Source of the DNA: Modestobacter marinus
GTDB taxonomy: Bacteria; Actinomycetota; Actinomycetes; Mycobacteriales; Geodermatophilaceae
Length of the DNA: 64,000 nucleotides
Assembly: GCF_011758655.1 (NCBI RefSeq)
Contig: NZ_JAAMPA010000002.1
Coordinates: 930,001 to 994,000, forward strand
Direction: 5' to 3'
Positions 1 through 64,000 of this stretch are shown here, piece by piece. Under the pieces are notes generated by a model. It worked only from the letters and a program-made list of their open reading frames with translations. It made no database searches and was not told the origin of the DNA. Each line of letters starts with the position of its first letter. The first letter of the stretch is position 1. The translations under genes and the position numbers were made by a program.

Positions 1-927
1 CGCGGCGGCGACCTGCGCGGGGGTCATCCCGGCGGCGAGTGCGGCGCCGGCGGCCGACAGCGCGTTGGCCACCTGGTGCAGCCCGACGACCTGGAGGGCG
101 ACGGGGTGCTCCTCGCCACCGGCGCGCAGGGTGAACCGCGGGCGGGCGGCGTCGTCCAGCGTCACGTCGGTGGCCCGGACGTCGGCGTCGGCCTCGACGC
201 CGGTGGTCACCACGGTCGCCGCGGTGCGGGGCGCCATGCCGATCACCCGCGGGTCGTCGGCGTTGAGCACCGCGGTGCCCTCGACCGGCAGCGCCGCGAC
301 CAGCTCGCCCTTGCTGGTGGCGATCACCTCGGCGCTGCCGAACTCCCCGAGGTGGGCGGACCCGACGTTGAGCACGACGCCGATCGCCGGCCGGGCGATC
401 CCGCACAGCCGGGCGATGTGGCCCGGGCCGCGCGAGCCCATCTCCAGCACCAGGAAGCGGGTGTCCGCGTCGGCGGAGAGCACGGTCAGCGGCAGGCCGA
501 TGTCGTTGTTGAACGACCCCTGGGGGCTGACGGTCGGGCCGGCCGCGGCCAGCACCTGGCCCAGCAGGTCCTTGGTCGAGGTCTTGCCGGAGGACCCGGT
601 GATCCCGATGGTCACCAGCCCCGCCTCGACCAGGCGGCCGTGCACGGCCGCGGCCAGCCGGCCCAGGGCCGCGACCGGGTCGGCCACGACCACGCAGGGC
701 AGCGCGGGGTCGGCCCGGGCGGTGAGCGCACCGACCGCGCCGGCCGCCGCGGCCGCAGGGAGGAAGTCGGCGCCGTCCACCCGTTCCCCGGGGAGGGCGA
801 CGAACAGGTCACCGGCGGCCACGGCGCGGGAGTCGACCAGCACCGCACCGGTGACCTCGGCCGCACCGTCCCCGACGAGCTCGCCGTCGACGGCCAGGGC
901 CACCTCGGCCAGGGTCAACGAGATCAC
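1..927 (-). CDS. murF: UDP-N-acetylmuramoyl-tripeptide--D-alanyl-D-alanine ligase, 3' part cut by window edge
   Basis: Cytoplasmic Mur ligase that adds D-Ala-D-Ala to UDP-MurNAc-tripeptide, the last soluble step of peptidoglycan precursor synthesis. The first 309 codons are present and the frame stays open to base 1. The start region reads VISLTLAEVALAVDGEL, followed by VLVDSR and a GDLFVALPGERVDG stretch typical of the MurF N-terminal domain. An ATP loop containing GSSGKTSTKD and a QGSFNNDIG-type segment follow. The GTG start overlaps the murE stop as GTGA, so translation is probably coupled. The missing part is the C-terminal ligase domain, beyond the window. Confidence 0.93.
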   Translation of the reverse strand, partial: MISLTLAEVALAVDGELVGDGAAEVTGAVLVDSRAVAAGDLFVALPGERVDGADFLPAAAAAGAVGALTARADPALPCVVVADPVAALGRLAAAVHGRLVEAGLVTIGITGSSGKTSTKDLLGQVLAAAGPTVSPQGSFNNDIGLPLTVLSADADTRFLVLEMGSRGPGHIARLCGIARPAIGVVLNVGSAHLGEFGSAEVIATSKGELVAALPVEGTAVLNADDPRVIGMAPRTAATVVTTGVEADADVRATDVTLDDAARPRFTLRAGGEEHPVALQVVGLHQVANALSAAGAALAAGMTPAQVAAA

Positions 928-2525
928 GCGTCCACCCCGGTGCGGGCGGCCAGCAGCTCGTGCAGCACCACGCGGTCGTCGAAGGGCAGCACCTGGCCCC
1001 CCACCTCCTGACCTCTCTCGTGGCCCTTGCCGGCCACCAGCAGCGTGTCACCCGGCCCGGCGAGCGCGACGGCGGCCGCGAGGGCCGCCCGCCGGTCGCC
1101 GATCTCCAGCACCTCGGCCCGCCGGTCGGCGGGGACGTCGTCGACACCGGCACGCATCGCCGACCGGATGACCGCGGGGTCCTCGGAGCGCGGGTTGTCG
1201 TCGGTGATCACGAGCACGTCGCTGGCGGCCGCCGCGGCGGCGCCCATCCCCGGCCGCTTGCCGGGGTCGCGGTCACCGCCGCAGCCCAGCACGGTGAGCA
1301 GCCGCCCGGGGGTCGCCGGGCGGAGCGCGGCCAGCGCGGTCCGCACCGCGTCGGGGGTGTGCGCGTAGTCGACGACGGCGACGAACGGCTGGCCGGCGTC
1401 CACCGGCTCCATCCGCCCGGGGACGACGGTGTCGGCGATCCCGGCCAGCGACGTCTCCGGCGGCACCCCGACGGCGTCGAGCAGCGCGACGGCGAGCACC
1501 GCGTTGGCCACGTTGAAGCTGCCCGGCAGCCGCAGCCGGGCCGGCCAGCTCCGCCCGCCGGGGCCGTGCAGCGTGAAGGTCGAGCCACCGGCGGGGACGG
1601 TGGCGACGTCGCCGGCCGACCAGTCCGCGCCGCCGGCGCCGAGCGCGGAGACGGTGACCGTGCCCGGGCGGACCAGCCGCCGTCCGGCCGGGTCGTCGAC
1701 GTCGACCACCTCGACCGCGGCGCGGCCGTCGAACAGCAGCGCCTTGGCCTGGAAGTAGCTCTCCTGGTCGCCGTGGAAGTCCAGGTGGTCGCGGGAGAGG
1801 TTGGTGAACCCGGCGGCGGCGAAGCGCACCCCGCCGACGCGGCCCAGGACCAGCGCGTGGCTGGACACCTCCATGACCACCGCGCGCACCCCGGACTCGA
1901 CCATCGTGGCCAGCAGCGCGTGCAGGTCGGCCGCCTCCGGGGTGGTGCGGACGCTGGGCAGCTCGGTGGTGACCGGTGCGCCGTCGGCGTCCCGGCCCCG
2001 GGTGCGGGTCTGCACCGTGCCGATCAGGCCGCTGGCCCAGCCGGCGGCGGCCAGGCCGGCCTCGACCAGGTAGCTCGTCGTCGTCTTGCCGTTGGTGCCG
2101 GTGATGCCGAGCACGGTCAGCTGCTCGCTGGGGCGCCCGTAGACCCGGGCGGCGACCGGGCCGAGCACGGCCCGTGGGTCGTCGGCCACGCAGACCGGCA
2201 GGCCGGCGGCCCGGGCCTGCTCCTCCCCCGCCGGGTCGGTGAGCACCGCGCGGGCGCCGCGCGCGGCGGCGTCGGCGGTGTACCGGGCGCCGTGCGTGCG
2301 GGCGCCGGGGAGGGCGGCGTAGAGGTCACCGGGGCGGACGTCGCCGGAGGCGTGGGTGACGCCGGTGACGGCCACGGCGGTCGCACCGGTGACCGGGGCG
2401 CCGACGAGGTCGGCGAGATCGGCGAGGGAGAGCGGGCGGTTCCCGGCTGGCCGGGACGCCGCCCCGGGCGCGGTCGGGGTCACGACGGTCCAATCTACCG
2501 GCGCGGAGGAGGACGGCCCGGTCAC
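924..2525 (-). CDS. murE: UDP-N-acetylmuramoyl-L-alanyl-D-glutamate--2,6-diaminopimelate ligase
   Basis: Adds meso-diaminopimelate to UDP-MurNAc-L-Ala-D-Glu in the cytoplasm. The 533-residue product has the Mur ligase ATP loop GTNGKTT at about residues 143-149. Near residue 440 it has DNPR, the motif that marks meso-DAP-adding rather than lysine-adding MurE enzymes. This predicts a DAP-type wall, as expected in Actinobacteria. The called start is GTG at 2525. A second in-frame GTG at 2483 is possible, since the first 30 residues are low-complexity and probably poorly conserved. The gene lies 53 bp downstream of ftsI and overlaps murF by 4 bp. Confidence 0.95.
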   Translation of the reverse strand: MTGPSSSAPVDWTVVTPTAPGAASRPAGNRPLSLADLADLVGAPVTGATAVAVTGVTHASGDVRPGDLYAALPGARTHGARYTADAAARGARAVLTDPAGEEQARAAGLPVCVADDPRAVLGPVAARVYGRPSEQLTVLGITGTNGKTTTSYLVEAGLAAAGWASGLIGTVQTRTRGRDADGAPVTTELPSVRTTPEAADLHALLATMVESGVRAVVMEVSSHALVLGRVGGVRFAAAGFTNLSRDHLDFHGDQESYFQAKALLFDGRAAVEVVDVDDPAGRRLVRPGTVTVSALGAGGADWSAGDVATVPAGGSTFTLHGPGGRSWPARLRLPGSFNVANAVLAVALLDAVGVPPETSLAGIADTVVPGRMEPVDAGQPFVAVVDYAHTPDAVRTALAALRPATPGRLLTVLGCGGDRDPGKRPGMGAAAAAASDVLVITDDNPRSEDPAVIRSAMRAGVDDVPADRRAEVLEIGDRRAALAAAVALAGPGDTLLVAGKGHERGQEVGGQVLPFDDRVVLHELLAARTGVDA

Positions 2526-2578
2526 CCGCTGGCCCCGTGTCGCGCCGGTGGGCGGGCGACTCCCTGCGCCGGCGGGGT

Positions 2579-4477
2579 TCAGGGGACGGTGAGGGTGAAG
2601 TCCGGCCGCGGCGCGCCGGAGGGGACGACGCCGCCGGAGATCAGCGCGTACCGCATGACGTCGGCGAAGACGGGGGCGGCGACCTGGCCGCCCTCGGCGT
2701 CGCTGGTGGGCCGCTCGAGGTCGACGGCCACCACGTACTGCGGGTCGTCGGCGGGGGCGTAGCCGACGAAGGTGGTGAAGTAGCCGCCCCCGGCGTAGCT
2801 GCCCGTCTCCGGGTTGGCCCGCTGGGCCGTGCCGGTCTTGCCGGCGACCCGGAAGCCGTCGACCTCACCGAGGGGCGCGGTGCCCCCGGGCCCGACCACC
2901 GCCTCGAGCATGTAGGTCAGCTGGTCGGCGGTGGACTCGCTGACCACCCGCACGCCCTCGGGCTGCGGCACGTCGGTGACGGTGCCGTCCGCGGCGGTCA
3001 CCGAGGAGACCACCCGCGGCTCGATCCGCACCCCGTCGTTGGCGAGGGCCTGGTACGCCGACGCCATCTGCAGGGTGGTCACCGAGACGCCCTGCCCGAT
3101 CGGCACGTTGGCCGCGCGGCTCTCGGTCCACTCCGCGGAGTCCTGCAGGATGCCGGCGCTCTCCCCGGGGAGCTCGATGCCGGTGGTCGACCCGAGCCCG
3201 AAACGGCGGAGGTAGTCCTCGAGCGTGCTGTCGCCGATCTCCCGGGCCAGCATGATCGACCCGACGTTGCTGGACTTCGCGAGGATCCCGGTGACGGTGA
3301 AGTCGATCGGCTCGTGGTCGTGGGCGTCGGTGACCACGACGTCGCCGGCCTGGATGTGGCCGTCGACGTTGAGCACCGTGTCCTTGGTGGCCTTGCCCTC
3401 CTCGATCGCGGCGGCCAGGGTCACCGCCTTCAGCACCGAGCCGGGCTCGTAGACCTCGGAGACGACGGGGTTGCCCAGCAGGTCCGGGTCGGTGGTGTTG
3501 TAGCTGCCCGGGTCGTAGCCGGGGCAAGAGGCCATCGCCACCACCTCGCCGGTGTGCACGTCCTGCACGACGGCCGACGCGGTGGCGGTCGCCTCGTCGG
3601 CGCAGGCGGCGTCCAGCGTCTGCTGCACCACGAACTGCAGGTCCTGGTCCAGCGTCAGCTGCACGGTGCTGCCGTCGGTGGCCGGCTGGGTGTCGTCGAT
3701 GCCCGAGGGGATCGGGTTGCCGACGCCGTCGACCTCGATCCGCTTCTCGCCGTCGATGCCGGCCAGCACGTCCTCGAAGGTCTGCTCGATCCCGGCGAGG
3801 CCGTTGTCCTCCTTGCCGACGAAGCCGACCAGCTGCCCGCCGACCGCCCCCGCCGGGTACAGCCGCACCGGGTCGTCCTGGAAGACCAGGCCGGCCTGGG
3901 TGGCCGCCGGCAGCTCGCGGATCTGGTCGGTGACGTCGGTGCTGACCTCGTCGGCCAGGACGACGTAGCGGCCCTCCCGGGAGAGCTTCTCGACCAGCTC
4001 GTCGACCGGGACGCCGAGCAGCGTGGTCAGCGCCAATGCCGTACGGGTGGGGTCGGTGACCAGCATCGGGTCGGCGGTCACCCGCTCGGCACCCACCGAG
4101 TAGGCGAGCACCTTGCCGTTCCGGTCGGTGATCTCCCCGCGGACGGCCTCGATCGGGTAGGTGCGCATCCGGTCGTTCTCGGCGGCCTGCGCGTAGGCGG
4201 CCCCGTCGACGCCCTGGAGCACCACGAGCTTGCCGACGACCACCACCAGCAGGGTGATCAGGAAGGCCAGCCCCCAGCGGTTGCGCTGGTCCCGCTGGGC
4301 CATCCCCAGCGGCTGGAGGCGGCGTGCCCCGGGCTCACGACGGGCGCCGGGCTCACGACGGGGTCCCGGCTCACGACGGGACAGCGGCACACCGCGCCCG
4401 GCCGGGCCGGTGGGCCGGACCGGGGTGCGACGGGCCCCGACCGGACGGTTCGGCGGGAGAGGACCTGCAGGCGGCAC
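2579..4477 (-). CDS. ftsI: Septal class B penicillin-binding protein (FtsI/PBP3, PbpB)
   Basis: Transpeptidase that crosslinks septal peptidoglycan outside the membrane. In 632 residues I see a proline/arginine-rich cytoplasmic tail, one transmembrane helix at about 68-86, a dimerisation domain, and the transpeptidase domain. The catalytic motifs are SVLK (Ser347, Lys350), SSN (402-404 region, KSSN) and KTG (547-549). No PASTA repeats follow. The tail carries three copies of a six-residue RREPG-type repeat, encoded by an 18-bp tandem repeat at about 4329-4382. The GTG start lies 3 bp after the stop of the ftsL-like gene. It corresponds to M. tuberculosis pbpB by position. Confidence 0.95.
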   Translation of the reverse strand: MPPAGPLPPNRPVGARRTPVRPTGPAGRGVPLSRREPGPRREPGARREPGARRLQPLGMAQRDQRNRWGLAFLITLLVVVVGKLVVLQGVDGAAYAQAAENDRMRTYPIEAVRGEITDRNGKVLAYSVGAERVTADPMLVTDPTRTALALTTLLGVPVDELVEKLSREGRYVVLADEVSTDVTDQIRELPAATQAGLVFQDDPVRLYPAGAVGGQLVGFVGKEDNGLAGIEQTFEDVLAGIDGEKRIEVDGVGNPIPSGIDDTQPATDGSTVQLTLDQDLQFVVQQTLDAACADEATATASAVVQDVHTGEVVAMASCPGYDPGSYNTTDPDLLGNPVVSEVYEPGSVLKAVTLAAAIEEGKATKDTVLNVDGHIQAGDVVVTDAHDHEPIDFTVTGILAKSSNVGSIMLAREIGDSTLEDYLRRFGLGSTTGIELPGESAGILQDSAEWTESRAANVPIGQGVSVTTLQMASAYQALANDGVRIEPRVVSSVTAADGTVTDVPQPEGVRVVSESTADQLTYMLEAVVGPGGTAPLGEVDGFRVAGKTGTAQRANPETGSYAGGGYFTTFVGYAPADDPQYVVAVDLERPTSDAEGGQVAAPVFADVMRYALISGGVVPSGAPRPDFTLTVP

Positions 4478-4480
4478 GGA

Positions 4481-5248
4481 TCAGTCCCCGGGGGTCGGCG
4501 ACGCGGGGTCGGTGGGCTCGGGGTCGGTGGGGGTGGTGGTGGACTCGGCGTCGGCGGGGGCGTCGGCGGCTGTCGACGGGGCCGTGCCGGTCCCGCCGGC
4601 CGCCGGGTCGGTGGCCTCCGGCTCGACGGGGGGCGTCGCCGGGGTGGCGCTGCCCAGCAGGACCGAGCTGCCGTCGGGCTGCAGCACCAGGTGCGCCGCG
4701 TCCCCCGGCGGGACCAGCCCGACCGCGGCCGCGGCGCGGGCCAGTTCGGCAGCAGTGTCGGCAGCGATCACCTGCTGCTCCAGCCGAGCCACGTCCTTGG
4801 CCTGCTCGGCCATCGCGACCCGCTGCTCGGTGGCCTGCAGGGAGTCCACGGCGATCGCGGTGTTCAGCAGCAGCAGGCCCAGCGTCGTGCCGACCAGCAG
4901 GGCGACGAGCACGACGACGAACGGCGCCCGGCGGCCGCGCAGCAGCGCCCGCCGGTTGCCGCGGGGCGCGCGGGCCGGGATGGGCCGGCTGGGCGGGACC
5001 AGCCGGAGCTGCGGGCCGCTCGGCACCGGCCCGCTGCGCCGGGGCAGGGCGGGGCGGGGCACGTGCACCGGGCCGGTGGTCGCCCGGCCGGTGGCCCGGG
5101 CGGTCCGCGCCGTCGTCGTCCGGGGGGTGCCGGCGCGGGTCGCCCCGGTGCGGGCGGTGCTGCCGTGCGGCGTGCGCGGGGTGGGCGTGCGCGGGGTGGA
5201 CGAGCGGGGGCTGCTGCTCCGCGGCGCGGAGCGCGCCGGCTGGCTCAT
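4481..5248 (-). CDS. FtsL-like single-pass division protein
   Basis: The 255-residue product begins with a long Ser/Thr/Pro/Arg-rich cytoplasmic region of about 100 residues. One transmembrane helix follows at about 109-131, then a short coiled-coil-prone stretch rich in Ala, Gln and Glu, and a low-complexity Pro/Thr/Asp tail. Topology and position between rsmH and ftsI match FtsL, which bridges FtsB/FtsQ and FtsI in the divisome (compare Rv2164c). Sequence identity to FtsL is too low to see by eye, so the name rests on synteny and architecture. Its ATG overlaps the rsmH stop (ATGA). Confidence 0.75.
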
Positions 5249-6222
5249 GCCGCCCGCCGGAGGCGCTCGGCGGCGCGCACCCGCGCCGACGCGGCCCGGG
5301 GGTTGGCGGCGACCTCGGCCTCCCCGGGTGCCTCACCGCCCCGGGTCACCAGCTTCAGCACCGGGGCGTGTTCGGGCATCGGGACCGGCATGCCGGGCGG
5401 CGTGCGGTCGGTGGCCTCTGCGGCGAGCGTCTGCTTCACGATGCGGTCCTCGAGGGAGTGGAAGCTGATCACGACCAGTCGGCCACCGATCGCGAGCGCG
5501 TCGATGGCGGCGGGCAGGGCCCGGGTGAGCACCCCGAGTTCGTCGTTGACCTCGATCCGGAGGGCCTGGAAGGTCCGCTTGGCCGGGTGGCCACCGGTGC
5601 GGCGCGTGGCCGCGGGGATCGAGGAGCGCACCAGCTCGGCCAGCCGGGCGGTGCCGGTGAACGGCTCCCGGGCGCGCTCCCGCTCGATGGCGGCAGCGAT
5701 CCGGCCGGCGAAGCGCTCCTCGCCGTAGACCTTGAGCACCCGGGTCAGCTCGCCGCGGGAGTAGGTGTTGACGACGTCGGCCGCGGTGCGGGGCCCGGTG
5801 GGGTCCATCCGCATGTCCAGCGGCGCGTCGGTGGAGTAGCTGAACCCGCGGGTGGGGCGGTCCAGCTGCAGGGAGGAGACGCCGAGGTCGAACAGGACGC
5901 CCTGCACCTCGTCGACCCCCTGCTCGGCCAGCACGTCGGGCAGCTCGTCGAAGACCGCGGGCACCAGGGTGGCCCGGTCGGCGTGGCCGGCGGCGGCGAT
6001 CCGGGCGGAGGCCTCGGCGCGGGCGTCGGGGTCCCGGTCCAGGCCGATCAGGCGGAGGCCCGGGTGGGCCGCCAACAGGGCCAGCGAGTGGCCGGCCAGC
6101 CCCAGCGTGCAGTCGACGAGGACGGCGCCCGGTGCGCTCAGCGCCGGGGCGAGCAGTTCGGTGACCCGGTCGAGGAGGACGGGGACGTGCAGCGCGGGCC
6201 CGGCGGCCTCGGGGCTGCTCAT
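5245..6222 (-). CDS. rsmH: 16S rRNA (cytosine(1402)-N(4))-methyltransferase
   Basis: S-adenosylmethionine-dependent enzyme (MraW) that methylates C1402 in the ribosomal P site. The 325-residue form starts [20 protein letters not shown]. Hallmarks are HVPVLL, the SAM-binding [30 protein letters not shown], the RGFSY/MRMD region and the C-terminal [11 protein letters not shown] chose the ATG at 6222 over an upstream start at 6276 because GAGAGGAG sits about seven bases before it and family homology begins just after. The roughly 400-bp leader carries the hairpins described separately. Confidence 0.95.
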
Positions 6223-6622
6223 CGACTGCTCCTCTCGGGCGCGGGGGCGGACGGGACGGGGGCGGGCGGAGCTCACCGGTGGGCCGGGGGGAGGTGCGGC
6301 TCAACGGGTGGGTGGGCGGGTGGAACTCAGCGGGCGGGTGGAGCGCAGTGGGGAGTGTGGAGCGCAGTGGCGCGCGGGTGGGGAGCGGGCGGTGCGCTGC
6401 CCCGGCCCGCTGCCCCGCCGGGCTCGCCTGGCGCCGGGGAAGCGGTACCAGGTGGAGCCGGGCTGGGGCAGCCGGGCGGGGAGGGCGGTGGACGTCGAGC
6501 CGGGGGGAAGTCGGCTCGCTGTCCGGGTCCGGTCGAGCCGCGGGGAAGTCGGCTCGCCCGGGGTGGGGCGGGGTGGTGCGGTCGGGGTGCTGCGGTCCGG
6601 GTGGGGTGTGGTGGGGGTCGAC
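6223..6622 (-). promoter_or_regulatory. mraZ-rsmH spacer, presumed rsmH leader
   Basis: This is 400 bp without a convincing gene. An in-frame reading at 6279-6689 on the plus strand is a low-complexity Gly/Arg/Ser product and looks like chance in GC-rich DNA. The spacer contains a duplicated GTGGAGCGCAGTGG near 6340-6370 and three hairpins with CTTCCCC loops on the minus strand. A gap this long inside a dcw operon, just ahead of rsmH, suggests a regulated leader. Confidence 0.6.
6427..6556 (-). ncRNA. Three CUUCCCC-loop hairpins, candidate mraW RNA motif
   Basis: Read on the minus strand, three stem-loops share a C-rich loop. The first, 6556-6534, has a 7-bp stem CGAGCCG/CGGCTCG around ACTTCCCCG. 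The second, 6518-6496, has the same stem around ACTTCCCCC. The third, 6452-6427, has a CCTGG/CCAGG stem with inner pairs around GCTTCCCC. The first two lie 38 bp apart. From memory, the actinobacterial mraW RNA motif is a hairpin with a conserved CUUCCCC-type loop upstream of mraW (rsmH), which fits exactly. Function, if any, would be cis-regulation of the cell-wall operon. Confidence 0.65.
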
Positions 6623-7057
6623 TCAGGACAGGGTCGGCATCCCCTCGCTCTCCATGGCGGCGAAGACGGCCTCCTGCTCGGCCACGTAGGCGTCCCAGGT
6701 GGCGGAGTCCCAGATCTCGAAGCGGGTGTCCACGCCGACGACGACGACGTCGCGGTCGAGGCCGGCGTACTCCCGCAGGGTGGCCGGGATGGTGATCCGG
6801 CCGGTCTTGTCCGCCTCGACCTCGACCATCGAGCCGAAGCTCATCCGGGCGTGCATGCGGCCGGCGTTGGTGTCCGCCGGCGCCATGGACTTCAGCGCGG
6901 CGCTCTGCTCGGCGACCCGGGCCATGGTGAGGCCGTAAACGCAGCGCTCCTGGCCCTTCTTGATCACCATGCCGTCGGCCACCAGTTCGCGGTACCGGAC
7001 CGGGAGGGCGAGCCGGCCCTTCTCGTCCAGACGCAGGGGGTAGCTGCCGACGAACAC
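6623..7057 (-). CDS. mraZ: Transcriptional regulator MraZ
   Basis: First gene of the division/cell-wall cluster. It has two tandem SpoVT/AbrB-like DNA-binding folds that bind repeats in its own promoter. The 144 residues begin MFVGSYPLRLDEKGRLALP with a second half containing VEVEADKTGRITIPATLREYAG, matching the usual length of about 143. I took the GTG at 7057 rather than the longer frame starting at 7258. AGGGGGTGAT lies just upstream, and family homology begins exactly there. Confidence 0.95.
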   Translation of the reverse strand: MFVGSYPLRLDEKGRLALPVRYRELVADGMVIKKGQERCVYGLTMARVAEQSAALKSMAPADTNAGRMHARMSFGSMVEVEADKTGRITIPATLREYAGLDRDVVVVGVDTRFEIWDSATWDAYVAEQEAVFAAMESEGMPTLS

Positions 7058-7120
7058 CGGATCACCCCCTGCATCAGTCCTCCTGTGGTCGTGCCGGGCA
7101 CCATCCGTGGCCCCTGCCTC

Positions 7121-7166
7121 CCCATTGCGCGACACACTAACCCACTGGCCCCCACTGGACACCACT
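7121..7166 (-). promoter_or_regulatory. MraZ operator repeats (TGGG boxes at 10-bp period)
   Basis: On the minus strand upstream of mraZ, AGTGGT (7166-7161), AGTGGG (7156-7151), AGTGGG (7146-7141) and AATGGG (7126-7121) recur at multiples of ten bases. MraZ of E. coli binds direct TGGGN repeats separated by 5 bp, giving the same 10-bp helical period. The last box lies 64 bp upstream of the mraZ start, consistent with autoregulation. Confidence 0.75.
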
Positions 7167-7263
7167 CCGCGCCGTGTCGCCCCCGCTCCTCCACCGGCCC
7201 CCACCGGGCTCCCCCAGCCACCGGAACCGGATCGGCCGCGCACCCCGCTGATCAGCACGTACC

Positions 7264-8322
7264 GTGAGCGGCGTGACCGAGGGCACGGCAGAGCTGCGGT
7301 CGGACCGGGGGGCGACGGAGCTGCGCTCCACCTCCCGGCTCGGCACCGGCCAGGACGCCGCAGCGATGCAGCCGGAGACCGATGTCGACGTGGCGGCCGA
7401 GGGGGCGCAGCTCGCCGAGGCGATCGGCCGGGTGGTCCAGGGCAAGCCCGACGTCGTCCGGCTGGCGCTGGTCGTGCTGCTCGCCGAGGGCCACCTGCTG
7501 ATCGAGGACGTCCCCGGGGTCGGGAAGACCACCCTGGCCAAGGCGCTGGCCCGCACCATCGACGGCACGGTGCGCCGGATCCAGTTCACCCCCGACCTGC
7601 TGCCCAGCGACGTCACCGGCGTGGCCGTCTACGACCAGGAGTCCCGGGCGTTCGAGTTCAAGCCGGGCGCCGTCTTCGCCAACGTGGTCGTGGCCGACGA
7701 GATCAACCGCGCCTCCCCCAAGACCCAGTCGGCGCTGCTGGAGTGCATGGAGGAGCGGCAGGTCACCGTCGACGGGGTCACCTACGAGCTGGCCCGGCCG
7801 TTCATGGTGATCGCGACGCAGAACCCGCTGGAGATGGAGGGCACCTACCCCCTCCCGGAGGCGCAGCGCGACCGGTTCACCGCCCGGGTCTCGATGGGCT
7901 ACCCGGACCGCGACGCCGAGCTGGCGATGCTCGGCGGGCGGGCCACCGTCGACCCGCTCACCGCGCTCGGCCCGGTGGTCGACGCCGGGCACGTGCGCAC
8001 GCTGGTGGCCGCGGTGGGTCGCCTGCACGTCGCCGAGCCGCTGCGCCAGTACGTCGTCTCGCTGGTCGAGGCCACCCGCCGCTCCCCCGACCTGCGGCTG
8101 GGTGCCTCCCCCCGGGCGGGGCTGCAGCTGCTGCGGGCCGCCCGGGCCACCGCGGCGCTGGCCGGCCGCGACCACGTGCTCCCCGACGACGTCCAGGCCA
8201 TGGCGGTGCCGGTGCTGGCGCACCGGCTGCTGCTGACCCCGGACGCGGCGCTGGCGCGCCGGGACGCCCAGCGGGTGGTCACCGACCTGCTCGCCACCGT
8301 GCCGGTCCACGGCGGCCGCTGA
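7264..8322 (+). CDS. MoxR-family AAA+ ATPase
   Basis: Cytoplasmic chaperone-like ATPase of 352 residues. Walker A is GVGKTT (85-90), Walker B is VVVADEINRA (about 141-150), and sensor 1 is IATQNPLEMEGTYPLPEAQRDRF, the signature of MoxR proteins. It is followed by a DUF58 protein and a TgpA-like transglutaminase, the standard actinobacterial trio. The trio is thought to assemble or remodel envelope protein complexes, but the substrate is unknown. The GTG at 7264 is the called start and a GTG at 7273 is also possible. The gene is divergent from mraZ across 206 bp. Confidence 0.9.
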   Translation: MSGVTEGTAELRSDRGATELRSTSRLGTGQDAAAMQPETDVDVAAEGAQLAEAIGRVVQGKPDVVRLALVVLLAEGHLLIEDVPGVGKTTLAKALARTIDGTVRRIQFTPDLLPSDVTGVAVYDQESRAFEFKPGAVFANVVVADEINRASPKTQSALLECMEERQVTVDGVTYELARPFMVIATQNPLEMEGTYPLPEAQRDRFTARVSMGYPDRDAELAMLGGRATVDPLTALGPVVDAGHVRTLVAAVGRLHVAEPLRQYVVSLVEATRRSPDLRLGASPRAGLQLLRAARATAALAGRDHVLPDDVQAMAVPVLAHRLLLTPDAALARRDAQRVVTDLLATVPVHGGR

Positions 8323-8353
8323 CCCCGGCCGCCGCAGAGACGGACACCCGCCC

Positions 8354-9706
8354 ATGGCCCGCACCCGGATCGCCGACGCCGCCTCCTCCCTCACCGTGCG
8401 CGGCCGCTGCCTGGTCGCCGCCGGCCTGACCCTGGCCGCGCTGGGCGCCCTGCTCGGCGAGCGGGCGCTGGTGCAGCTGGCCGTCTTCGTGCTCGCCCTG
8501 CCGGTGGTGTCGGCCGTCGGGATCGCCCGCCAGCGGTTCCGGGTCGCCACCCGGCGCACCGTCACCCCCGCCCGGCTGCCCCGCGGCGGGTCCGCCGACG
8601 TGCTGCTGGAGCTGGCCAACACCGACCGGCGCGCCGGTGGGCTGTGGCTGCTCACCGAGCACCTGCCGGTCGACCTGGGCGTCCGGCCGCGCTTCGTCGT
8701 GGAACGGCTGGCCAGCGGCAGCACCGCGCCGCTCCGGTACCGGCTGCACGGCTCCCGGCGCGGCCGGTACACCCTCGGGCCGCTGAGCCTGCGGCTGGTC
8801 GACCCCTTCGGCCTCGTGCTGCGCACCGCGACCGGCCACGACACCGCCGCGCTGCTGGTGCTCCCCCGGGTGGTGCCGCTGCACGGCGGCGGGACGCTGA
8901 CCGGCGCCGGGGGCGACGGCGGCGAGGGCGCCCGCCGCTCCATCGCCGTGCACGGCGAGGACGACGTCAGCACCCGGGAGTACCGGCACGGCGACGACCT
9001 GCGCCTGGTGCACTGGCGCGCCACCGCCCGCACCGGCGAGCTGATGGTCCGGCTGGAGGAGCGACCGTGGCGCGCCGCGGCGACGGTGTTCGCCGACACC
9101 CGGTCGACCGTCCACCTGTTGGGGGGCCACGTCGACGGTCCCGCCGGTGACCCGGCCCCGCCGCAGGACACCCTGGAGTGGGTGGTGGAGGCCGCGGCCA
9201 GCATCGGCAGCCACCTGCTGCGCCGGGGCGCCGCGCTGCGGGTCGTGACCGACGGCGGCGAGCTCACCCCCGCCCTCGGCCGGGGACAGCTGGGCCCGGA
9301 CGAGCTCCTCGAACGACTGGCCGGGCTGGGCGGTGCCCCCCAGCCCGGGCTGCAGCTGGGGGTGGAGGCGCTGCGCCGGTCGGGGGCCGACGGGCCGGCC
9401 ATCTGCCTGCTGGGCCTCGTCGGCCCCGACGACGTCGCGGCGCTGGTCCGCGCCCGGTCGGGCCCGGGCCGGGACGTCGCCGTCCTGGTGGACGCGGCGG
9501 CCTGGCTGGACGGCGGGGCCACCCGGGGCCGGCGCCCGCTCAGCCCGGCCGCCCGGGCGGAGCTGTGCACCCGGCAGCAGCAGGCCGGCGACCTGTTCCG
9601 CGCGGCCGGCTGGCAGGTGGCCACGGTCGGCCCCGACCAGGGCGTGGCGCAGCTGTGGAGCCAGGTGGGCAGCCGGGCCGGCGCCGCGGGGGCGGTGCCG
9701 GCATGA
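8354..9706 (+). CDS. DUF58 domain membrane protein
   Basis: Conserved partner of MoxR ATPases, 450 residues. Two hydrophobic helices lie near the N-terminus (about 20-55). A beta-rich extracytoplasmic-like segment contains [20 protein letters not shown]. The DUF58 core ([26 protein letters not shown]) follows, in the von Willebrand-like fold region. Its molecular activity is not known. It lies 31 bp after the MoxR gene, and its stop overlaps the start of the transglutaminase gene (ATGA). Confidence 0.88.
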
Positions 9707-12057
9707 GCGGGCAGGTCGACGAGCTGCCCCGGGCCACCCGCGGCGGGCCGGGCACCGGGATCGCCGTCGCGGTCGCCGTCGGACTCGGGGCGCTCGCGCT
9801 GGACCCGGTCTTCGCCGCCCGCACGTGGCTGCTGCCGGTGACGTTGGTCGTGGCGGCCGTCGGCCTGGGCGGGGTGGGGCTGCGGGCGCTGCTGGACCGG
9901 CTGGTCGACGCCGCCGCGGACGACTCCCCGTGGTGGTCCGGCCCGGCCCGGCTGGCGGTGCCGCTGGGCCAGGTGGCCCTGGTGCTCGTCGTCCTGACCG
10001 TCGTCTTCACGCCCGAGCGCGCCCGGGCGGGCGTGCTGCCGACCCTGGGCAGCCTCGCCGACCTGGCCGGGCTGCTCGCCGACGGCACCGCGGAGATCCA
10101 GGAGCAGACCACCCCGGCGCTGCCGCTGACCGGGCTGGTGGCGCTGACCACCGTCTTCGTCGCCCTGATCGCGCTGGCCGTCGACCTCCTCGCCGTCCCC
10201 GCCCGGCAGCCGGCCCTGGGCGGCCTCGGGCTGCTGGTCCTCTACTGCGTCCCGGTCAGCACCGTGATCGGGGAGGTCGCGCTGATCTCCTTCGCCGCTC
10301 CGGCCGCCGGGTTCGCCGTCCTGCTGTGGGCCGACCAGCGGGGGCGCCTGGTGGGGGACGGCCGGGGCGGCAGCGGGTCGCCGATGGGCACCGGCACCCT
10401 GCCGGCCCTGCGCACCGGCGTGGTGGCCCTGGTCGCCGGTCTGCTGGTGCCGGCGTTCGTGCCCATGCTGGCCGAGGGCTCGCTCGCGGCGGGGCTGGGC
10501 GGCGCGGGCACCGGCAACGGCGTGGGGACGGCGCTGGACCCGGTGGCGGAGATGGCCGGCCAGCTGTCCCTGCCCGAGCCGATCGACCTGCTGGCCCTCG
10601 ACGCCTCGGTGGCCGACCCGGGGTACCTGCGCTCGGTGTCGCTGGACGAGTACAGCGGCGACGTCGGCTGGCGGATGAGCAACCTCGACGGCCAGGAGTC
10701 GATCGCGACCGAGGGGCCCCTGGCACCGCTCCCCGACGCGCGGTCCAGCCGTGCGGTGACGGGCCGGGTCACCGTGCTGGAGCACGACGACCGGTTCCTC
10801 CCGCTCCTGGACTCCCCGCTGTCGGTGCAGGTGCTGGGCTCCGAGGACGAGGACTGGCGCTTCGACCCCGCTGCCCGGACGGTCTTCGGCCGGGACGTGA
10901 CCACCGGGGGGCTCTCCTACCGGTTCACCGCCCAGCAGCCACAGCCGAGCACCGCGGAGCTGGCCGCCGCGCCGCTGGACGCCGGCGACCCCCTGGTGCA
11001 GCGCTACACGGCCCTGCCGGACCTCGACCCCAGCGTCACGGCCCTGGCCGAGCAGCTGACCGACCCGGCGCAGTCGCCCTACGAGCGGGTCCGGGCGGTG
11101 CTCGGCCTGTTCACCGACCCGGCCAACGGCTTCACCTACAGCCTGTCCACCAGCCAGGGCACCACCGGCGACGACCTCGCCGACTTCCTCCGGCTCAAGC
11201 GGGGCTACTGCGAGCAGTACGCCGGTGCGATGGCCGTGCTGGTCCGGGCAGCGGGGGTGCCGGCCCGGGTGGTGCTCGGCTACACCCCCGGCCAGGCCGA
11301 GGAGGACGGCGAGCGGCTGGTCACCACCGACGACGCGCACGCCTGGGTCGAGGCCTGGTTCGCCGGCATCGGCTGGATCCCCTTCGACCCGACCCCGATC
11401 GCCGCCGACCGCGCCGTGGAGCTCCCCTGGGCGCCGCGCACCGACGCGGCCGACGACGACACCCCGGACTCGTTCACGCCGGGAGCCGACGTCCCGGTGC
11501 CGGCCGCGCCGACCGCCGAGCTGGACCGGGACGACCAGTACGTGCCCCCGCTGGCGCCCCAGGCAGCACCGCAGCAGGAGCTCACGCCGTGGCTGCTCGG
11601 GGCCACGGGCACCCTGGTCGTCCTCGCCCTGGCCGCGGTGCCGTTCCTCGTCCGCCGCCGGCAGCGCGCGGCCCGGCTGGCCGAGGGACGCCCGGGCGCC
11701 CTGTGGGACGAGCTGCTGGCGACCACCCTCGACCTCGGGGTCGAGCTGCCCGGCACCTCGACCGCCCGCCAGCTGGCCCGCGAGCTGGCCCATCGGCTCG
11801 CCGACACCGACCCGGCCGTGGTCGCGGCGGTGCGGACCCTCGCGCTGGCCCAGGAGCGGGCGGTGTACGGCCCGCCGGCGGGCCGGCCCGGCGCGGACCC
11901 GACGCTGCGCGGGGCGCTGACGACGGTGCGGCGGGCGTTGCTCCGCTCGGCCACCCGCGGCCAGCGGGTCCGGGCGGCGGTGTGGCCGGCCTCCACGCTG
12001 ACGGCGGCCGCGGGCTGGGCGGCCGCCCGGGCCCCCCGGCGACCCCGCTCGGCCTGA
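9703..12057 (+). CDS. TgpA-type transglutaminase membrane protein
   Basis: This 784-residue protein begins with several transmembrane helices in the first 270 residues. An extracytoplasmic transglutaminase core follows. The nucleophile is the Cys in [21 protein letters not shown], the His lies in [10 protein letters not shown], and the Asp in WIPFDPTP. Another helix (about [21 protein letters not shown]) and a cytoplasmic DUF4129-like tail complete it. It resembles the TgpA family, which is coupled to MoxR/DUF58 genes. The reaction (crosslinking or peptide hydrolysis) and substrate are unknown. The start overlaps the DUF58 stop by 4 bp. Confidence 0.9.
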
Positions 12058-12132
12058 CCACGGGGCCGGAGCTGGTTACCGTGACCGGGTCGGTGTCGTC
12101 GTCACCGGCTCCCCCCAGCTGCGGAGTGCCCC

Positions 12133-13089
12133 TTGCGTGAGATCGCCGTCTTCGCCGGCAGTGCCCACCCCGAGCTCGCCGCGGAGATGTGCGCCCAGCT
12201 GGGCGTGCCGCTGCAGCCGGTGCGGATGACCCGGTTCGCCAACGACTGCCTCGAGGTGCAGCTGCAGGCCAACTGCCGCGAGCGCGACGTCTTCCTGGTG
12301 CAGCCGCTGGTCACCCCGGTGCAGGAGAACCTGGTCGAGCTGCTGCTGATGATCGACGCAGCCCGTGGTGCCTCGGCCGCCCGGATCACCGTGGTGATGC
12401 CGCACTACGCCTACGCGCGCTCGGACAAGAAGGACGCGCCGCGGATCTCCATCGGCGGCCGGCTGATCGCCGACCTCATGGTGGCGGCCGGCGCCAGCCG
12501 GGTGCTGGCCATGACGCTGCACTCCCCGCAGGTGCACGGCTTCTTCAGCGTGCCGGTCGACCACCTGCACGCCCTGCGGGAGCTGGCCGACCACTTCCGG
12601 GCCCTGGACCTCTCGCGCACCACCGTGGTCTCCCCCGACCTGGGGAACGCCAAGGAGGCCGCGGCCTTCGCCCGCCGGCTCGGGGTCCCGGTCGCGGCAG
12701 GGGCCAAGCAGCGGTACGCCGACGACCGGGTCAGCATCAGCGCGGTGATCGGGGACGTCGCCGACCGCGACGTCATCGTGCTGGACGACGAGATCGCCAA
12801 GGGCAGCACGGTGCTGGAGCTCATCGACCGGCTGCGGGAGGCCGGCGCCCGCACGATCCGGGTGGCCTGCACGCACGGCCTGTTCACCGCCGGTGCGCTG
12901 GAGCGGATCGGTGCCCAGTCCGACGTCGTGGAGATCGTCTGCACCAACACCGTGCCGGTGCCGGCCGACGCCTCGGAGAAGCTGACCGTGCTGTCGGTCG
13001 CGCCGGCACTGGCCCAGGCCGTGCAGCGGATCCACGACGGGGAGTCGGTCAGCGCGCTGTTCGACACGACGGCGACCCCGGAGGTCTGA
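12133..13089 (+). CDS. Ribose-phosphate pyrophosphokinase paralogue
   Basis: PRPP synthetase-family protein of 318 residues. It has RFANDCLEVQLQ, a YAYARSDKKDAPRISIGGRLIADL segment at the ATP/regulatory region, LHSPQVHGFFSVPVDHL and VVSPDLGNAKEA. The PRPP loop is VLDDEIAKGSTVLEL, unlike the usual DDxxDTGGT, so catalysis or regulation may differ from housekeeping Prs. The only in-frame start at this end is TTG at 12133, seven bases after GGAG. It appears monocistronic, ending at a strong hairpin. A canonical prs probably exists elsewhere in the genome. Confidence 0.85.
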   Translation: MREIAVFAGSAHPELAAEMCAQLGVPLQPVRMTRFANDCLEVQLQANCRERDVFLVQPLVTPVQENLVELLLMIDAARGASAARITVVMPHYAYARSDKKDAPRISIGGRLIADLMVAAGASRVLAMTLHSPQVHGFFSVPVDHLHALRELADHFRALDLSRTTVVSPDLGNAKEAAAFARRLGVPVAAGAKQRYADDRVSISAVIGDVADRDVIVLDDEIAKGSTVLELIDRLREAGARTIRVACTHGLFTAGALERIGAQSDVVEIVCTNTVPVPADASEKLTVLSVAPALAQAVQRIHDGESVSALFDTTATPEV

Positions 13090-13102
13090 GCCCGCCGGAG
13101 AG

Positions 13103-13143
13103 GCCAGCAGCCGCCGTCCCCGGACGGGACGGCGGCTGCTGGC
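13103..13143. terminator. Bidirectional terminator hairpin
   Basis: Perfect 17-bp inverted repeat (GCCAGCAGCCGCCGTCC and its complement) around a 7-base loop. It lies between the convergent prs-like gene and the DUF3040 gene. There is no U-tract, as is usual in high-GC actinobacteria. Confidence 0.85.
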
Positions 13144-13165
13144 TCAGCGGGTGGGCCGGCGTGCG

Positions 13166-13573
13166 CTACTGGTCGTAGCGGCGGCGGAAGCGCTCCTCGA
13201 GGCGGCCCTTCAGCGGCTGGCGGCGCGGCTTGGCGCTGCTGCTGCCACCGCGGCCGTTGCCCGCCGGGCGCCCGGCGGGGCCGGAGCCGGCCGGCACGAC
13301 GCCGGTCGCGGCCTTGTAGTTCAGGACCCCGAGGACGGCGCCTCCGAAGGCCACCAGGAAGCCCAGCACGCCGAGGAAGACGTTGGGCACGGCCACACCG
13401 CCGACCACGACGGCCAGGCCGACGACCACCAGGACGGCGCCCAGCTGCAGCTTGCGGCGGGCCTTCTGCCGCCGGTCGCCCGTGCGGACGGTCGAGGCGA
13501 ACTTCGGATCGTCATCGACGAGGGCGCGCTCGATCTGCTCCAGCAGACGCTGCTCGTGCTCGGAGAGCGGCAC
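13166..13573 (-). CDS. DUF3040 membrane protein
   Basis: Small actinobacterial membrane protein of 135 residues beginning MPLSEHEQRLLEQIERAL, the DUF3040 signature. Two hydrophobic helices (about 40-60 and 63-80) are followed by a Gly/Arg/Lys-rich cytoplasmic tail. The GTG at 13573 is preferred over an upstream start because CTGGAGG lies six bases ahead and homology starts there. The function is unknown. The gene ends with TAG, one of several genuine TAG terminators in this window. Confidence 0.88.
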   Translation of the reverse strand: MPLSEHEQRLLEQIERALVDDDPKFASTVRTGDRRQKARRKLQLGAVLVVVGLAVVVGGVAVPNVFLGVLGFLVAFGGAVLGVLNYKAATGVVPAGSGPAGRPAGNGRGGSSSAKPRRQPLKGRLEERFRRRYDQ

Positions 13574-13737
13574 GTCGACCTCCAGGTACAAGTGCAAGAA
13601 ACCACCGGCGGCAGTCCGCCCGCGGTGCCACCGAGGATACGAGCCGTTTGCGGCCTGCGAAAGGCGAGTCGCCGTCGACACACCCAGCTTGGTACCGGTC
13701 GCCGTCCCGCGGCGTCCTCGCCGGGCAGACGCCCAGC

Positions 13738-14976
13738 TCAGCGGGGCGGTCCCGGAGACGGGTCGCGCGCAACCCGTCCAGCGCCCGGCACCTGCCGGCG
13801 GCCGAGCAGGGTGGCCGGCCGGACGGCGCCGGCCCCGAAGCGCCGGGCGGCCCGGTCGGCGGCCAGCTCGGCGTCCCGGCGACCGTGCTCGCGCGCCCCC
13901 AGCTCGAGCTGGCGGGCGGTCGAACCGGCCTCCACCAGCCCCTCGGCCCGCACCCCGACCAGCCGGATCCGGGCCCGGTCCAGCCCCAGGGCGTCGAAGA
14001 GCGTGCGAGCGGTGTCGTAGAGCTCCTGGCCCACGTCGGTGGGGACCTTCAGCGTGCGGGAGCGGGTGATCGTGGTGAAGTCGGCGAACCGGATCTTCAC
14101 GGTGACCGTGCGGGCGAGGTGACCGGTCGAGCGCAGCCGCCCCGCCGTCCGCTCGGCCAGGTGCAGCAGCTCCCGGTGGATCACCTGCGGATCGTCGACG
14201 TCGGTGCCGAAGGTCTCCTCGGCACCGGTGGACCGGTCGGGCTCGTCGGGGACCACCCGCCGGGAGTCACGGCCCCAGGCGAGCTCGTGCAGGTGGCTGC
14301 CGGCCGCCTGGCCCACCGCCCGCTGCAGGGTCCGGGCCGGCACGTGCGCCAGGTCGCCGACCGTGCGCAGGCCCAGCCGGAGCAGCACCTCCTCGGTCTT
14401 GGGACCGACCCCCCACAGGGCGCCGACCGGCAGCGGGTGCAGGAACTCCATGACCTCGGCCGGTGGCACGACCAGCAGCCCGTCGGGCTTGGCCCGGGTG
14501 GAGGCCAGCTTGGCCACGAACTTGCTGCCGGCCACCCCGACCGAGCAGGTGATCCCCTGCTCGTCGTAGACCCGGGCCCGGATGTACTCCCCGATCGCCA
14601 CCGGGTCGCCCAGCCGGCGGCCGCTGCCGGAGACGTCGAGGAAGGCCTCGTCCAGGCTCAGCGGCTCGACCAGCGGGGTGAGGGAGCGGAACAGCGCCAT
14701 CACCGACCGGGACACCTCGGCGTACAGGTCGAGGTCGCCGGGGAGCACGGTGGCCGTCGGACACAGGCGCAACGCCCGGGAGGTCGGCATGGCGCTGTGC
14801 ACCCCGTACCGGCGGGCCTCGTAGGTGGCCGAGGTGACGACCCCGCGGTTGCCCACCCCGCCGACGATGACCGGCGTGCCCGCCAGCTCGGGGTGCCGAC
14901 GCACCTCGACGCTGGCGAAGAAGGCGTCCATGTCGACGTGCAGCACCGTGCAGCCGGCAGCCCGGTCCCTGGTCAC
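13738..14976 (-). CDS. dinB: DNA polymerase IV (Y family)
   Basis: Translesion DNA polymerase of 412 residues. The catalytic site shows VDMDAFFASVE (Asp15) and SLDEAFLDVS (Asp109, Glu110). Fingers/palm segments ATYEARRYGVHSAMP and GVAGSKFVAKLAS, a helix-hairpin-helix and a little-finger domain follow. A perfect SOS box sits 24 bp upstream of the GTG start, so it should be induced by DNA damage through LexA. A clear C-terminal beta-clamp motif is not obvious to me. Confidence 0.93.
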   Translation of the reverse strand: MTRDRAAGCTVLHVDMDAFFASVEVRRHPELAGTPVIVGGVGNRGVVTSATYEARRYGVHSAMPTSRALRLCPTATVLPGDLDLYAEVSRSVMALFRSLTPLVEPLSLDEAFLDVSGSGRRLGDPVAIGEYIRARVYDEQGITCSVGVAGSKFVAKLASTRAKPDGLLVVPPAEVMEFLHPLPVGALWGVGPKTEEVLLRLGLRTVGDLAHVPARTLQRAVGQAAGSHLHELAWGRDSRRVVPDEPDRSTGAEETFGTDVDDPQVIHRELLHLAERTAGRLRSTGHLARTVTVKIRFADFTTITRSRTLKVPTDVGQELYDTARTLFDALGLDRARIRLVGVRAEGLVEAGSTARQLELGAREHGRRDAELAADRAARRFGAGAVRPATLLGRRQVPGAGRVARDPSPGPPR

Positions 14977-14999
14977 CGCACCCCCTGCGTCCCCGTGGA

Positions 15000-15015
15000 T
15001 CGAACACCTGTTCGA
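15000..15015 (-). promoter_or_regulatory. LexA SOS box ahead of dinB
   Basis: TCGAACACCTGTTCGA is a perfect match to the actinobacterial SOS box TCGAAC-N4-GTTCGA. It is flanked by further dyad bases (CGTGGA...CCCACG). It ends 24 bp upstream of the dinB start. Confidence 0.9.
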
Positions 15016-15039
15016 CCCACGGGGGACGATAGCGGGTCG

Positions 15040-15069
15040 GGCGCGGGGACCGTGGCAGGTCCCCGCGCC
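15040..15069 (-). terminator. Terminator of the four-helix membrane protein gene
   Basis: 12-bp perfect stem GGCGCGGGGACC with its complement around a 6-base loop. It lies 9 bp beyond the stop codon of the upstream gene and 25 bp before the dinB SOS box, so it insulates dinB. Confidence 0.8.
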
Positions 15070-15078
15070 TGTCGCGGA

Positions 15079-15798
15079 TCAGCGGGTGGTGGTCACCCGG
15101 TCGTCCGCGGTGTCCTTCTTCGACGGCCACATCTTGGCGCCGAGGACGCCACCGAGCGCCGACAGGAGGACGGCCACGCCCATCACCAGGACGGCCCAGC
15201 TGGCCACCGACTGGGCGTTGTCCACGACCGGGGCGAGCTGCGCGGCGGGGGCGTTGCTGTTCTGCTGCAGCACGCCGAGCTGGCCGACGACGTCACCGAC
15301 GGCGCCCAGCACCGCGCCGCCGCCGAGCAGGCTGAGCACCAGGAACGTCGCCATGCCCAGCGCCCACACCAGGACGCCGTGCAGGATCCCGTCGCTCACG
15401 CCCCGCCAGATCGCCGAGGCCGCCGCGGTCAGCCCACCGAGGAAGAAGGCGCCCCACAGGATCGCCGTGCTGATCCAGTCGGCGTTGGAGCCGCCGGCGC
15501 CCTCGATGTCCCACCAGCCGAGGGCGAAGGTGATCAGGTTGAACAGGACGAAGGAGGAGACGGCCACGAGCAGGCCCGCCCACACCGGACCCCACCGGAC
15601 CCGGTCCCGTCGCGGCGGGGCCACCGACACGTGCGTCGGCTCCTCGCGCCGCTCCACCTCGTGGACCGCCGGCTCGCGGAGCACCGGCTCGGCCCGCACC
15701 TCGCGGGTGGCGCCGACGGTCGTCTCCCGTGTCGCGTCGCTCCCCGGGGTGGTGGCTCCCGAGGTGGTGGCGTCTGTCCGTGCACGACTCTCTGTCAT
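15079..15798 (-). CDS. Four-helix membrane protein of unknown function
   Basis: The product has 239 residues. A hydrophilic Thr/Arg/Glu-rich N-terminal tail of about 85 residues is followed by four predicted transmembrane helices (starting near WGPVWAGLLVAVSSFVLF, WISTAILWGAFFLGG, GVLVWALGMATFLVL and ASWAVLVMGVAVLL). The C-terminus is short and charged (KMWPSKKDTADDR). The ATG at 15798 has AGAGGA upstream. I do not recognise a family with certainty. Stress-linked YrzE-like membrane proteins have a similar layout, but no catalytic residues are visible. Confidence 0.75.
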   Translation of the reverse strand: MTESRARTDATTSGATTPGSDATRETTVGATREVRAEPVLREPAVHEVERREEPTHVSVAPPRRDRVRWGPVWAGLLVAVSSFVLFNLITFALGWWDIEGAGGSNADWISTAILWGAFFLGGLTAAASAIWRGVSDGILHGVLVWALGMATFLVLSLLGGGAVLGAVGDVVGQLGVLQQNSNAPAAQLAPVVDNAQSVASWAVLVMGVAVLLSALGGVLGAKMWPSKKDTADDRVTTTR

Positions 15799-16024
15799 GA
15801 CCCGTGTCCTCTCGTGCGTCGTCTGTGGTGTGCAGTCCTGGCATTGCCCACCGGCGAGCACTCCCACGTCGCCCGTCCGATCGTGACCGGATCGTCATCG
15901 GGCGGTGCGGGAGCCGGGACGCGCAGCCACACCCGCAGGCAGGTGTGGGCAGTCGATCATCGCGGTAGAACTGCTCTCAGGTGGTCGCCGGCCGGCGGCC
16001 ACGAGGACGACGATCGGAGGAACC
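15799..16024. other. Divergent intergenic region
   Basis: 226 bp between the membrane protein gene (minus) and the GGAD-repeat peptide gene (plus). It contains a short dyad (CCACACCCGCAGGCAGGTGTGGGC near 15928-15950) and ends in a strong GGAGGA ribosome site. I see no gene and no confident promoter boxes. Confidence 0.4.
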
Positions 16025-16276
16025 ATGGCGTTCGACGACGACGACATGACCAGCACCGAGGGCCCCGCGGACTCGGGCGCGGGCGAGGGCACGCCGGGTC
16101 AGCACGACGGCGGTGCCGATGGTGGCGCCGACGGCGGCGCTGACGGCGGTGCCGATGGTGGCGCTGACGGCGGCGCCGATGGTGGTGCCGACGGCGGCGC
16201 CGAGGGCCCGGCCGACTCCAGTGCCGGCGGCGGCACCCCCGGCCAGCACGACGGCGGCGCGGACGGCTCGGCCTGA
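16025..16276 (+). CDS. GGAD-repeat acidic small peptide
   Basis: This 83-residue acidic peptide starts MAFDDDDMTSTEGPAD. A 23-residue unit (GPADSGAGEGTPGQHDGGADGGA) appears at the N-terminal side and again, slightly diverged, at the end. Between them lie seven GGAD tetrapeptides and one GGAE. It has no Cys, no Lys and no hydrophobic segment. The ATG follows GGAGGA closely, and GC-phased coding plus a stop only 2 bp before the JmjC gene support a real gene. From memory, similar actinobacterial peptides are sometimes labelled BatC. A precursor or substrate role for the adjacent oxygenase is my inference. Confidence 0.75.
   Translation: MAFDDDDMTSTEGPADSGAGEGTPGQHDGGADGGADGGADGGADGGADGGADGGADGGAEGPADSSAGGGTPGQHDGGADGSA
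16109..16204 (+). repeat. 12-bp tandem repeat encoding (GGAD)7-GGAE
   Basis: Eight units of GGYGCYGAYGGY-type sequence in phase with the reading frame. The third bases vary while the protein stays constant, which argues for selection on the peptide rather than recent DNA slippage alone. Confidence 0.85.
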
Positions 16277-16278
16277 CC

Positions 16279-17643
16279 GTGCTCGACCCTGAACGGCAGG
16301 ACCGGGCGCCGTCCTCCTCGGAGGGCGGTGCCCGCTCCTGGGCGGAGAGCGCTGCCCGCCCGGCGCTGCGCCGCTGCATCCGGGTCGAGCCGGACGTGTT
16401 CGCCGCCGAGCACTGGTCCCGCCGCCCCCTGCTGTCCACCGCCGAGGAGCTCGGCGGCACCTTCACCGACCTGCTCGACCTCGACGCGGTCGACGAGCTG
16501 CTGAGCACCCGCGGGCTGCGGACGCCGTTCCTGCGGATCGCCAAGGACGGCGCCGTCGTCGACGCCAAGCGCTTCACCAGCCCCCAGGGCGCCGGTGCCG
16601 AGGTGGCCGACCAGGTCTCCTCCGACGCGGTGCTGCGCCTGTTCGCCGACGGGAGCACCGTCGTCCTGCAGGGCCTGCACCGGCTCTGGCCGCCGCTGAT
16701 CGAGTTCGCCGGCCAGCTCGCCGCCGACCTCGGGCACCCCACCCAGGTCAACGCCTACGTCACCCCGCCGTCCTCGCGCGGGTTCTCCCCGCACTACGAC
16801 GTGCACGACGTGTTCGTGCTGCAGGTCGCCGGGGAGAAGCACTGGACGATCCACGAGCCGGTGCTCACCGACCCGCTGCGCACCCACCCCTGGGCCGACC
16901 GGGCCGACGAGGTCGCCGCCGCCGCGCAGCGCCCGCCGGTGATCGACGCGGTGCTGCGCCCCGGCGACGCCCTCTACCTGCCCCGCGGCTACCTGCACTC
17001 GGCGGTCGCGCTCGGGGAGATCAGCGCCCACCTGACCGTCGGCGTGCACTCGGTGACCCGCTGGGGCGCCGTGGAGTCCGCGCTGGACCTGGTGCGGACC
17101 CTGGCCGCCGACGACCCCACGCTGCGCGGCTCGCTGCCGCTCGGCGTCGACCTGGCCGACCCCGCCGCCACCACCGAGGACGTCGCCGCGGTGCTGTCGG
17201 GCCTGCAGCGCTGGCTCGGCGAGGTCGACCCGGCCGCCGTGGCCGACGGGCTGCGGGCCCGCACCTGGGCGCAGGTGCGGCCGGCCCCGGTGTCGCCGCT
17301 GGCCCAGTCCGGCGCGCTCGCCACGCTGACCGCCGACACCGTGCTGCAGGTGCGGCCGCTGCTGCGCCTGCAGCTGCGCGAGCCGGCCGGCGGACGGGTC
17401 GCCCTGGTCGCCGGCCGCCGCACCCACGACCTGCCGGCCAGCACCCACCCGGCGCTGGCCGCGCTGCTGGACACCGGCGAGCTCAAGGTCGGTGACCTGC
17501 CCGGGCTGGACGCCGCCGACCAGCTCACCCTGGCCCGCCGGCTGGTGACCGAGGCGATCGCCGTCGTCCCGGGGGCCCGGCCCGGCGGTGCCCCCGGCGG
17601 GGCGGGGCACGATGGGGGCCGTGACGACCGCCCCGAGGCCTGA
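16279..17643 (+). CDS. JmjC/cupin 2-oxoglutarate oxygenase, ribosomal-oxygenase type
   Basis: Fe(II)/2-oxoglutarate-dependent protein hydroxylase of 454 residues, in the Cupin_4 group that includes YcfD/RoxA, MINA53 and NO66. The iron facial triad is visible as His172 and Asp174 in FSPHYDVHDVFVLQVAGEKHW and His240 in LYLPRGYLHSAV. A dimerisation/winged-helix-like C-terminal half follows. Known members hydroxylate Arg or His of ribosomal proteins. The GTG start lies only 2 bp after the stop of the repeat peptide, suggesting co-translation and a possible enzyme-substrate pair. A ribosomal substrate is the alternative. Confidence 0.88.
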   Translation: MLDPERQDRAPSSSEGGARSWAESAARPALRRCIRVEPDVFAAEHWSRRPLLSTAEELGGTFTDLLDLDAVDELLSTRGLRTPFLRIAKDGAVVDAKRFTSPQGAGAEVADQVSSDAVLRLFADGSTVVLQGLHRLWPPLIEFAGQLAADLGHPTQVNAYVTPPSSRGFSPHYDVHDVFVLQVAGEKHWTIHEPVLTDPLRTHPWADRADEVAAAAQRPPVIDAVLRPGDALYLPRGYLHSAVALGEISAHLTVGVHSVTRWGAVESALDLVRTLAADDPTLRGSLPLGVDLADPAATTEDVAAVLSGLQRWLGEVDPAAVADGLRARTWAQVRPAPVSPLAQSGALATLTADTVLQVRPLLRLQLREPAGGRVALVAGRRTHDLPASTHPALAALLDTGELKVGDLPGLDAADQLTLARRLVTEAIAVVPGARPGGAPGGAGHDGGRDDRPEA

Positions 17644-18634
17644 CCGCGCGGAGGTCGACCCGCAGTTCTGCCAGGACCCCGGGGAGGCGACCGGGGAGAT
17701 CGGCGCGCCCCGGTCGGCCCCGCCGGGCCGGCTGGACCCGGCTCGGTGCTCGGTGCAGGCGCTGCTGCGCGGTGACTCCCCGGTCGCGACCGCCCCACCG
17801 GCCCGCCGGTGGCTGCTGGTCGAGCAGCCCGGCCCGTGGGGCCGGGACGCGCTGCTGGAGTCCCGGTTCGACCGCGGGGTCGCCACGGAGCTGGCAGCCC
17901 GGGCGCGCGAGCTGGGGATGCGGATCCAGATGATCCGCCGGCCCGGTGAGCGGCTGGCCGACTCCGGCCGGCGCTGGGCGGTCGCCGACACCACGCCGGG
18001 CCGGGAGACGCTCCACTGGTCGACCCGGGAGTCCGACGCCGACCTGCTCACCCGACCCTGGGACGGCTCGGTGGGTGAGCCCACGCAGGTGCCGACCTAC
18101 CTGGTCTGCACCCACGGGGCACACGACGCCTGCTGCGCGGTGCGGGGCCGGCCGCTGGCCCGGGCGCTGCCCGCCGGCGGCGTCCCGGCCGACGTCTGGG
18201 AGACCAGCCACCTGGGCGGTGACCGGTTCGCCGCCAACGTCGTCGTCCTGCCGTGGGGGTTCGTCTACGGCCAGGTGCCCGAGGACGGCGCGGAGCTGCT
18301 CGCCGCGCACGCGGCCGGCCAGGTCGCGCTGCCGTGGCTGCGGGGCCGGGCCGGGGTCGCGCCGGCGGCGCAGGCCGCCCAGCAGCACGCCCGAGCCGAG
18401 CTCGGGCTGCTCGGCGTGCACGACCTGCCCACCCGGCGGGTGGCGGTGCTCGAGGCACCGGCGGGCGGCGCCGAGCGGTTCGAGGTGACGCTGGCCGGCC
18501 CGGCCGGCGACGTGGTGGTCACCGTGGAGAGCCGGCTGTCGACCGAGGCGCACCGGCTCACCTGCGCCGCGGTCCGGCCGGGCCGCTGGCGCACCTGGCA
18601 CCCGCTGTCCCTGCGGGTCGCCGCACCGGCCTGA
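17621..18634 (+). CDS. Sucrase/ferredoxin-like family protein
   Basis: Thioredoxin-fold [2Fe-2S]-type protein of the sucrase/ferredoxin-like family, 337 residues from GTG 17621 (an ATG at 17612 is an alternative). Diagnostic segments are ARCSVQALLRGDSPVATAPPARRWLLVEQPGPWG near the start. The cysteine cluster is CTHGAHDACCAVRGRPLA, followed by TSHLGGDRFAANVVVLPWGFVYG. Cys and His residues in the last two are the likely cluster ligands. The cellular role is unknown. It overlaps the 3' end of the JmjC gene by 23 bp, so co-expression is likely. Confidence 0.82.
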   Translation: MTTAPRPDRAEVDPQFCQDPGEATGEIGAPRSAPPGRLDPARCSVQALLRGDSPVATAPPARRWLLVEQPGPWGRDALLESRFDRGVATELAARARELGMRIQMIRRPGERLADSGRRWAVADTTPGRETLHWSTRESDADLLTRPWDGSVGEPTQVPTYLVCTHGAHDACCAVRGRPLARALPAGGVPADVWETSHLGGDRFAANVVVLPWGFVYGQVPEDGAELLAAHAAGQVALPWLRGRAGVAPAAQAAQQHARAELGLLGVHDLPTRRVAVLEAPAGGAERFEVTLAGPAGDVVVTVESRLSTEAHRLTCAAVRPGRWRTWHPLSLRVAAPA

Positions 18635-18652
18635 GCCCGGGTCGGGCGGGCG

Positions 18653-19846
18653 TCAGTCCAGCGCGCGGCCGCGGACGGCCAGCAGCGGGATCGTCAGCTC
18701 CGCCGGGGTGAGCGAGCCGTGATACGCGGCCAGCATCGACCCGACCGGGTCCTGCTGAGCGTCGGTGAAGGCCCAGCTGCCCCGGGCGAGCGCGACGACG
18801 TCGCCGATCCGGTCGGCCAGCGCCGGGTCGACGGCACCGAACACCCCGCTCTCGACCGCCTCCGCCCGGCTGACCACCCAGGCTCGGTGGCCGAGCACCG
18901 CGCGCCAGGCGGCGAGCACGTCGTCGGCGGCCCCGGGCTCGGCGTGCACGTAGCGGGCCCGCGGTTCGCCGGCGAGCAGCCGCACGCCGTCGGTGAGCGC
19001 GGGTTCCTCGCCGATGTCGAGCCGGGTGTCGTCGGGGACGTCGACCATGCCGTGGTCGGCGGTCACCAGCAGCACCGCGTCGTCGGGCAGCCCCTCGGCC
19101 AGCTGCTCGACCAGCCGGTCGACGATGCCGAGCTGGGCGCGCCAGCTGGGCGAGTCGAGACCGCGGACGTGCCCGGTGAGGTCGAGCTCGGCGGTGTAGC
19201 CGTAGACCAGGCTGCGCCGGCCGGTGCGCAGCGCGGCGTGCATCCCGGCGACCAGGTCGCCGGGGCTGAAGGCGCTGGCGTAGTCGGCCCCGCGGTAGGC
19301 GGCGCGGGTGAGGCCGGAGCCGGCGAAGGTGTGCGGGGCGACGACGGTGCACGAGACGCCGGCGGCGGTGGCCTGCTCGAAGACGGTGGGCGCGGCCTGC
19401 CACTGCAACGGGTCGGGGTCGTCACCCCAGTGGACGTGGTTGAGGGTGCGGCCCTCGCCGGGCACCTCGGTGACGAAGCCGAGCACGCCGTGGCTGCCCG
19501 GGGGGAGGCCGGTGCCCAGGGTGACGAGGCTGACCGGGGTGGTGCTGGGGCAGGGCGCGGACAGCGTGCCGACGGGGCTGCCGAGCGCGTTGAGCACCGG
19601 CGCCTGCCGCGGGTGGGCGGCGACCAGCTCGGCACCCAGGCCGTCGACCAGCAGGACGGCGACCCGGCGGGCGCCGGCCAGGGCGGACGTCAGGTCGAGG
19701 GGGTCGACGGGCAGGTCACTGCGGCGCACCGGGACGCCGAGGGCGGAGGCGGCGCCGGGCAGGACGTCGGCGAGGGTGGCACCGCCGTACCGCGGCACCG
19801 CGAACTCCTCGGGTGCGCTCGTCGGCGCACCGGCTCCCCCGCTCAT
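18653..19846 (-). CDS. Nucleotide pyrophosphatase/alkaline phosphatase-family phosphodiesterase
   Basis: Metal-dependent phosphodiesterase/phosphatase of about 397 residues from the ATG at 19846, which has GGAGAG upstream. It shows VAVLLVDGLGAELV with the first metal Asp, and CPSTTPVSLVTLGTGLPPGSHGVLGF with the catalytic Thr region. LVYGYTAELDLTGHVRGLDS and LLVTADHGMVDVP carry further metal-binding Asp and His residues. The order matches the type I phosphodiesterase/nucleotide pyrophosphatase family. The substrate is unknown. It is convergent with the preceding gene at 18 bp and follows the methyltransferase gene by 20 bp on the same strand. Confidence 0.88.
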   Translation of the reverse strand: MSGGAGAPTSAPEEFAVPRYGGATLADVLPGAASALGVPVRRSDLPVDPLDLTSALAGARRVAVLLVDGLGAELVAAHPRQAPVLNALGSPVGTLSAPCPSTTPVSLVTLGTGLPPGSHGVLGFVTEVPGEGRTLNHVHWGDDPDPLQWQAAPTVFEQATAAGVSCTVVAPHTFAGSGLTRAAYRGADYASAFSPGDLVAGMHAALRTGRRSLVYGYTAELDLTGHVRGLDSPSWRAQLGIVDRLVEQLAEGLPDDAVLLVTADHGMVDVPDDTRLDIGEEPALTDGVRLLAGEPRARYVHAEPGAADDVLAAWRAVLGHRAWVVSRAEAVESGVFGAVDPALADRIGDVVALARGSWAFTDAQQDPVGSMLAAYHGSLTPAELTIPLLAVRGRALD

Positions 19847-19866
19847 CGGCTCTCCGGCGGGCCGGG

Positions 19867-20610
19867 TCAGCCGGCGGCGGGCCGGGTGGCCAGGACGTGC
19901 AGGCCGGTGGCGACGTCCCGGTAGGGCGAGGTGCCGGCCAGCGCCAGCTCCAGGTCGCGCAACGCGGCCGGGTCGGCACCGGAGGAGGCGCCCAGCAGGT
20001 CGGCGACGACGGAGACGCCGTGCCACTCTCCCGGCTCCAGCCCGGCGCCGGCGAGCAGCGCGAGCAGCTCCTGGGGGTCGAACCGCCGGTGGGCGGGGGC
20101 GCTACGGCTGGGGGCCGGGTCGCGGTCGGCGAGCAGGGCACGGGCCTCGACCGGGTGCCCGCTGATCGCCCGCCCGAGGACGGCGCCGGCCCGGTTCGCG
20201 ACGGCGAGGGAGAGCTGCGCGCCGGGGCGGAGCACGCCGGCGAGCTGCTGCAGGGTGCTGGCCGGCTCGTCGACGACCTCGAGCACGAAGTGGCAGAGCA
20301 CCAGGTCGAAGAGGGCGCCGGACGGGAGCGCGGTGAGCATCCGGTCGCCGTCGCCCTGGACGCCGCGGACCCGGTCGGCCGCGCCGGCGGTGGCGGCCCG
20401 GCGGTGCAGCGTGGCCAGCGCGTCGGCGCTGGGGTCGACGACGGTGACCTGGTGGCCGAGGGCGGCGAGCGGGACGGCGAACATCCCGCTGCCGCCGCCG
20501 AGGTCGAGCACCTGCAGCGGGGTGCCGGCAGCGACGAGCGGGTCGAGCGCGGCCCAGATCGCCGCGGTGCGGGCCGGGGCCTGCGCGGCGGTGGCCGGAG
20601 GGGTCGTCAC
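19867..20610 (-). CDS. Class I SAM-dependent methyltransferase
   Basis: Small-molecule-type methyltransferase of 247 residues. It has the SAM motif LQVLDLGGGSGMFAVPLAALG, motif II VTVVDPSADAL, the acidic loop VQGDGDRML and post-motif LVLCHFVLEVVDEP. The rest is a helical acceptor region. The GTG at 20610 is the start. A longer reading upstream runs into the divergent metallophosphoesterase gene and is spurious. The acceptor substrate cannot be inferred. It probably shares a transcript with the phosphodiesterase downstream. Confidence 0.85.
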   Translation of the reverse strand: MTTPPATAAQAPARTAAIWAALDPLVAAGTPLQVLDLGGGSGMFAVPLAALGHQVTVVDPSADALATLHRRAATAGAADRVRGVQGDGDRMLTALPSGALFDLVLCHFVLEVVDEPASTLQQLAGVLRPGAQLSLAVANRAGAVLGRAISGHPVEARALLADRDPAPSRSAPAHRRFDPQELLALLAGAGLEPGEWHGVSVVADLLGASSGADPAALRDLELALAGTSPYRDVATGLHVLATRPAAG

Positions 20611-20751
20611 CCAGCGCAGCCTAGTGGCGGCCCGCTGCCCCCACCCGGCACCGTCCGGTGACGCTGCGGCACGCTCGCCCGCCGCCGTCCCGCGCCGTGC
20701 GCCCGCAGCGAGATCCGTTCCGGCGGGCCGCGGCCCGGGCAGGGTGACGGC

Positions 20752-21513
20752 ATGGTGCGACGCGTCGCGGTGCTGTCCGACGTCCACGGGGTGCTCCCGG
20801 TGCTGGAGGCGGTGCTGGCCGAGCCGGCGGTCGCCGGTGCGGACCTGGTCGTGGTCACCGGCGACCACGCGGCCGGGCCGCAGCCGGTGGAGGTGCTGGA
20901 CCGGCTGACCGGCCTCGGCGACCGGGTGCTGCTGGTGCGGGGCAACGCCGACCGGTGGCTGGCGACCCTGGCCCGCGGTGGCGACGTGCGCGTGCCGGAC
21001 CCGGTGATCCGGTGGGCCGCGGCGCAGTTGCGGCCGGACCAGGTGGAGCTGCTCGCCGGGCTGCCGCACCCGGTGACCCTGGACGTCGACGGCTTCGGGC
21101 CGACGGTGTTCTGCCACGGCACGCCCCGGGACGACGACGAGGTGGTGCTGGTCGACACCCGACTGTCCCGGTGGGCCGAGGTGTTCGCCGACCTGCCGCC
21201 GGAGGTCGCGACGGTGGTCTGCGGGCACACGCACATGCCGTTCGTGCGGCTGGTGGACCGGCGGCTGGTGGTGAACCCCGGCAGCGTCGGGATGCCGTAC
21301 GGGCGGGCCGGCGGGCACTGGGCGCTGCTGGCCGACGGGGCGGTGACCCTGCACCGGACGCCGGTCGACGTGGACGCCGCGGTGGCCCGGGTGGCCGCGG
21401 AGTCGGGTTACCCGGAGCGGCAGGAGTGGGCCGACCAGTACGTCCGCTCGGCGGCCAGCGACGCGGAGGCGCTCACCGTCTTCGGCCCCCGCGACGGCCG
21501 CCCGGGCAGCTGA
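20752..21513 (+). CDS. Calcineurin-like metallophosphoesterase (YfcE type)
   Basis: The product has 253 residues. The dimetal site motifs run in the expected order: AVLSDVHGVLP, VVTGDHAAG, LVRGNADRW, FCHGTPRDD and VVCGHTHMPF, then NPGSVGMPYG. This is the YfcE/MJ0936 phosphodiesterase subgroup, which hydrolyses phosphodiesters with Mn or Fe. The physiological substrate is unknown. It is transcribed divergently from the methyltransferase gene across 141 bp and ends before a repeat-rich spacer and a strong terminator. Confidence 0.9.
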   Translation: MVRRVAVLSDVHGVLPVLEAVLAEPAVAGADLVVVTGDHAAGPQPVEVLDRLTGLGDRVLLVRGNADRWLATLARGGDVRVPDPVIRWAAAQLRPDQVELLAGLPHPVTLDVDGFGPTVFCHGTPRDDDEVVLVDTRLSRWAEVFADLPPEVATVVCGHTHMPFVRLVDRRLVVNPGSVGMPYGRAGGHWALLADGAVTLHRTPVDVDAAVARVAAESGYPERQEWADQYVRSAASDAEALTVFGPRDGRPGS

Positions 21514-21533
21514 GCGAGTGTCGGTCAGACGCC

Positions 21534-21690
21534 CGGAGGCAGTGGTCCGTCGGAAGGGAAGCGCCCGCTCAGCTGAGCCGAGCGGGCGATCGTCCGGAGG
21601 CAGTGGTCCGTCGGAACGGGGCCGCCCGCCCAGCTGAGCGACCAGCCGAACGGCGATCGTCCGGAGGCAGTGGTGCGTCGAACGGGGCCA
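21534..21690. repeat. Three-copy degenerate tandem repeat, about 61-67 bp
   Basis: The core CGGAGGCAGTGGTCCGTCGG recurs at 21534, 21595 and 21662, the third copy with small changes. CAGCTGAG and GCGATCGTC are also shared between copies 1 and 2 and their flanks. It lies in the 338-bp non-coding spacer between two convergent genes. Short frames through it are not convincing. Confidence 0.75.
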
Positions 21691-21789
21691 GGGCCACCGC
21701 GCCGGTGGAGCAGCCGATCACCGAGTGCACGAGTCCGGCAGCCCGGAGCTGAGCGTGGTGGACATGGTCTGGCTCGCCTGGAGCGATGG

Positions 21790-21831
21790 ACCCGCACAGC
21801 CCAGGAGCGATGGGTCCTGGGCCGTGCGGGT
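21790..21831. terminator. Bidirectional terminator hairpin
   Basis: 17-bp stem (ACCCGCACAGCCCAGGA against its near-complement, one mismatch) with an 8-base loop GCGATGGG. It sits 20 bp from the dnaE2 stop and after the metallophosphoesterase gene. Confidence 0.85.
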
Positions 21832-21851
21832 GCAACGGTGGGGCGGCCCCG

Positions 21852-24800
21852 TCAGTGGCCGGAGCTGCCGGGGCTGGAGTGCCAGAGCTTGCGCGGTGGC
21901 GCTGCTGCCGCGCGGCGGGCGGCGGTGGCGGCGTCCTCGCCGGCGGGCTTGATGTCGGCGTAGGGGGACATGCGGAAGCCGGTCGGGTGCACCAGCACCG
22001 GCCGCACCACCACCGGCCGGGACGCCCGGGACGCTGCGGCCCCGGCGATCGCCTGCTCGGTGTACTCCCCCGGCGCGGCCATCAGCTCCGCCACCGCCGC
22101 GAGCCCGCCGGTCTCCCAGGCCTCGTGCAGCGCGGGCAGCTCCCAGGCGCCGGTGGCCCGCATCGAGACACCCCGCGGCCCGGTACGCCGCATCACCCCG
22201 CGGACCACCAGCAGCCAGGAGTGGAAGACGGTGGCGGCGTAGGGCCCCTGCACGTCCTCGAAGAAGGTCGCGTCCGCGCAGCCGGTGCCGTCGTCCAGGG
22301 TCACGAACACCACCCGGCGGCCGGACCGGATCGGCGGGGTCTGGGTGGCCACCTTCACCCCGGCCACCAGCACCTCCGACCCGCTGCGGCACTGCAGCAG
22401 CTCCTCGGCCGGCACCGCACCGAGCGCGGCCAGGAACGGCCGGTAGAACTCGACGACGTGCCGGCTGGCGTCCAGCCCCAGCACCTCAAGCTCGGCGCGC
22501 ACCCGCTCGGCGTCGGTGAACTCCGGCAGCCCGGAGGCGAGGAACTCCGGCTGCCCGGACCTCTCCTCGCCGGCCTCCTCACCCGCCCCCAGGTCGAACA
22601 GCCCGGGCTCGGTCTCCCCGGGCCCGGCGCCGAACAGGTCCAGCCCCAGCTGGCCGGTGCTGCTGGCGCGGGCACCGCTGCGGCTCCAGCGGTCCAGCTC
22701 CCCGATCTGCAGCAGCAGGTCGCGGCGGGTCAGCTGCTGACGCCGCCGCGCCGGCCGGCCGCCCTCGCTGTCGCGCACCCCGAACCCGTAGACGGAGTCG
22801 AAGCCGCCGGCCAGCACCAGCCGCTCCACCACCGGCCGGGACACCTTCGCCCGGTTCCAGAAGTCGGTCAGCGACCGGTAGGGCTGCCCGGCCTGGACCC
22901 GGGCGACCTCCTCGTCGTTGATCCCCTTCACGTCGGCGAGCGAGAGCCGGATGCCGTACCGCCCCGGGTCGGGCATCGACGCCGGCATCCACGACGGCCG
23001 GGTCCACGACCGGTTCCCGCCGTCCGGCTCGTCGCCGGCGGCTCCGTCGTCCATGCCGTCGTCCGTGCCGCCGCCGACCCGCTCGATCCGGTAGGTGCCG
23101 GCCGAGGCGTTGACGTCCAGGCCGAGCACCTGCACCCCGAAGTTGCGGGCGTCGTCGAGGATCAGCCGCTTGGGGTACATCCCCGGGTCGTGGGTGAGCA
23201 CCCCGGCCAGGAAGGCCGCGGTGTGGTGGGTCTTCAGCCAGGCCGACTGGTAGGTCGGCAGCGCGAACGCCGCGGCGTGGGCCTTGCAGAAGCCGAACGA
23301 GCCGAAGGCGACCAGCACCTCCCACACCTGCTCGACCACCGCGACGTCGAAGCCCTCCGCCAGCGCCCGGGGCGCGAACCAGGCCTTGACCTCCGGGTGG
23401 GCGTCCTTCTCCCCCAGTGCCCGGCGTACCTCGTCGGCCTCGGCCAGGTCGCAGCCGGTCATCACCGACACGATCTGCAGCACCTGCTCGTGGAAGACCA
23501 CCACCCCGGCGGTCTCCTCCAGCGCCGGCCGCAGCGCCGGGTGCAGGTAGACCGGGTCGCGCCAGCCGTTCCGGGCCATCAGGAACGGGGTGACCATGTC
23601 GCTCTTCACCGGCCCGGGCCGGAACAGCGAGATGTCGACGATGAGGTCCTCGAACGTCTGCGGGCCGAACTTGCCGACCAGCTCCCGCTGACCCGGTGAC
23701 TCGATCTGGAACATGCCCAGGGTCCGGGTGCTGCGGATCAGCTCGAAGGTCGTCGGGTCGTCGCGCGGGACGGTGTCGATCTCGACCTGCTCCCCGTCGA
23801 CCCGGGCCACCTCGTCCATCGCGTGCGCGATCGCCGACTGCATCCGGATGCCGAGCAGGTCCAGCTTGAGCAGCCCCAGCTCCTCGACGTCGTCCTTGTC
23901 GAACTGGCTCATCGGGTAGCCCAGGTAGCTGTTCTCCACCGGCGTGCGGTCGAGCAGCGTGGCATCGGAGAGCAGCACCCCGCACGGGTGCAGCGCGATG
24001 TGCCGGGGCAGCCCGTCGAGCCGGGCGACCAGGTCGAACAGCAGGTCCAGATCACCCGAGCCGCCGCTTCGCCTGGAGCCCAGCCGGCTGGCCCGCAGCT
24101 CCGGGAGGTCACGCAGCGCCGCGTGCACCTGGTTGGCCCGGATGTGCGGGAACGCCTTGGCCACCGCGTCGACCTCCGCCGGCGGCAGCCCCAGGGCGGC
24201 GCCGACGTCGCGGACCGCGTGCCGCACCCGGTAGGTGTCCATCATCGAGATGCAGCTGACCCGGGAGGCGCCGAAGCGCTCGATCACCGCGTCGTAGACC
24301 TCCATCCGGCGGGCGGACTCGACGTCGATGTCGATGTCAGGCAGCTGGTGACGCAGCGGGGAGAGGAAGCGTTCCATCAGCAGCCCGTACCGGATCGGGT
24401 CGACGTCGGAGATGCCCAGCAGGTAGGTGACCAGGCTGCCGGCGCCCGAGCCCCGGGCCGCGGCGCGGACCCGCAGCTCCTTGATCAGGGTGACCACGTC
24501 GGCGACGGTGAGAAAGTAGGAGGGGTAGCCGAGGGAGTCGATGACCGCCAGCTCCTCCTCCAGCCGCTCGCGCACCGCGGCCGACGGCGTCATCCCGCGC
24601 CGGCCGAACCCGGCCTCGCAGCGGGCCCGCAGCACCGCCGACGGGCCCATCCCCTGCTCGGCCGCGCTGGTGACCACGTCGAGCTCGGGATAGCGCACGG
24701 TGCCGATGCCGAGGTCGGCCCGGACGTCGACCGCGCACTGCTCGGCGACCCGGGCGGTGGTCTCCAGCAGGCGCAGGGCGGCGTCCCGGTCCGGCCCGGC

Positions 24801-25655
24801 CAGCTCCTCGGCCAGCAGCGCCATCTCCTTGCCCGACTTCAGGTGCCCCTCGGCGGTGCGCCGGTCGACGTGCCGCTGGCCCAGCGGCACCAGCCGGCGG
24901 GCGGCGTCCAGCACGTCGGCGGTCGGGGCGTCGAGGGCGTCGACGTAGCGGACGGCGTTGGTCAGCACCGCCGGCACCCCGGCCTCGGCCGCCAGCCGCA
25001 GCATCGCCTGGGCACGGGACCGGTCGCCCTGGCCGCGGTGGTGCACGACCTCGAGCACCAGCTGGCCGGGCCCGAACACCGATCGCCAGGTGGCCAGCCG
25101 GGCGTGCGCCAGGTCGGCCCGGCCGGCGGCCAGCGCACGGCCGACCGAGGACCCCGGCCCCAGCACCGCCAGCAGCCCGGCCGAGTGCGCGCCGGCCAGC
25201 GTCAGCGAGCTGACCGGCTCGCCGCGGGTGCCACCGAGGTGGGTGGCGCTGGTGAGCCGGCACAGCGACCGCCAGCCCGCGCCGTCGCGGGCGAGGAAGG
25301 TGACCCGGGGCAGCCGCGGGTCGACGCTGGCCCCGCCGCGCGCCGGGGCCCGGCGGCCGGCGGGGTGGGCGGCCCGGTGCCGGGCCGCGGCGGTGATCCG
25401 CCCGGGGGTCTGGTCACCCGGCTCGCCGCCGGCGACCGGGTCGACGGCGAGGTCGACGCCGAACAGCGGCCGGATGCCCGCCGACCGGCAGGCCAGGGCG
25501 AACTTGACCGCGCCGTACAGACCGTCGCGGTCGGTCAGGGCCAGCGCGCCCATGCCGTGCTCGGCCGCCCGGGCGACCAGGTCGGCCGGGTGGTTGGCGC
25601 CGTGCCGCATCGAGTACCCCGACGCGACGTGCAGGTGGACGAAGGGGTCGCTCAC
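21852..25655 (-). CDS. dnaE2: Error-prone DNA polymerase III alpha subunit
   Basis: C-family translesion polymerase of 1,267 residues used in damage-induced mutagenesis. An N-terminal PHP domain (FVHLHVASGYSMRHGANHP) is followed by the polymerase core with DIDIDVESARR carrying catalytic acidic residues. SCISMMDTYRVRHAVRDVGAALG, a helix-hairpin-helix and a C-terminal OB-fold complete it. Its size is typical of DnaE2. The GTG at 25655 was chosen because PHP homology starts immediately; it overlaps the HEPN gene stop (GTGA). It is third in an operon led by a perfect SOS box. No imuA'/imuB gene is adjacent. Confidence 0.95.
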   Translation of the reverse strand: MSDPFVHLHVASGYSMRHGANHPADLVARAAEHGMGALALTDRDGLYGAVKFALACRSAGIRPLFGVDLAVDPVAGGEPGDQTPGRITAAARHRAAHPAGRRAPARGGASVDPRLPRVTFLARDGAGWRSLCRLTSATHLGGTRGEPVSSLTLAGAHSAGLLAVLGPGSSVGRALAAGRADLAHARLATWRSVFGPGQLVLEVVHHRGQGDRSRAQAMLRLAAEAGVPAVLTNAVRYVDALDAPTADVLDAARRLVPLGQRHVDRRTAEGHLKSGKEMALLAEELAGPDRDAALRLLETTARVAEQCAVDVRADLGIGTVRYPELDVVTSAAEQGMGPSAVLRARCEAGFGRRGMTPSAAVRERLEEELAVIDSLGYPSYFLTVADVVTLIKELRVRAAARGSGAGSLVTYLLGISDVDPIRYGLLMERFLSPLRHQLPDIDIDVESARRMEVYDAVIERFGASRVSCISMMDTYRVRHAVRDVGAALGLPPAEVDAVAKAFPHIRANQVHAALRDLPELRASRLGSRRSGGSGDLDLLFDLVARLDGLPRHIALHPCGVLLSDATLLDRTPVENSYLGYPMSQFDKDDVEELGLLKLDLLGIRMQSAIAHAMDEVARVDGEQVEIDTVPRDDPTTFELIRSTRTLGMFQIESPGQRELVGKFGPQTFEDLIVDISLFRPGPVKSDMVTPFLMARNGWRDPVYLHPALRPALEETAGVVVFHEQVLQIVSVMTGCDLAEADEVRRALGEKDAHPEVKAWFAPRALAEGFDVAVVEQVWEVLVAFGSFGFCKAHAAAFALPTYQSAWLKTHHTAAFLAGVLTHDPGMYPKRLILDDARNFGVQVLGLDVNASAGTYRIERVGGGTDDGMDDGAAGDEPDGGNRSWTRPSWMPASMPDPGRYGIRLSLADVKGINDEEVARVQAGQPYRSLTDFWNRAKVSRPVVERLVLAGGFDSVYGFGVRDSEGGRPARRRQQLTRRDLLLQIGELDRWSRSGARASSTGQLGLDLFGAGPGETEPGLFDLGAGEEAGEERSGQPEFLASGLPEFTDAERVRAELEVLGLDASRHVVEFYRPFLAALGAVPAEELLQCRSGSEVLVAGVKVATQTPPIRSGRRVVFVTLDDGTGCADATFFEDVQGPYAATVFHSWLLVVRGVMRRTGPRGVSMRATGAWELPALHEAWETGGLAAVAELMAAPGEYTEQAIAGAAASRASRPVVVRPVLVHPTGFRMSPYADIKPAGEDAATAARRAAAAPPRKLWHSSPGSSGH

Positions 25656-26167
25656 GAGGTGGGGCCGGAGCCGCGGTGGCCCGGGCTGCGCCGGTGCGAG
25701 CCGGGGTCGACCGCACGCAGGCGTGCGGGCGCCGGCGGTGCCGGGCGGCTGATCGTGGCCTCCACGACGCCGAGGAACGTGCCGACGTCCCGGACCAGGT
25801 CGTCGGCCTCCCGTTCGGTGACCGCGTGCGAGAGGCCCGCCTCGGCGGCGGCGCGCTTGGCCGCCCCGGCGGCGAAGAACGCGGCCCACTCCCCGAGCTC
25901 GGGGGCGACCTGACCGATCAGCACCCAGGCGCTGCGCGGCCGGCGCCGCCCGGACTCGGGCTGGGTGCGCGCGGCCAGCACGGCCGCCGCGGCGCGCAGG
26001 GCGGCCAGGTGCGCGGTCGCGTACCGCCAGGCCGCGTCCGGGCTGCTGGCGGCCTCGGCCAGCCCCCGATGGGCCTGACCGAGCAGCTGGGCGGCGGCCG
26101 CGGGCAGCGGCGGGAGCAACGGGAGCTGCCCGTCGGTGGCGGCCGGGAGGGCCCGGGCGGCGCCCAT
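25652..26167 (-). CDS. SAV_6107-type HEPN protein
   Basis: Helical protein of 171 residues beginning MGAARALPAATDGQLP. It is dominated by Ala/Leu-rich helices (AAWRYATAHLAALRAAAAVLAAR) with RSAWVLIGQVAPELGEWAAFFAAGAAKRAAAEAG and EREADDLVRDVGTFLGVVE. This pattern fits the SAV_6107 HEPN family found beside dnaE-type polymerase genes in actinobacteria. HEPN folds often bind nucleotides or nucleic acid, and some are RNases. Whether this one is catalytic is unclear, since no RxxxxH motif stands out. The ATG shares a base with the preceding stop, and the end overlaps dnaE2 (GTGA). Confidence 0.75.
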   Translation of the reverse strand: MGAARALPAATDGQLPLLPPLPAAAAQLLGQAHRGLAEAASSPDAAWRYATAHLAALRAAAAVLAARTQPESGRRRPRSAWVLIGQVAPELGEWAAFFAAGAAKRAAAEAGLSHAVTEREADDLVRDVGTFLGVVEATISRPAPPAPARLRAVDPGSHRRSPGHRGSGPTS

Positions 26168-26493
26168 CAGTCGTGCACCCGGACGAGCAGCCACTGGTTG
26201 CCCGTCGGCTCCCAGGACAGGTCGAAGACGCCCGCGAAGCTCATCCGGGACCGGCCTGCGCGGACCGCCTCGACCCGCCAGACCTGCCGGGTGGCGACCA
26301 GCTCGGCCGACGCCCCACCCCCTCCGGCGGCATCGGGCTGCCACCACGGCGCGGTCTCCACCCACGAGTCGAGCAGCTCCCCCACCACGTACCGGGTCTG
26401 TCCGCGCCAGAACTCGGCCGGCCCCGACGGCCCCTGCTCGACCTGCACCTCTTCACCGACGCGGCCACCGGCCCCGGCGAGCACTCGGCTCAT
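26167..26493 (-). CDS. DUF6504 family protein
   Basis: First gene of the SOS operon, 108 residues, starting MSRVLAGAGGRVGEEVQVEQ. Conserved-looking segments are PAEFWRGQTRYVVGELLDSWVETAPWW and a C-terminal RSRMSFAGVFDLSWEPTGNQWLLVRVHD. These match the small DUF6504 proteins that accompany mutasome genes in actinobacteria. The function is unknown; a beta-rich fold is likely. The reading frame extends upstream to 27138 but crosses the SOS box, so the ATG at 26493 is preferred. Confidence 0.78.
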   Translation of the reverse strand: MSRVLAGAGGRVGEEVQVEQGPSGPAEFWRGQTRYVVGELLDSWVETAPWWQPDAAGGGGASAELVATRQVWRVEAVRAGRSRMSFAGVFDLSWEPTGNQWLLVRVHD

Positions 26494-26836
26494 GTCAGAC
26501 TCCGCAACTCGTCGCCCCTCCCGGCACCCCACCCCACCGGCCCGGCGGGGAAGCGCACGTCGGGGAAGGACGTGACGGCCCGGGCCGGCGAACGGGTCGC
26601 CGGTGTTCGAACAGGTGTTCGAACACCGATGAGTAGACCGGACCGGCCGGGGGTGGTCAAGCCGAACGGGCGTGTCGGCGTCCGTGTCGTTACAGCGACT
26701 GCACTCGTGGCGTCGGCGCTCCCTCGAGTCCGGGTCGAGGGTCGCCGTCGGCCTCGGCCGACGCCCGCTCACGGTCGGCAGCGGCCGCAGGTCCCGGGTG
26801 GCGCACGGCCCCGGGGCCGGTGGGAGGATCGCGGGC
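26494..26836. other. Divergent regulatory region, SOS operon and ybaK
   Basis: 343 bp without a gene. It holds the SOS box at 26607-26622 for the minus-strand operon. On the ybaK side are two adjacent hairpins: 26721-26741 (CCCTCGA/TCGAGGG stem) and 26746-26763 (CGTCGGC/GCCGACG stem). The hairpins lie 74-116 bases before the ybaK start and could form in its leader. No further structure is apparent. Confidence 0.55.
26607..26622 (-). promoter_or_regulatory. LexA SOS box ahead of DUF6504-HEPN-dnaE2
   Basis: TCGAACAGGTGTTCGA is a perfect TCGAAC-N4-GTTCGA box. It sits in a longer dyad, 26602-26627, whose arms are identical except for the central four bases. It lies 114 bp upstream of the first gene of the operon. 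Confidence 0.9.
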
Positions 26837-27364
26837 ATGACCGCTGCGGAGACCCCGCACCACCCCCGGGTCGCCGAGGTCGAGCAGGTCCTGCGCGCCG
26901 CCGGCGTCGCCGGCGAGGTGCGCACCCTGCCCGACAGCGCCCGCACCGCCGCCGCCGCGGCCGCCCAGCTCGGCGTCGAGGTCGGGGCGATCGCCAACAG
27001 CCTGGTGTTCGACGCCGGCGACGTCCCGCTGCTCGTGCTCACCAGCGGCGCACACCGGGTCGACGAGGCCCTGGTCGCCGACCTCCTCGGCGTCCCGCGG
27101 ATCACCCGGGCCACCCCCGAGTTCGTCCGCCGGCACACCGGTCAGGCGATCGGCGGGGTGGCCCCGGTCGGCCACCCGGAGCCGATCGGCACCCTGGTCG
27201 ACGTCGAGCTCGCCCGGCACCCCCAGGTGTGGGCGGCCGCCGGGCACCCGCACACCGTCTTCCCCACCAGCTACGACGAGCTGCTGCAGCTCACCGCCGG
27301 CACCCCCGCGGAGGTCGGCCCCGGCCCCTCCCCGGCCGCCGCGGACGAGGAGACCTCCCGATGA
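26837..27364 (+). CDS. YbaK/EbsC-type aminoacyl-tRNA deacylase
   Basis: Cytoplasmic editing enzyme of 175 residues. Segments typical of YbaK are AAAQLGVEVGAIANSLVFD, PLLVLTSGAHRVDE, GVPRITRATPEFVRRHTGQAIGGVAPVGHPEPI and VWAAAGHPHTVFPTSYDELLQLT. Such proteins remove misacylated Cys or Ala from tRNA(Pro). The ATG at 26837 has GGGAGGA ten bases upstream. It overlaps the next gene as ATGA and is the first gene of a run that extends to 32997. Why an editing enzyme heads a carotenoid-like run is unclear. Confidence 0.88.
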   Translation: MTAAETPHHPRVAEVEQVLRAAGVAGEVRTLPDSARTAAAAAAQLGVEVGAIANSLVFDAGDVPLLVLTSGAHRVDEALVADLLGVPRITRATPEFVRRHTGQAIGGVAPVGHPEPIGTLVDVELARHPQVWAAAGHPHTVFPTSYDELLQLTAGTPAEVGPGPSPAAADEETSR

Positions 27365-27954
27365 CCGGCACCACCCCCGCCACCCGGATCACCGAGCTGC
27401 CCGCCGGCTGGATGCGCGAGCACCTGCACGAGGCGCTGGCGATCTACGGGGCGGCGATGGGCTACGGCGACTCCGTCGTCGCCGGGCGGTACGGCTACGC
27501 CGTCCAGCACACCGAGCGGGAGGGGTTCCGCGCCGTCGGCGCCTTCGCCGAGGTGCGGCAGGACGACGGCACGGTCGGCGAGCGGCTGGTCGGCTTCGGC
27601 TACGGCTACGTCGTCGCCCCCGGCCAGTGGTGGCACGACCAGGTCCGCAACGCCCTGGACCGCCGGACGGCGAAGCAGTGGCTGCCCGGCGCGTTCGAGG
27701 TGTGCGAGCTGCACGTGCACCCCGACCGGCAGAGCCAGGGCCTCGGCCGACAGCTGCTGCACGCGCTGCTGGCCGACCTCCCCCAGCCGGCCGCCCTGCT
27801 GAGCACCCCGGACACCGACACCAAGGCCTTCCGGCTGTACCACGCCGACGGGTTCGTCGACCTGGCCCGCGGCTACCACTTCCCCGGCGACGCCCGTCCC
27901 TTCGCCATCCTGGGCGCGCGCCTGCCGCTCACCCGCCCGGCTGGGAAGGGCTGA
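27361..27954 (+). CDS. GNAT family N-acetyltransferase
   Basis: The product has 197 residues. The acetyl-CoA-binding motif A appears as VCELHVHPDRQSQGLGRQLLHALLADL, where QSQGLG is the pyrophosphate loop. TKAFRLYHADGFVDLARGYHFPG is the C-terminal GNAT signature. The N-terminal half (YGYAVQHTEREGFRAVGAF) is less typical. The acceptor is unknown. It overlaps both ybaK and the following oxidoreductase, so it is probably translated from the same mRNA. Confidence 0.85.
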   Translation: MTGTTPATRITELPAGWMREHLHEALAIYGAAMGYGDSVVAGRYGYAVQHTEREGFRAVGAFAEVRQDDGTVGERLVGFGYGYVVAPGQWWHDQVRNALDRRTAKQWLPGAFEVCELHVHPDRQSQGLGRQLLHALLADLPQPAALLSTPDTDTKAFRLYHADGFVDLARGYHFPGDARPFAILGARLPLTRPAGKG

Positions 27955-29612
27955 TCACCGTCGACAGCACCGCGGACGTCGTCGTCATCGGCTCCGGGCA
28001 CAACGGGCTCGTCGCCGCCTGCCACCTGGCCCGGGCCGGGCTGCGGGTGGAGGTGGTGGAGTCCGACGAGGTGCTCGGCGGTGCCGTCTCCACCGTCGAG
28101 CGCTGGCCCGGCGTCCGGGTCGACCGCGGGTCCAGCGCCCACGTGATCATCCGGCACAGCGGGGTGGTCGAGGAGCTGGAGCTCGAGCGCTTCGGCCTCC
28201 GCTACGTCGACTGCGACCCCTGGGGGTTCGCCCCCGCACCGGTGCCCGGCGACCCCGGTCCCGACGGCCGGCCGCTGGTCTTCTCCGTCGACCTCGACGC
28301 CACCTGCGCCTCCATCGCCGCCGCCTGCGGGGACGCCGACGCCGCGGCCTACCGCCGGTTCGTCGAGGTGTGGGGGCCGCGCAGCGCCGCCGTCGTCCGT
28401 GCCTTCGGCGACCGGCCGGCGATGACCCGGCTGGTCCGGCACCTGTGGCCGGTCGGCGCCCCCCGGCGCGGCCAGCCGCGCACCCCGGGCGGGGAGATCG
28501 CCACCGACTTCCTCGGCTCCGGCGACGCCCTGCTCGACCGCTGGTTCACCAGCGAACGGCTCAAGGCCGCCCTCGCCTGGTTCGGCGCCCAGTCCGGGCC
28601 CCCCATGTCCGAGCCCGGCACGGCGGCGATGGTCGGCTGGGTGGCGCTGCTGCACGACGTCCCGCCCGGCCACCCGGTCGGCGGCTCGGGCGGGCTCACC
28701 CAGGCACTGGCCGCCCGGCTGGCCAGTGACGGCGGCCGGGTCACCCTCGGGGACGGCGCGGCCCGCCTCCTCGTCGACGGGCCGCCCGACGACCGGCGGG
28801 TCACCGGGGTGCAGACCGTCTCCGGGCGGCGGATCACCGCACCGGTGGTCGTCGCCGCCTGCCACGTGCTGGCCACCCGGGCGCTGGCCGGCGACGACGC
28901 CCCGCCCGCACTGGCCGAGGCCGACCCGCCGCTGGGCAACGGCTTCGGCCTGGTGCTGCGCTGCCAGACCGACGCCCTGCCGAACTACCCCGGCGCGGGC
29001 GAGGAGGCGCTGCAGGGCCTGCAGCTGCTCTGCACCGACCGGGCCCAGCTGGCCCGGGCGCACGGCGACTGGCTGGCCGGCGAGCTGCCCCGGGAGCCGG
29101 TCCCGCTGGCCATGTCCTTCTCCGCGAGCGACCCGACCCTGGCCCCGGCCGGCCAGCACGTGGTCACCATCTGGGGGCAGTGGTACCCCTACGAGCTCGC
29201 CGACGGGTCGGACTGGGCGGAGATCGCCGACCGGGCCGCCCAGCAGCTGATCGCCGCGGTCGACCGGTACGCACCCGGCTTCGGCGACTCGGTACAGCGG
29301 CTGTACGTGCAGACCCCGCTGAAGCTGGAGCAGGAACTGTCCCTGCTGCGTGGCAACGTCATGCACGTGGAGATGAGCCTGGCCAGCATGTTCGGCTTCC
29401 GGCCGACCCCGGCGCTGTCCGGTCACCGGGTGCCGGGGCTGGGCGGGCTGTACCTCACCGGCGCCTCCACGCACCCCGGAGGCGGGGTCTCCGGCAACTC
29501 CGGCCGCACCGCCGCCCGGGTGGTGCTGGCCGACCGCCGGCCGGCCGCCCGGCTGCGGGCCCGGCTGACGGGCGGTGCCGGGCGTCTCGCGCGCCGGAGG
29601 ACGGCGGGGTGA
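27951..29612 (+). CDS. Phytoene-desaturase-like FAD-dependent oxidoreductase
   Basis: About 553 residues. The dinucleotide fold is TADVVVIGSGHNGLVAACHLARAGLRVEVVE, and the C-terminal GLYLTGASTHPGGGVSGNSGRTAARVVL is the FAD signature of CrtI-like enzymes. It shows the PYROXD2-type length and layout. Followed by cruF and a GT2 gene, it probably desaturates or oxidises a carotenoid end. No ATG, GTG or TTG lies near the homology start. The only candidate is CTG at 27951, overlapping the GNAT stop as CTGA, so the start is uncertain. Confidence 0.82.
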   Translation: MITVDSTADVVVIGSGHNGLVAACHLARAGLRVEVVESDEVLGGAVSTVERWPGVRVDRGSSAHVIIRHSGVVEELELERFGLRYVDCDPWGFAPAPVPGDPGPDGRPLVFSVDLDATCASIAAACGDADAAAYRRFVEVWGPRSAAVVRAFGDRPAMTRLVRHLWPVGAPRRGQPRTPGGEIATDFLGSGDALLDRWFTSERLKAALAWFGAQSGPPMSEPGTAAMVGWVALLHDVPPGHPVGGSGGLTQALAARLASDGGRVTLGDGAARLLVDGPPDDRRVTGVQTVSGRRITAPVVVAACHVLATRALAGDDAPPALAEADPPLGNGFGLVLRCQTDALPNYPGAGEEALQGLQLLCTDRAQLARAHGDWLAGELPREPVPLAMSFSASDPTLAPAGQHVVTIWGQWYPYELADGSDWAEIADRAAQQLIAAVDRYAPGFGDSVQRLYVQTPLKLEQELSLLRGNVMHVEMSLASMFGFRPTPALSGHRVPGLGGLYLTGASTHPGGGVSGNSGRTAARVVLADRRPAARLRARLTGGAGRLARRRTAG

Positions 29613-30427
29613 CCGGGGCGCTCACCGCACGCCGGCCGGGCACCGACCCGGCTCCCCTGCCCTGGCTGCCGCTCGCGCTCACCGTCGCGCTGCTGGGCAC
29701 CGCGATCGCCTACCCGCTCAGCAGCGGCTCCGCCCGCGACGCGGTCAGCTGGACGATCGTCCTGCTGGGGTCGGCGGTCTCGGTCAGCCACGCCACGATC
29801 AGCCGTGGCGCCCGCACCGGTGCCGGGCTGCTCGTCCTCGTCGGCGTCGTCGCGGTGCTGTTCGAGGCGCTCGGGCTCAGCACCGGCTTCCCCTACGGCG
29901 AGTACCGCTACAGCGACATGCTGGGGCCGACGCTGCTCGGGGTGCCCTTCCTGGTGCCGCTGGCCTGGCTGATGATGGCCTGGCCGAGCTGGGTGCTCGC
30001 CGCCCGGCTGACCTCGCGGGTGCGCCCCGCCCGGCGCCGGGCCGCCCGGGTGGCGGGAGCGGCCTACGTCTTCGCCGGCTGGGACGTCGTGCTCGACCCG
30101 CAGCTGGTGCAGGCCGGCTACTGGCGGTGGGCGAACCCGGAGCCCGGCCTGCCCGGCATCCCCACCGTGCCGCTCACCAACCTCGCCGGCTGGCTGCTGG
30201 CCGGACTGGTGCTGATGAGCCTGCTCGACGTGCTCGTCGAGCGCACCAGCCGGCTCCCCCGGATCGGCGACGCTGCGCCGCTGCTCACGCTGGGCTGGAT
30301 GGTGCTGGGCGGGGCGCTGGCCCACGCTGCCTGGCTCGACCTCCCGGGATCGGCGGTCTGGGGCGTCGTCCTGGCGGTGCCGGTGCTCGCCGTCCTCGCC
30401 GTCCAGGCGCGGCGGGGCCGCCGGTGA
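29609..30427 (+). CDS. cruF: CruF-like carotenoid 1,2-hydratase
   Basis: Polytopic membrane protein of 272 residues with about seven hydrophobic helices. It has the conserved FEALGLSTGFPYGEYRYSDMLGPTLLGVPFLVPLAW and YVFAGWDVVLDPQLVQAGYWRWANP. These are hallmarks of the carotenoid biosynthesis family that includes CruF (gamma-carotene/bisanhydrobacterioruberin 1,2-hydratase). It would hydrate the psi end of a carotenoid before glycosylation. Its GTG overlaps the oxidoreductase stop, and its stop overlaps the GT2 gene. The exact substrate cannot be read from the sequence. Confidence 0.85.
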   Translation: MTGALTARRPGTDPAPLPWLPLALTVALLGTAIAYPLSSGSARDAVSWTIVLLGSAVSVSHATISRGARTGAGLLVLVGVVAVLFEALGLSTGFPYGEYRYSDMLGPTLLGVPFLVPLAWLMMAWPSWVLAARLTSRVRPARRRAARVAGAAYVFAGWDVVLDPQLVQAGYWRWANPEPGLPGIPTVPLTNLAGWLLAGLVLMSLLDVLVERTSRLPRIGDAAPLLTLGWMVLGGALAHAAWLDLPGSAVWGVVLAVPVLAVLAVQARRGRR

Positions 30428-31644
30428 GCGCGGCCTGGCGCCGGCTCCTGCGGGTGTGCGCCGGGCTGTCCGTGGTCGCCGCCGTCCACGCCGCGCTGAA
30501 CAGCCGGCTCCTCCGCCGGCCACCGGCCCTGCCCCGGCCGGTCGCCCGGCGGGTGACCGTGGTGGTCCCGGCACGCGACGAGGCCGACCAGATCGAGGGC
30601 TGCCTGGCCGCCGTGCTCGACCAGCGCGGGGTGCCCGGCCTGCGGGTCGTGGTCGTCGACGACGGCTCCACCGACGACACCGCCGCGCGCGTGGTGGGCG
30701 TGGCCGATCCGCGGGTGACGTTGCTGCCCGCCATCCCGCCCGGGCCGGGCTGGCTCGGCAAGCCGAACGCGTGCGCCCAAGGCGCCGCTGCCGCTCACCG
30801 GGCGCCCTCGGACGGCCGGGCACCCTCGGACCACCAGGCGACCACCGACGACCGGGCGACCACCGACGACGTGCTGGTGTTCCTGGACGCCGACGTCCGG
30901 CTGATGCCCGACGCGATCGCCTCCGCGGTCGCCCTGCTCGACGACGCGGCACTCGACCTGGTCTCCCCCTGGCCGCGGCAGCTCACCGGCAGCGCGGCCG
31001 AGCGGCTGGTCCAGCCGCTGCAGCAGTGGCTGTGGGCCACCCTCCTGCCGCTGCGGCTGGCCGAGCGGTCACCACGACCGTCGCTGGCGGCGGCCAACGG
31101 CCAGTTCCTGGTGGTCCGCCGGGCCGCCTACGACCGGGCCGGCGGGCACGGCGCCGTGCGCGGTGAGGTGATCGAGGACGTCGCACTGCTGCGCGCGGTC
31201 AAGGCCGCCGGGGGCCGGGGCGTCGTCGTCGACGGGTCGACGCTGGCCGCCTGCCGGATGTACGACGGCTGGCCGGGGGTCCGGGACGGCTACACGAAGT
31301 CGCTGTGGTCGGCGGTCGGCGGTCACCCGGCGGCGGCCGCCGGTGTCGCCGCCGGGCTCAGCGCCGTCTGGCTGCTGCCGCCGCTGGCCGCGCTGACCGG
31401 CTCCCGCGCCGGCCTGGTCGGCTACGCCGCCGGGGTGGTCAACCGGGCCGTGGTCGCGACCCGCACGGGCGGCCGGGCCTGGCCGGACTCCCTGGCGCAT
31501 CCGGTGTCGATCGCGCTGCTCGACGTGCTGGTCGCCCGCTCGGTGGCCGGTCACCGGAACGGGTCGCTCCGGTGGCGCGGGCGCGCCCTCTCCCCCGCCG
31601 CCGCCCAGCGGGCCGACCTCCCAGCACCCATCCTGGGCAGATGA
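30424..31644 (+). CDS. GT2 family glycosyltransferase
   Basis: The product has 406 residues. One N-terminal hydrophobic segment precedes a GT-A domain with VTVVVPARDEADQIEGCLAAVL, VVVVDDGSTDDT, the DxD-like VLVFLDADVRL, and an acceptor region with EDVALLRAVKAAGG. Membrane helices follow near the C-terminus. Coupled to cruF, it probably glycosylates a hydroxylated carotenoid (CruC-like role), by inference. A short insertion at about residues 122-145 consists of two duplications (APSDGRAPSD and ATTDDRATTDD) and looks like a surface loop. Confidence 0.82.
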   Translation: MSAAWRRLLRVCAGLSVVAAVHAALNSRLLRRPPALPRPVARRVTVVVPARDEADQIEGCLAAVLDQRGVPGLRVVVVDDGSTDDTAARVVGVADPRVTLLPAIPPGPGWLGKPNACAQGAAAAHRAPSDGRAPSDHQATTDDRATTDDVLVFLDADVRLMPDAIASAVALLDDAALDLVSPWPRQLTGSAAERLVQPLQQWLWATLLPLRLAERSPRPSLAAANGQFLVVRRAAYDRAGGHGAVRGEVIEDVALLRAVKAAGGRGVVVDGSTLAACRMYDGWPGVRDGYTKSLWSAVGGHPAAAAGVAAGLSAVWLLPPLAALTGSRAGLVGYAAGVVNRAVVATRTGGRAWPDSLAHPVSIALLDVLVARSVAGHRNGSLRWRGRALSPAAAQRADLPAPILGR

Positions 31645-32309
31645 CCAGCAGCGACCTCCTCAGCCTGCGCACCGACGAGCGCGCCGCACTCCTCTTCGTC
31701 GGGTTGCGCGGCGACTGGTAGCCCTACTGCTGCGCCCAGGCGGTCCGCCTGGCCCGGTCCCTGTCCCGCATCTCCGCCGCCGGCGCCGAGGTGGTGCTCG
31801 CCTCGGTCGATCCCCCCGAGGTGCAGCTGGCCATGGACCGCACCTGGCACCTGCCCTTCCGGTGGGCCAGCGACCCGGGCGGCACCCGGCTGGCCCAGCC
31901 CCTGGACGCCTGGGACACCGAGGCCTCGATCTTCCGGCCGGTCGTCATCGTGGTCGCCCCGGACGGCCGCGAGGTGTTCCGCGAACTGTCCCGGGACTTC
32001 ACCGACCGCACCGACGACGAGCCGGTGCTGACCGCCATCGAGGCCCTGGGGCTCCCCGCGCTCCCCGAGCCGGCCCCCTGGGCGCCCGAGGGCGTGGTCC
32101 CGCACCCGTCGAAGCGCGTGTTCACGCCCAGCTCCTTCATCCCCTACTTCCGCGCGATCCGGTTCAACACGATGGCGCTGAGCCAGCGGATGGTCGACGA
32201 GCGGGACCGCGACCAGCTGGTCACCGAGCAGCGGATGGCCGAGTCCTTCCTCGCCACCTTCGACGAGTGGCGGGCCGAGCACCCGCCGGGCGACCAGGCC
32301 CGGGTCTGA
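31641..32309 (+). CDS. Peroxiredoxin-like selenoprotein with in-frame UAG (probable Sec27)
   Basis: This 222-residue thioredoxin-fold protein belongs to the AhpC/TSA-like redoxins. Residues 1-26 end LLFVGLRGDW; codon 27 is TAG (31719-31721); then PYCCAQAVRLARSL continues. In relatives this position is the catalytic Cys of an FxRGxWCPYC motif, so the TAG sits exactly at the redox residue, giving UPYC. Codon use is GC3-rich and homology continuous on both sides. The ATG overlaps the GT2 stop (ATGA), and a SECIS-like hairpin follows. Geodermatophilaceae are known to decode UAG as selenocysteine. A pseudogene is the alternative, but less likely. Confidence 0.85.
31719..31721 (+). other. In-frame TAG, proposed selenocysteine codon
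   Basis: Codon 27 of the redoxin gene at 31641. It replaces the first Cys of a W-C-P-Y-C active site. TGC would need two base changes to become TAG, so simple point mutation is a poor explanation. Normal genes here (ending at 13166, 42865, 42899 and 48923) also stop with TAG, so meaning must depend on context. Confidence 0.82.
31736..31752 (+). promoter_or_regulatory. SECIS-like hairpin
   Basis: CCAGGCGGTCCGCCTGG folds into a perfect 7-bp stem with loop GUC (or CGGUCC if the top pairs open). It starts 14 bases after the TAG. E. coli fdhF SECIS has AGGUCU in its loop, with the SelB-contacted GU at nearly the same distance from the Sec codon (within two bases). The shared GGUC loop and spacing fit a bacterial SECIS. 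Confidence 0.75.
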
Positions 32310-32340
32310 CCGGGGCGAACCGGTCGGCGACGATGAGCCG

Positions 32341-32997
32341 GTGACCGAGCAGAGCAGTCCGCCGCGCGTCTCCTTCGACCCGGCGGAGATGGAGACCTCG
32401 GCCTTCTACCGGGTGCTGAACTCGGTGGTGGTGCCCCGGCCGATCGCCTGGGTGTGCAGCCGCTCGGCCGAGGGCGTGCACAACCTGGCGCCGCACTCCT
32501 TCTACACGGTGGCCTGCGTCGACCCGCCGGTCGTCCAGTTCACCTCGGTGGGCCGCAAGGACTCGCTGCGCAACGTCGAGGACAGCGGCGAGTTCACCAT
32601 CAGCCTCACCCCGGAGGCGCTGTTCGAGCAGGTCAACGCCACGGCGACGGACTTCCCGCCGGACCAGAGCGAGGCCGAGCACACCGGCGTCACCCTGGAA
32701 CCCAGCGACCGGATCGCCACGATGCGGGTCGCCCAGTCGCCGGTGACCCTGGAGTGCGTGCTGCACGCGACGCTGCGGCTGGGCGACAGCACGGTGGTGT
32801 TCGGCCGGGTCGTGCACGTGTCGGCGTGGGACAGCGTCGTCCGGGACGGCCGGCCGCGGATCGAGCAGCTGCAGCCGCTGGCCCGGCTCGGCGGCAACGA
32901 GTGGTCGACCATCGGCGAGGTGAAGGAGATCCGCCGGATCCCCTACCGCAGCTGGAGCGAGGACCCGGCCATCGGCGACCGCCTGCGCGGCGGCTGA
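32341..32997 (+). CDS. Flavin reductase-like FMN-binding protein
   Basis: The product has 218 residues. The flavin reductase-like fold is shown by FYRVLNSVVVPRPIAWVCSRSAEGVHNLAPHSFYTVACVDPPVVQFTSVGRKDSLRNVEDSGEFTIS, the usual FMN-binding core. LECVLHATLRLGDSTVVFGRVVHV follows. Members bind FMN and reduce flavins or act as flavoprotein partners. The GTG start is 31 bp after the selenoprotein stop on the same strand, and a strong terminator follows. It is the last gene of this run, so a redox link to the selenoprotein is possible but unproven. Confidence 0.85.
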   Translation: MTEQSSPPRVSFDPAEMETSAFYRVLNSVVVPRPIAWVCSRSAEGVHNLAPHSFYTVACVDPPVVQFTSVGRKDSLRNVEDSGEFTISLTPEALFEQVNATATDFPPDQSEAEHTGVTLEPSDRIATMRVAQSPVTLECVLHATLRLGDSTVVFGRVVHVSAWDSVVRDGRPRIEQLQPLARLGGNEWSTIGEVKEIRRIPYRSWSEDPAIGDRLRGG

Positions 32998-33004
32998 TGG
33001 CGGA

Positions 33005-33045
33005 CCCCGTCCAGAGGCTCGCTCGGGGCGAGCCTCTGGACGGGG
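33005..33045. terminator. Bidirectional terminator hairpin
   Basis: Perfect 18-bp stem (CCCCGTCCAGAGGCTCGC and its complement) with a 5-base loop TCGGG. It lies between the convergent flavin reductase and adenosine kinase genes. Confidence 0.9.
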
Positions 33046-33067
33046 CCGACGTCGCGCTCGTGGCCCC

Positions 33068-34045
33068 TCAGGCCGGCAGGAAGGGGGCCACCTCGTCGGC
33101 GGCGTCGGCGCCGAAGGCCTCGGCGAAGCGCTCCAGGAAGGGCGCCCGCGGCAGCGTGTACTCCTGGGTGCCGATCACCTCGACCGCGGCGGTGGCGACC
33201 GCGGACCCGACCTGGGTGGCGCGCTCGATCCCGAGCCCCCACTGGCGGGCCGCCACGAACCCGGCGCGGAGCGCGTCCCCACCGCCGGTCGGCTCCACCG
33301 GCTTGGTCTCCGGGACGGCGATCACCTCGATCGTCGGCTCGCCGGCCCGCTCGACGCGCACGCCCTTGGCGGCCTGGGTGGTGACCCAGGTGCCCACCCG
33401 GGCGAGCACCTCGGCGTCGTCCCAGCCGGTCTTCTGCAGCAGCAGGGCGTGCTCGTACTCGTTGGTGAACAGCAGGTCGGCGCCGTCGACGAGCTCGCGG
33501 ATCATCTCCCCGTCGGCCCAGGCCAGCTGCTGCGAGGGGTCGGCGAGGAACGGGTAGCCCCGCTGCCGGCACTCCTGCGTGTGCTGCACCATCGCCGTCG
33601 GGTCGTTCGGCCCGACGATCACCAGGTCCAGGTCGCCGACCCGCGCGGCCACCGGGGCCAGCTCGATCAGCGACGCCTCGGACATGGCGCCGGAGTAGAA
33701 GGACGCGATCTGGTTGTTCGCCGCGTCGGTGGTGCAGACGAAGCGCGCCGTGTGCTTGAGCTCGGACCAGTGCACGCTGCCGGTGTCCACGCCGTGCCGG
33801 GTCAGCCAGGCGTCGTAGTCGGAGAAGTCGTTGCCCACCGCGCCGACCAGCACCGGGCCCTGCCCGAGCAGCCCGAGCCCGTAGGCCATGTTCGCCCCGG
33901 CACCACCGCGGTGCTGCACCAGGTCGTCGACCAGGAAGGAGAGCGAGACGTTCTCCATCTTGCCCTCGACGAACTGGTCGGTGAACTTCCCGGGGAAGGT
34001 CATCAGGTGGTCGGTGGCGATCGAACCGGTCACGACGACGGGCAT
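33068..34045 (-). CDS. adoK: Adenosine kinase, PfkB family
   Basis: Phosphorylates adenosine to AMP in purine salvage. The 325-residue product begins MPVVVTGSIATDHLMTFPGKF and contains VSLSFLVDDLVQHRGGAGANMAYGLG. It also has TARFVCTTDAANNQIASFYSGAMSEA and the catalytic PTGGGDALRAGF (Asp base in GGGDA). These segments track M. tuberculosis AdoK (Rv2202c) closely as I remember it. The usual GVGDAF reads GGGDAL here. The ATG at 34045 has GGAGAGAG upstream. Confidence 0.92.
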   Translation of the reverse strand: MPVVVTGSIATDHLMTFPGKFTDQFVEGKMENVSLSFLVDDLVQHRGGAGANMAYGLGLLGQGPVLVGAVGNDFSDYDAWLTRHGVDTGSVHWSELKHTARFVCTTDAANNQIASFYSGAMSEASLIELAPVAARVGDLDLVIVGPNDPTAMVQHTQECRQRGYPFLADPSQQLAWADGEMIRELVDGADLLFTNEYEHALLLQKTGWDDAEVLARVGTWVTTQAAKGVRVERAGEPTIEVIAVPETKPVEPTGGGDALRAGFVAARQWGLGIERATQVGSAVATAAVEVIGTQEYTLPRAPFLERFAEAFGADAADEVAPFLPA

Positions 34046-34133
34046 GAGGGCGACTCTCTCCGGGGACGGCGGCCACCATCGGCCTGCGGACCCCGGCCGG
34101 GAACGGACGCCGGGGCGGGGAACAGCGTAGGAG

Positions 34134-34156
34134 CCGCGGGACGTCCCCGCCCGCGG
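34134..34156 (-). terminator. Terminator after CDP-alcohol phosphatidyltransferase gene
   Basis: 7-bp stem CCGCGGG/CCCGCGG with loop ACGTCCCCG, beginning 12 bp beyond the stop codon at 34168. Confidence 0.55.
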
Positions 34157-34167
34157 AGGGAGGGCGG

Positions 34168-34851
34168 TCAGTCCGCGAGCGCGCGGCGCAGCTGGACGCC
34201 GAGCTGCGCCGTCCCGATGACGCCGAGCAGGCACCCGACCGCCGCCGCGGCGCTCACGCTGAGCTCGACGGCGTCGGCGCCCCAGGCGGTCACGTCCACG
34301 TCGATGAGCGAGACGACCCCGGCGCCACCGAGCCCGAGAGCCGCCATCGCCACCCGGCTGGGCCGTTCCCACACCGAGACGGCCCCCGTCTCGTGGACGC
34401 CGGCCTGCCCGGCGCGGGCCCGCAGGTAGTCCGGCAGCCAGCACAGCGCGCCGAAGGCCGCGGCCAGCAGGCCGGGGGCACCGGCGACCCAGAAGGCGAG
34501 GGCGTAGCCGACCTCGGTCAGCCGGTCGACGGCGGAGTCCAGCACGAACCCCCGCCGGGAGGCGCGACCGCCGGCGATGGCCAGGGCGCCGTCCAGGGAG
34601 TCCAGCAGGCCGGAGAGACCGATGAGCACCCCGGCCGCGATCAGCCAGGCCCCGCCGGCGGCGGCCGGGGCGATCGCGGCCAGCGCGACCAGCAGGCCCA
34701 GCGCGGTGGCCACCAGCGGGGAGAGCCGGGCCAGCGGCACCGCCAAGGCGTAGGCCAGCGACAGCCAGCCGCGCACCAGCCGGCTCTCGGCAGGGTCGGT
34801 GCCGCCGTGCCATCGTGACCAGGCCACCAGGTACTCGTCGCGGCTCAGCAC
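34168..34851 (-). CDS. CDP-alcohol phosphatidyltransferase-family membrane protein
   Basis: Integral membrane enzyme of the CDP-OH-P family, 227 residues from GTG 34851 (an in-frame ATG at 34938 is possible). The signature DG-x2-A-R-x8-G-x3-D-x3-D appears as LLDSLDGALAIAGGRASRRGFVLDSAVDRLTEVGYA. The AR position is relaxed (LA...GRA), so it is a divergent member. About five hydrophobic helices are visible. The head-group acceptor is unknown. It is divergent from the lipase-like gene across 67 bp. Confidence 0.8.
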   Translation of the reverse strand: MLSRDEYLVAWSRWHGGTDPAESRLVRGWLSLAYALAVPLARLSPLVATALGLLVALAAIAPAAAGGAWLIAAGVLIGLSGLLDSLDGALAIAGGRASRRGFVLDSAVDRLTEVGYALAFWVAGAPGLLAAAFGALCWLPDYLRARAGQAGVHETGAVSVWERPSRVAMAALGLGGAGVVSLIDVDVTAWGADAVELSVSAAAAVGCLLGVIGTAQLGVQLRRALAD

Positions 34852-34918
34852 GCTGTGCAGTCCACCACGATGCGCCGCGGCCGGTGGCGCCCTGCGCGCG
34901 AGCAGGGACAGTGGGCTG

Positions 34919-35728
34919 GTGCTCGCCGGCCTCCCCACCGCCCGCCGCCGTCTCCTCGTGCTGCTGGCCCTGGTCGCCGTGGGAGCCGTCGCAGCCCTCG
35001 TCGTCCTCCGGCTGACCGGAGCGGACGACGCCGCCCGGCCGGCCGCGGAGGACGAGGCGACCCCCGGCCCGGTCCTGCTGGTGCCCGGCTACGGCGGCTC
35101 GGTCGGCTCGCTGCAGACCCTCGCCGACCGGCTCGCCGCCGGCGGGCGGGACGCCACCGTCGTCCCCGTGCCGGGTGACGGCACCGGCGACCTCGCCGCC
35201 TCCGCCGCGGCCCTGGACACCGCGGTCGACGAGGCGCTCGCGCGCACCGGCGCCGACAGCGTGGACGTCGTCGGCTACTCCGCCGGCGGGGTGGTCGCCC
35301 GGCTGTGGGCGGCGGACGGCGGCGCGGAGCAGGCCCGGCGGGTGCTCACCCTCGGCTCCCCGCACCACGGCACCACCGTCGCCGACCTGGCTGCCCGGTT
35401 CCTGGCCGCGGAGTGCCCGGACGCCTGCCAGCAGCTGACCACCGGCAGCCCGCTGCTCGCCGAGCTGAACGCCGGCGACGAGACGCCCGCGGGGCCGGAC
35501 TGGGTGTCGGTGTGGACGACGGGCGACGGGACCGTGACACCGCCGGCGTCGGCGGAGCTGGCCGGGGCGCTGAACGTCCCCGTGCAGTCGGTCTGCGCCG
35601 ACGCCGAGGTCTCGCACGGCCAGCTGCCCGCCGACGCGCTGGTGCAGGCGATCGTGCTGGCCCAGCTGGCCGCCGGGCCCCCGGTGGAGCTCGGCCCGGC
35701 CGACTGCGCGCGGCTGCGCGCGGGATGA
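34919..35728 (+). CDS. Membrane-anchored alpha/beta-hydrolase (lipase-like)
   Basis: The product has 269 residues from GTG 34919. An N-terminal Arg-rich signal/anchor (TARRRLLVLLALVAVGAVAALVVL) precedes an extracytoplasmic alpha/beta-hydrolase. The oxyanion region is VLLVPGYGGSVGSL, the nucleophile elbow is VVGYSAGGVVARLW, and LTLGSPHHGTTVADLA is typical of triacylglycerol/lipase class 2 proteins. A later Asp (TTGDGTV) and His (EVSHGQLP) complete a plausible triad. Two Cys pairs (ECPDAC and CADAE/ADCARL) may form disulfides. The start codon is uncertain. Confidence 0.83.
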   Translation: MLAGLPTARRRLLVLLALVAVGAVAALVVLRLTGADDAARPAAEDEATPGPVLLVPGYGGSVGSLQTLADRLAAGGRDATVVPVPGDGTGDLAASAAALDTAVDEALARTGADSVDVVGYSAGGVVARLWAADGGAEQARRVLTLGSPHHGTTVADLAARFLAAECPDACQQLTTGSPLLAELNAGDETPAGPDWVSVWTTGDGTVTPPASAELAGALNVPVQSVCADAEVSHGQLPADALVQAIVLAQLAAGPPVELGPADCARLRAG

Positions 35729-35767
35729 CGGTTGCACGGCACACCCACTTCGGGTGACGCACAACCG
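35729..35767 (+). terminator. Two-tier inverted repeat after the lipase-like gene
   Basis: Outer arms CGGTTG (35729-35734) and CAACCG (35762-35767) enclose an inner CACCC/GGGTG stem with loop ACTTC. It begins immediately after the stop codon. It is likely a terminator, with weak possibility of a regulatory dyad for the chemoreceptor gene downstream. Confidence 0.5.
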
Positions 35768-35856
35768 GATCGGGCATCACGTGCAGTGCAGGGGTCATTA
35801 CGGACAGCGAGGCGCCGCGACGGCGCCCCCTCGACCCGCAGCCCCGGAGGCCCCGC

Positions 35857-37458
35857 GTGCCCGCCACCCCGTTCCCGTCCCGCACCCGCTGGGGCATCAC
35901 CACCAAGATCGTCGCAGCGGTCGGTACCGCGGTGCTCGTCGCCGTGCTGGTCGGCCTCCTCGGCCTGCGCAGCCTCGGCGACACGGCGGCGGCGACCACG
36001 TCCATGTACGAGGAAGAACTGGTCGGCACGGCGCAGGTCGAGGAGATGCGCTCGGCGTTCTTCGCCGTCCGGCTCGCCGGGACCAACTACGCGGTGGCCA
36101 CCACCACGGCCGACCGGGCCCGGTACCTGGAGAGCCGGCAGGAGGCCTACGTCGCGCTCGACGGCGCAGCTGACCGGTACCTCGACACCAATCCGTCGAC
36201 CGAGGGCACCGCTCTCGTCCAGCGGGTGCTGGCCGGGATCACCGACTACCGGGGCGCGATGGTCGGCCTCGACGCGCTGGCCGACCGCAGCGACCTCCCC
36301 GGCTGGTCGGCAGCTCGTGAGTCGACGGTCACCCCGATCGCCTCGGCGATCATCGGCGACCTCGACCGGCTCGCCGAGCAGCGGGCCACGAACGCTGCCG
36401 CGACCGCGGCTTCCGCGACCGACGAGTACCGGCACACCAGGACGGTCCTGGCGGTCGTCGCCGTCCTCGGCTCGCTCGCCGCGCTCACCGCCGGCACCCT
36501 CGTCGCCCGGGCGATCACCCGCGGCCTGCGCCGGGTGCAGGCCACCGCACAGGCCCTCGCCGCCGGTGACCTGACCCGCCCGGCGAACGTCTCCTCCCGC
36601 GACGAGGTGGGCCAGACCGCGGCCGCCCTGGACGGCGCCCTGGCCGAGCTGCGGACCGTGATGGGGTCGGTGGCCGGGTCGGCCGATGCGGTCGCCGCCT
36701 CCTCGGAGGAGCTCAGCGCCTCGGCGGCGCAGATCTCGGCCGCAGCCGAGGAGACCGCCGCGCAGTCCGAGGGGGTCTCCTCCGCCGCAGCGGACGTGTC
36801 GCGCAACGTCGACACCGTCGCGGTGGGCGCCGAGCAGATGGGCGCCTCCATCCGGGAGATCAGCAGCAACGCCGCCGAGGCCGTCCGGGTCGCCGCGAGC
36901 GCCGTCGCCGAGGCCCGGGCGACCACCGGGACGATCGAGGCCCTGGGCACCTCCAGCCAGGAGATCGGCGCCGTGGTCAGGACCATCACCTCGATCGCCG
37001 AGCAGACCAACCTGCTGGCCCTCAACGCCACCATCGAGGCCGCCCGGGCCGGCGAGGCGGGCAGGGGCTTCGCCGTCGTGGCCGATGAGGTGAAGGACCT
37101 GGCCCGGGAGACCGCCCGCGCCACGGAGGACATCGCCCGGCGCGTGGAGGCGATCCAGGGCGACACCGCCGGAGCCGTCGCCGCGATCGGCCGGATCAGC
37201 ACGGTGATCGCCTCGATCAACGACTCCCAGCTGACCATCGCCAGCGCGGTGGAGGAGCAGACCGCGACGACGGGTGAGATGTCCCGGTCGCTGCAGGAGG
37301 CCGCCGGCGGGACCACGGAGATCGCCGGCAACATCGGCGGGGTCTCCGCGGCCGCCCAGTCGACGATCGAGGCACTCGGCCAGACCCGGGTCAGCGTCGA
37401 CGAGCTGGCCCGGATGGCCGCCGGCCTGCGCGCGAGCGTCAGCCGCTTCACCTTCTGA
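35857..37458 (+). CDS. Methyl-accepting chemotaxis protein, four-helix-bundle sensor
   Basis: Chemoreceptor of 533 residues. It has an N-terminal helix (about 17-38), a periplasmic-side four-helix-bundle ligand domain, and a second helix (about 197-217). A HAMP domain ([22 protein letters not shown]) is followed by the cytoplasmic signalling hairpin with [35 protein letters not shown], the kinase-contact tip. It would feed CheA/CheW in a motile cell, and Geodermatophilaceae are known for motile buds. No che or flagellar genes are in the window, so it is an orphan receptor. The GTG has CCGGAGG upstream. Confidence 0.93.
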
Positions 37459-37541
37459 GCGCGCCGTCCAGCGCCCCGGCCGCGGCCGGTCGGACGGTGT
37501 CCGACCGGCTCGGCGACCGGTGGCCACCTAGGGTCGCGGGC

Positions 37542-38156
37542 ATGGCCGCCCCGATCAGTGACGCCGTGGTCGTCGACGTGCTCCGCCGCGTCGACCGCGG
37601 GCTGACCCCCCTCGCGCAGCGGCTGGGACGGCCGCCGCAGCTGCCGCCGGCCGAGCGCGCCGCCTGGTGGGCCGATCGGGCGAGCCGGGTGGCGGCCGGC
37701 GTCTCGGCCGCACCGCGGTTCGCCGGCAAGCTGGCCGACCTGCTGCCGCTGCAGAACACCGTCGGCTCGGCGGTGCAGGCCCTCGTCGTCCTGGGCGTGG
37801 CCGGCGAGCACGACGTCGACCGGCCCGCCGAGCGGGTGTCGTTGCTGGCCCGGGTGCTGCTGGACCGGGACCTGCCCGCCGACCGGGTCCAGCCGCTGCT
37901 GGACCGGACCCGCGGCGTCTACGTCGACGAGGCGCTCGGCGAGGACCGGTCCGGGATGCGCGGCGCCGCCCGCAGCCTGTGGCGGGCCGCCCGGCTGCTC
38001 AGCCGGGTCGACAGCGCCCTGGACGCCCGGCCGAAGGGCAAGCTCCGGCACCGGGCGATGGCCCAGTTCCCGGTCGTCGGGGTCGCCGGGGGCTACGCCG
38101 CCGAGCGGGAGGGGCTGCGCCGGGCCGCGCTGGAGGCCGGGGAACTGCTCAGCTGA
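37542..38156 (+). CDS. Conserved actinobacterial protein of unknown function
   Basis: A soluble, helix-rich protein of 204 residues starting [20 protein letters not shown]. Recognisable blocks are [51 protein letters not shown] and [30 protein letters not shown] do not recognise a domain. A frame reading upstream to 37497 lacks a ribosome site. Its 3' end overlaps the convergent metF stop by 8 bp, so the two transcripts must be antisense there. Confidence 0.7.
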
Positions 38157-39051
38157 CCAGGTCGGCCCCGGCCAGGTTCGCGTACACCTCACGCGTCGCC
38201 GTGGACCGGTTCATGGTGATGAAGTGGATGCCGGGGACGCCCTCGTCCAGCAGCTGCCGGCACATCTGGGTGGCCACCTCGACGCCGAGCTCCCGCACCG
38301 CGCGCTTGTCCTCGGGACGGTCGCCGTCCAGGGCGGCGAACCGCTCGGCCAGCTCCGCCGGGAACGCCTGCCCGGACAGCTGCACGATCCGGCTGATCTG
38401 CCGGGCGTTGGTCACCGGCATCACGCCGGCGATGACCGGCACGTCACAGCCCCGGGCGGAGACCCGGTCCCGCAGCCGCAGGTAGTCCTCGACCCGGAAG
38501 AACATCTGGGTGATGGCGAAGTCGGCACCCGCCCGGCACTTGGCGACGAACATGTCGGTGTCGGACTCGAAGTCCGCCGACCGCGGGTGCCGCTCGGGGA
38601 AGGCGGCCACGCCGACGCAGAAGTCGCCGATGCCCTTGATCAGCTCCACCAGCTCCGCGGCGTACCGCAGGCCCTGCGGGTGGGCCACCCACTCCGCCTG
38701 CGGGTCCGCGCCCGGCGGGTCGCCGCGCAGCGCCAGCAGGTTCCGCACCCCCGCCGCCGCCAGCCGGCTCACCACGTGCCGGAGCTCGGGAACGCTGTGG
38801 TCGACCGCGGTCAGGTGCGCCAGCGGCAGCATCGTGGTGTCGGTGGCGATGCGCTCGGTCACCGACACGGTGCCCTCGCGGGTCGACCCGCCGGCGCCGT
38901 AGGTGACCGAGACGAACGAGGGCCGCAGCTGCTCCAGCTGGCGCAGCGCCGTCCACAGCTGCGTCTCGGCCGCCGCGTCCTTCGGCGGGAAGAACTCGAA
39001 GGACCAGGTGGGCCGCTCGGTCTGCAGCAGCTCGCGCACGGTGCCGGTCAT
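38149..39051 (-). CDS. metF: Methylenetetrahydrofolate reductase
   Basis: FAD-dependent TIM-barrel enzyme that reduces 5,10-methylene-THF to 5-methyl-THF for methionine synthesis. The 300 residues contain [63 protein letters not shown] and [11 protein letters not shown], in the canonical order. Its position next to a prenyl synthase gene parallels Rv2172c-Rv2173 in M. tuberculosis, though Rv2172c itself is a more divergent homologue as I recall. It is divergent from the GGPP synthase gene across 165 bp with no recognised operator. Confidence 0.95.
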
Positions 39052-39216
39052 GGCTCACGAGCCTACGGGCGCCCGGATCACACCCCGCGCAGCGACCGTC
39101 GCAGGTCCGTCCCGGATCGGTGCATCCACCGGCGGGGCTGCGGACGAAGGAACTGGACGACCGGCGGACGGCCCGCGACACGGCGGACCGGCGTGGCCGG
39201 CGGAGGAGGAGGCCCG

Positions 39217-40416
39217 ATGGAGACCACGGCCGCACCAGCCAGGGTGAACGGGCAGCGTCCGATCACGGCGCGCGATACTGGCCCGGTGACCGCCGGGACG
39301 CAGCACCGTCAGCCACCCGCCCTGGTCCCGGCCCTGCCGGGAGCCGGGGACGTCGAGCGGGTCCGCGCAGCCGTCGCCGCCGCACTGGCCGGGTTCCTGG
39401 CCGAGCAGCGGCAGACCCTGTCCGGGATGGACGAGTCCCTGGTCCCGGTGGTCGACGAGGTCTGCGCGCTGGCCGAGGGCGGCAAGCGGCTGCGGCCGCT
39501 GTTCGCCTACTGGGGCTGGCGCGGGGCGGCGGCCGGCGCGGCCGGTGTCGCCGAGGCCGACGCCGACGTGCTGCGCGCCGTCGCCGCCCTGGAGTTCGTG
39601 CACGCCAGCGCCCTGGTCCACGACGACGTCATGGACGGCGCCCTGACCCGCCGCAACCGCCCCGCGACGCACATCGGCTTCGCCACCCGGCACGGCGACG
39701 CGGGCCTGCACGGCGACGCCGCCGGGTTCGGCATCGGCGCCGCGATCCTGGTCGGTGACCTGGCGCTGGTCTGGTCCGACGAACTGCTGCGCCGCTCGGG
39801 CATCTCCGCGCCCGCCCTGGCCCGCGCCCGCGGGGTCTGGGACACCATGCGCACCGAGGTCACCGCCGGGCAGTACCTGGACCTGCTGCGCGCCGACGGC
39901 GGGCTGCCCGGGCCCGGGGGCGCGCTGACGGTGGCCCGGTACAAGAGCGCCGGCTACACGGTGCAGCGGCCGCTGCAGCTCGGTGCCGCGATCGCCGGGG
40001 CCGGCCCCGACGTCAGCGACGCCTACACCGCCATCGGGCTCCCGCTCGGCGAGGCGTTCCAGCTCCGCGACGACGTGCTCGGCGTCTTCGGCGACCCCGC
40101 CGTCACCGGCAAGTCCGTGGACGACGACCTGCGCGAGGGCAAGCAGACGCTGCTGATCGCCCTGGCCGAGGAGCGGGCCGACGACGCCGGCCGGCGGCTG
40201 CTGGCCGGCGCCCTCGGCGACCCGGACGCCGGCCCGGAGCAGTTCGCCGCGCTGCGCACCCTCCTGGAGGAGACCGGGGCCCGCAGCCGGGTCGAGGAGC
40301 GGATCGCCGACCGGACCGCCGTGGCCCGCACGGCCATCGCCGCCGCCCCGATCAGCGACGAGGCCCGGGTGGCCCTCGACGCCCTCGCCGTCGCCGCGAC
40401 CAGCCGCACCGCGTGA
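39217..40416 (+). CDS. Polyprenyl (geranylgeranyl) diphosphate synthase
   Basis: Head-to-tail prenyltransferase of 399 residues. The first aspartate-rich motif is ALVHDDVMDGALTRR and the second is FQLRDDVLGVFGD, with GGKRLRPLFAY for substrate binding. Its place before crtI and crtB indicates it makes GGPP for C40 carotenoids. Positionally it matches idsA2 (Rv2173). The ATG at 39217 has GGAGGAGGAGG just upstream. The first 35 residues are low-complexity, and a GTG at 39285 is an alternative. The stop overlaps the crtI region. Confidence 0.93.
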   Translation: METTAAPARVNGQRPITARDTGPVTAGTQHRQPPALVPALPGAGDVERVRAAVAAALAGFLAEQRQTLSGMDESLVPVVDEVCALAEGGKRLRPLFAYWGWRGAAAGAAGVAEADADVLRAVAALEFVHASALVHDDVMDGALTRRNRPATHIGFATRHGDAGLHGDAAGFGIGAAILVGDLALVWSDELLRRSGISAPALARARGVWDTMRTEVTAGQYLDLLRADGGLPGPGGALTVARYKSAGYTVQRPLQLGAAIAGAGPDVSDAYTAIGLPLGEAFQLRDDVLGVFGDPAVTGKSVDDDLREGKQTLLIALAEERADDAGRRLLAGALGDPDAGPEQFAALRTLLEETGARSRVEERIADRTAVARTAIAAAPISDEARVALDALAVAATSRTA

Positions 40417-40424
40417 GGAGCACA

Positions 40425-41918
40425 GTGCGCACGGTGCCGGGGCGCACCGACCGGGTCGTCGTCGTCGGCGCGGGGCTGGCCGGCCTGTCGGCGGCGCTGC
40501 GGCTGCGCGGCGCCGGGCGGGAGGTCACCGTCGTCGACCGCTGTCCCGGCCCCGGCGGGCGGGCCGGCCGGGTCGAGCGGGCCGGGTACGCGCTGGACAC
40601 CGGCCCGTCGGTGTTCACCGCCCCCGACCTGGTCGCCGACGCCTTCGCCGCGGTCGGCGAGACGATGTCCGACCGGCTGACCCTCACGCCGCTGGACACC
40701 ACCTACCGGGCCCAGTTCGCCGACGGGTCGCACCTGGACGTGCACGCCGACCGCACCGCCTTCGCCGCCGAGGTGGAGCGGCTGTGCGGTGCCGGCGAGG
40801 CCGCGGCCCTGCTCCGCTACCTCGACGACCTCGCCGAGCTCTACGAGCTGCAGCTGCGCACCTTCATCGACCGCAACCTGGACTCCCCGCTGGACCTGCT
40901 GGGTCCCGAGCTGCTGGCGCTGGCCCGCCGCGGCGGGTTCCGCCGGCTGTCCCGGCACGTCGGGGACGCCTTCACCGACGACCGGTTGCGCCGGCTGTTC
41001 AGCTTCCAGGCGCTCTACGCCGGGGTCTCCCCGTTCCGGGCGATCGCCGCCTACGCGGTCATCGCCCAGCTCGACATCGGGGCCGGCGTCTGGCACCCGC
41101 AGGGCGGCATCGGCGCCGTCCCCCGGGCGATGGCCGCGGCGGCCGCCGACGCGGGGGTGGTCTTCCGCTACGGCACCGAGGTCGCCCGGCTGGAGCTGGC
41201 CGGGGACCGGGTCACCGGGGTGGCGCTCGAGGACGGCGACCTGCTGCCCGCCGACGCCGTCGTGGTGACCGCCGACGCCCCGCACCGGCTGGTGCCCGGC
41301 CTGCGCGGCCCGCGGCGCCCGGTCTACTCGCCGTCCTGCGTGGCGCTGCACCTGGGCGTGCGGGCCGAGCTGCCCGGCCAGGCGCACCACACGATCAGCT
41401 TCGGCGCGGCCTGGGAGCAGGTGTTCGCCGAGCTCACCCGCGACGGCCGGCCGATGAGCGACCCCAGCCTGCTGATCAGCATGCCGTCGGTCACCGACCG
41501 CTCGCTCGCCCCCGACGGCGGCCAGGTGCTCAGCGTGGTCGCGCCCACCCCGAACCTCGACCCCCGCAGCGGCGGCAACCCGGACCTGGACTGGCCGGCG
41601 CTGGCCCCCCGCTACCGCGAGGAGCTGCTGGCCACCCTGGAGGCGCGGGGCTGGACGGGGGTCGGCGAGGCGATCGAGGTCGAGGAGCTGCTCACCCCGG
41701 TCGACTGGGCCGCCCAGGGCATGGCCGCGGGCACCCCGTTCGCGCTGGCGCACACCTTCGGGCAGACCGGGCCGTTCCGCCCGTCGACCCTGCCCCGCAG
41801 CGGGCCGGAGAACGTCGTCCTGGCCGGTTCGTCGGTCCAGCCGGGGGTCGGCGTCCCCATGGTCGTCATCAGCGGACGGCTCGCCGCCGAGCGCATCACC
41901 GGTCCGGTGCCGGCATGA
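40425..41918 (+). CDS. crtI: Phytoene desaturase
   Basis: FAD-dependent desaturase converting phytoene towards lycopene, 497 residues. The N-terminal fold is DRVVVVGAGLAGLSAALRLRGAGREVTVVDR. GGRAGRVERAGYALDTGPSVFTAPDL, LYAGVSPFRAIAAYAVIAQLDIGAGVWHPQGGIGAVPRAMA and the C-terminal NVVLAGSSVQPGVGVPMVVISGRLAAERI are hallmarks. I chose GTG 40425 because AGGAG lies four bases upstream. GTG 40413 overlaps the previous stop and is the alternative. The end overlaps crtB (ATGA). Confidence 0.93.
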   Translation: MRTVPGRTDRVVVVGAGLAGLSAALRLRGAGREVTVVDRCPGPGGRAGRVERAGYALDTGPSVFTAPDLVADAFAAVGETMSDRLTLTPLDTTYRAQFADGSHLDVHADRTAFAAEVERLCGAGEAAALLRYLDDLAELYELQLRTFIDRNLDSPLDLLGPELLALARRGGFRRLSRHVGDAFTDDRLRRLFSFQALYAGVSPFRAIAAYAVIAQLDIGAGVWHPQGGIGAVPRAMAAAAADAGVVFRYGTEVARLELAGDRVTGVALEDGDLLPADAVVVTADAPHRLVPGLRGPRRPVYSPSCVALHLGVRAELPGQAHHTISFGAAWEQVFAELTRDGRPMSDPSLLISMPSVTDRSLAPDGGQVLSVVAPTPNLDPRSGGNPDLDWPALAPRYREELLATLEARGWTGVGEAIEVEELLTPVDWAAQGMAAGTPFALAHTFGQTGPFRPSTLPRSGPENVVLAGSSVQPGVGVPMVVISGRLAAERITGPVPA

Positions 41919-42865
41919 CCGCCGTCCCGCCGCCCGGCCGGGCGGCGCAGCAGGCGGCGCTGGACGCGGCCTACGCGGTGTGCCGCGGGATCGCCGCCGA
42001 GCACGGCAAGTCCTACTTCCTGGCCACCCGGCTGCTCACCCCGGACCGTCGGGCGGCGATTCACGCCCTCTACGCCGCCGCCCGGGTGGCCGACGACATC
42101 GTCGACGTCGGCGCCGACCAGCCCGGCCGGGATCCCGAGGGCGAGCTGCTGGCCTGGTCGAAGGCGGCGCTGGAGGAGGTCGAGGCCGGCTGGTCCGACG
42201 ACCCGGTCCGGCTCGCCCTGGTGCACACCTACCGCCGGTACGGCATCCCGATGGAGCACCTCGTCGACTTCCTCGCCGCGATGACCAGCGACCTCGACGT
42301 CACCGGCTACGCCGACCTCGCCGCGCTGGACCGGTACATGTGGGGCTCGGCGTCGGTGATCGGGTTGCAGGTGCTGCCGGTGCTCGGCACCGCGCCGGGG
42401 GTGACCCGGGAGGAGGCGGCACCGCACGCCATCGCCCTGGGCGAGGCGTTCCAGCTGACCAACTTCCTGCGGGACGTCGCCGAGGACGTCGACCGCGGCC
42501 GGGTCTACCTGCCGGCGGACCTGATGGCCGCGCACGGGGTGACCCGCGAGCAGCTGGCCGCCCGACGGCACTCCCCCGGCTTCACCGCGCTGATGCGGGA
42601 GATGGTCGCGGTCACCCGCCGTCGCTACGACGACGCGGCACCGGGCACCCCGATGCTGGCGCGGGAGTCCCGCGACTGCGTGCGCGCGGCCACCGACCTC
42701 TACGGCGGCATCCTCACCGAGATCGAGCGGGCCGAGTACCGGGTGCTGGACGGGCGGGTCCGGGTGTCCCGGCCGCGGCGGCTGGCCGTGTTCGCCCGCC
42801 GGCTGACCGCCGCCCAGCTGGCCAGGGTCGGCGCTCCCCGGCCCGTGGCCGCCCGCGCGGCGTAG
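41915..42865 (+). CDS. crtB: Phytoene synthase
   Basis: Condenses two GGPP to phytoene, 316 residues. The squalene/phytoene synthase motifs are present: GKSYFLATRLL, ALYAAARVADDIVD (first Asp-rich), YMWGSASVIG and ALGEAFQLTNFLRDVAEDVDRGRVYLP (second Asp-rich, both signatures). It is the last of the three-gene carotenoid block with ATGA coupling to crtI. The stop codon is TAG, showing that UAG still terminates ordinary genes here. It is convergent with the Rv2175c-like gene at 33 bp. Confidence 0.95.
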   Translation: MTAVPPPGRAAQQAALDAAYAVCRGIAAEHGKSYFLATRLLTPDRRAAIHALYAAARVADDIVDVGADQPGRDPEGELLAWSKAALEEVEAGWSDDPVRLALVHTYRRYGIPMEHLVDFLAAMTSDLDVTGYADLAALDRYMWGSASVIGLQVLPVLGTAPGVTREEAAPHAIALGEAFQLTNFLRDVAEDVDRGRVYLPADLMAAHGVTREQLAARRHSPGFTALMREMVAVTRRRYDDAAPGTPMLARESRDCVRAATDLYGGILTEIERAEYRVLDGRVRVSRPRRLAVFARRLTAAQLARVGAPRPVAARAA

Positions 42866-42898
42866 GCCGGTCAGCCGGCGGCGACCACAGCGCCAGGT

Positions 42899-43222
42899 CT
42901 ACAGCGCGAGGGCCTGGGCCCGGCGGGTGACCTCGGTGTGCCGGTCGTCGCGCAGCGCCTGCACCGGCGTGCCCGGGAGCGAGTCGTCCTCCCGGAACAG
43001 CCACTCGAAGGCCTCCTCGTCGGTGAACCGGCCGTCGTACAGCACGGTGAGCAGACCGGGCAGGTGCTTGAGGACCGCCCCGTCCTGGACGAAGTCCACC
43101 GGGATCTTGCTGTTGCCGCTGCCGGGCACGGCCATGAGCTTCCGCTCGGCGATCAGCTGGCGGACCTTGTTCGTCGAGACGCCGAGCTGCTCGGCGACCT
43201 CCGCGGGGGTGAAGGTGTCCAT
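42899..43222 (-). CDS. Rv2175c-family DNA-binding protein
   Basis: The product has 107 residues. The N-terminal winged-helix/MerR-like HTH reads FTPAEVAEQLGVSTNKVRQLIAERKLMAVPG. The rest is a Rv2175c-type C-terminal domain (LPGLLTVLYDGRFTDEEAFEWLFREDDSLPGTPVQALR). In M. tuberculosis Rv2175c is a DNA-binding substrate of the kinase PknL encoded next door. Here a PASTA kinase lies 1.3 kb away, so the pair is probably conserved. The ATG is only 13 bp from the divergent oxidase start. It ends with TAG. Confidence 0.85.
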   Translation of the reverse strand: MDTFTPAEVAEQLGVSTNKVRQLIAERKLMAVPGSGNSKIPVDFVQDGAVLKHLPGLLTVLYDGRFTDEEAFEWLFREDDSLPGTPVQALRDDRHTEVTRRAQALAL

Positions 43223-43235
43223 AGGCTGCCAGGGT

Positions 43236-44390
43236 ATGGCGCACAGTGCAGGCCCGGCGAACGGTCCCCGGCTCAGCCAGCCGCAGCGGAGCGGCGATGC
43301 CCCCGCCACCCCCGACGCCCCCGGTCGCGAGCCGCCGTACCTGGACCTCGACGCGCTCGCCGAGCGCGCCCGGGAGCTGCTGCCGGCCGACGTCGCCGAC
43401 TACTACGCCGGTGGCGCCGGCACCGAGACCACCCTGGCCGAGGCGCCGGCCGCCTGGCGGTCGTGGCGGCTGCGCCCCCGCGTGCTGCGCGGGGTCGCGA
43501 CCGCCCAGCTGGGCACCACGCTGCTCGGCACGGAGGTGGCCACCCCGATCGGGGTCGCCCCCTGGGCCTACCAGGGGATGGCGCACCCGGACGGCGAGCT
43601 GGCCACCGCCCGCGGCGCGGCCACGACAGGTGCGCTGATGACCGTCTCGACCAGCGCGACCACCTCGCTGGAGGAGGTCGCCGCCGCCCGTCCGGCCGGA
43701 CCCCGCTGGTTCCAGCTCTACCGGCTGCACTCCCCCGCCCACACCGACGAGCTGGCCCGCCGCGCCGGGCAGGTGGGCTACGGCGCGCTCGTGCTCACCG
43801 TCGACCTGCCGGTGCTCGGCCGCCGGCACCGCGACCTGCGGCACGACTTCGCGCTGCCCGCCGGGCTCCGGCTCGCCAACCACCCGCCGGTCACCGGGAC
43901 CCAGCCGCCGCTGGCCGCCGCCGAGACGCCCACCTGGACCTTCGCCGACATCGGCCGGTTCGCCGACGTCTCCGGGTTGCCGGTGGTGGTCAAGGGCGTG
44001 CTGCGCGGCGACGACGCGGCCCGCTGCGTCGCCGCCGGCGCGGCCGCGGTGTGGGTCTCCACGCACGGCGGCCGGCAGGCCGACCCGGCGATCGCCAGCG
44101 CCGAGGCGCTGCCGGAGGTGGTCGCTGCGGTCGGGGACGAGGCCGAGGTCTACGCCGACGGGGGCATCCGCACCGGATCCGACGCGCTGACCGCACTGGC
44201 GCTCGGCGCGCGGGCGGTGTTCCTCGGCCGGCCGACGGTGTGGGGGCTGGCCACCGGGGGCGCCGACGGCGTCGCCCGGGTGATCAGCGGGCTGAGCGAG
44301 GAGCTGGCGCACACCATGGCCCTGTGTGGGGTCGACGACGTCCGGGCGGTGCCGCGCGACACCGTCGTCCGGCCGTGGCCCGGCCGGTGA
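43236..44390 (+). CDS. FMN-dependent alpha-hydroxy acid oxidase
   Basis: TIM-barrel flavoenzyme of 384 residues oxidising L-2-hydroxyacids such as lactate. Seen are ADVADYYAGGAGTETTLAE, PIGVAPWAYQGMAHPDGELATARGA, WFQLYRLHS and LPVVVKGVLRGDDAARCVAAGAAAVWVSTHGGRQADPA. The last carries the catalytic His in STHGGRQ (usually SNHGGRQ or SNHGARQ). EVYADGGIRTGSDALTALALGARAVFLGRP binds FMN phosphate. The first 30 residues are low-complexity, and the true start may be further in. The ATG lies 13 bp from the divergent Rv2175c-like start. Confidence 0.88.
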   Translation: MAHSAGPANGPRLSQPQRSGDAPATPDAPGREPPYLDLDALAERARELLPADVADYYAGGAGTETTLAEAPAAWRSWRLRPRVLRGVATAQLGTTLLGTEVATPIGVAPWAYQGMAHPDGELATARGAATTGALMTVSTSATTSLEEVAAARPAGPRWFQLYRLHSPAHTDELARRAGQVGYGALVLTVDLPVLGRRHRDLRHDFALPAGLRLANHPPVTGTQPPLAAAETPTWTFADIGRFADVSGLPVVVKGVLRGDDAARCVAAGAAAVWVSTHGGRQADPAIASAEALPEVVAAVGDEAEVYADGGIRTGSDALTALALGARAVFLGRPTVWGLATGGADGVARVISGLSEELAHTMALCGVDDVRAVPRDTVVRPWPGR

Positions 44391-44485
44391 ACAGCCGGCC
44401 GGCGCGCCGTCCGGCCACAGGCGCCCCGCTGGCCACGGACGCCCCGGACCGACCACGTCCGGCGACCCCACGCGCCCACCTGGTC

Positions 44486-44503
44486 ACTCCAGGCGCCTGG
44501 AGT
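44486..44503. promoter_or_regulatory. Perfect 18-bp palindrome upstream of the PASTA kinase
   Basis: ACTCCAGGCGCCTGGAGT is a perfect palindrome centred about 78 bp upstream of the kinase GTG. Outside it, GGTCAC (44482) and GTGACC (44511) form a second inverted pair. This looks like an operator. The upstream oxidase stop is 95 bp away, and only a weak 6-bp hairpin (44397-44416) could terminate that gene. Confidence 0.55.
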
Positions 44504-44571
44504 CCAGACCGTGACCTGGCCGCCCGCGTCGTTCGGGCCGCGCGCCGCGATCCGCTCCTAGACTCGCCGAC

Positions 44572-46593
44572 GTGGAGACCGTCGTGACCGACCCCGTGGT
44601 CGGCCTCGTCCTCGAGGGGCGCTACCGCCTCGAGGAGCGTCTGGCGCGGGGCGGCATGTCCACCGTCTACGCCGCCACCGACCTCCGCCTGCACCGCACC
44701 GTGGCGGTCAAGGTGATGGCCGAGCACCTGGCGCACGACCCCGCCTTCGTCGACCGGTTCACCCGGGAGGCCCGGGCCACCGCGATGCTCAGCCACGTCA
44801 ACGTGGTGTCGGTCAGCGACCAGGGCAGCGACCAGGGCCTGGTCTACCTGGTCATGGAACTGGTGCGCGGCCGCACGCTGCGCGACCTGCTGCAGGCCCG
44901 CGGCCGGCTGACCGTCGCCGAGGCCTTCGCCGTCCTGGAGCCGGTGCTGGCCGGGCTGACCGCCGCGCACCGGGCCGGCATCGTCCACCGAGACATCAAG
45001 CCGGAGAACGTGCTCATCTCCACCGACGGCCAGGTCAAGGTCGCCGACTTCGGGCTGGCCCGCGCGGTGGCCGGCACCGGGCAGACCAGCCACACCGGCG
45101 GCGTCCTCATCGGCACGGTCGCCTACCTCTCCCCCGAGCAGCTCGAGCGCGGCCGCAGCGACGCCCGCAGCGACGTCTACGCCGCCGGCGTGATGCTCTA
45201 CGAGCTGCTCACCGGTCACCCGCCCTACGCCGGGGACACCCCGCTGGCGGTCGCCTACCAGCACGTGCACCACGACGTGCCCGTGCCGTCGTCCGAGGTG
45301 GCCACCGTGCCGTGGCAGGTCGACGAGCTGGTCACCCGCACCACCCGGCGCGACCCCGCGGCCCGGCCGCTGGACGCCGGGGCCTTCCTGGCCGAGCTGA
45401 CCGACCTGCGCGCCGACCTGGGCCTGGCCCGCGTCCCGGTGCCCACCGGCCTGCCGGCCGACAACCCGGCCACGCTGCGCCCCACCAACCGCCCGACCGC
45501 GCCCCGCCCCCGGCAGCCCAGCGCGCCGGGCGGGCGCGGCGGCGCCCCGCACACCGAGGTGCTCGGCGGCGGCCCGGTGGACCGCGGCCGCGGCACCACC
45601 GTCCTGCCGGGCATGGGGCCCGGGCCGACCACCGCGGTCGGCAACGCCCGCCCGGGCATCGGCCCGCGCCCGCCCGTCGTCCGCCCCGGGGTGCCGCCGC
45701 ACATCCGCCGCCGCCGCGCCCAGCTGGGCATCGCGGTGGTGCTGCTGCTCGCGGTGACCATCGGGGCGATCGGCTGGTGGCTGGGCGTGGGGCGCTGGAC
45801 CGAGGTCCCCGACCTGCTCAGCAAGGACCAGGACACCGCGGTCGGGCTGCTGCAGGAGGCCGGCCTGGACCCGGTGCTCGGCGAGGAGCAGTTCAGCGAG
45901 ACGGTGCCGCCCGGCGCGGTGATCACCGCCGACCCGGCCGCGGGTGAGGCCATCCGCGGCTCGGACGTGGAGCTGGTCGTCTCCAAGGGCCCGGAGCGGT
46001 TCTCGGTCGACCCGGCGCTGGCCGGCCAGCCCGCCGACGCCGTCCTGGCCCAGCTGCAGACCCAGTTCCCCGACCTCGCCTTCACCACCGTGGACGACTA
46101 CAGCGACGAGGTGGACCAGGGCAACGTCCTCCGCTTCGACCCCGTGCCGGGCACGGAGCTCAAGCGCGGGGACACCGTCACCGTCGTGGTCTCCTCCGGC
46201 CGGGCGCCGGTCGCGGTGCCCAACGTCGTCGGCCAGAGCCCGGACGCCGCCGAGAGCAACCTGGAGCAGCTGGGCTTCACCGTCCAGCGGGCCACCGGCC
46301 GCAGCGCCGACGTCGCCACCGGCGCGGTCATGGCGGTCAGCCCCGGTCCCGGCGCCGGCCGGCAGCCCTACGGCAGCACGGTGACGATCACCGTCTCCGA
46401 GGGCCTGCCCCAGGTCGCCGTCCCCGACGTCACCGGCAAGAGCCGGGAGGAGGCCGTCGCCACCCTCGAGGAGGCCGGCCTGGAGGCCGAGGTCACCCAG
46501 TTCTTCGGCAACCAGGTGCTGCGCCAGACCCCGGGAGCCGGTGAGGTCGTCGACCTCGGCACGTCGGTCACCATCCTCGTGACGTTCGGGTGA
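44572..46593 (+). CDS. Membrane serine/threonine protein kinase with PASTA domains (PknL-like)
   Basis: The product has 673 residues. The Hanks kinase domain shows Gly-rich LARGGMSTVY, Lys47 in VAVKVM, HRDIKPEN (Asp141) and DFG (159-161). A Pro-rich juxtamembrane linker (about 285-380), one transmembrane helix (about 383-405) and four PASTA repeats follow; PASTA units sense muropeptides or lipid II. Position beside an Rv2175c-like gene and upstream of DAHP synthase matches pknL. The called start is GTG 44572, with GTG 44584 possible. It probably phosphorylates the Rv2175c homologue and division proteins (inference). Confidence 0.92.
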   Translation: METVVTDPVVGLVLEGRYRLEERLARGGMSTVYAATDLRLHRTVAVKVMAEHLAHDPAFVDRFTREARATAMLSHVNVVSVSDQGSDQGLVYLVMELVRGRTLRDLLQARGRLTVAEAFAVLEPVLAGLTAAHRAGIVHRDIKPENVLISTDGQVKVADFGLARAVAGTGQTSHTGGVLIGTVAYLSPEQLERGRSDARSDVYAAGVMLYELLTGHPPYAGDTPLAVAYQHVHHDVPVPSSEVATVPWQVDELVTRTTRRDPAARPLDAGAFLAELTDLRADLGLARVPVPTGLPADNPATLRPTNRPTAPRPRQPSAPGGRGGAPHTEVLGGGPVDRGRGTTVLPGMGPGPTTAVGNARPGIGPRPPVVRPGVPPHIRRRRAQLGIAVVLLLAVTIGAIGWWLGVGRWTEVPDLLSKDQDTAVGLLQEAGLDPVLGEEQFSETVPPGAVITADPAAGEAIRGSDVELVVSKGPERFSVDPALAGQPADAVLAQLQTQFPDLAFTTVDDYSDEVDQGNVLRFDPVPGTELKRGDTVTVVVSSGRAPVAVPNVVGQSPDAAESNLEQLGFTVQRATGRSADVATGAVMAVSPGPGAGRQPYGSTVTITVSEGLPQVAVPDVTGKSREEAVATLEEAGLEAEVTQFFGNQVLRQTPGAGEVVDLGTSVTILVTFG

Positions 46594-46603
46594 CGCGCAC
46601 CCC

Positions 46604-47503
46604 GTGACCTCCTCGCCTGCCGTGCTCCCCGCGATCGGGGCGCACATCCAGATCAAGGGCGGCCTGGCCAAGGGCGGGCTCGCCTACACCGACGCCGTGG
46701 GCGCCCGCGCCGTCCAGGTCTTCGTCGGCAACCCACGCGGCTGGCGCCCCAGTGCCGGCGACCCGGCGCAGGACGCCGCGTTCACCGCCGGGTGCGCCGA
46801 GCGCGGGGTGCCGTCGTTCATCCACACGCCGTTCCTGGTGAACGTCGGGTCCCCGAGCGAGGCGACGGTCGAGCAGTCGGTCGCCACCATCCGACACAAC
46901 CTCGCCCGGGGCGCCCAGCTCGGCTGCGCCGGCGTCGTCGTGCACGCCGGCTCGGCGGTGGGCGCCGACCGGTACGACGCGGCGCTGGCCCAGCTGCACG
47001 AGCGACTGCTGCCGGTGCTCGACGAGCTGCCCGAGGGCGCGCCCCGGCTGCTGATCGAGCCGACCGCCGGCGGCGGCAGGTCGCTGGCGGCCACCGTCGA
47101 GGACCTGGGCCCCTACCTGGCCGCCCTCGACCACCACCCCGCCGTCGGCGTCTGCTTCGACACCTGCCACGCCTGGGCCGCCGGGCACGACCTCGCCACC
47201 CCGGGCGGGATGGCGGCCACCCTGGACGCGCTGGAGGCGACCGTGGGCCCGGGCCGGCTGGGGCTGGTCCACGCCAACGACTCGCTGGACGCGCGCGGCT
47301 CCACCCGCGACCGGCACACCACCATCGGGGCCGGCTCGATCGGCAGCGGGCCGTACGGGACCGGGCCCTTCGCCGAGCTGCTCACCCACCCGTCGATGGC
47401 CGGGGTGCCGGTGGTCGTGGAGACCCCCAGCGCCGACGACGGGCACGCCAGGGACATCGCGCTGCTCTGCGCGCTGCGCGACGGCGGCCTCGTCCCCGCC
47501 TGA
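46604..47503 (+). CDS. nfo: Deoxyribonuclease IV (apurinic/apyrimidinic endonuclease)
   Basis: Zinc AP endonuclease of the xylose-isomerase-like fold, 299 residues. Motifs in order are IGAHIQIKGGL, AVQVFVGNPRGW, HTPFLVNVGSP, VVHAGSAVG, LLIEPTAGGG, VGVCFDTCHAWAAGHD, GLVHANDSLDARGSTRDRHTTIGAGSIG and VVVETPS. These supply the His, Glu and Asp trinuclear zinc ligands. It cuts DNA 5' to abasic sites in base-excision repair. The GTG start is 11 bp after the kinase stop, so it may be co-transcribed with the kinase. Confidence 0.94.
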   Translation: MTSSPAVLPAIGAHIQIKGGLAKGGLAYTDAVGARAVQVFVGNPRGWRPSAGDPAQDAAFTAGCAERGVPSFIHTPFLVNVGSPSEATVEQSVATIRHNLARGAQLGCAGVVVHAGSAVGADRYDAALAQLHERLLPVLDELPEGAPRLLIEPTAGGGRSLAATVEDLGPYLAALDHHPAVGVCFDTCHAWAAGHDLATPGGMAATLDALEATVGPGRLGLVHANDSLDARGSTRDRHTTIGAGSIGSGPYGTGPFAELLTHPSMAGVPVVVETPSADDGHARDIALLCALRDGGLVPA

Positions 47504-47716
47504 CCGACGCCCCCCACCGGCGGCATCGAACGCACGACGCCCGGCCGGACGACGCCTGGCCGAACGCGGCTGACCGGCGACGCGCCCGGGTGCCGGGACA
47601 CACCGGGCGCAATCGATCCCACGGCCGCAGGCCTTCCGGAACCGAGACCCAGTGGTTTCACTCTCCGTGTCGGACTCGCAGCTGACTGCGATGTCCCTGG
47701 AGCGAGGAGAACCACC
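47504..47716 (+). other. Spacer between nfo and the subtilase gene
   Basis: 213 bp. It contains the nfo terminator hairpin at 47582-47610, then an AT-richer stretch around 47640-47700 with a small CGCAG/CTGCG dyad (about 47679-47692) and the GAGGAGA ribosome site. The subtilase promoter is probably here, but no boxes are certain. Confidence 0.4.
47582..47610 (+). terminator. Terminator after nfo
   Basis: Stem GCGCCCGG-TG against CACCGGGCGC with one bulged base and an 8-base loop. It lies about 80 bp after the nfo stop and is followed by AATCG. Confidence 0.6.
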
Positions 47717-48856
<1,140 letters not shown>

Positions 48857-48862
48857 GCCGGC

Positions 48863-48898
48863 GGGCCGGGTCGTCCGCGCGCGCGGGCGGCCCGGCCC
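48863..48898. terminator. Bidirectional terminator hairpin
   Basis: 16-bp stem GGGCCGGGTCGTCCGC against GCGGGCGGCCCGGCCC (two G-U pairs) with a 4-base loop GCGC. It lies between the convergent subtilase and gluconate permease genes. Confidence 0.75.
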
Positions 48899-48922
48899 CG
48901 GCCGGTGCACCGGAGGACGGCG

Positions 48923-50413
48923 CTAGACGACCAGGCTCAGCGCCCAGGCGATGGCGAAGCCGACCACCCCGATCAGGGTCTCCATCACCGTCCAGGTGCG
49001 CAGCGTCGTCTTCACGTCCATCTCCAGGAACCGGCCGACCAGCCAGAACCCGGAGTCGTTGACGTGGGAGAGCACGGTGGCGCCACAGGCGATGGCGATG
49101 ACCACCAGCGCGGTGTCCAGCCGGGACAGGTCGTTCTCCGCCACCGCGGGGGCGATCAGCGCAGCGGTGGTCAGCAACGCGACCGTCGCCGAGCCCTGGG
49201 CGACCCGCAGGCAGGTGGCGATCACGAAGGCCGCGACGATCACCGGCAGGCCGATGGACTCCAGGCTGTCGGCCAGCGCGGTGCCGATGCCGCTGGAGCG
49301 CAGCACCCCGCCGAACATGCCGCCGGCGCCGGTGATCAGGATGATCGCCGCCACCGGGCCGATCGAGGAGTTGAGCAGGTCCTCGGTCTCGGAGCGGGAG
49401 AACCGCTCCCGGCTGAGCACCGTGGCCGCGACGAGCAGGGTGATCAGCAGCGCCACCGGCGTCTGGCCGAGCAGGGTGACCCAGTCCAGCCAGCCGGCCT
49501 CCCCGTCGACCGCACCGGCGGTGGCCAGGGTGTTGAAGCCGGTGTTGAGCAGGATGAGCACCAGGGGCAGGAGCAGCAGGGCCAGCACGGTGCTGAACTT
49601 CGGCGGCCCGGTCCGGGTCTCCGTCGTCGTCGCCGTCCCGGCGGCCACGGTGGCACCGCTGCCGCCGCGACCCGTGCCGCCACCGACCGGGCCGTCCACG
49701 TCGTCGACGTCGCTGTCGACCCGGGGGTCGTCGGCCTCGGACTTGCGGCCGGCGAGCGTAGAGGGGATCGGGACGTGGACCCGTGTGCCGATCCACCGGC
49801 TGAACAGGTAGCAGGAGATGAACCAGGTGGGCAGCCCGATGACCAGGCCGACGACGACGAGCAGGCCGATGTCGGCGCCCAGGATGTCCCCGGCGCCGAC
49901 CGGCCCCGGGTGCGGCGGCACGAAGGCGTGCATGACCGCGAAGGCACCCGCCGAGGGCAGCGCGTAGAGCAGCACCGACCCGCCGAACCTGCGGGCGACG
50001 CTGAAGATGATCGGCAGGAAGACGACGAAGCCGGCGTCGAAGAAGATCGGGAAGCCGAACAGCAGCGAGGCCACGCCCAGGGCCAGCGGCGCGCGCTTCT
50101 CCCCGAACCGGTTGATCAGCGAGTCCGCCAGCACGGTGGCGCCACCGGTGACCTCGAGCAGCTTGCCGATCATCGCGCCCAGCCCGACCAGCAGCGCGAC
50201 GGCGGCCAGGGTCGAGCCGAACCCGGCCAGCAGGGTGTCGATGACGTCCCCGATGGGGATCCCGGTCGCCAGCGCGGTCAGCAGGCTGACCAGCACCAGC
50301 GCCACGAAGGCGTGCACCTTGAACTTCATGATCAGGACGAGCAGGACGGCGACGGCGCCCACGGCGATCAGCAGCAGCGGCGTGGTGCCCAGGGCGGGTT
50401 CGACTTCTGGCAC
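48923..50413 (-). CDS. Gluconate:H+ symporter family permease
   Basis: Polytopic inner-membrane transporter of 496 residues with about 12-14 helices, GntP family. Typical segments are ALLVGLGAMIGKLLEVTGGATVLADSLINRFGEKRAPLALGVASLLFGFPIFFDAGFVVFLPIIFSVARR and FVPPHPGPVGAGDILGADIG. GATVLSHVNDSGFWLVGRFLEMDVKTTLRTWTVMETLIG follows. The substrate is gluconate or a related sugar acid. A long acidic Gly/Thr-rich cytoplasmic loop (about 225-275) is unusual for the family. The GTG at 50413 has GAGAGG upstream. It ends with TAG. Confidence 0.9.
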   Translation of the reverse strand: MPEVEPALGTTPLLLIAVGAVAVLLVLIMKFKVHAFVALVLVSLLTALATGIPIGDVIDTLLAGFGSTLAAVALLVGLGAMIGKLLEVTGGATVLADSLINRFGEKRAPLALGVASLLFGFPIFFDAGFVVFLPIIFSVARRFGGSVLLYALPSAGAFAVMHAFVPPHPGPVGAGDILGADIGLLVVVGLVIGLPTWFISCYLFSRWIGTRVHVPIPSTLAGRKSEADDPRVDSDVDDVDGPVGGGTGRGGSGATVAAGTATTTETRTGPPKFSTVLALLLLPLVLILLNTGFNTLATAGAVDGEAGWLDWVTLLGQTPVALLITLLVAATVLSRERFSRSETEDLLNSSIGPVAAIILITGAGGMFGGVLRSSGIGTALADSLESIGLPVIVAAFVIATCLRVAQGSATVALLTTAALIAPAVAENDLSRLDTALVVIAIACGATVLSHVNDSGFWLVGRFLEMDVKTTLRTWTVMETLIGVVGFAIAWALSLVV

Positions 50414-50469
50414 GGGAGACCTCTCAGAGTCGACGGCGGCGCGGTCTCGACCGCGGGCGCGGACGAGTG

Positions 50470-50493
50470 CACCACTGTGACAGCGGTGATCAC
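50470..50493 (-). promoter_or_regulatory. Operator-like dyads upstream of the gluconate permease
   Basis: CACCACTGTGACAGCGGTG (50470-50488) is an inverted repeat with one mismatched pair. It runs into the 8-bp palindrome GTGATCAC (50486-50493). It lies 57-80 bp upstream of the permease start and may bind a GntR-type repressor (inference). Confidence 0.4.
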
Positions 50494-50582
50494 CTGTCCG
50501 CGACCGCACAGCACGTCACGATCGGGTCTCGCCGGGCACCGCCCCGCGCGCCGGCCGGGCAGCCCTGACGTCGCCGCCGGGC

Positions 50583-51637
50583 TCAGCGCCCGGCGAGGTC
50601 GCCGATCACCTGGGTGAGCACCTTGGCGGCCCGCTCCACGTCGTCCCGGTCGACGTCCAGGTGGGTGACGAGCCGGACCCGCCGCGCGCTGACCTGGCCG
50701 ACCAGCACCCCCTGGGCCCTGGCCGCCTCGGCGACGGCCGGGGCCGGCACGTCGTCGACGACCACCATGTTGGTCTCCACCGTCGCCGGGTCGACCCCGA
50801 GGCGCTCGGCGAGCAGCCGGGCGTGCTCGTGGTCGGTGGCCAGCCGGTCGAGGTGGTGGTCCAGGGCGTGGGCGGCCGCCGCGGCGAGCACCCCGACCTG
50901 GCGCATGCCGCCGCCGAGCCGCTTGCGCCACAGCCGGGCCGCCGCGATCCGCTCGGCGCTGGCGACCAGCACCGACCCGACCGGGGCACCGAGCCCCTTG
51001 GACAGGCACACCGAGGCGGTGTCGGCCAGCCGCCCGTAGGTGGCCAGCGGGACGCCGGAGGCCACGGACGCGTTGAAGACCCGGGCGCCGTCCAGGTGCA
51101 CGTTGACCCCGGCGGTGCGGGACCACGCGAACAGCTTCTCCAGCTCGGCGAGGGGCTGCACCAGCCCGCCGCCGCGGTTGTGGGTGTTCTCCACGGCGAT
51201 CGCGGCGGTCGCGGTGAGGTGCCAGTCGCCGTGCGGGCGCACCTGGGCGATCAGCTGGTCGGCCGAGAGCCGGCCGCCGTCGGAGACCACCGTGCGGGAG
51301 GAGAGCCCGAACAGCGCCGCCGCGGCACCCATCTCGTAGGTGAGCACGTGCGCGTCGGCGTCCCCGAGCACCTCCTGGCCGGGCTCGCAGACCAGCCGCA
51401 GCCCGATCTGGTTGCCCATCGTCCCGGACGGCACGAACAGCGCGGCCTCGTGGCCGAACAGCTCGGCGACCCGCTCCTCCAGCGCGTTGACCGTCGGGTC
51501 CTCGCGGTAGACGTCGTCGCCGACCTCGGCCTCGGCCATCGCCCGGCGCATCGCCGGGGTCGGCCGGGTCAGGGTGTCCGAACGCAGGTCCACCGCGTCG
51601 CCGCGGGTGGCTGGGCCGTCGGTGTCGATGCCGTACA

Positions 51638-51638
<1 letters not shown>
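50583..51638 (-). CDS. Low-specificity L-threonine aldolase
   Basis: PLP enzyme cleaving L-threonine to glycine and acetaldehyde, 351 residues. Features are [72 protein letters not shown] and [14 protein letters not shown] (Asp contacting PLP nitrogen). [16 protein letters not shown] carries the Schiff-base Lys. It fits the GLY1/LtaE fold-type I group. The ATG shares one base with the DAHP synthase stop (TGATG), so it is second in that operon. Confidence 0.93.
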
Positions 51639-55250
<3,612 letters not shown>

Positions 55251-55256
55251 GCCGGC

Positions 55257-55289
55257 GGGCCGCCGGCAGCGACCTGCTGCCGGCGGCCC
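55257..55289. terminator. Bidirectional terminator hairpin
   Basis: Perfect 14-bp stem GGGCCGCCGGCAGC with its complement and a 5-base loop GACCT. It fills the 39-bp gap between the convergent chemoreceptor and membrane protein genes. Confidence 0.85.
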
Positions 55290-55931
55290 TCAGCCGGCCG
55301 GGCCGCGCTGCCGGGGCAGGTCCGTCCCGGGGTCGGCCGGGCCGCCCTCCCCCAGCCACCGCGCCATGGCATCGGGGTCCCGGCGCACCAGCTCGTCCAG
55401 GATCAGCCCGCGGACCCGCACCAGCGCCGCGCGCTCCTGCGGGTCCGTCGTCGCCTGCAGCGGCGCGCAGGTGGCCCACCACTCCCGCACCAGCGCCTCG
55501 GTGGGCAGCACGCCGACGAAGTCGCGCAGCACCGCCACCCGCCGCGGGTCGGCCACCGTGAGCGGCGCGGAGTCCCAGTCGGCGATCCAGCAGCCGACCA
55601 CGGTCGCCGCCAGCAGGACCATGCCGATCACCACCCAGGACCCCGTCGGGCCCAGGAGGCCGACACCGCCGGCGAACGGCACGGCCAGCGCCGAACCGGC
55701 GGACGCCCCCAGCACGGCCCGCCGGGCACCTGGCTGCGCCGGGAAGCCGGGGTGGACGAGGCCGGCGACCACGGCGGCGAAGGCACCGACCAGCGGCGCC
55801 AGCAGGAGCATCCGTGGGGCGGGGGTCACCAGCGCGCCGGGGAGGGCGATCCCCACGTACAGGACGACGAGCAGCAGCCGGGCCACCCGGACGCCGGCGC
55901 CCCCGCTGCCGCCTCGGGTCGACGTGGACAC
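55290..55931 (-). CDS. Membrane protein of unknown function
   Basis: The product has 213 residues. Four hydrophobic helices occupy about residues 14-110 (LLLVVLYVGIALPGALV, MLLLAPLVGAFAAVVAGLV, LGASAGSALAVPFAGGVGLLG, WVVIGMVLLAATVVGCWIAD). A soluble helical C-terminal domain (RRVAVLRDFVGVLPTEALVREWWATCAPLQATTDPQERAALVRVRGLILDELVRRDPDAMARWL) follows. The tail resembles a short conserved actinobacterial domain, but I cannot name it. The GTG at 55931 has GAGGAGG nine bases upstream. It is separated from the PucR-type gene by a terminator, so it is probably independent. Confidence 0.72.
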   Translation of the reverse strand: MSTSTRGGSGGAGVRVARLLLVVLYVGIALPGALVTPAPRMLLLAPLVGAFAAVVAGLVHPGFPAQPGARRAVLGASAGSALAVPFAGGVGLLGPTGSWVVIGMVLLAATVVGCWIADWDSAPLTVADPRRVAVLRDFVGVLPTEALVREWWATCAPLQATTDPQERAALVRVRGLILDELVRRDPDAMARWLGEGGPADPGTDLPRQRGPAG

Positions 55932-56079
55932 GGCCGCCTCCTCGGGCCACGGGCGGAGCCGACCACGGACGTGCGGCCGGCCGTGGACGGGAGGCCGGCC
56001 ATGGACGCTCGCCGTCTCCCGACGGTGGCCCTGCTCCCGGGCGGCCGCACCGCCCTGACCGGGCACCGTCCTGCCGCAC

Positions 56080-56104
56080 CTGGTTGCCGGGTCCCGGCAA
56101 CCAG
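56080..56104 (-). terminator. Terminator after the PucR-type regulator
   Basis: CTGGTTGCCGGG and CCCGGCAACCAG are perfect 12-base arms around a single T, forming a long hairpin 7 bp beyond the stop codon at 56111. Confidence 0.8.
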
Positions 56105-56110
56105 CAGCCC

Positions 56111-57322
56111 TCAGTCGACGACGAGCCGGCGCCGGGGCCAGCCGAGCATCCGCGCCCCGGTGACGGCGACCAGCAGTGCCAGGTGGTCGGCCGGGTCGGT
56201 GGCGTCGTGCCCGGTGAGCGTGTGCACCCGCTCGATCCGGTAGCTGACCGCCCGCACGCTCAGGTGCAGGGCGCGGGCGGTCGCCGCGGTGTTCCCGCCG
56301 GTGCCGAAGTAGGCGGCCAGCGTGCGCACCAGCGGCTCCGCCCCGCCCCGGGCGTCCACCAGCGGGCCGAGCACGGTCTGCACCAGGTCGGCCATCGCCG
56401 TCTCGTCGCGCAGCAGCACCCGGTAGACCAGCAGGTCCCGCGCGTGGACGACGGGCTGCGGCAGCTCCAGCCGGGCCGCGAGGTCGAGGGCGTCCAGGGC
56501 CTCCCGGTAGGAGCGCAGCACCCCGCGCGGGCCGGCGTGCGGTCGCCCGACCCCCACCCGCCACGACGACCGGTGGGTCTGCCGCGCGACGGCCCGGCCG
56601 ACCACCTCGGCCAGCTCCTGCGGGCCGATCCCGGCAGCGCCCCGACCGTCGTCGGCGGGTGAGGAGAGCATGCACAGCAGCCGCCCGCCCTTGGCTGCGA
56701 CCAGCAGGCCCCGGCCGTCGGTGCGGGCCCGGACCGCCGCCTCGACCCCGCCGGCCACGTGCATGCCCGAGTCGATCGGCCGGTCGGTCTCGGCGACCGT
56801 GACCACGTGCGTCGCGGTGAGCGACAGGCCGAACGGCTCCGCCCGCTCGACCAGCGACCCGACGTCGGACCGGCCGCTGAACAGGTCGTCGACGAACTCC
56901 CGCCGGTAGGCCTCCTCCCGGCGGACCACCTCGTGCTGGGCGTCCAGGTGGCCACCGGCCAGGGCGGCGAGCGCGGTGTCCGCGGCCCGCCAGACCACCT
57001 CGCCGATGCCCACCAGCTCCGCGGGCCGGACCGGCCGCGAGCGCACCTGGCCCAGCAGCGCCGGCAGCTCGGGCCACAGCCGCCGGGACGCCGTCATGTA
57101 GAGGTCGACCAGCGCCGGGAGCGGCACCCCCGCCCGCGCGGCCTCCCCGCCCAGCCGACGGCAGGACTCCTCCTCGGCGACGCTGAGCCGGCGCCCGGTG
57201 CGCGCCACGGCCAGCACCGCCGGCAGGTAGCCGTCCAGCAGCCCCGCCGGCGCCCCGTGCTCACCGGCCGCCGCCCGCGCGATGCGGGCCAGCGCCTCGT
57301 CCGGCGTCGCAGCGGCGTCCAT
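56111..57322 (-). CDS. PucR/CdaR-type transcriptional regulator
   Basis: The product has 403 residues. An N-terminal helical sensor-like region and a GGDEF-like middle domain (typical of CdaR proteins) precede a C-terminal PucR HTH. The HTH reads LVRTLAAYFGTGGNTAATARALHLSVRAVSYRIERVHTLTGHD. The ATG at 57322 is chosen; reading further upstream enters the exoribonuclease gene. Its effector and targets are unknown. The gene follows the exoribonuclease on the same strand with a 26-bp gap. Confidence 0.85.
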   Translation of the reverse strand: MDAAATPDEALARIARAAAGEHGAPAGLLDGYLPAVLAVARTGRRLSVAEEESCRRLGGEAARAGVPLPALVDLYMTASRRLWPELPALLGQVRSRPVRPAELVGIGEVVWRAADTALAALAGGHLDAQHEVVRREEAYRREFVDDLFSGRSDVGSLVERAEPFGLSLTATHVVTVAETDRPIDSGMHVAGGVEAAVRARTDGRGLLVAAKGGRLLCMLSSPADDGRGAAGIGPQELAEVVGRAVARQTHRSSWRVGVGRPHAGPRGVLRSYREALDALDLAARLELPQPVVHARDLLVYRVLLRDETAMADLVQTVLGPLVDARGGAEPLVRTLAAYFGTGGNTAATARALHLSVRAVSYRIERVHTLTGHDATDPADHLALLVAVTGARMLGWPRRRLVVD

Positions 57323-57348
57323 CCGGCCAGTGTCGTGCCCCGGGCAGG

Positions 57349-57861
57349 TCAGCGGGGTGCCGCAGGACCTCCGGCCGCCTCGATCGCCTGCCAGCGGGTC
57401 AGGTTGTAGCGGGCGTCGACCAGGGCGTCGTGCGTCCCCGCGGGCTTGGGCGGCAGGGCCGGCCGGCCGGCGTCGTCCCACCGCTGGCGCAGCTCACGGG
57501 TGAACCGCGGGATCGGCCGCGGCAGCGCCGGCATCGCACCCCACAGCTGGGCCAGCGCGACGTGGTCGTAGGCGGCGAACCAGGCCCACAGCTCGATCTC
57601 CGCGCCGGGCGCGGTGAGGAAGGACAGCAGGTCGGCCCGGATCCGCTCCCGGCTGCGCCACGCCTTGTCCGCCGGGGAGGGCAGCTGGTCCAGCACGTTG
57701 CGGCGCACCCACGGGATCGCCCTGTCCGGGTCGAACTCGGTGCTGACGGCGTAGAACTCCCGGCCGGTCTCGTCGACCACGCCGATCGACACCAGGTCGA
57801 TGGTGGTGCCGTCCTCGATGAACTCGGTGTCGTAGAAGTACCGCCGCACGCTCACCGGCAC
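57349..57861 (-). CDS. 3'-5' exoribonuclease, Rv2179c family
   Basis: DEDDh-type nuclease of 170 residues. The N-terminal FYDTEFIEDGTTIDLVSIGVVDE carries DxE, LWAWFAAYDHVALAQLWG a central Asp, and THDALVDARYNLTRW the C-terminal His/Asp. These match Rv2179c, an RNase T-like enzyme of actinobacteria. The GTG at 57861 is used, and GTG 57855 is equally plausible. Its place between DAHP synthase and the acyltransferase parallels the M. tuberculosis order. Confidence 0.88.
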   Translation of the reverse strand: MPVSVRRYFYDTEFIEDGTTIDLVSIGVVDETGREFYAVSTEFDPDRAIPWVRRNVLDQLPSPADKAWRSRERIRADLLSFLTAPGAEIELWAWFAAYDHVALAQLWGAMPALPRPIPRFTRELRQRWDDAGRPALPPKPAGTHDALVDARYNLTRWQAIEAAGGPAAPR

Positions 57862-57931
57862 ACCGTAGGCGTCGGCCCGATCACCGCCCGGCGCCGTCCC
57901 CCTCGCGCCGGACGCGGTGCCGGCCGGGTGC

Positions 57932-58714
57932 TCAGCCGGCCAGCGAGCTCGGCAGCCGGTCGGCGGCCTCGTGCGGCGGTGGCTGCAGGCGGGAGACCGC
58001 CTCGGTGGCGGTGACGCCGGTGGTGTCCATCGACTTCTTCACCTTGGCGCCGTAGAGGTCGACGTACTCCTGACCGGAGAGCTCCATGATCTCGTACATG
58101 ATCTCGTCGGTGATCGACCGCTCGACGAAGCGGTCACCCGACAGCCCGTCGTAGCGGGAGAAGTCCAGCGGCTCCCCGAACCGCACGACCACCCGCAGCA
58201 GGTGCTCGCCGAGCCGGCGGCCGAGCCTCCCCGGCAGCGGCACCTTGCGCGGCTCGTACACCATCGCGACCGGGACGACGGGCGCCCCGGTCTCCAGGGT
58301 CATCCGGGCGATGCCGGTCTTGCCCCGGAACAGCCGCCCGTCGGGCGAGCGGGTGCCCTCCGGGTAGATGCCCAGCAGCTTGCCCCGGGTGAGGATGCGG
58401 ATGCCGGTGCGGATGGCGTCCTCGGCCGCGGAGGCGTTGGTGCGGTCGATCGGCACCTGGCCGCTGCCGCCGAAGAACAGCCGCTGCGCGGCACCCTTGA
58501 GCCCGGTGCCGGTGAAGTACTCCGCCTTGGCCAGGAAGGTGACCCGGCGGCGCAGCGACAGCGGCATGAAGATCCAGTCCGCCGCCGACAGGTGGTTGCT
58601 GGCGATGATCGCCGCACCCGTCGCCGGCACGTGCTCGATGCCCTCGACGCGGGGCCGGAACACGAGCTTGACGATCGGGCCGACGGCCACGAACTTGAGG
58701 AACCAGTAGAACAA
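57932..58714 (-). CDS. 1-acyl-sn-glycerol-3-phosphate acyltransferase-like (PlsC family)
   Basis: Membrane-associated acyltransferase of 260 residues, corresponding to Rv2182c. The signature blocks are IIASNHLSAADWIFMP (NHxxxxD), FFGGSGQVPIDRTNAS, LLGIYPEGTRSPDGRLFRGKTGIARM (EGTRS) and PVVPVAMVYEP. It acylates lysophospholipid or lysophosphatidate. There is no ATG. The TTG at 58714 follows GGGAGG directly and precedes FYWFLKFVAVG, where homology begins, so it is the likely start. Confidence 0.9.
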   Translation of the reverse strand: MFYWFLKFVAVGPIVKLVFRPRVEGIEHVPATGAAIIASNHLSAADWIFMPLSLRRRVTFLAKAEYFTGTGLKGAAQRLFFGGSGQVPIDRTNASAAEDAIRTGIRILTRGKLLGIYPEGTRSPDGRLFRGKTGIARMTLETGAPVVPVAMVYEPRKVPLPGRLGRRLGEHLLRVVVRFGEPLDFSRYDGLSGDRFVERSITDEIMYEIMELSGQEYVDLYGAKVKKSMDTTGVTATEAVSRLQPPPHEAADRLPSSLAG

Positions 58715-58820
58715 CGCGCCTCCCTCAGCGACTGTCAGACTAAGGAGGCGCACAACACCACGACAATCTCGGCGGACAATCGCAGCCGACGCCGCACGGC
58801 CAGACCGATCCGGAGGACCG
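58715..58820 (-). promoter_or_regulatory. Divergent promoter region, plsC-like and hydrolase genes
   Basis: 106 bp, AT-richer than its surroundings. On the minus strand TTGTCG, 18 bases, TAGTCT resembles -35/-10 boxes about 15-25 bp before the acyltransferase ribosome site. On the plus strand GGAGGA precedes the hydrolase ATG. Confidence 0.4.
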
Positions 58821-59600
58821 ATGCCGCAGGCCGCACCGCTGATGCCCGGCGCCGACCCGTTCGACCTGCCGGGTGGGCCGGTGGGGGTGCTGCTGTGCCA
58901 CGGGTTCACCAGCACCCCGCAGAGCCTGCGGCCCTGGGGCGAGCACCTGGCGGCCGCCGGCTTCACCGTCCGCTGCCCGCTGCTGCCCGGCCACGGCACC
59001 CGCTGGCAGGACGCCAACGCCAGCACCGAAGAGGACTGGTACCGCGAGCTGTCCGCGGCGCTGGACGACCTGCGCGGCCGGTGCAGCTCGGTGGTGGTGG
59101 CCGGGCTGTCGATGGGCGGCACCCTGGCGCTGCGGCTGGCCCAGCGCCGTCCGGACGACGTGGCCGCACTGGTGCTGGTCAACCCCTCGCTGCTCACCGA
59201 GCGGCGCGACGCCCGGCTGCTGCCGCTGCTGGCCCGGCTCACCCCGGCCTGGGCGCCGGTCGCCGGCGACATCAAGAAGCCGGGGGCCACGGAGCTGGCC
59301 TACCCCCGGCTGCCCACCCGGGCCGCGCTGGCACTGCGCCGGCTGTGGGCCGCCGTCCGCGCCGACCTGGGCTCCGTCCGGGCCCCGCTGCTGGTGTTCC
59401 GCAGCGTCACCGACCACGTCGTGGAGCCCGCCTCGGCCCGGGTGCTGCTGGCCGGCGTCGGCAGCACCGACACCACCGAGGTGCTGCTGCACGACAGCCA
59501 CCACGTGGCCACCCTGGACAACGACGCGCCGATGCTCTTCGCCCGCTCGGTGGAGTGGATCCGGGACCGCGTGCCCGCGACCCGGGCGAGCAGCTCGTGA
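58821..59600 (+). CDS. Alpha/beta-hydrolase, carboxylesterase type
   Basis: Cytoplasmic esterase of 259 residues, Est30/Rv2183c-like. The oxyanion segment is GVLLCHGFTSTPQSL; PLLPGHGTRWQDAN follows. The nucleophile Ser lies in VVVAGLSMGGTLALRLA, the acid in VFRSVTDHVVEPASA, and His in LLHDSHHVATLDNDAP. It probably hydrolyses short acyl esters or monoacylglycerol. It is divergent from the plsC-like gene, and its stop overlaps the next gene (GTGA). Confidence 0.9.
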   Translation: MPQAAPLMPGADPFDLPGGPVGVLLCHGFTSTPQSLRPWGEHLAAAGFTVRCPLLPGHGTRWQDANASTEEDWYRELSAALDDLRGRCSSVVVAGLSMGGTLALRLAQRRPDDVAALVLVNPSLLTERRDARLLPLLARLTPAWAPVAGDIKKPGATELAYPRLPTRAALALRRLWAAVRADLGSVRAPLLVFRSVTDHVVEPASARVLLAGVGSTDTTEVLLHDSHHVATLDNDAPMLFARSVEWIRDRVPATRASSS

Positions 59601-60289
59601 CCCTCCCCCGCGGTCCGGGCCGAGGCCGCGGCCGCCGCGACAACGGGCTGGACGCCACGCTGTGGCACCCGCTGCGCGACGTCGACCCCCGGGTGGGCGA
59701 GCACCTGCTCGACCTGCTGGCCTCGGCCGGGATCGCCGCCTACCTCGAGCCGGCCACCGACGTGCAGCCCTACACGCGCAGCGTCTCCTTCCCCAGCCCG
59801 CCGTCGGACCGGTTGTTCGTCGACCGCGCCCAGCGCAGCGAGGCCGCCGCCGTCGTCGAGCGGCACACCGACGAACCGGCCACCCCCCGCCCCGTGCCGC
59901 CGCGGTCGGAGCGGGTCACCGACGACGACGCCGAGTTCGCCCGGATCGTCGCTGCCTTCGAGGCCGAGCACGGCCGGAACGTGGTGGCCGCCGAACCGCG
60001 GGACGACCCGCCCCCGCCACCGGCCGAGCGGACGGTGCTGGAGGCCTTCGACGACCACTACGAGCCGCCCCCGCCCCCACCGCTGCCGGTGCTGGCCCCG
60101 GCCTCCCTGTACGCCCTGCTGCTCATCTGCCTCGGCGCCGTGCTGCTCATCGCCCCGACCCGGGTGGGGCTGTCCATCGACCTCGGCCTGGTGCTCGGGG
60201 TGGCCGCGGTGGTCGGCGGCGTCGGCGTGCTGGTGTCCCGGATGCGGGACCGCGACGGCGACGACGGGGACAACGGCGCCGTCGTCTGA
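59597..60289 (+). CDS. DUF308-like membrane protein
   Basis: The product has 230 residues. A soluble N-terminal half (DATLWHPLRDVDPRVGEHLLDLLASAGIAAYLEPATDVQPYTRSVSFPSPPSDRLFVD) precedes Pro-rich linkers. Two C-terminal helices (LYALLLICLGAVLLIAPTRVGLSI and LGLVLGVAAVVGGVGVLVSRM) and an acidic tail follow. It is conserved behind the esterase gene in actinobacteria, as far as I recall, with no assigned function. Translation is coupled to the hydrolase through a 4-bp overlap. Confidence 0.75.
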   Translation: MTLPRGPGRGRGRRDNGLDATLWHPLRDVDPRVGEHLLDLLASAGIAAYLEPATDVQPYTRSVSFPSPPSDRLFVDRAQRSEAAAVVERHTDEPATPRPVPPRSERVTDDDAEFARIVAAFEAEHGRNVVAAEPRDDPPPPPAERTVLEAFDDHYEPPPPPPLPVLAPASLYALLLICLGAVLLIAPTRVGLSIDLGLVLGVAAVVGGVGVLVSRMRDRDGDDGDNGAVV

Positions 60290-60354
60290 AGCGGCGCCCC
60301 GCCCCGGCGAGTTGGAGGCGGGATCAGCACGGGGCCGGTCAGTAGCCTGCGCGG

Positions 60355-61599
60355 ATGAGCTCCTCGACGCACTCCGCCGTCGTCACCCTGAGCGGCCACC
60401 TGATGGACACCGGCATCCTCGCCCGGGTGCTCGACGACGTCCTCGAGTACGGCGGGGACTACCGGATCCAGAGCCTCGAGCTCGGCCGCGAGCACCAGGA
60501 CGCCTCGCGCGCGCTCGTCGAGGTCAGCGCGAGCGGGCCCGAGCTCCTGGACCGGATCCTGATGCGCGTGCAGGTGCATGGCGCCAACGCCGTCGACCCG
60601 GGGACGGCGACCACCCGGCCCGCCCCCTCCGACGGCGTCTTCCCGGAGGACTTCTACTCGACCACCAACCTGGAGACCCTGGTCCGGCTGGACCGGGAGT
60701 GGCTGCGGGTGCAGCGCCCGGAGATGGACTGCGGCCTGGTCGTGGACGCCCCGGCCGGCGGGCAGGTGACCGTGCGCACCGTCCCGGTCAGCGACGTGCG
60801 GGCCGGCGAGGCCGTGGTGTGCGGCGCCCACGGCGTGCGGGTGGAGCTCCCCCCGCAGGCGCCCCGCGGCGACGAGGACGACTTCGGCTTCATGTCCTCC
60901 TCGGTGTCCAGCGAGAAGCCCCAGGCGCTGCTGGTCCGCCAGATCGCCGAGCGGATGCGGGAGGTCAAGGCCGCCGGGAAGCGGGTGCTGTGGGTGGGCG
61001 GCCCGGCCGTGGTCCACACCGGGGCCGCGCCGGCGATGGTCCGGCTGGTGCAGGCCGGTTACGTCGACGTCCTCTTCGCCGGCAACGCGCTCGCCACGCA
61101 CGACATCGAGTCCGCGCTGTTCGGCACCTCGCTCGGGGTCGACCTGGCCAAGGGGTCGGGCGTGCCGCACGGCCACGAGCACCACATCCGCGCGATCAAC
61201 ACGATCCGGGCGGCCGGGTCGATCGCCGCGGCGGTGGAGAACGGCGTGCTCACCGGCGGGGTGATGCACGCGCTGGTGCAGGCCGGCAAGCCGTTCGTGC
61301 TGGTCGGCTCGGTGCGCGACGACGGCCCGCTGCCCGACGTGATCACCGACGTGATCGACGGTCAGCGGGCGATGCGCGCCGAGCTGCCCGACGTCGGCTT
61401 CGCGATCATGGTGGCCACGATGCTGCACTCGATCGCCACCGGGAACATCCTCCCGGCCTCGGTGCCGCTGGTCTGCGTGGACATCAACCCGGCGACGGTG
61501 ACCAAGCTGGCCGACCGGGGCAGCGCCCAGGCGATGGGCATCGTCACCGACATCGGCCTGTTCCTCGAGCAGCTGGCCCGCGAGCTCGCCCCGGAGTGA
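60355..61599 (+). CDS. TIGR00300 / LOR-SDH-domain protein (ornithine cyclodeaminase-like)
   Basis: The product has 414 residues. An N-terminal ACT-like LOR/SDH domain (VVTLSGHLMDTGILARVLDDVLEYGGDYRIQSLELGR) is followed by the TIGR00300 core. The core has SSSVSSEKPQALLVRQIAERM, KRVLWVGGPAVVHTGAAPAMVRLVQAGYVDVLFAGNALATHDIESALFGTSLG and VCVDINPATVTKLADRGSAQA. Archaeal members are ornithine cyclodeaminases, and cyanobacterial AgrE/ArgZ carries a related module. A role in arginine/ornithine degradation is therefore plausible but unproven here. It is monocistronic, ending at a hairpin. Confidence 0.85.
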   Translation: MSSSTHSAVVTLSGHLMDTGILARVLDDVLEYGGDYRIQSLELGREHQDASRALVEVSASGPELLDRILMRVQVHGANAVDPGTATTRPAPSDGVFPEDFYSTTNLETLVRLDREWLRVQRPEMDCGLVVDAPAGGQVTVRTVPVSDVRAGEAVVCGAHGVRVELPPQAPRGDEDDFGFMSSSVSSEKPQALLVRQIAERMREVKAAGKRVLWVGGPAVVHTGAAPAMVRLVQAGYVDVLFAGNALATHDIESALFGTSLGVDLAKGSGVPHGHEHHIRAINTIRAAGSIAAAVENGVLTGGVMHALVQAGKPFVLVGSVRDDGPLPDVITDVIDGQRAMRAELPDVGFAIMVATMLHSIATGNILPASVPLVCVDINPATVTKLADRGSAQAMGIVTDIGLFLEQLARELAPE

Positions 61600-61605
61600 G
61601 CGGCT

Positions 61606-61639
61606 GCCCCCACCCGTCCGCGTGCGGACCGGTGGGGGC
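61606..61639. terminator. Bidirectional terminator hairpin
   Basis: GCCCCCACC-C-GTCCGC pairs with GCGGAC-C-GGTGGGGGC (one C-C mismatch) with a very tight loop. It lies between the convergent TIGR00300 and ROK kinase genes. Confidence 0.75.
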
Positions 61640-61653
61640 GGCGGGGCCCTCCG

Positions 61654-62673
61654 TCAGCCCTCGCCGTCGGCCACCGCGCGGCGGACCAGGTCGGCGGCGC
61701 CGACCAGCCCGGCCTGCGCACCCAGCTCGGCGGCGGCCACCCGCGGTCCGGGCCGGAACCCACGACCGGGCAGCGCCCGCTCCAGGCGCTCCCGGGCCGG
61801 GGCCAGCACGGTCTCGCCGAGCACGCTCACCCCGCCGCCGATCACCACGACGTCCGGGTCGAGGATGGCCGACAGGTCGGCGATCCCCTGCCCCAGCCAG
61901 GTGCCGACCTCGCACAGCAGCTCGATGGCCAGCGGGTCGCCGTCGGCCGCGGCGCGGGCCACGACCTCCCCGGTCAGCCGCGCCGCGTTGCCGTCCACCC
62001 GGTCCAGCAGGTCGGCCGCGGCCGCCGGGGAGTGGTCGGCGACCTCGCGGGCGGTGTGGCCCAGGGCGTTCCCGCTGGCGTACTGCTCCCAGCAGCCGCG
62101 GTTGCCGCAGGCACACAGCCGGCCGTCGGGCACCACGCGCATGTGGCCCCACTCGCCGGCCACGCCGTGCGAGCCCCGCTGCAGCCGGCCGTCGATGACG
62201 ATGCCCCCACCGATCCCGGTGCCCAGGGTGATCATCAGCATCAGGCTGCTGCCGCGGGCCGCGCCGTAGCGGTACTCCGCCCAGGCCGCGGCGTCCGCGT
62301 CGTTGCCCACCCAGAGCGGTCGCTGCAGCCGCCCGGCCAGGTCCTTGCGCAGCGCCTGGTTGCGCCAGGCCAGGTGCGGGCTGAACAGCACGGTGTCACC
62401 GGTGCGGTCGAACCAGCCCGCGGCGCCGACGCCCACCCCGACCAGCGGGCCGCCGTGGCGCTCGGCGAGCTCGTCGACCACGGACGCGATGGCGTCCTCG
62501 GTCGCGGTCACCGACTTGCCCGGGGTGGCCCGGCGGGCGGTGTCCAGGATGGTGCCGTCGGGGGCGACGACGCCGCCGGCGACCTTGGTGCCGCCGATGT
62601 CGATGCCCAGCGCGGGCAGCTGGGCGGCCCGGCCGGCCGTGACCGGGCCTCGTGTGTCGGGGGCGGCGGTCAT
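61654..62673 (-). CDS. ROK-family glucokinase
   Basis: Cytoplasmic sugar kinase of 339 residues, GlkA-like. ATP motif LGIDIGGTKVAGGVV, catalytic WVGNDADAAAWAEYRYG, LGTGIGGGIVIDGRL and the ROK zinc site GHMRVVPDGRLCACGNRGCWEQYASG are all present. It phosphorylates glucose and in Streptomyces relatives contributes to carbon repression. The ATG overlaps the stop of the preceding Cys-motif protein gene (ATGA), forming a three-gene operon with the ArsA-like gene. Confidence 0.93.
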   Translation of the reverse strand: MTAAPDTRGPVTAGRAAQLPALGIDIGGTKVAGGVVAPDGTILDTARRATPGKSVTATEDAIASVVDELAERHGGPLVGVGVGAAGWFDRTGDTVLFSPHLAWRNQALRKDLAGRLQRPLWVGNDADAAAWAEYRYGAARGSSLMLMITLGTGIGGGIVIDGRLQRGSHGVAGEWGHMRVVPDGRLCACGNRGCWEQYASGNALGHTAREVADHSPAAAADLLDRVDGNAARLTGEVVARAAADGDPLAIELLCEVGTWLGQGIADLSAILDPDVVVIGGGVSVLGETVLAPARERLERALPGRGFRPGPRVAAAELGAQAGLVGAADLVRRAVADGEG

Positions 62674-63317
62674 GCGACGTCGATCCGCTGGACGGGGGCG
62701 GGGGCCGGGTGGGTCACGGTCTCCTCGGGAGGGACTGACGCGTCCGCGGTGCGGACGTCGGGGGCAGGGGCGCCGGGCGCGGCGACACTGCCGTCCGGGT
62801 TCGTGCGGGGCCGGTCGGCCGGTCGCGTGCTGGTCGGGGTGCCGGCGTCGCTGTCGGGGTGGGTGCCGGCCTGGCTGTCGGCCGGGTCCCCGGCCTGACC
62901 GTCGGCGTGGGCACCGGCCGGGCTCCCGGCGTGGGTGCCGGCGTCACTGCCGGCGTGGGTGCCGGCGTCACTGCCGGCGTGGGTGCTGGCGTGGGTGCCG
63001 GCGTGGGTGCCGGCGTGGGTGCGGAGCGCGGTGGCGGCGCTGGTGAGCACGTCGGCCAGCGCGTCGACCAGGTCCGGACGGCGTCCGCGCAGCGCCGCCA
63101 GGCCCTGGCAGACCGGGCACCAGCGGCACTCGTCCGCCGGCTGCGGCCCCGCCGTCGCCGCGTCGTCCTCGGGTCGGGGGGCGGCGGGCCGTGCGGCAGG
63201 GGCGCCCAGCAGGTCGCCCAGGACGTCGGTCACGCGCGTCCCGGCCGCGTGCTCCGCGGCCAGCCCCGCTGCCAGCCGGCGCACCTGCTCGACCCAGTCG
63301 GGACCGGGTGCGGTCAC
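62670..63317 (-). CDS. Cys-motif actinobacterial protein with HAG-type repeats (DUF5304-like)
   Basis: The product has 215 residues. An N-terminal helical region (DWVEQVRRLAAGLAAEHAAGTRVTDVLGDLLG) leads to ECRWCPVCQGLAALRGRRPDLVDALADVLTSAATAL with a CxxCxxC-like metal-binding look. A long low-complexity tail of THAG/SDAG/SPAG repeats, then Pro/Thr/Asp-rich sequence, follows. The head resembles proteins encoded beside ROK glucokinase and ArsA-like ATPase genes in actinobacteria; the exact family name is uncertain. The GTG overlaps the preceding stop, and the end overlaps the glucokinase gene. Confidence 0.75.
   Translation of the reverse strand: MTAPGPDWVEQVRRLAAGLAAEHAAGTRVTDVLGDLLGAPAARPAAPRPEDDAATAGPQPADECRWCPVCQGLAALRGRRPDLVDALADVLTSAATALRTHAGTHAGTHASTHAGSDAGTHAGSDAGTHAGSPAGAHADGQAGDPADSQAGTHPDSDAGTPTSTRPADRPRTNPDGSVAAPGAPAPDVRTADASVPPEETVTHPAPAPVQRIDVA
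62930..63022 (-). repeat. 12-bp-based minisatellite in the repeat tail
   Basis: Units of GTGCCGGCGTGG-type sequence, some with GTCACTGCC variants, are repeated about eight times. On the minus strand they encode THAG and SDAG tetrapeptides. The near-identical DNA suggests recent slippage. Confidence 0.75.
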
Positions 63318-64000
63318 GCCCCGCTCCCCTCGGCCGCGGCGGCGGTGGCCAGCAGCCCGGCCGGCCACTGCGCCGGGTCGGGGACGAAGCGCACCTCCAG
63401 CACTGCCCGGGCGGTGCCCGGATCGGTCAGCGACCCGCCGGAGGCCGTGCACCGGCGGAGCAGTGCGTCCAGCGCGAGCGACCGGCGCACCCCGGCCGCG
63501 GTGACCACCAGGTCGTCGGCCCAGCGGGTCAGCTCGACCTCGCCGCGGCGGGCGAAGGGCAGCGGCACGTCGAGCAGCCACTCGCCGTCCACCCGGCGCG
63601 GCACCGCCTGCGGGACCGGCTGCACCGCCGTCTCCGGCACGGCGGCGCCCAGCGCGAGCAGGTCGGCGACGCCGGCGGGCGCGACCGCGGCCTCGGCCAC
63701 TTCCTGCACCGGGTCCGTGAGCGCGCGGACCGAGTGCACCGCCTGCTCCTGCACCGCGGCCCGCCGCTGCCACCACTCCCCCGAGCCGTCCGGGAGCAGC
63801 CGGGCGACGGTGACCGAGGCGATCCGCTGACCGAGGACGCCCAGTGCGGTGGCCGCGTGCTGCAGGTGCTGGGCCGCGGCGGCATCGGGGCGCAGCACCA
63901 GGTGGACGGCGGTGCGCGCGGGGTCGGCCAGCGCCACGGCGTCGAGCAGCTCCTCCGTCGCCGCGGTGCCGGCGAGCAGCCCGGCGGTGACGCCCGCGCG
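63314..64000 (-). CDS. ArsA-family ATPase, C-terminal part cut by window edge
   Basis: The frame is open to base 64000, leaving 228 C-terminal residues. The part seen includes RTAVHLVLRPDAAAAQHLQHAATALGVLGQRI and the C-terminal LLDVPLPFARRGEVELTRWADDLVVTAAGVRRSLALDALLRRC, the HSP20-like tail of ArsA/GET3-type ATPases. The P-loop would be outside the window. Position matches Rv2184c, an ArsA-like protein of unknown role. It overlaps the Cys-motif gene as GTGA. Confidence 0.8.
   Translation of the reverse strand, partial: RAGVTAGLLAGTAATEELLDAVALADPARTAVHLVLRPDAAAAQHLQHAATALGVLGQRIASVTVARLLPDGSGEWWQRRAAVQEQAVHSVRALTDPVQEVAEAAVAPAGVADLLALGAAVPETAVQPVPQAVPRRVDGEWLLDVPLPFARRGEVELTRWADDLVVTAAGVRRSLALDALLRRCTASGGSLTDPGTARAVLEVRFVPDPAQWPAGLLATAAAAEGSGA

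What the first reader, a model, noticed from the sequence alone, without database searches (positions are those of the whole stretch)
31641..32309. UAG-encoded selenocysteine in a peroxiredoxin-like protein
An ATG-initiated frame, coupled to the upstream stop (ATGA), meets TAG at codon 27 and then continues for 195 codons. GC3-rich codons and clear redoxin homology run on both sides. The TAG falls exactly at the catalytic Cys of the family's RGxWCPYC motif, giving W-U-P-Y-C. TGC to TAG needs two substitutions, and no other frameshift or stop is present. UAG-programmed selenoprotein synthesis has been reported in Geodermatophilus and Blastococcus (work on variant tRNA-Sec by Mukai and colleagues, 2016), and this genome looks like that family. 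An automatic annotation would miss the first 50 residues or call a pseudogene.
Basis: partly seen in the sequence, partly recalled or inferred. Interest (0 to 1): 0.95.

Follow-up and report, generated by a model that had tools for sequence, protein, structure and literature searches.

The report
UAG-encoded selenocysteine in a peroxiredoxin-like protein
In a bacterium that is likely a Modestobacter, a gene for a protein predicted to fold like a peroxiredoxin carries the stop codon UAG exactly where relatives in other bacterial lineages carry UGA or a cysteine codon, and its genome holds a selenocysteine-type tRNA gene that matches UAG, so the cell would insert selenocysteine there; a gene that is probably the same one was already reported from the related genus Blastococcus.

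Summary
Frame 31641-32309 is open except for one TAG (codon 27) in RGDW-U-PYC. The genome has selA, selB, selD and a tRNA-Sec gene with anticodon CUA. Strong matches occur in 30 of 112 Geodermatophilaceae genomes: all 30 have TAG at codon 27, and the tRNA-Sec read in each is CUA. Outside the family the codon was TGA in 45, TGC in 3 and unread in 8 of 56 loci; the 18 genomes where both were read pair TGA with UCA. The 28 intact TAG genes form one clade (100/100). A hairpin directly after the UAG shows compensatory changes (in chosen sequences) and the gene's strongest synonymous constraint. A second UAG gene, a formate dehydrogenase, lies in the same genome. UAG-selenocysteine in this family, with an AhpC in Blastococcus saxobsidens DD2 that is most probably this gene, is published (PMC5330540), so this is a new member of a known kind. 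Nuance: Sec27 sits where classical peroxiredoxins have Thr/Ser, so a UxxC redox pair is likelier than Sec as peroxidatic residue. Selenium incorporation was not shown.

The parts
31641..32309 (+). Selenoprotein gene, 222 residues with UAG read as Sec; AhpC/TSA family
   Evidence: Pfam PF00578 43.5 bits against a cut-off of 26, computed with Cys in place of Sec
31719..31721 (+). In-frame UAG, codon 27, predicted to be read as selenocysteine
   Evidence: TAG in 30 of 30 strong family matches; TGA in 45, TGC in 3 and unread in 8 of 56 loci outside the family
31719..31730 (+). Codons of the U-P-Y-C redox motif (Sec27, Cys30)
   Evidence: Sequence; aligned with WCGHC of protein disulfide isomerase and with (T/S)xxC of three peroxiredoxins, all weak matches
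31736..31752 (+). Predicted SECIS hairpin: 6-bp stem (31736-31741 with 31747-31752) and loop GGUCC
   Evidence: 60 of 60 cells paired and 3 of 6 pairs with changes on both sides in 10 chosen sequences; synonymous constraint peak; hairpin alone z -2.06, wider segment z -0.81
31641..31718 (+). Codons 1-26, missing from the listed database versions of the protein
   Evidence: Aligned without stops in 28 intact orthologues; the 32 of 120 listed homologues that were aligned lack the stretch up to the motif
31791..32309 (+). 172-aa frame from GTG that automatic annotation would call instead
   Evidence: 172-aa database entries P0003, P0004, P0006

Best explanation
The frame at 31641-32309 is interrupted only by a UAG at codon 27, and this UAG is most likely read as selenocysteine by the genome's CUA-anticodon tRNA-Sec, delivered by SelB that would recognise the hairpin directly after the codon. 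Shown by sequence: the interrupted frame, the UAG codon, the CUA tRNA-Sec gene, selA, selB and selD, the hairpin-forming sequence, TGA or TGC at the same codon in homologues outside the family, and a second UAG gene (formate dehydrogenase). Inferred: charging with selenium, SelB binding, competition with termination, and the full-length product. Inferred chemistry: Sec27 and Cys30 form a UxxC redox pair on a peroxiredoxin fold, so the protein would reduce peroxides or disulfides. UAG is still found as the last codon of genes in this lineage (14 of the 28 intact orthologues of this very gene end with UAG; the window copy ends with UGA), so the meaning would be set by the hairpin and not by a genome-wide change of code.
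For: Machinery: tRNA-Sec 65.8 bits, cut-off 47, anticodon CTA at G000:C3:284342-284433; selA 411.7 bits, cut-off 267.9, selB 273.1, cut-off 242.25, selD 387.1, cut-off 125. Codon conservation: 30 of 30 strong family matches TAG, and the tRNA-Sec read in each of the 30 genomes is CUA. Outside the family 45 TGA, 3 TGC, 8 unread of 56 loci; 18 of 18 genomes with both read pair TGA with UCA. The 28 TAG rows form one clade, 100/100. RNA element: the 12 windows of 12 codons with the highest z for synonymous conservation all start at codons 26-37, z up to 23.5 against a median of 6.0; compensatory changes. Second UAG gene: formate dehydrogenase with TAG, aligned to the residue printed X in solved selenocysteine formate dehydrogenase 6sdr and followed by a stem with a GGUC loop (by eye). 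14 of 28 intact orthologues end with TAG. Fold: pLDDT 92.9; highest Z in the second look is M. tuberculosis AhpE, 17.2, rmsd 2.1 over 134 residues.
Against: No protein or selenium data. Two of 30 family orthologues are frameshifted just after the UAG. The wider 45-nt segment after the UAG folds no better than shuffles (z -0.81; 39 of 200 as good), only the 21-nt hairpin does (z -2.06; 4 of 200). The stem barely varies among the TAG genes themselves, so its covariation rests on six of 45 TGA relatives, chosen for the same PYCC motif. 80 of 112 family genomes gave no match to this gene, so it is dispensable. Release factor 1 and the pyrrolysine genes were not searched for.
Confidence: 0.95

Rival explanations
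1. Decayed gene: the UAG is a real stop and only a shorter internal-start protein, or nothing, is made.
For: The listed database entries are shorter forms without the motif; 2 of 30 family orthologues have a frameshift near the UAG.
Against: Same codon in 30 of 30 loci across five genus groups; 28 of 30 otherwise open; codons 1-26 and the motif align in all 28; dN/dS of the last 180 codons was 0.22-0.45 in six intact pairs and 0.24-0.45 in ten pairs with a frameshifted copy; TGA or TGC at the same codon outside the family.
Confidence: 0.03
2. Another amino acid is inserted at UAG, for example pyrrolysine or serine through a suppressor tRNA.
For: ARAGORN labels the CUA tRNA as tRNA-Pyl.
Against: The gene matches the tRNA-Sec model over its full length at 65.8 bits, above the cut-off of 47, and is listed as the best family of its clan there. 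UCA and CUA forms in the family are alike along the rest of the gene (by eye). The aligned residue is Cys or UGA-encoded in relatives. selA, selB and selD are present. pylS was not searched for.
Confidence: 0.01
3. Selenocysteine is inserted, but the protein is a classical peroxiredoxin with Sec as the peroxidatic residue.
For: Peroxiredoxins fill the listed fold matches; Pfam AhpC/TSA.
Against: Of the five profile alignments shown three are peroxiredoxins (E 0.003-0.01); in these position 27 faces Ser or Thr and Cys30 faces the conserved Cys. A published table gives TxxU for selenocysteine peroxiredoxin and UxxC for the Prx-like oxidoreductase (PMC13188914, passages).
Confidence: 0.2

Closest known systems
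AhpC selenoprotein with Sec-TAG in Blastococcus saxobsidens DD2 (PMC5330540; section 17 read in full, figure legend and others seen as passages)
   Same: AhpC/TSA family, TAG at the Sec site, CUA tRNA-Sec, predicted bacterial SECIS. Genome G009 has a contig of 4,875,340 bases, the length listed for a B. saxobsidens DD2 protein (P0045). Of 13 AhpC/TSA matches in G009 one has an internal TAG, and it lies in the orthologue of this gene.
   Different: Other genus; 77% identical protein. That the published gene is this orthologue is inferred from the contig length and the single TAG hit.
UAG-decoding selenocysteine system of Geodermatophilaceae (Mukai et al. 2016, 10.1002/anie.201511657; not held; known here only through papers that cite it)
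   Same: CUA tRNA-Sec and UAG formate dehydrogenase in the same family of bacteria (as told in PMC5330540).
   Different: Here the tRNA was read in 108 of 112 family genomes: 100 CUA, 7 UCA, 1 both.
Prx-like thiol:disulfide oxidoreductase selenoprotein family, PF00578, UxxC/UxxU (PMC13188914 and PMC9312934, passages)
   Same: PF00578 and a UxxC motif.
   Different: No sequence comparison with that family's reference protein was made; the Sec codon here is UAG and not UGA.

Membership tests
UAG-decoding selenocysteine system | tRNA-Sec with anticodon CUA in the genome | tested here: met
UAG-decoding selenocysteine system | selA, selB and selD present | tested here: met
   All above curated cut-offs
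UAG-decoding selenocysteine system | TAG conserved at a site that is TGA or Cys in relatives | tested here: met
   30 of 30 TAG in family; 45 TGA, 3 TGC, 8 unread of 56 outside
UAG-decoding selenocysteine system | SECIS-like hairpin just 3' of the codon | tested here: met
   Predicted stem with compensatory changes in 10 chosen sequences and synonymous constraint; folding energy weak; SelB binding not testable here
UAG-decoding selenocysteine system | Selenium in the protein product | not testable with these tools
   Needs 75Se labelling or mass spectrometry
Prx-like thiol:disulfide oxidoreductase (PF00578, UxxC) | Match to PF00578 above its cut-off | tested here: met
   43.5 bits, cut-off 26, with Cys for Sec
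Prx-like thiol:disulfide oxidoreductase (PF00578, UxxC) | UxxC motif | tested here: met
   U27-P-Y-C30
Prx-like thiol:disulfide oxidoreductase (PF00578, UxxC) | Thiol:disulfide exchange or peroxide reduction | not testable with these tools
   Needs purified selenoprotein
Classical peroxiredoxin (AhpC, AhpE, Prx) | Peroxiredoxin fold | tested here: met
Classical peroxiredoxin (AhpC, AhpE, Prx) | (T/S)xxC with Thr or Ser three residues before the peroxidatic residue | tested here: not met
   Position 27 is the UAG codon and aligns with Ser or Thr of three solved peroxiredoxins
Pyrrolysine decoding | pylS and a Pyl-type tRNA | not tested
   ARAGORN prints tRNA-Pyl for the CUA tRNA, but the Rfam match is tRNA-Sec; pylS not searched

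The most novel reading that the evidence does not exclude
The ancestor of most living Geodermatophilaceae moved its whole selenocysteine system from UGA to UAG in one step, anticodon, stem pair and selenoprotein genes together, while UAG stayed a normal stop, even within the same messenger RNA. A descendant (G059) has since picked up a UGA-reading tRNA-Sec with a UGA-containing candidate gene on a mobile island, and so reads two stop codons as selenocysteine with a single SelB.
Probability: 0.3. Interest if true: 0.7.

Novelty: new member of a known kind. Interest (0 to 1): 0.42.

Why it matters
It adds a clear case, with strong comparative evidence, that the selenocysteine codon can move between stop codons as long as tRNA and genes move together. 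The family offers a natural before-and-after set: genomes with a UCA tRNA-Sec, many with CUA, and one with both. For annotation, what the listed database entries hold for this gene is a fragment without its active site.

Tried and rejected
Pseudogene and sequencing error were considered and rejected for the window gene, because 28 of 30 orthologues are intact with the same TAG. Pyrrolysine was considered because ARAGORN prints tRNA-Pyl; the full-length tRNA-Sec match and the TGA or Cys codons of relatives argue against it, but pylS was not searched.

A fold of the 45-nt stretch after the UAG gave no better energy than shuffles (z -0.81), so the SECIS claim rests on constraint and covariation and not on energy. 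A profile search of the PDB at E 0.001 found nothing; at E 10 it gave the weak alignments used here. The scan of genome contigs found only Geodermatophilaceae (24 loci), because its patterns came from the part after the motif; the profile scans of genomes then found the TGA relatives. Gene neighbours were checked within 3 kb in the 24 named loci: the upstream glycosyltransferase and the downstream flavin reductase each had a match in 7 of 24 and the carotenoid ketolase in 6 of 24, all titled Modestobacter, so context gives no functional clue; a fourth query in that script (PfkB) was cut badly, matched 0 of 24, and means nothing. NCBIfam had no family for the protein. Papers: Mukai 2016 could not be read; no paper in the library holds both Modestobacter and selenocysteine.

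Full report
Observation. The window is G000:C2:930001-994000 of a 5.1-Mb genome. Frame 31641-32309 begins with an ATG that overlaps the upstream stop (ATGA) and is open for 222 residues except for one TAG at codon 27, in the context RGDW-U-PYCC. Pfam AhpC/TSA matches residues 17-109 at 43.5 bits with Cys set for Sec. ARAGORN finds no tRNA in the window. The genome is likely a Modestobacter: its genus group includes G103, whose contig length equals that of Modestobacter sp. VKM Ac-2977, and the two proteins are 91% identical.

Machinery. In the same genome: a tRNA-Sec gene at C3:284342-284433, 65.8 bits against a cut-off of 47, with anticodon CTA; selD at C3:283265-284173, minus strand; selA at C3:292279-293544; selB, matched over C3:293598-294617. 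Four places in this genome match the tRNA-Sec model at E 0.001 or better; ARAGORN names the other three tRNA-Ser.

A second UAG gene. The genome has a formate dehydrogenase frame with one internal TAG, in NQARI-U-HSATVPGLG. In the alignment to solved selenocysteine formate dehydrogenases that position faces the residue printed as X in 6sdr, or C in 9qm0, in the same context. The TAG is followed by a stem closed by a GGUC loop (by eye); the loop of the window gene is GGUCC.

Family survey. Of 112 family genomes searched, 32 matched the protein. Two of these matches are weak (28 and 35% identity). The other 30 carry TAG at codon 27; 28 are intact and 2 (G104, G029) have a one-base deletion shortly after the TAG. 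The 24 loci with named records (some are the same genomes) also all have TAG, the two frameshifted ones included. tRNA-Sec anticodons were read for one gene per genome, two in G059 and G037: of 112 genomes 108 were read, 100 CUA, 7 UCA (genus groups g6, g7, g8) and 1 both (G059). In the four others (G068, G072, G097, G098; 72-82% complete) none was read: one fetched hit did not fit the script's pattern, the rest had only weaker matches that I did not fetch. The tRNA-Sec read in each of the 30 genomes with the gene is CUA. Lower-scoring matches in the other genomes were not read. 80 of 112 genomes gave no match to the protein.

Outside the family. Scans of 396 genomes of the phylum and 395 of the class of G142 gave matches in 53 and 69 genomes; loci were kept for the best ones, and the weakest matches were not examined. 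56 loci were held. A motif scan read the codon in 48: TGA 45, TGC 3; 8 were not read. In 20 of these genomes I searched for tRNA-Sec: 19 have UCA, one (G829) gave none. For 18 of the 20 both codon and anticodon were read, and all 18 pair TGA with UCA. In a tree of 76 proteins (28 TAG, 45 TGA, 3 TGC; the 2 frameshifted and 8 unread loci left out) the 28 TAG rows form one clade with support 100/100, next to TGA rows with the same PYCC motif. The tree warns of long branches meeting, and its root is a midpoint.

RNA element. Among 28 intact genes the 12 windows of 12 codons with the highest z for synonymous conservation all start at codons 26-37, z up to 23.5; the median window has z 6.0, because related sequences share codons anyway. 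The stem 31736-31741 with 31747-31752 was counted on ten sequences that I chose (4 of 28 TAG, 6 of 45 TGA, all with the PYCC motif): 60 of 60 cells pair, 3 of 6 pairs change on both sides, and no slid version pairs above 50%. Against 500 shuffles the number of such pairs is not exceptional (58 reach it), the cells paired and the covariation score are (0 reach them). Among the 28 TAG genes the stem itself shows one change only, to a G-U pair, so covariation comes from the TGA relatives. The other TGA group, with PYCNGQLV, has a GGUC or AGUU loop in a slightly different register (by eye, not counted). Folding energy is weak evidence: z -2.06 for 21 nt, z -0.81 for 45 nt.

UAG remains a last codon. 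14 of the 28 intact orthologues end in TAG and 14 in TGA. In those 14 the same message would carry one UAG as Sec and one as stop.

Known or new. PMC5330540 (section 17 in full, other passages) states that UAG-Sec with CUA tRNA-Sec occurs in Geodermatophilaceae, citing earlier work, and adds an AhpC with Sec-TAG in Blastococcus saxobsidens DD2. So this finding is a new member of a known kind. In the passages that I saw there was no family-wide pairing of codon and anticodon, no UCA genomes inside the family, and no genome with both tRNAs; Mukai 2016 could not be read, and most subscription journals are not held.

Results against. No selenium data; two frameshifted copies with normal constraint downstream (dN/dS 0.24-0.45); weak folding energy; stem almost invariant within the family; release factor 1 and pyrrolysine genes not searched.

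Noticed in passing
L036 (G059:C17:1173-1263) and L115 (G059:C11): One Geodermatophilaceae genome has two tRNA-Sec genes, UCA (81.8 bits) and CUA (65.3 bits), but one selB over the cut-off, near the CUA gene. The UCA gene lies in a stretch of about 60% G+C near the end of a 69-kb contig, with transposase-like frames nearby (that label is mine from the translations).
   Followed up: partly
L167:1579-2169: About 300 bases from that UCA tRNA-Sec, a CMD/AhpD-like frame (PF02627) reads NRCFY-TGA-MESH. Of four homologues looked at (of 120 listed), two have Cys and two Trp at that place, so UGA-Sec is possible but not shown.
   Followed up: partly
L037-L042, L045: Seven draft genomes (76-98% complete) of three genus groups in the same family have a UCA tRNA-Sec; UCA and CUA forms differ at the anticodon and also in one anticodon-stem pair (U-A against C-G).
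   Followed up: partly
L181:2972 and L195:2972: Modestobacter sp. DSM 44400 and Blastococcus sp. CT_GayMR19 share a one-base deletion on the 5' side of the hairpin after the TAG; the downstream frame is open and under normal constraint.
   Followed up: partly
L164 (G000:C1:886246-886986, minus strand): Formate dehydrogenase gene of the window's genome with UAG at the Sec position and a GGUC-loop hairpin after it.
   Followed up: yes
window 27945-29609 and 30535-31644: A CrtO-like carotenoid ketolase (below its curated cut-off) and a family-2 glycosyltransferase lie upstream of the gene; matches to them near the gene were only in loci titled Modestobacter (6 and 7 of 24).
   Followed up: partly
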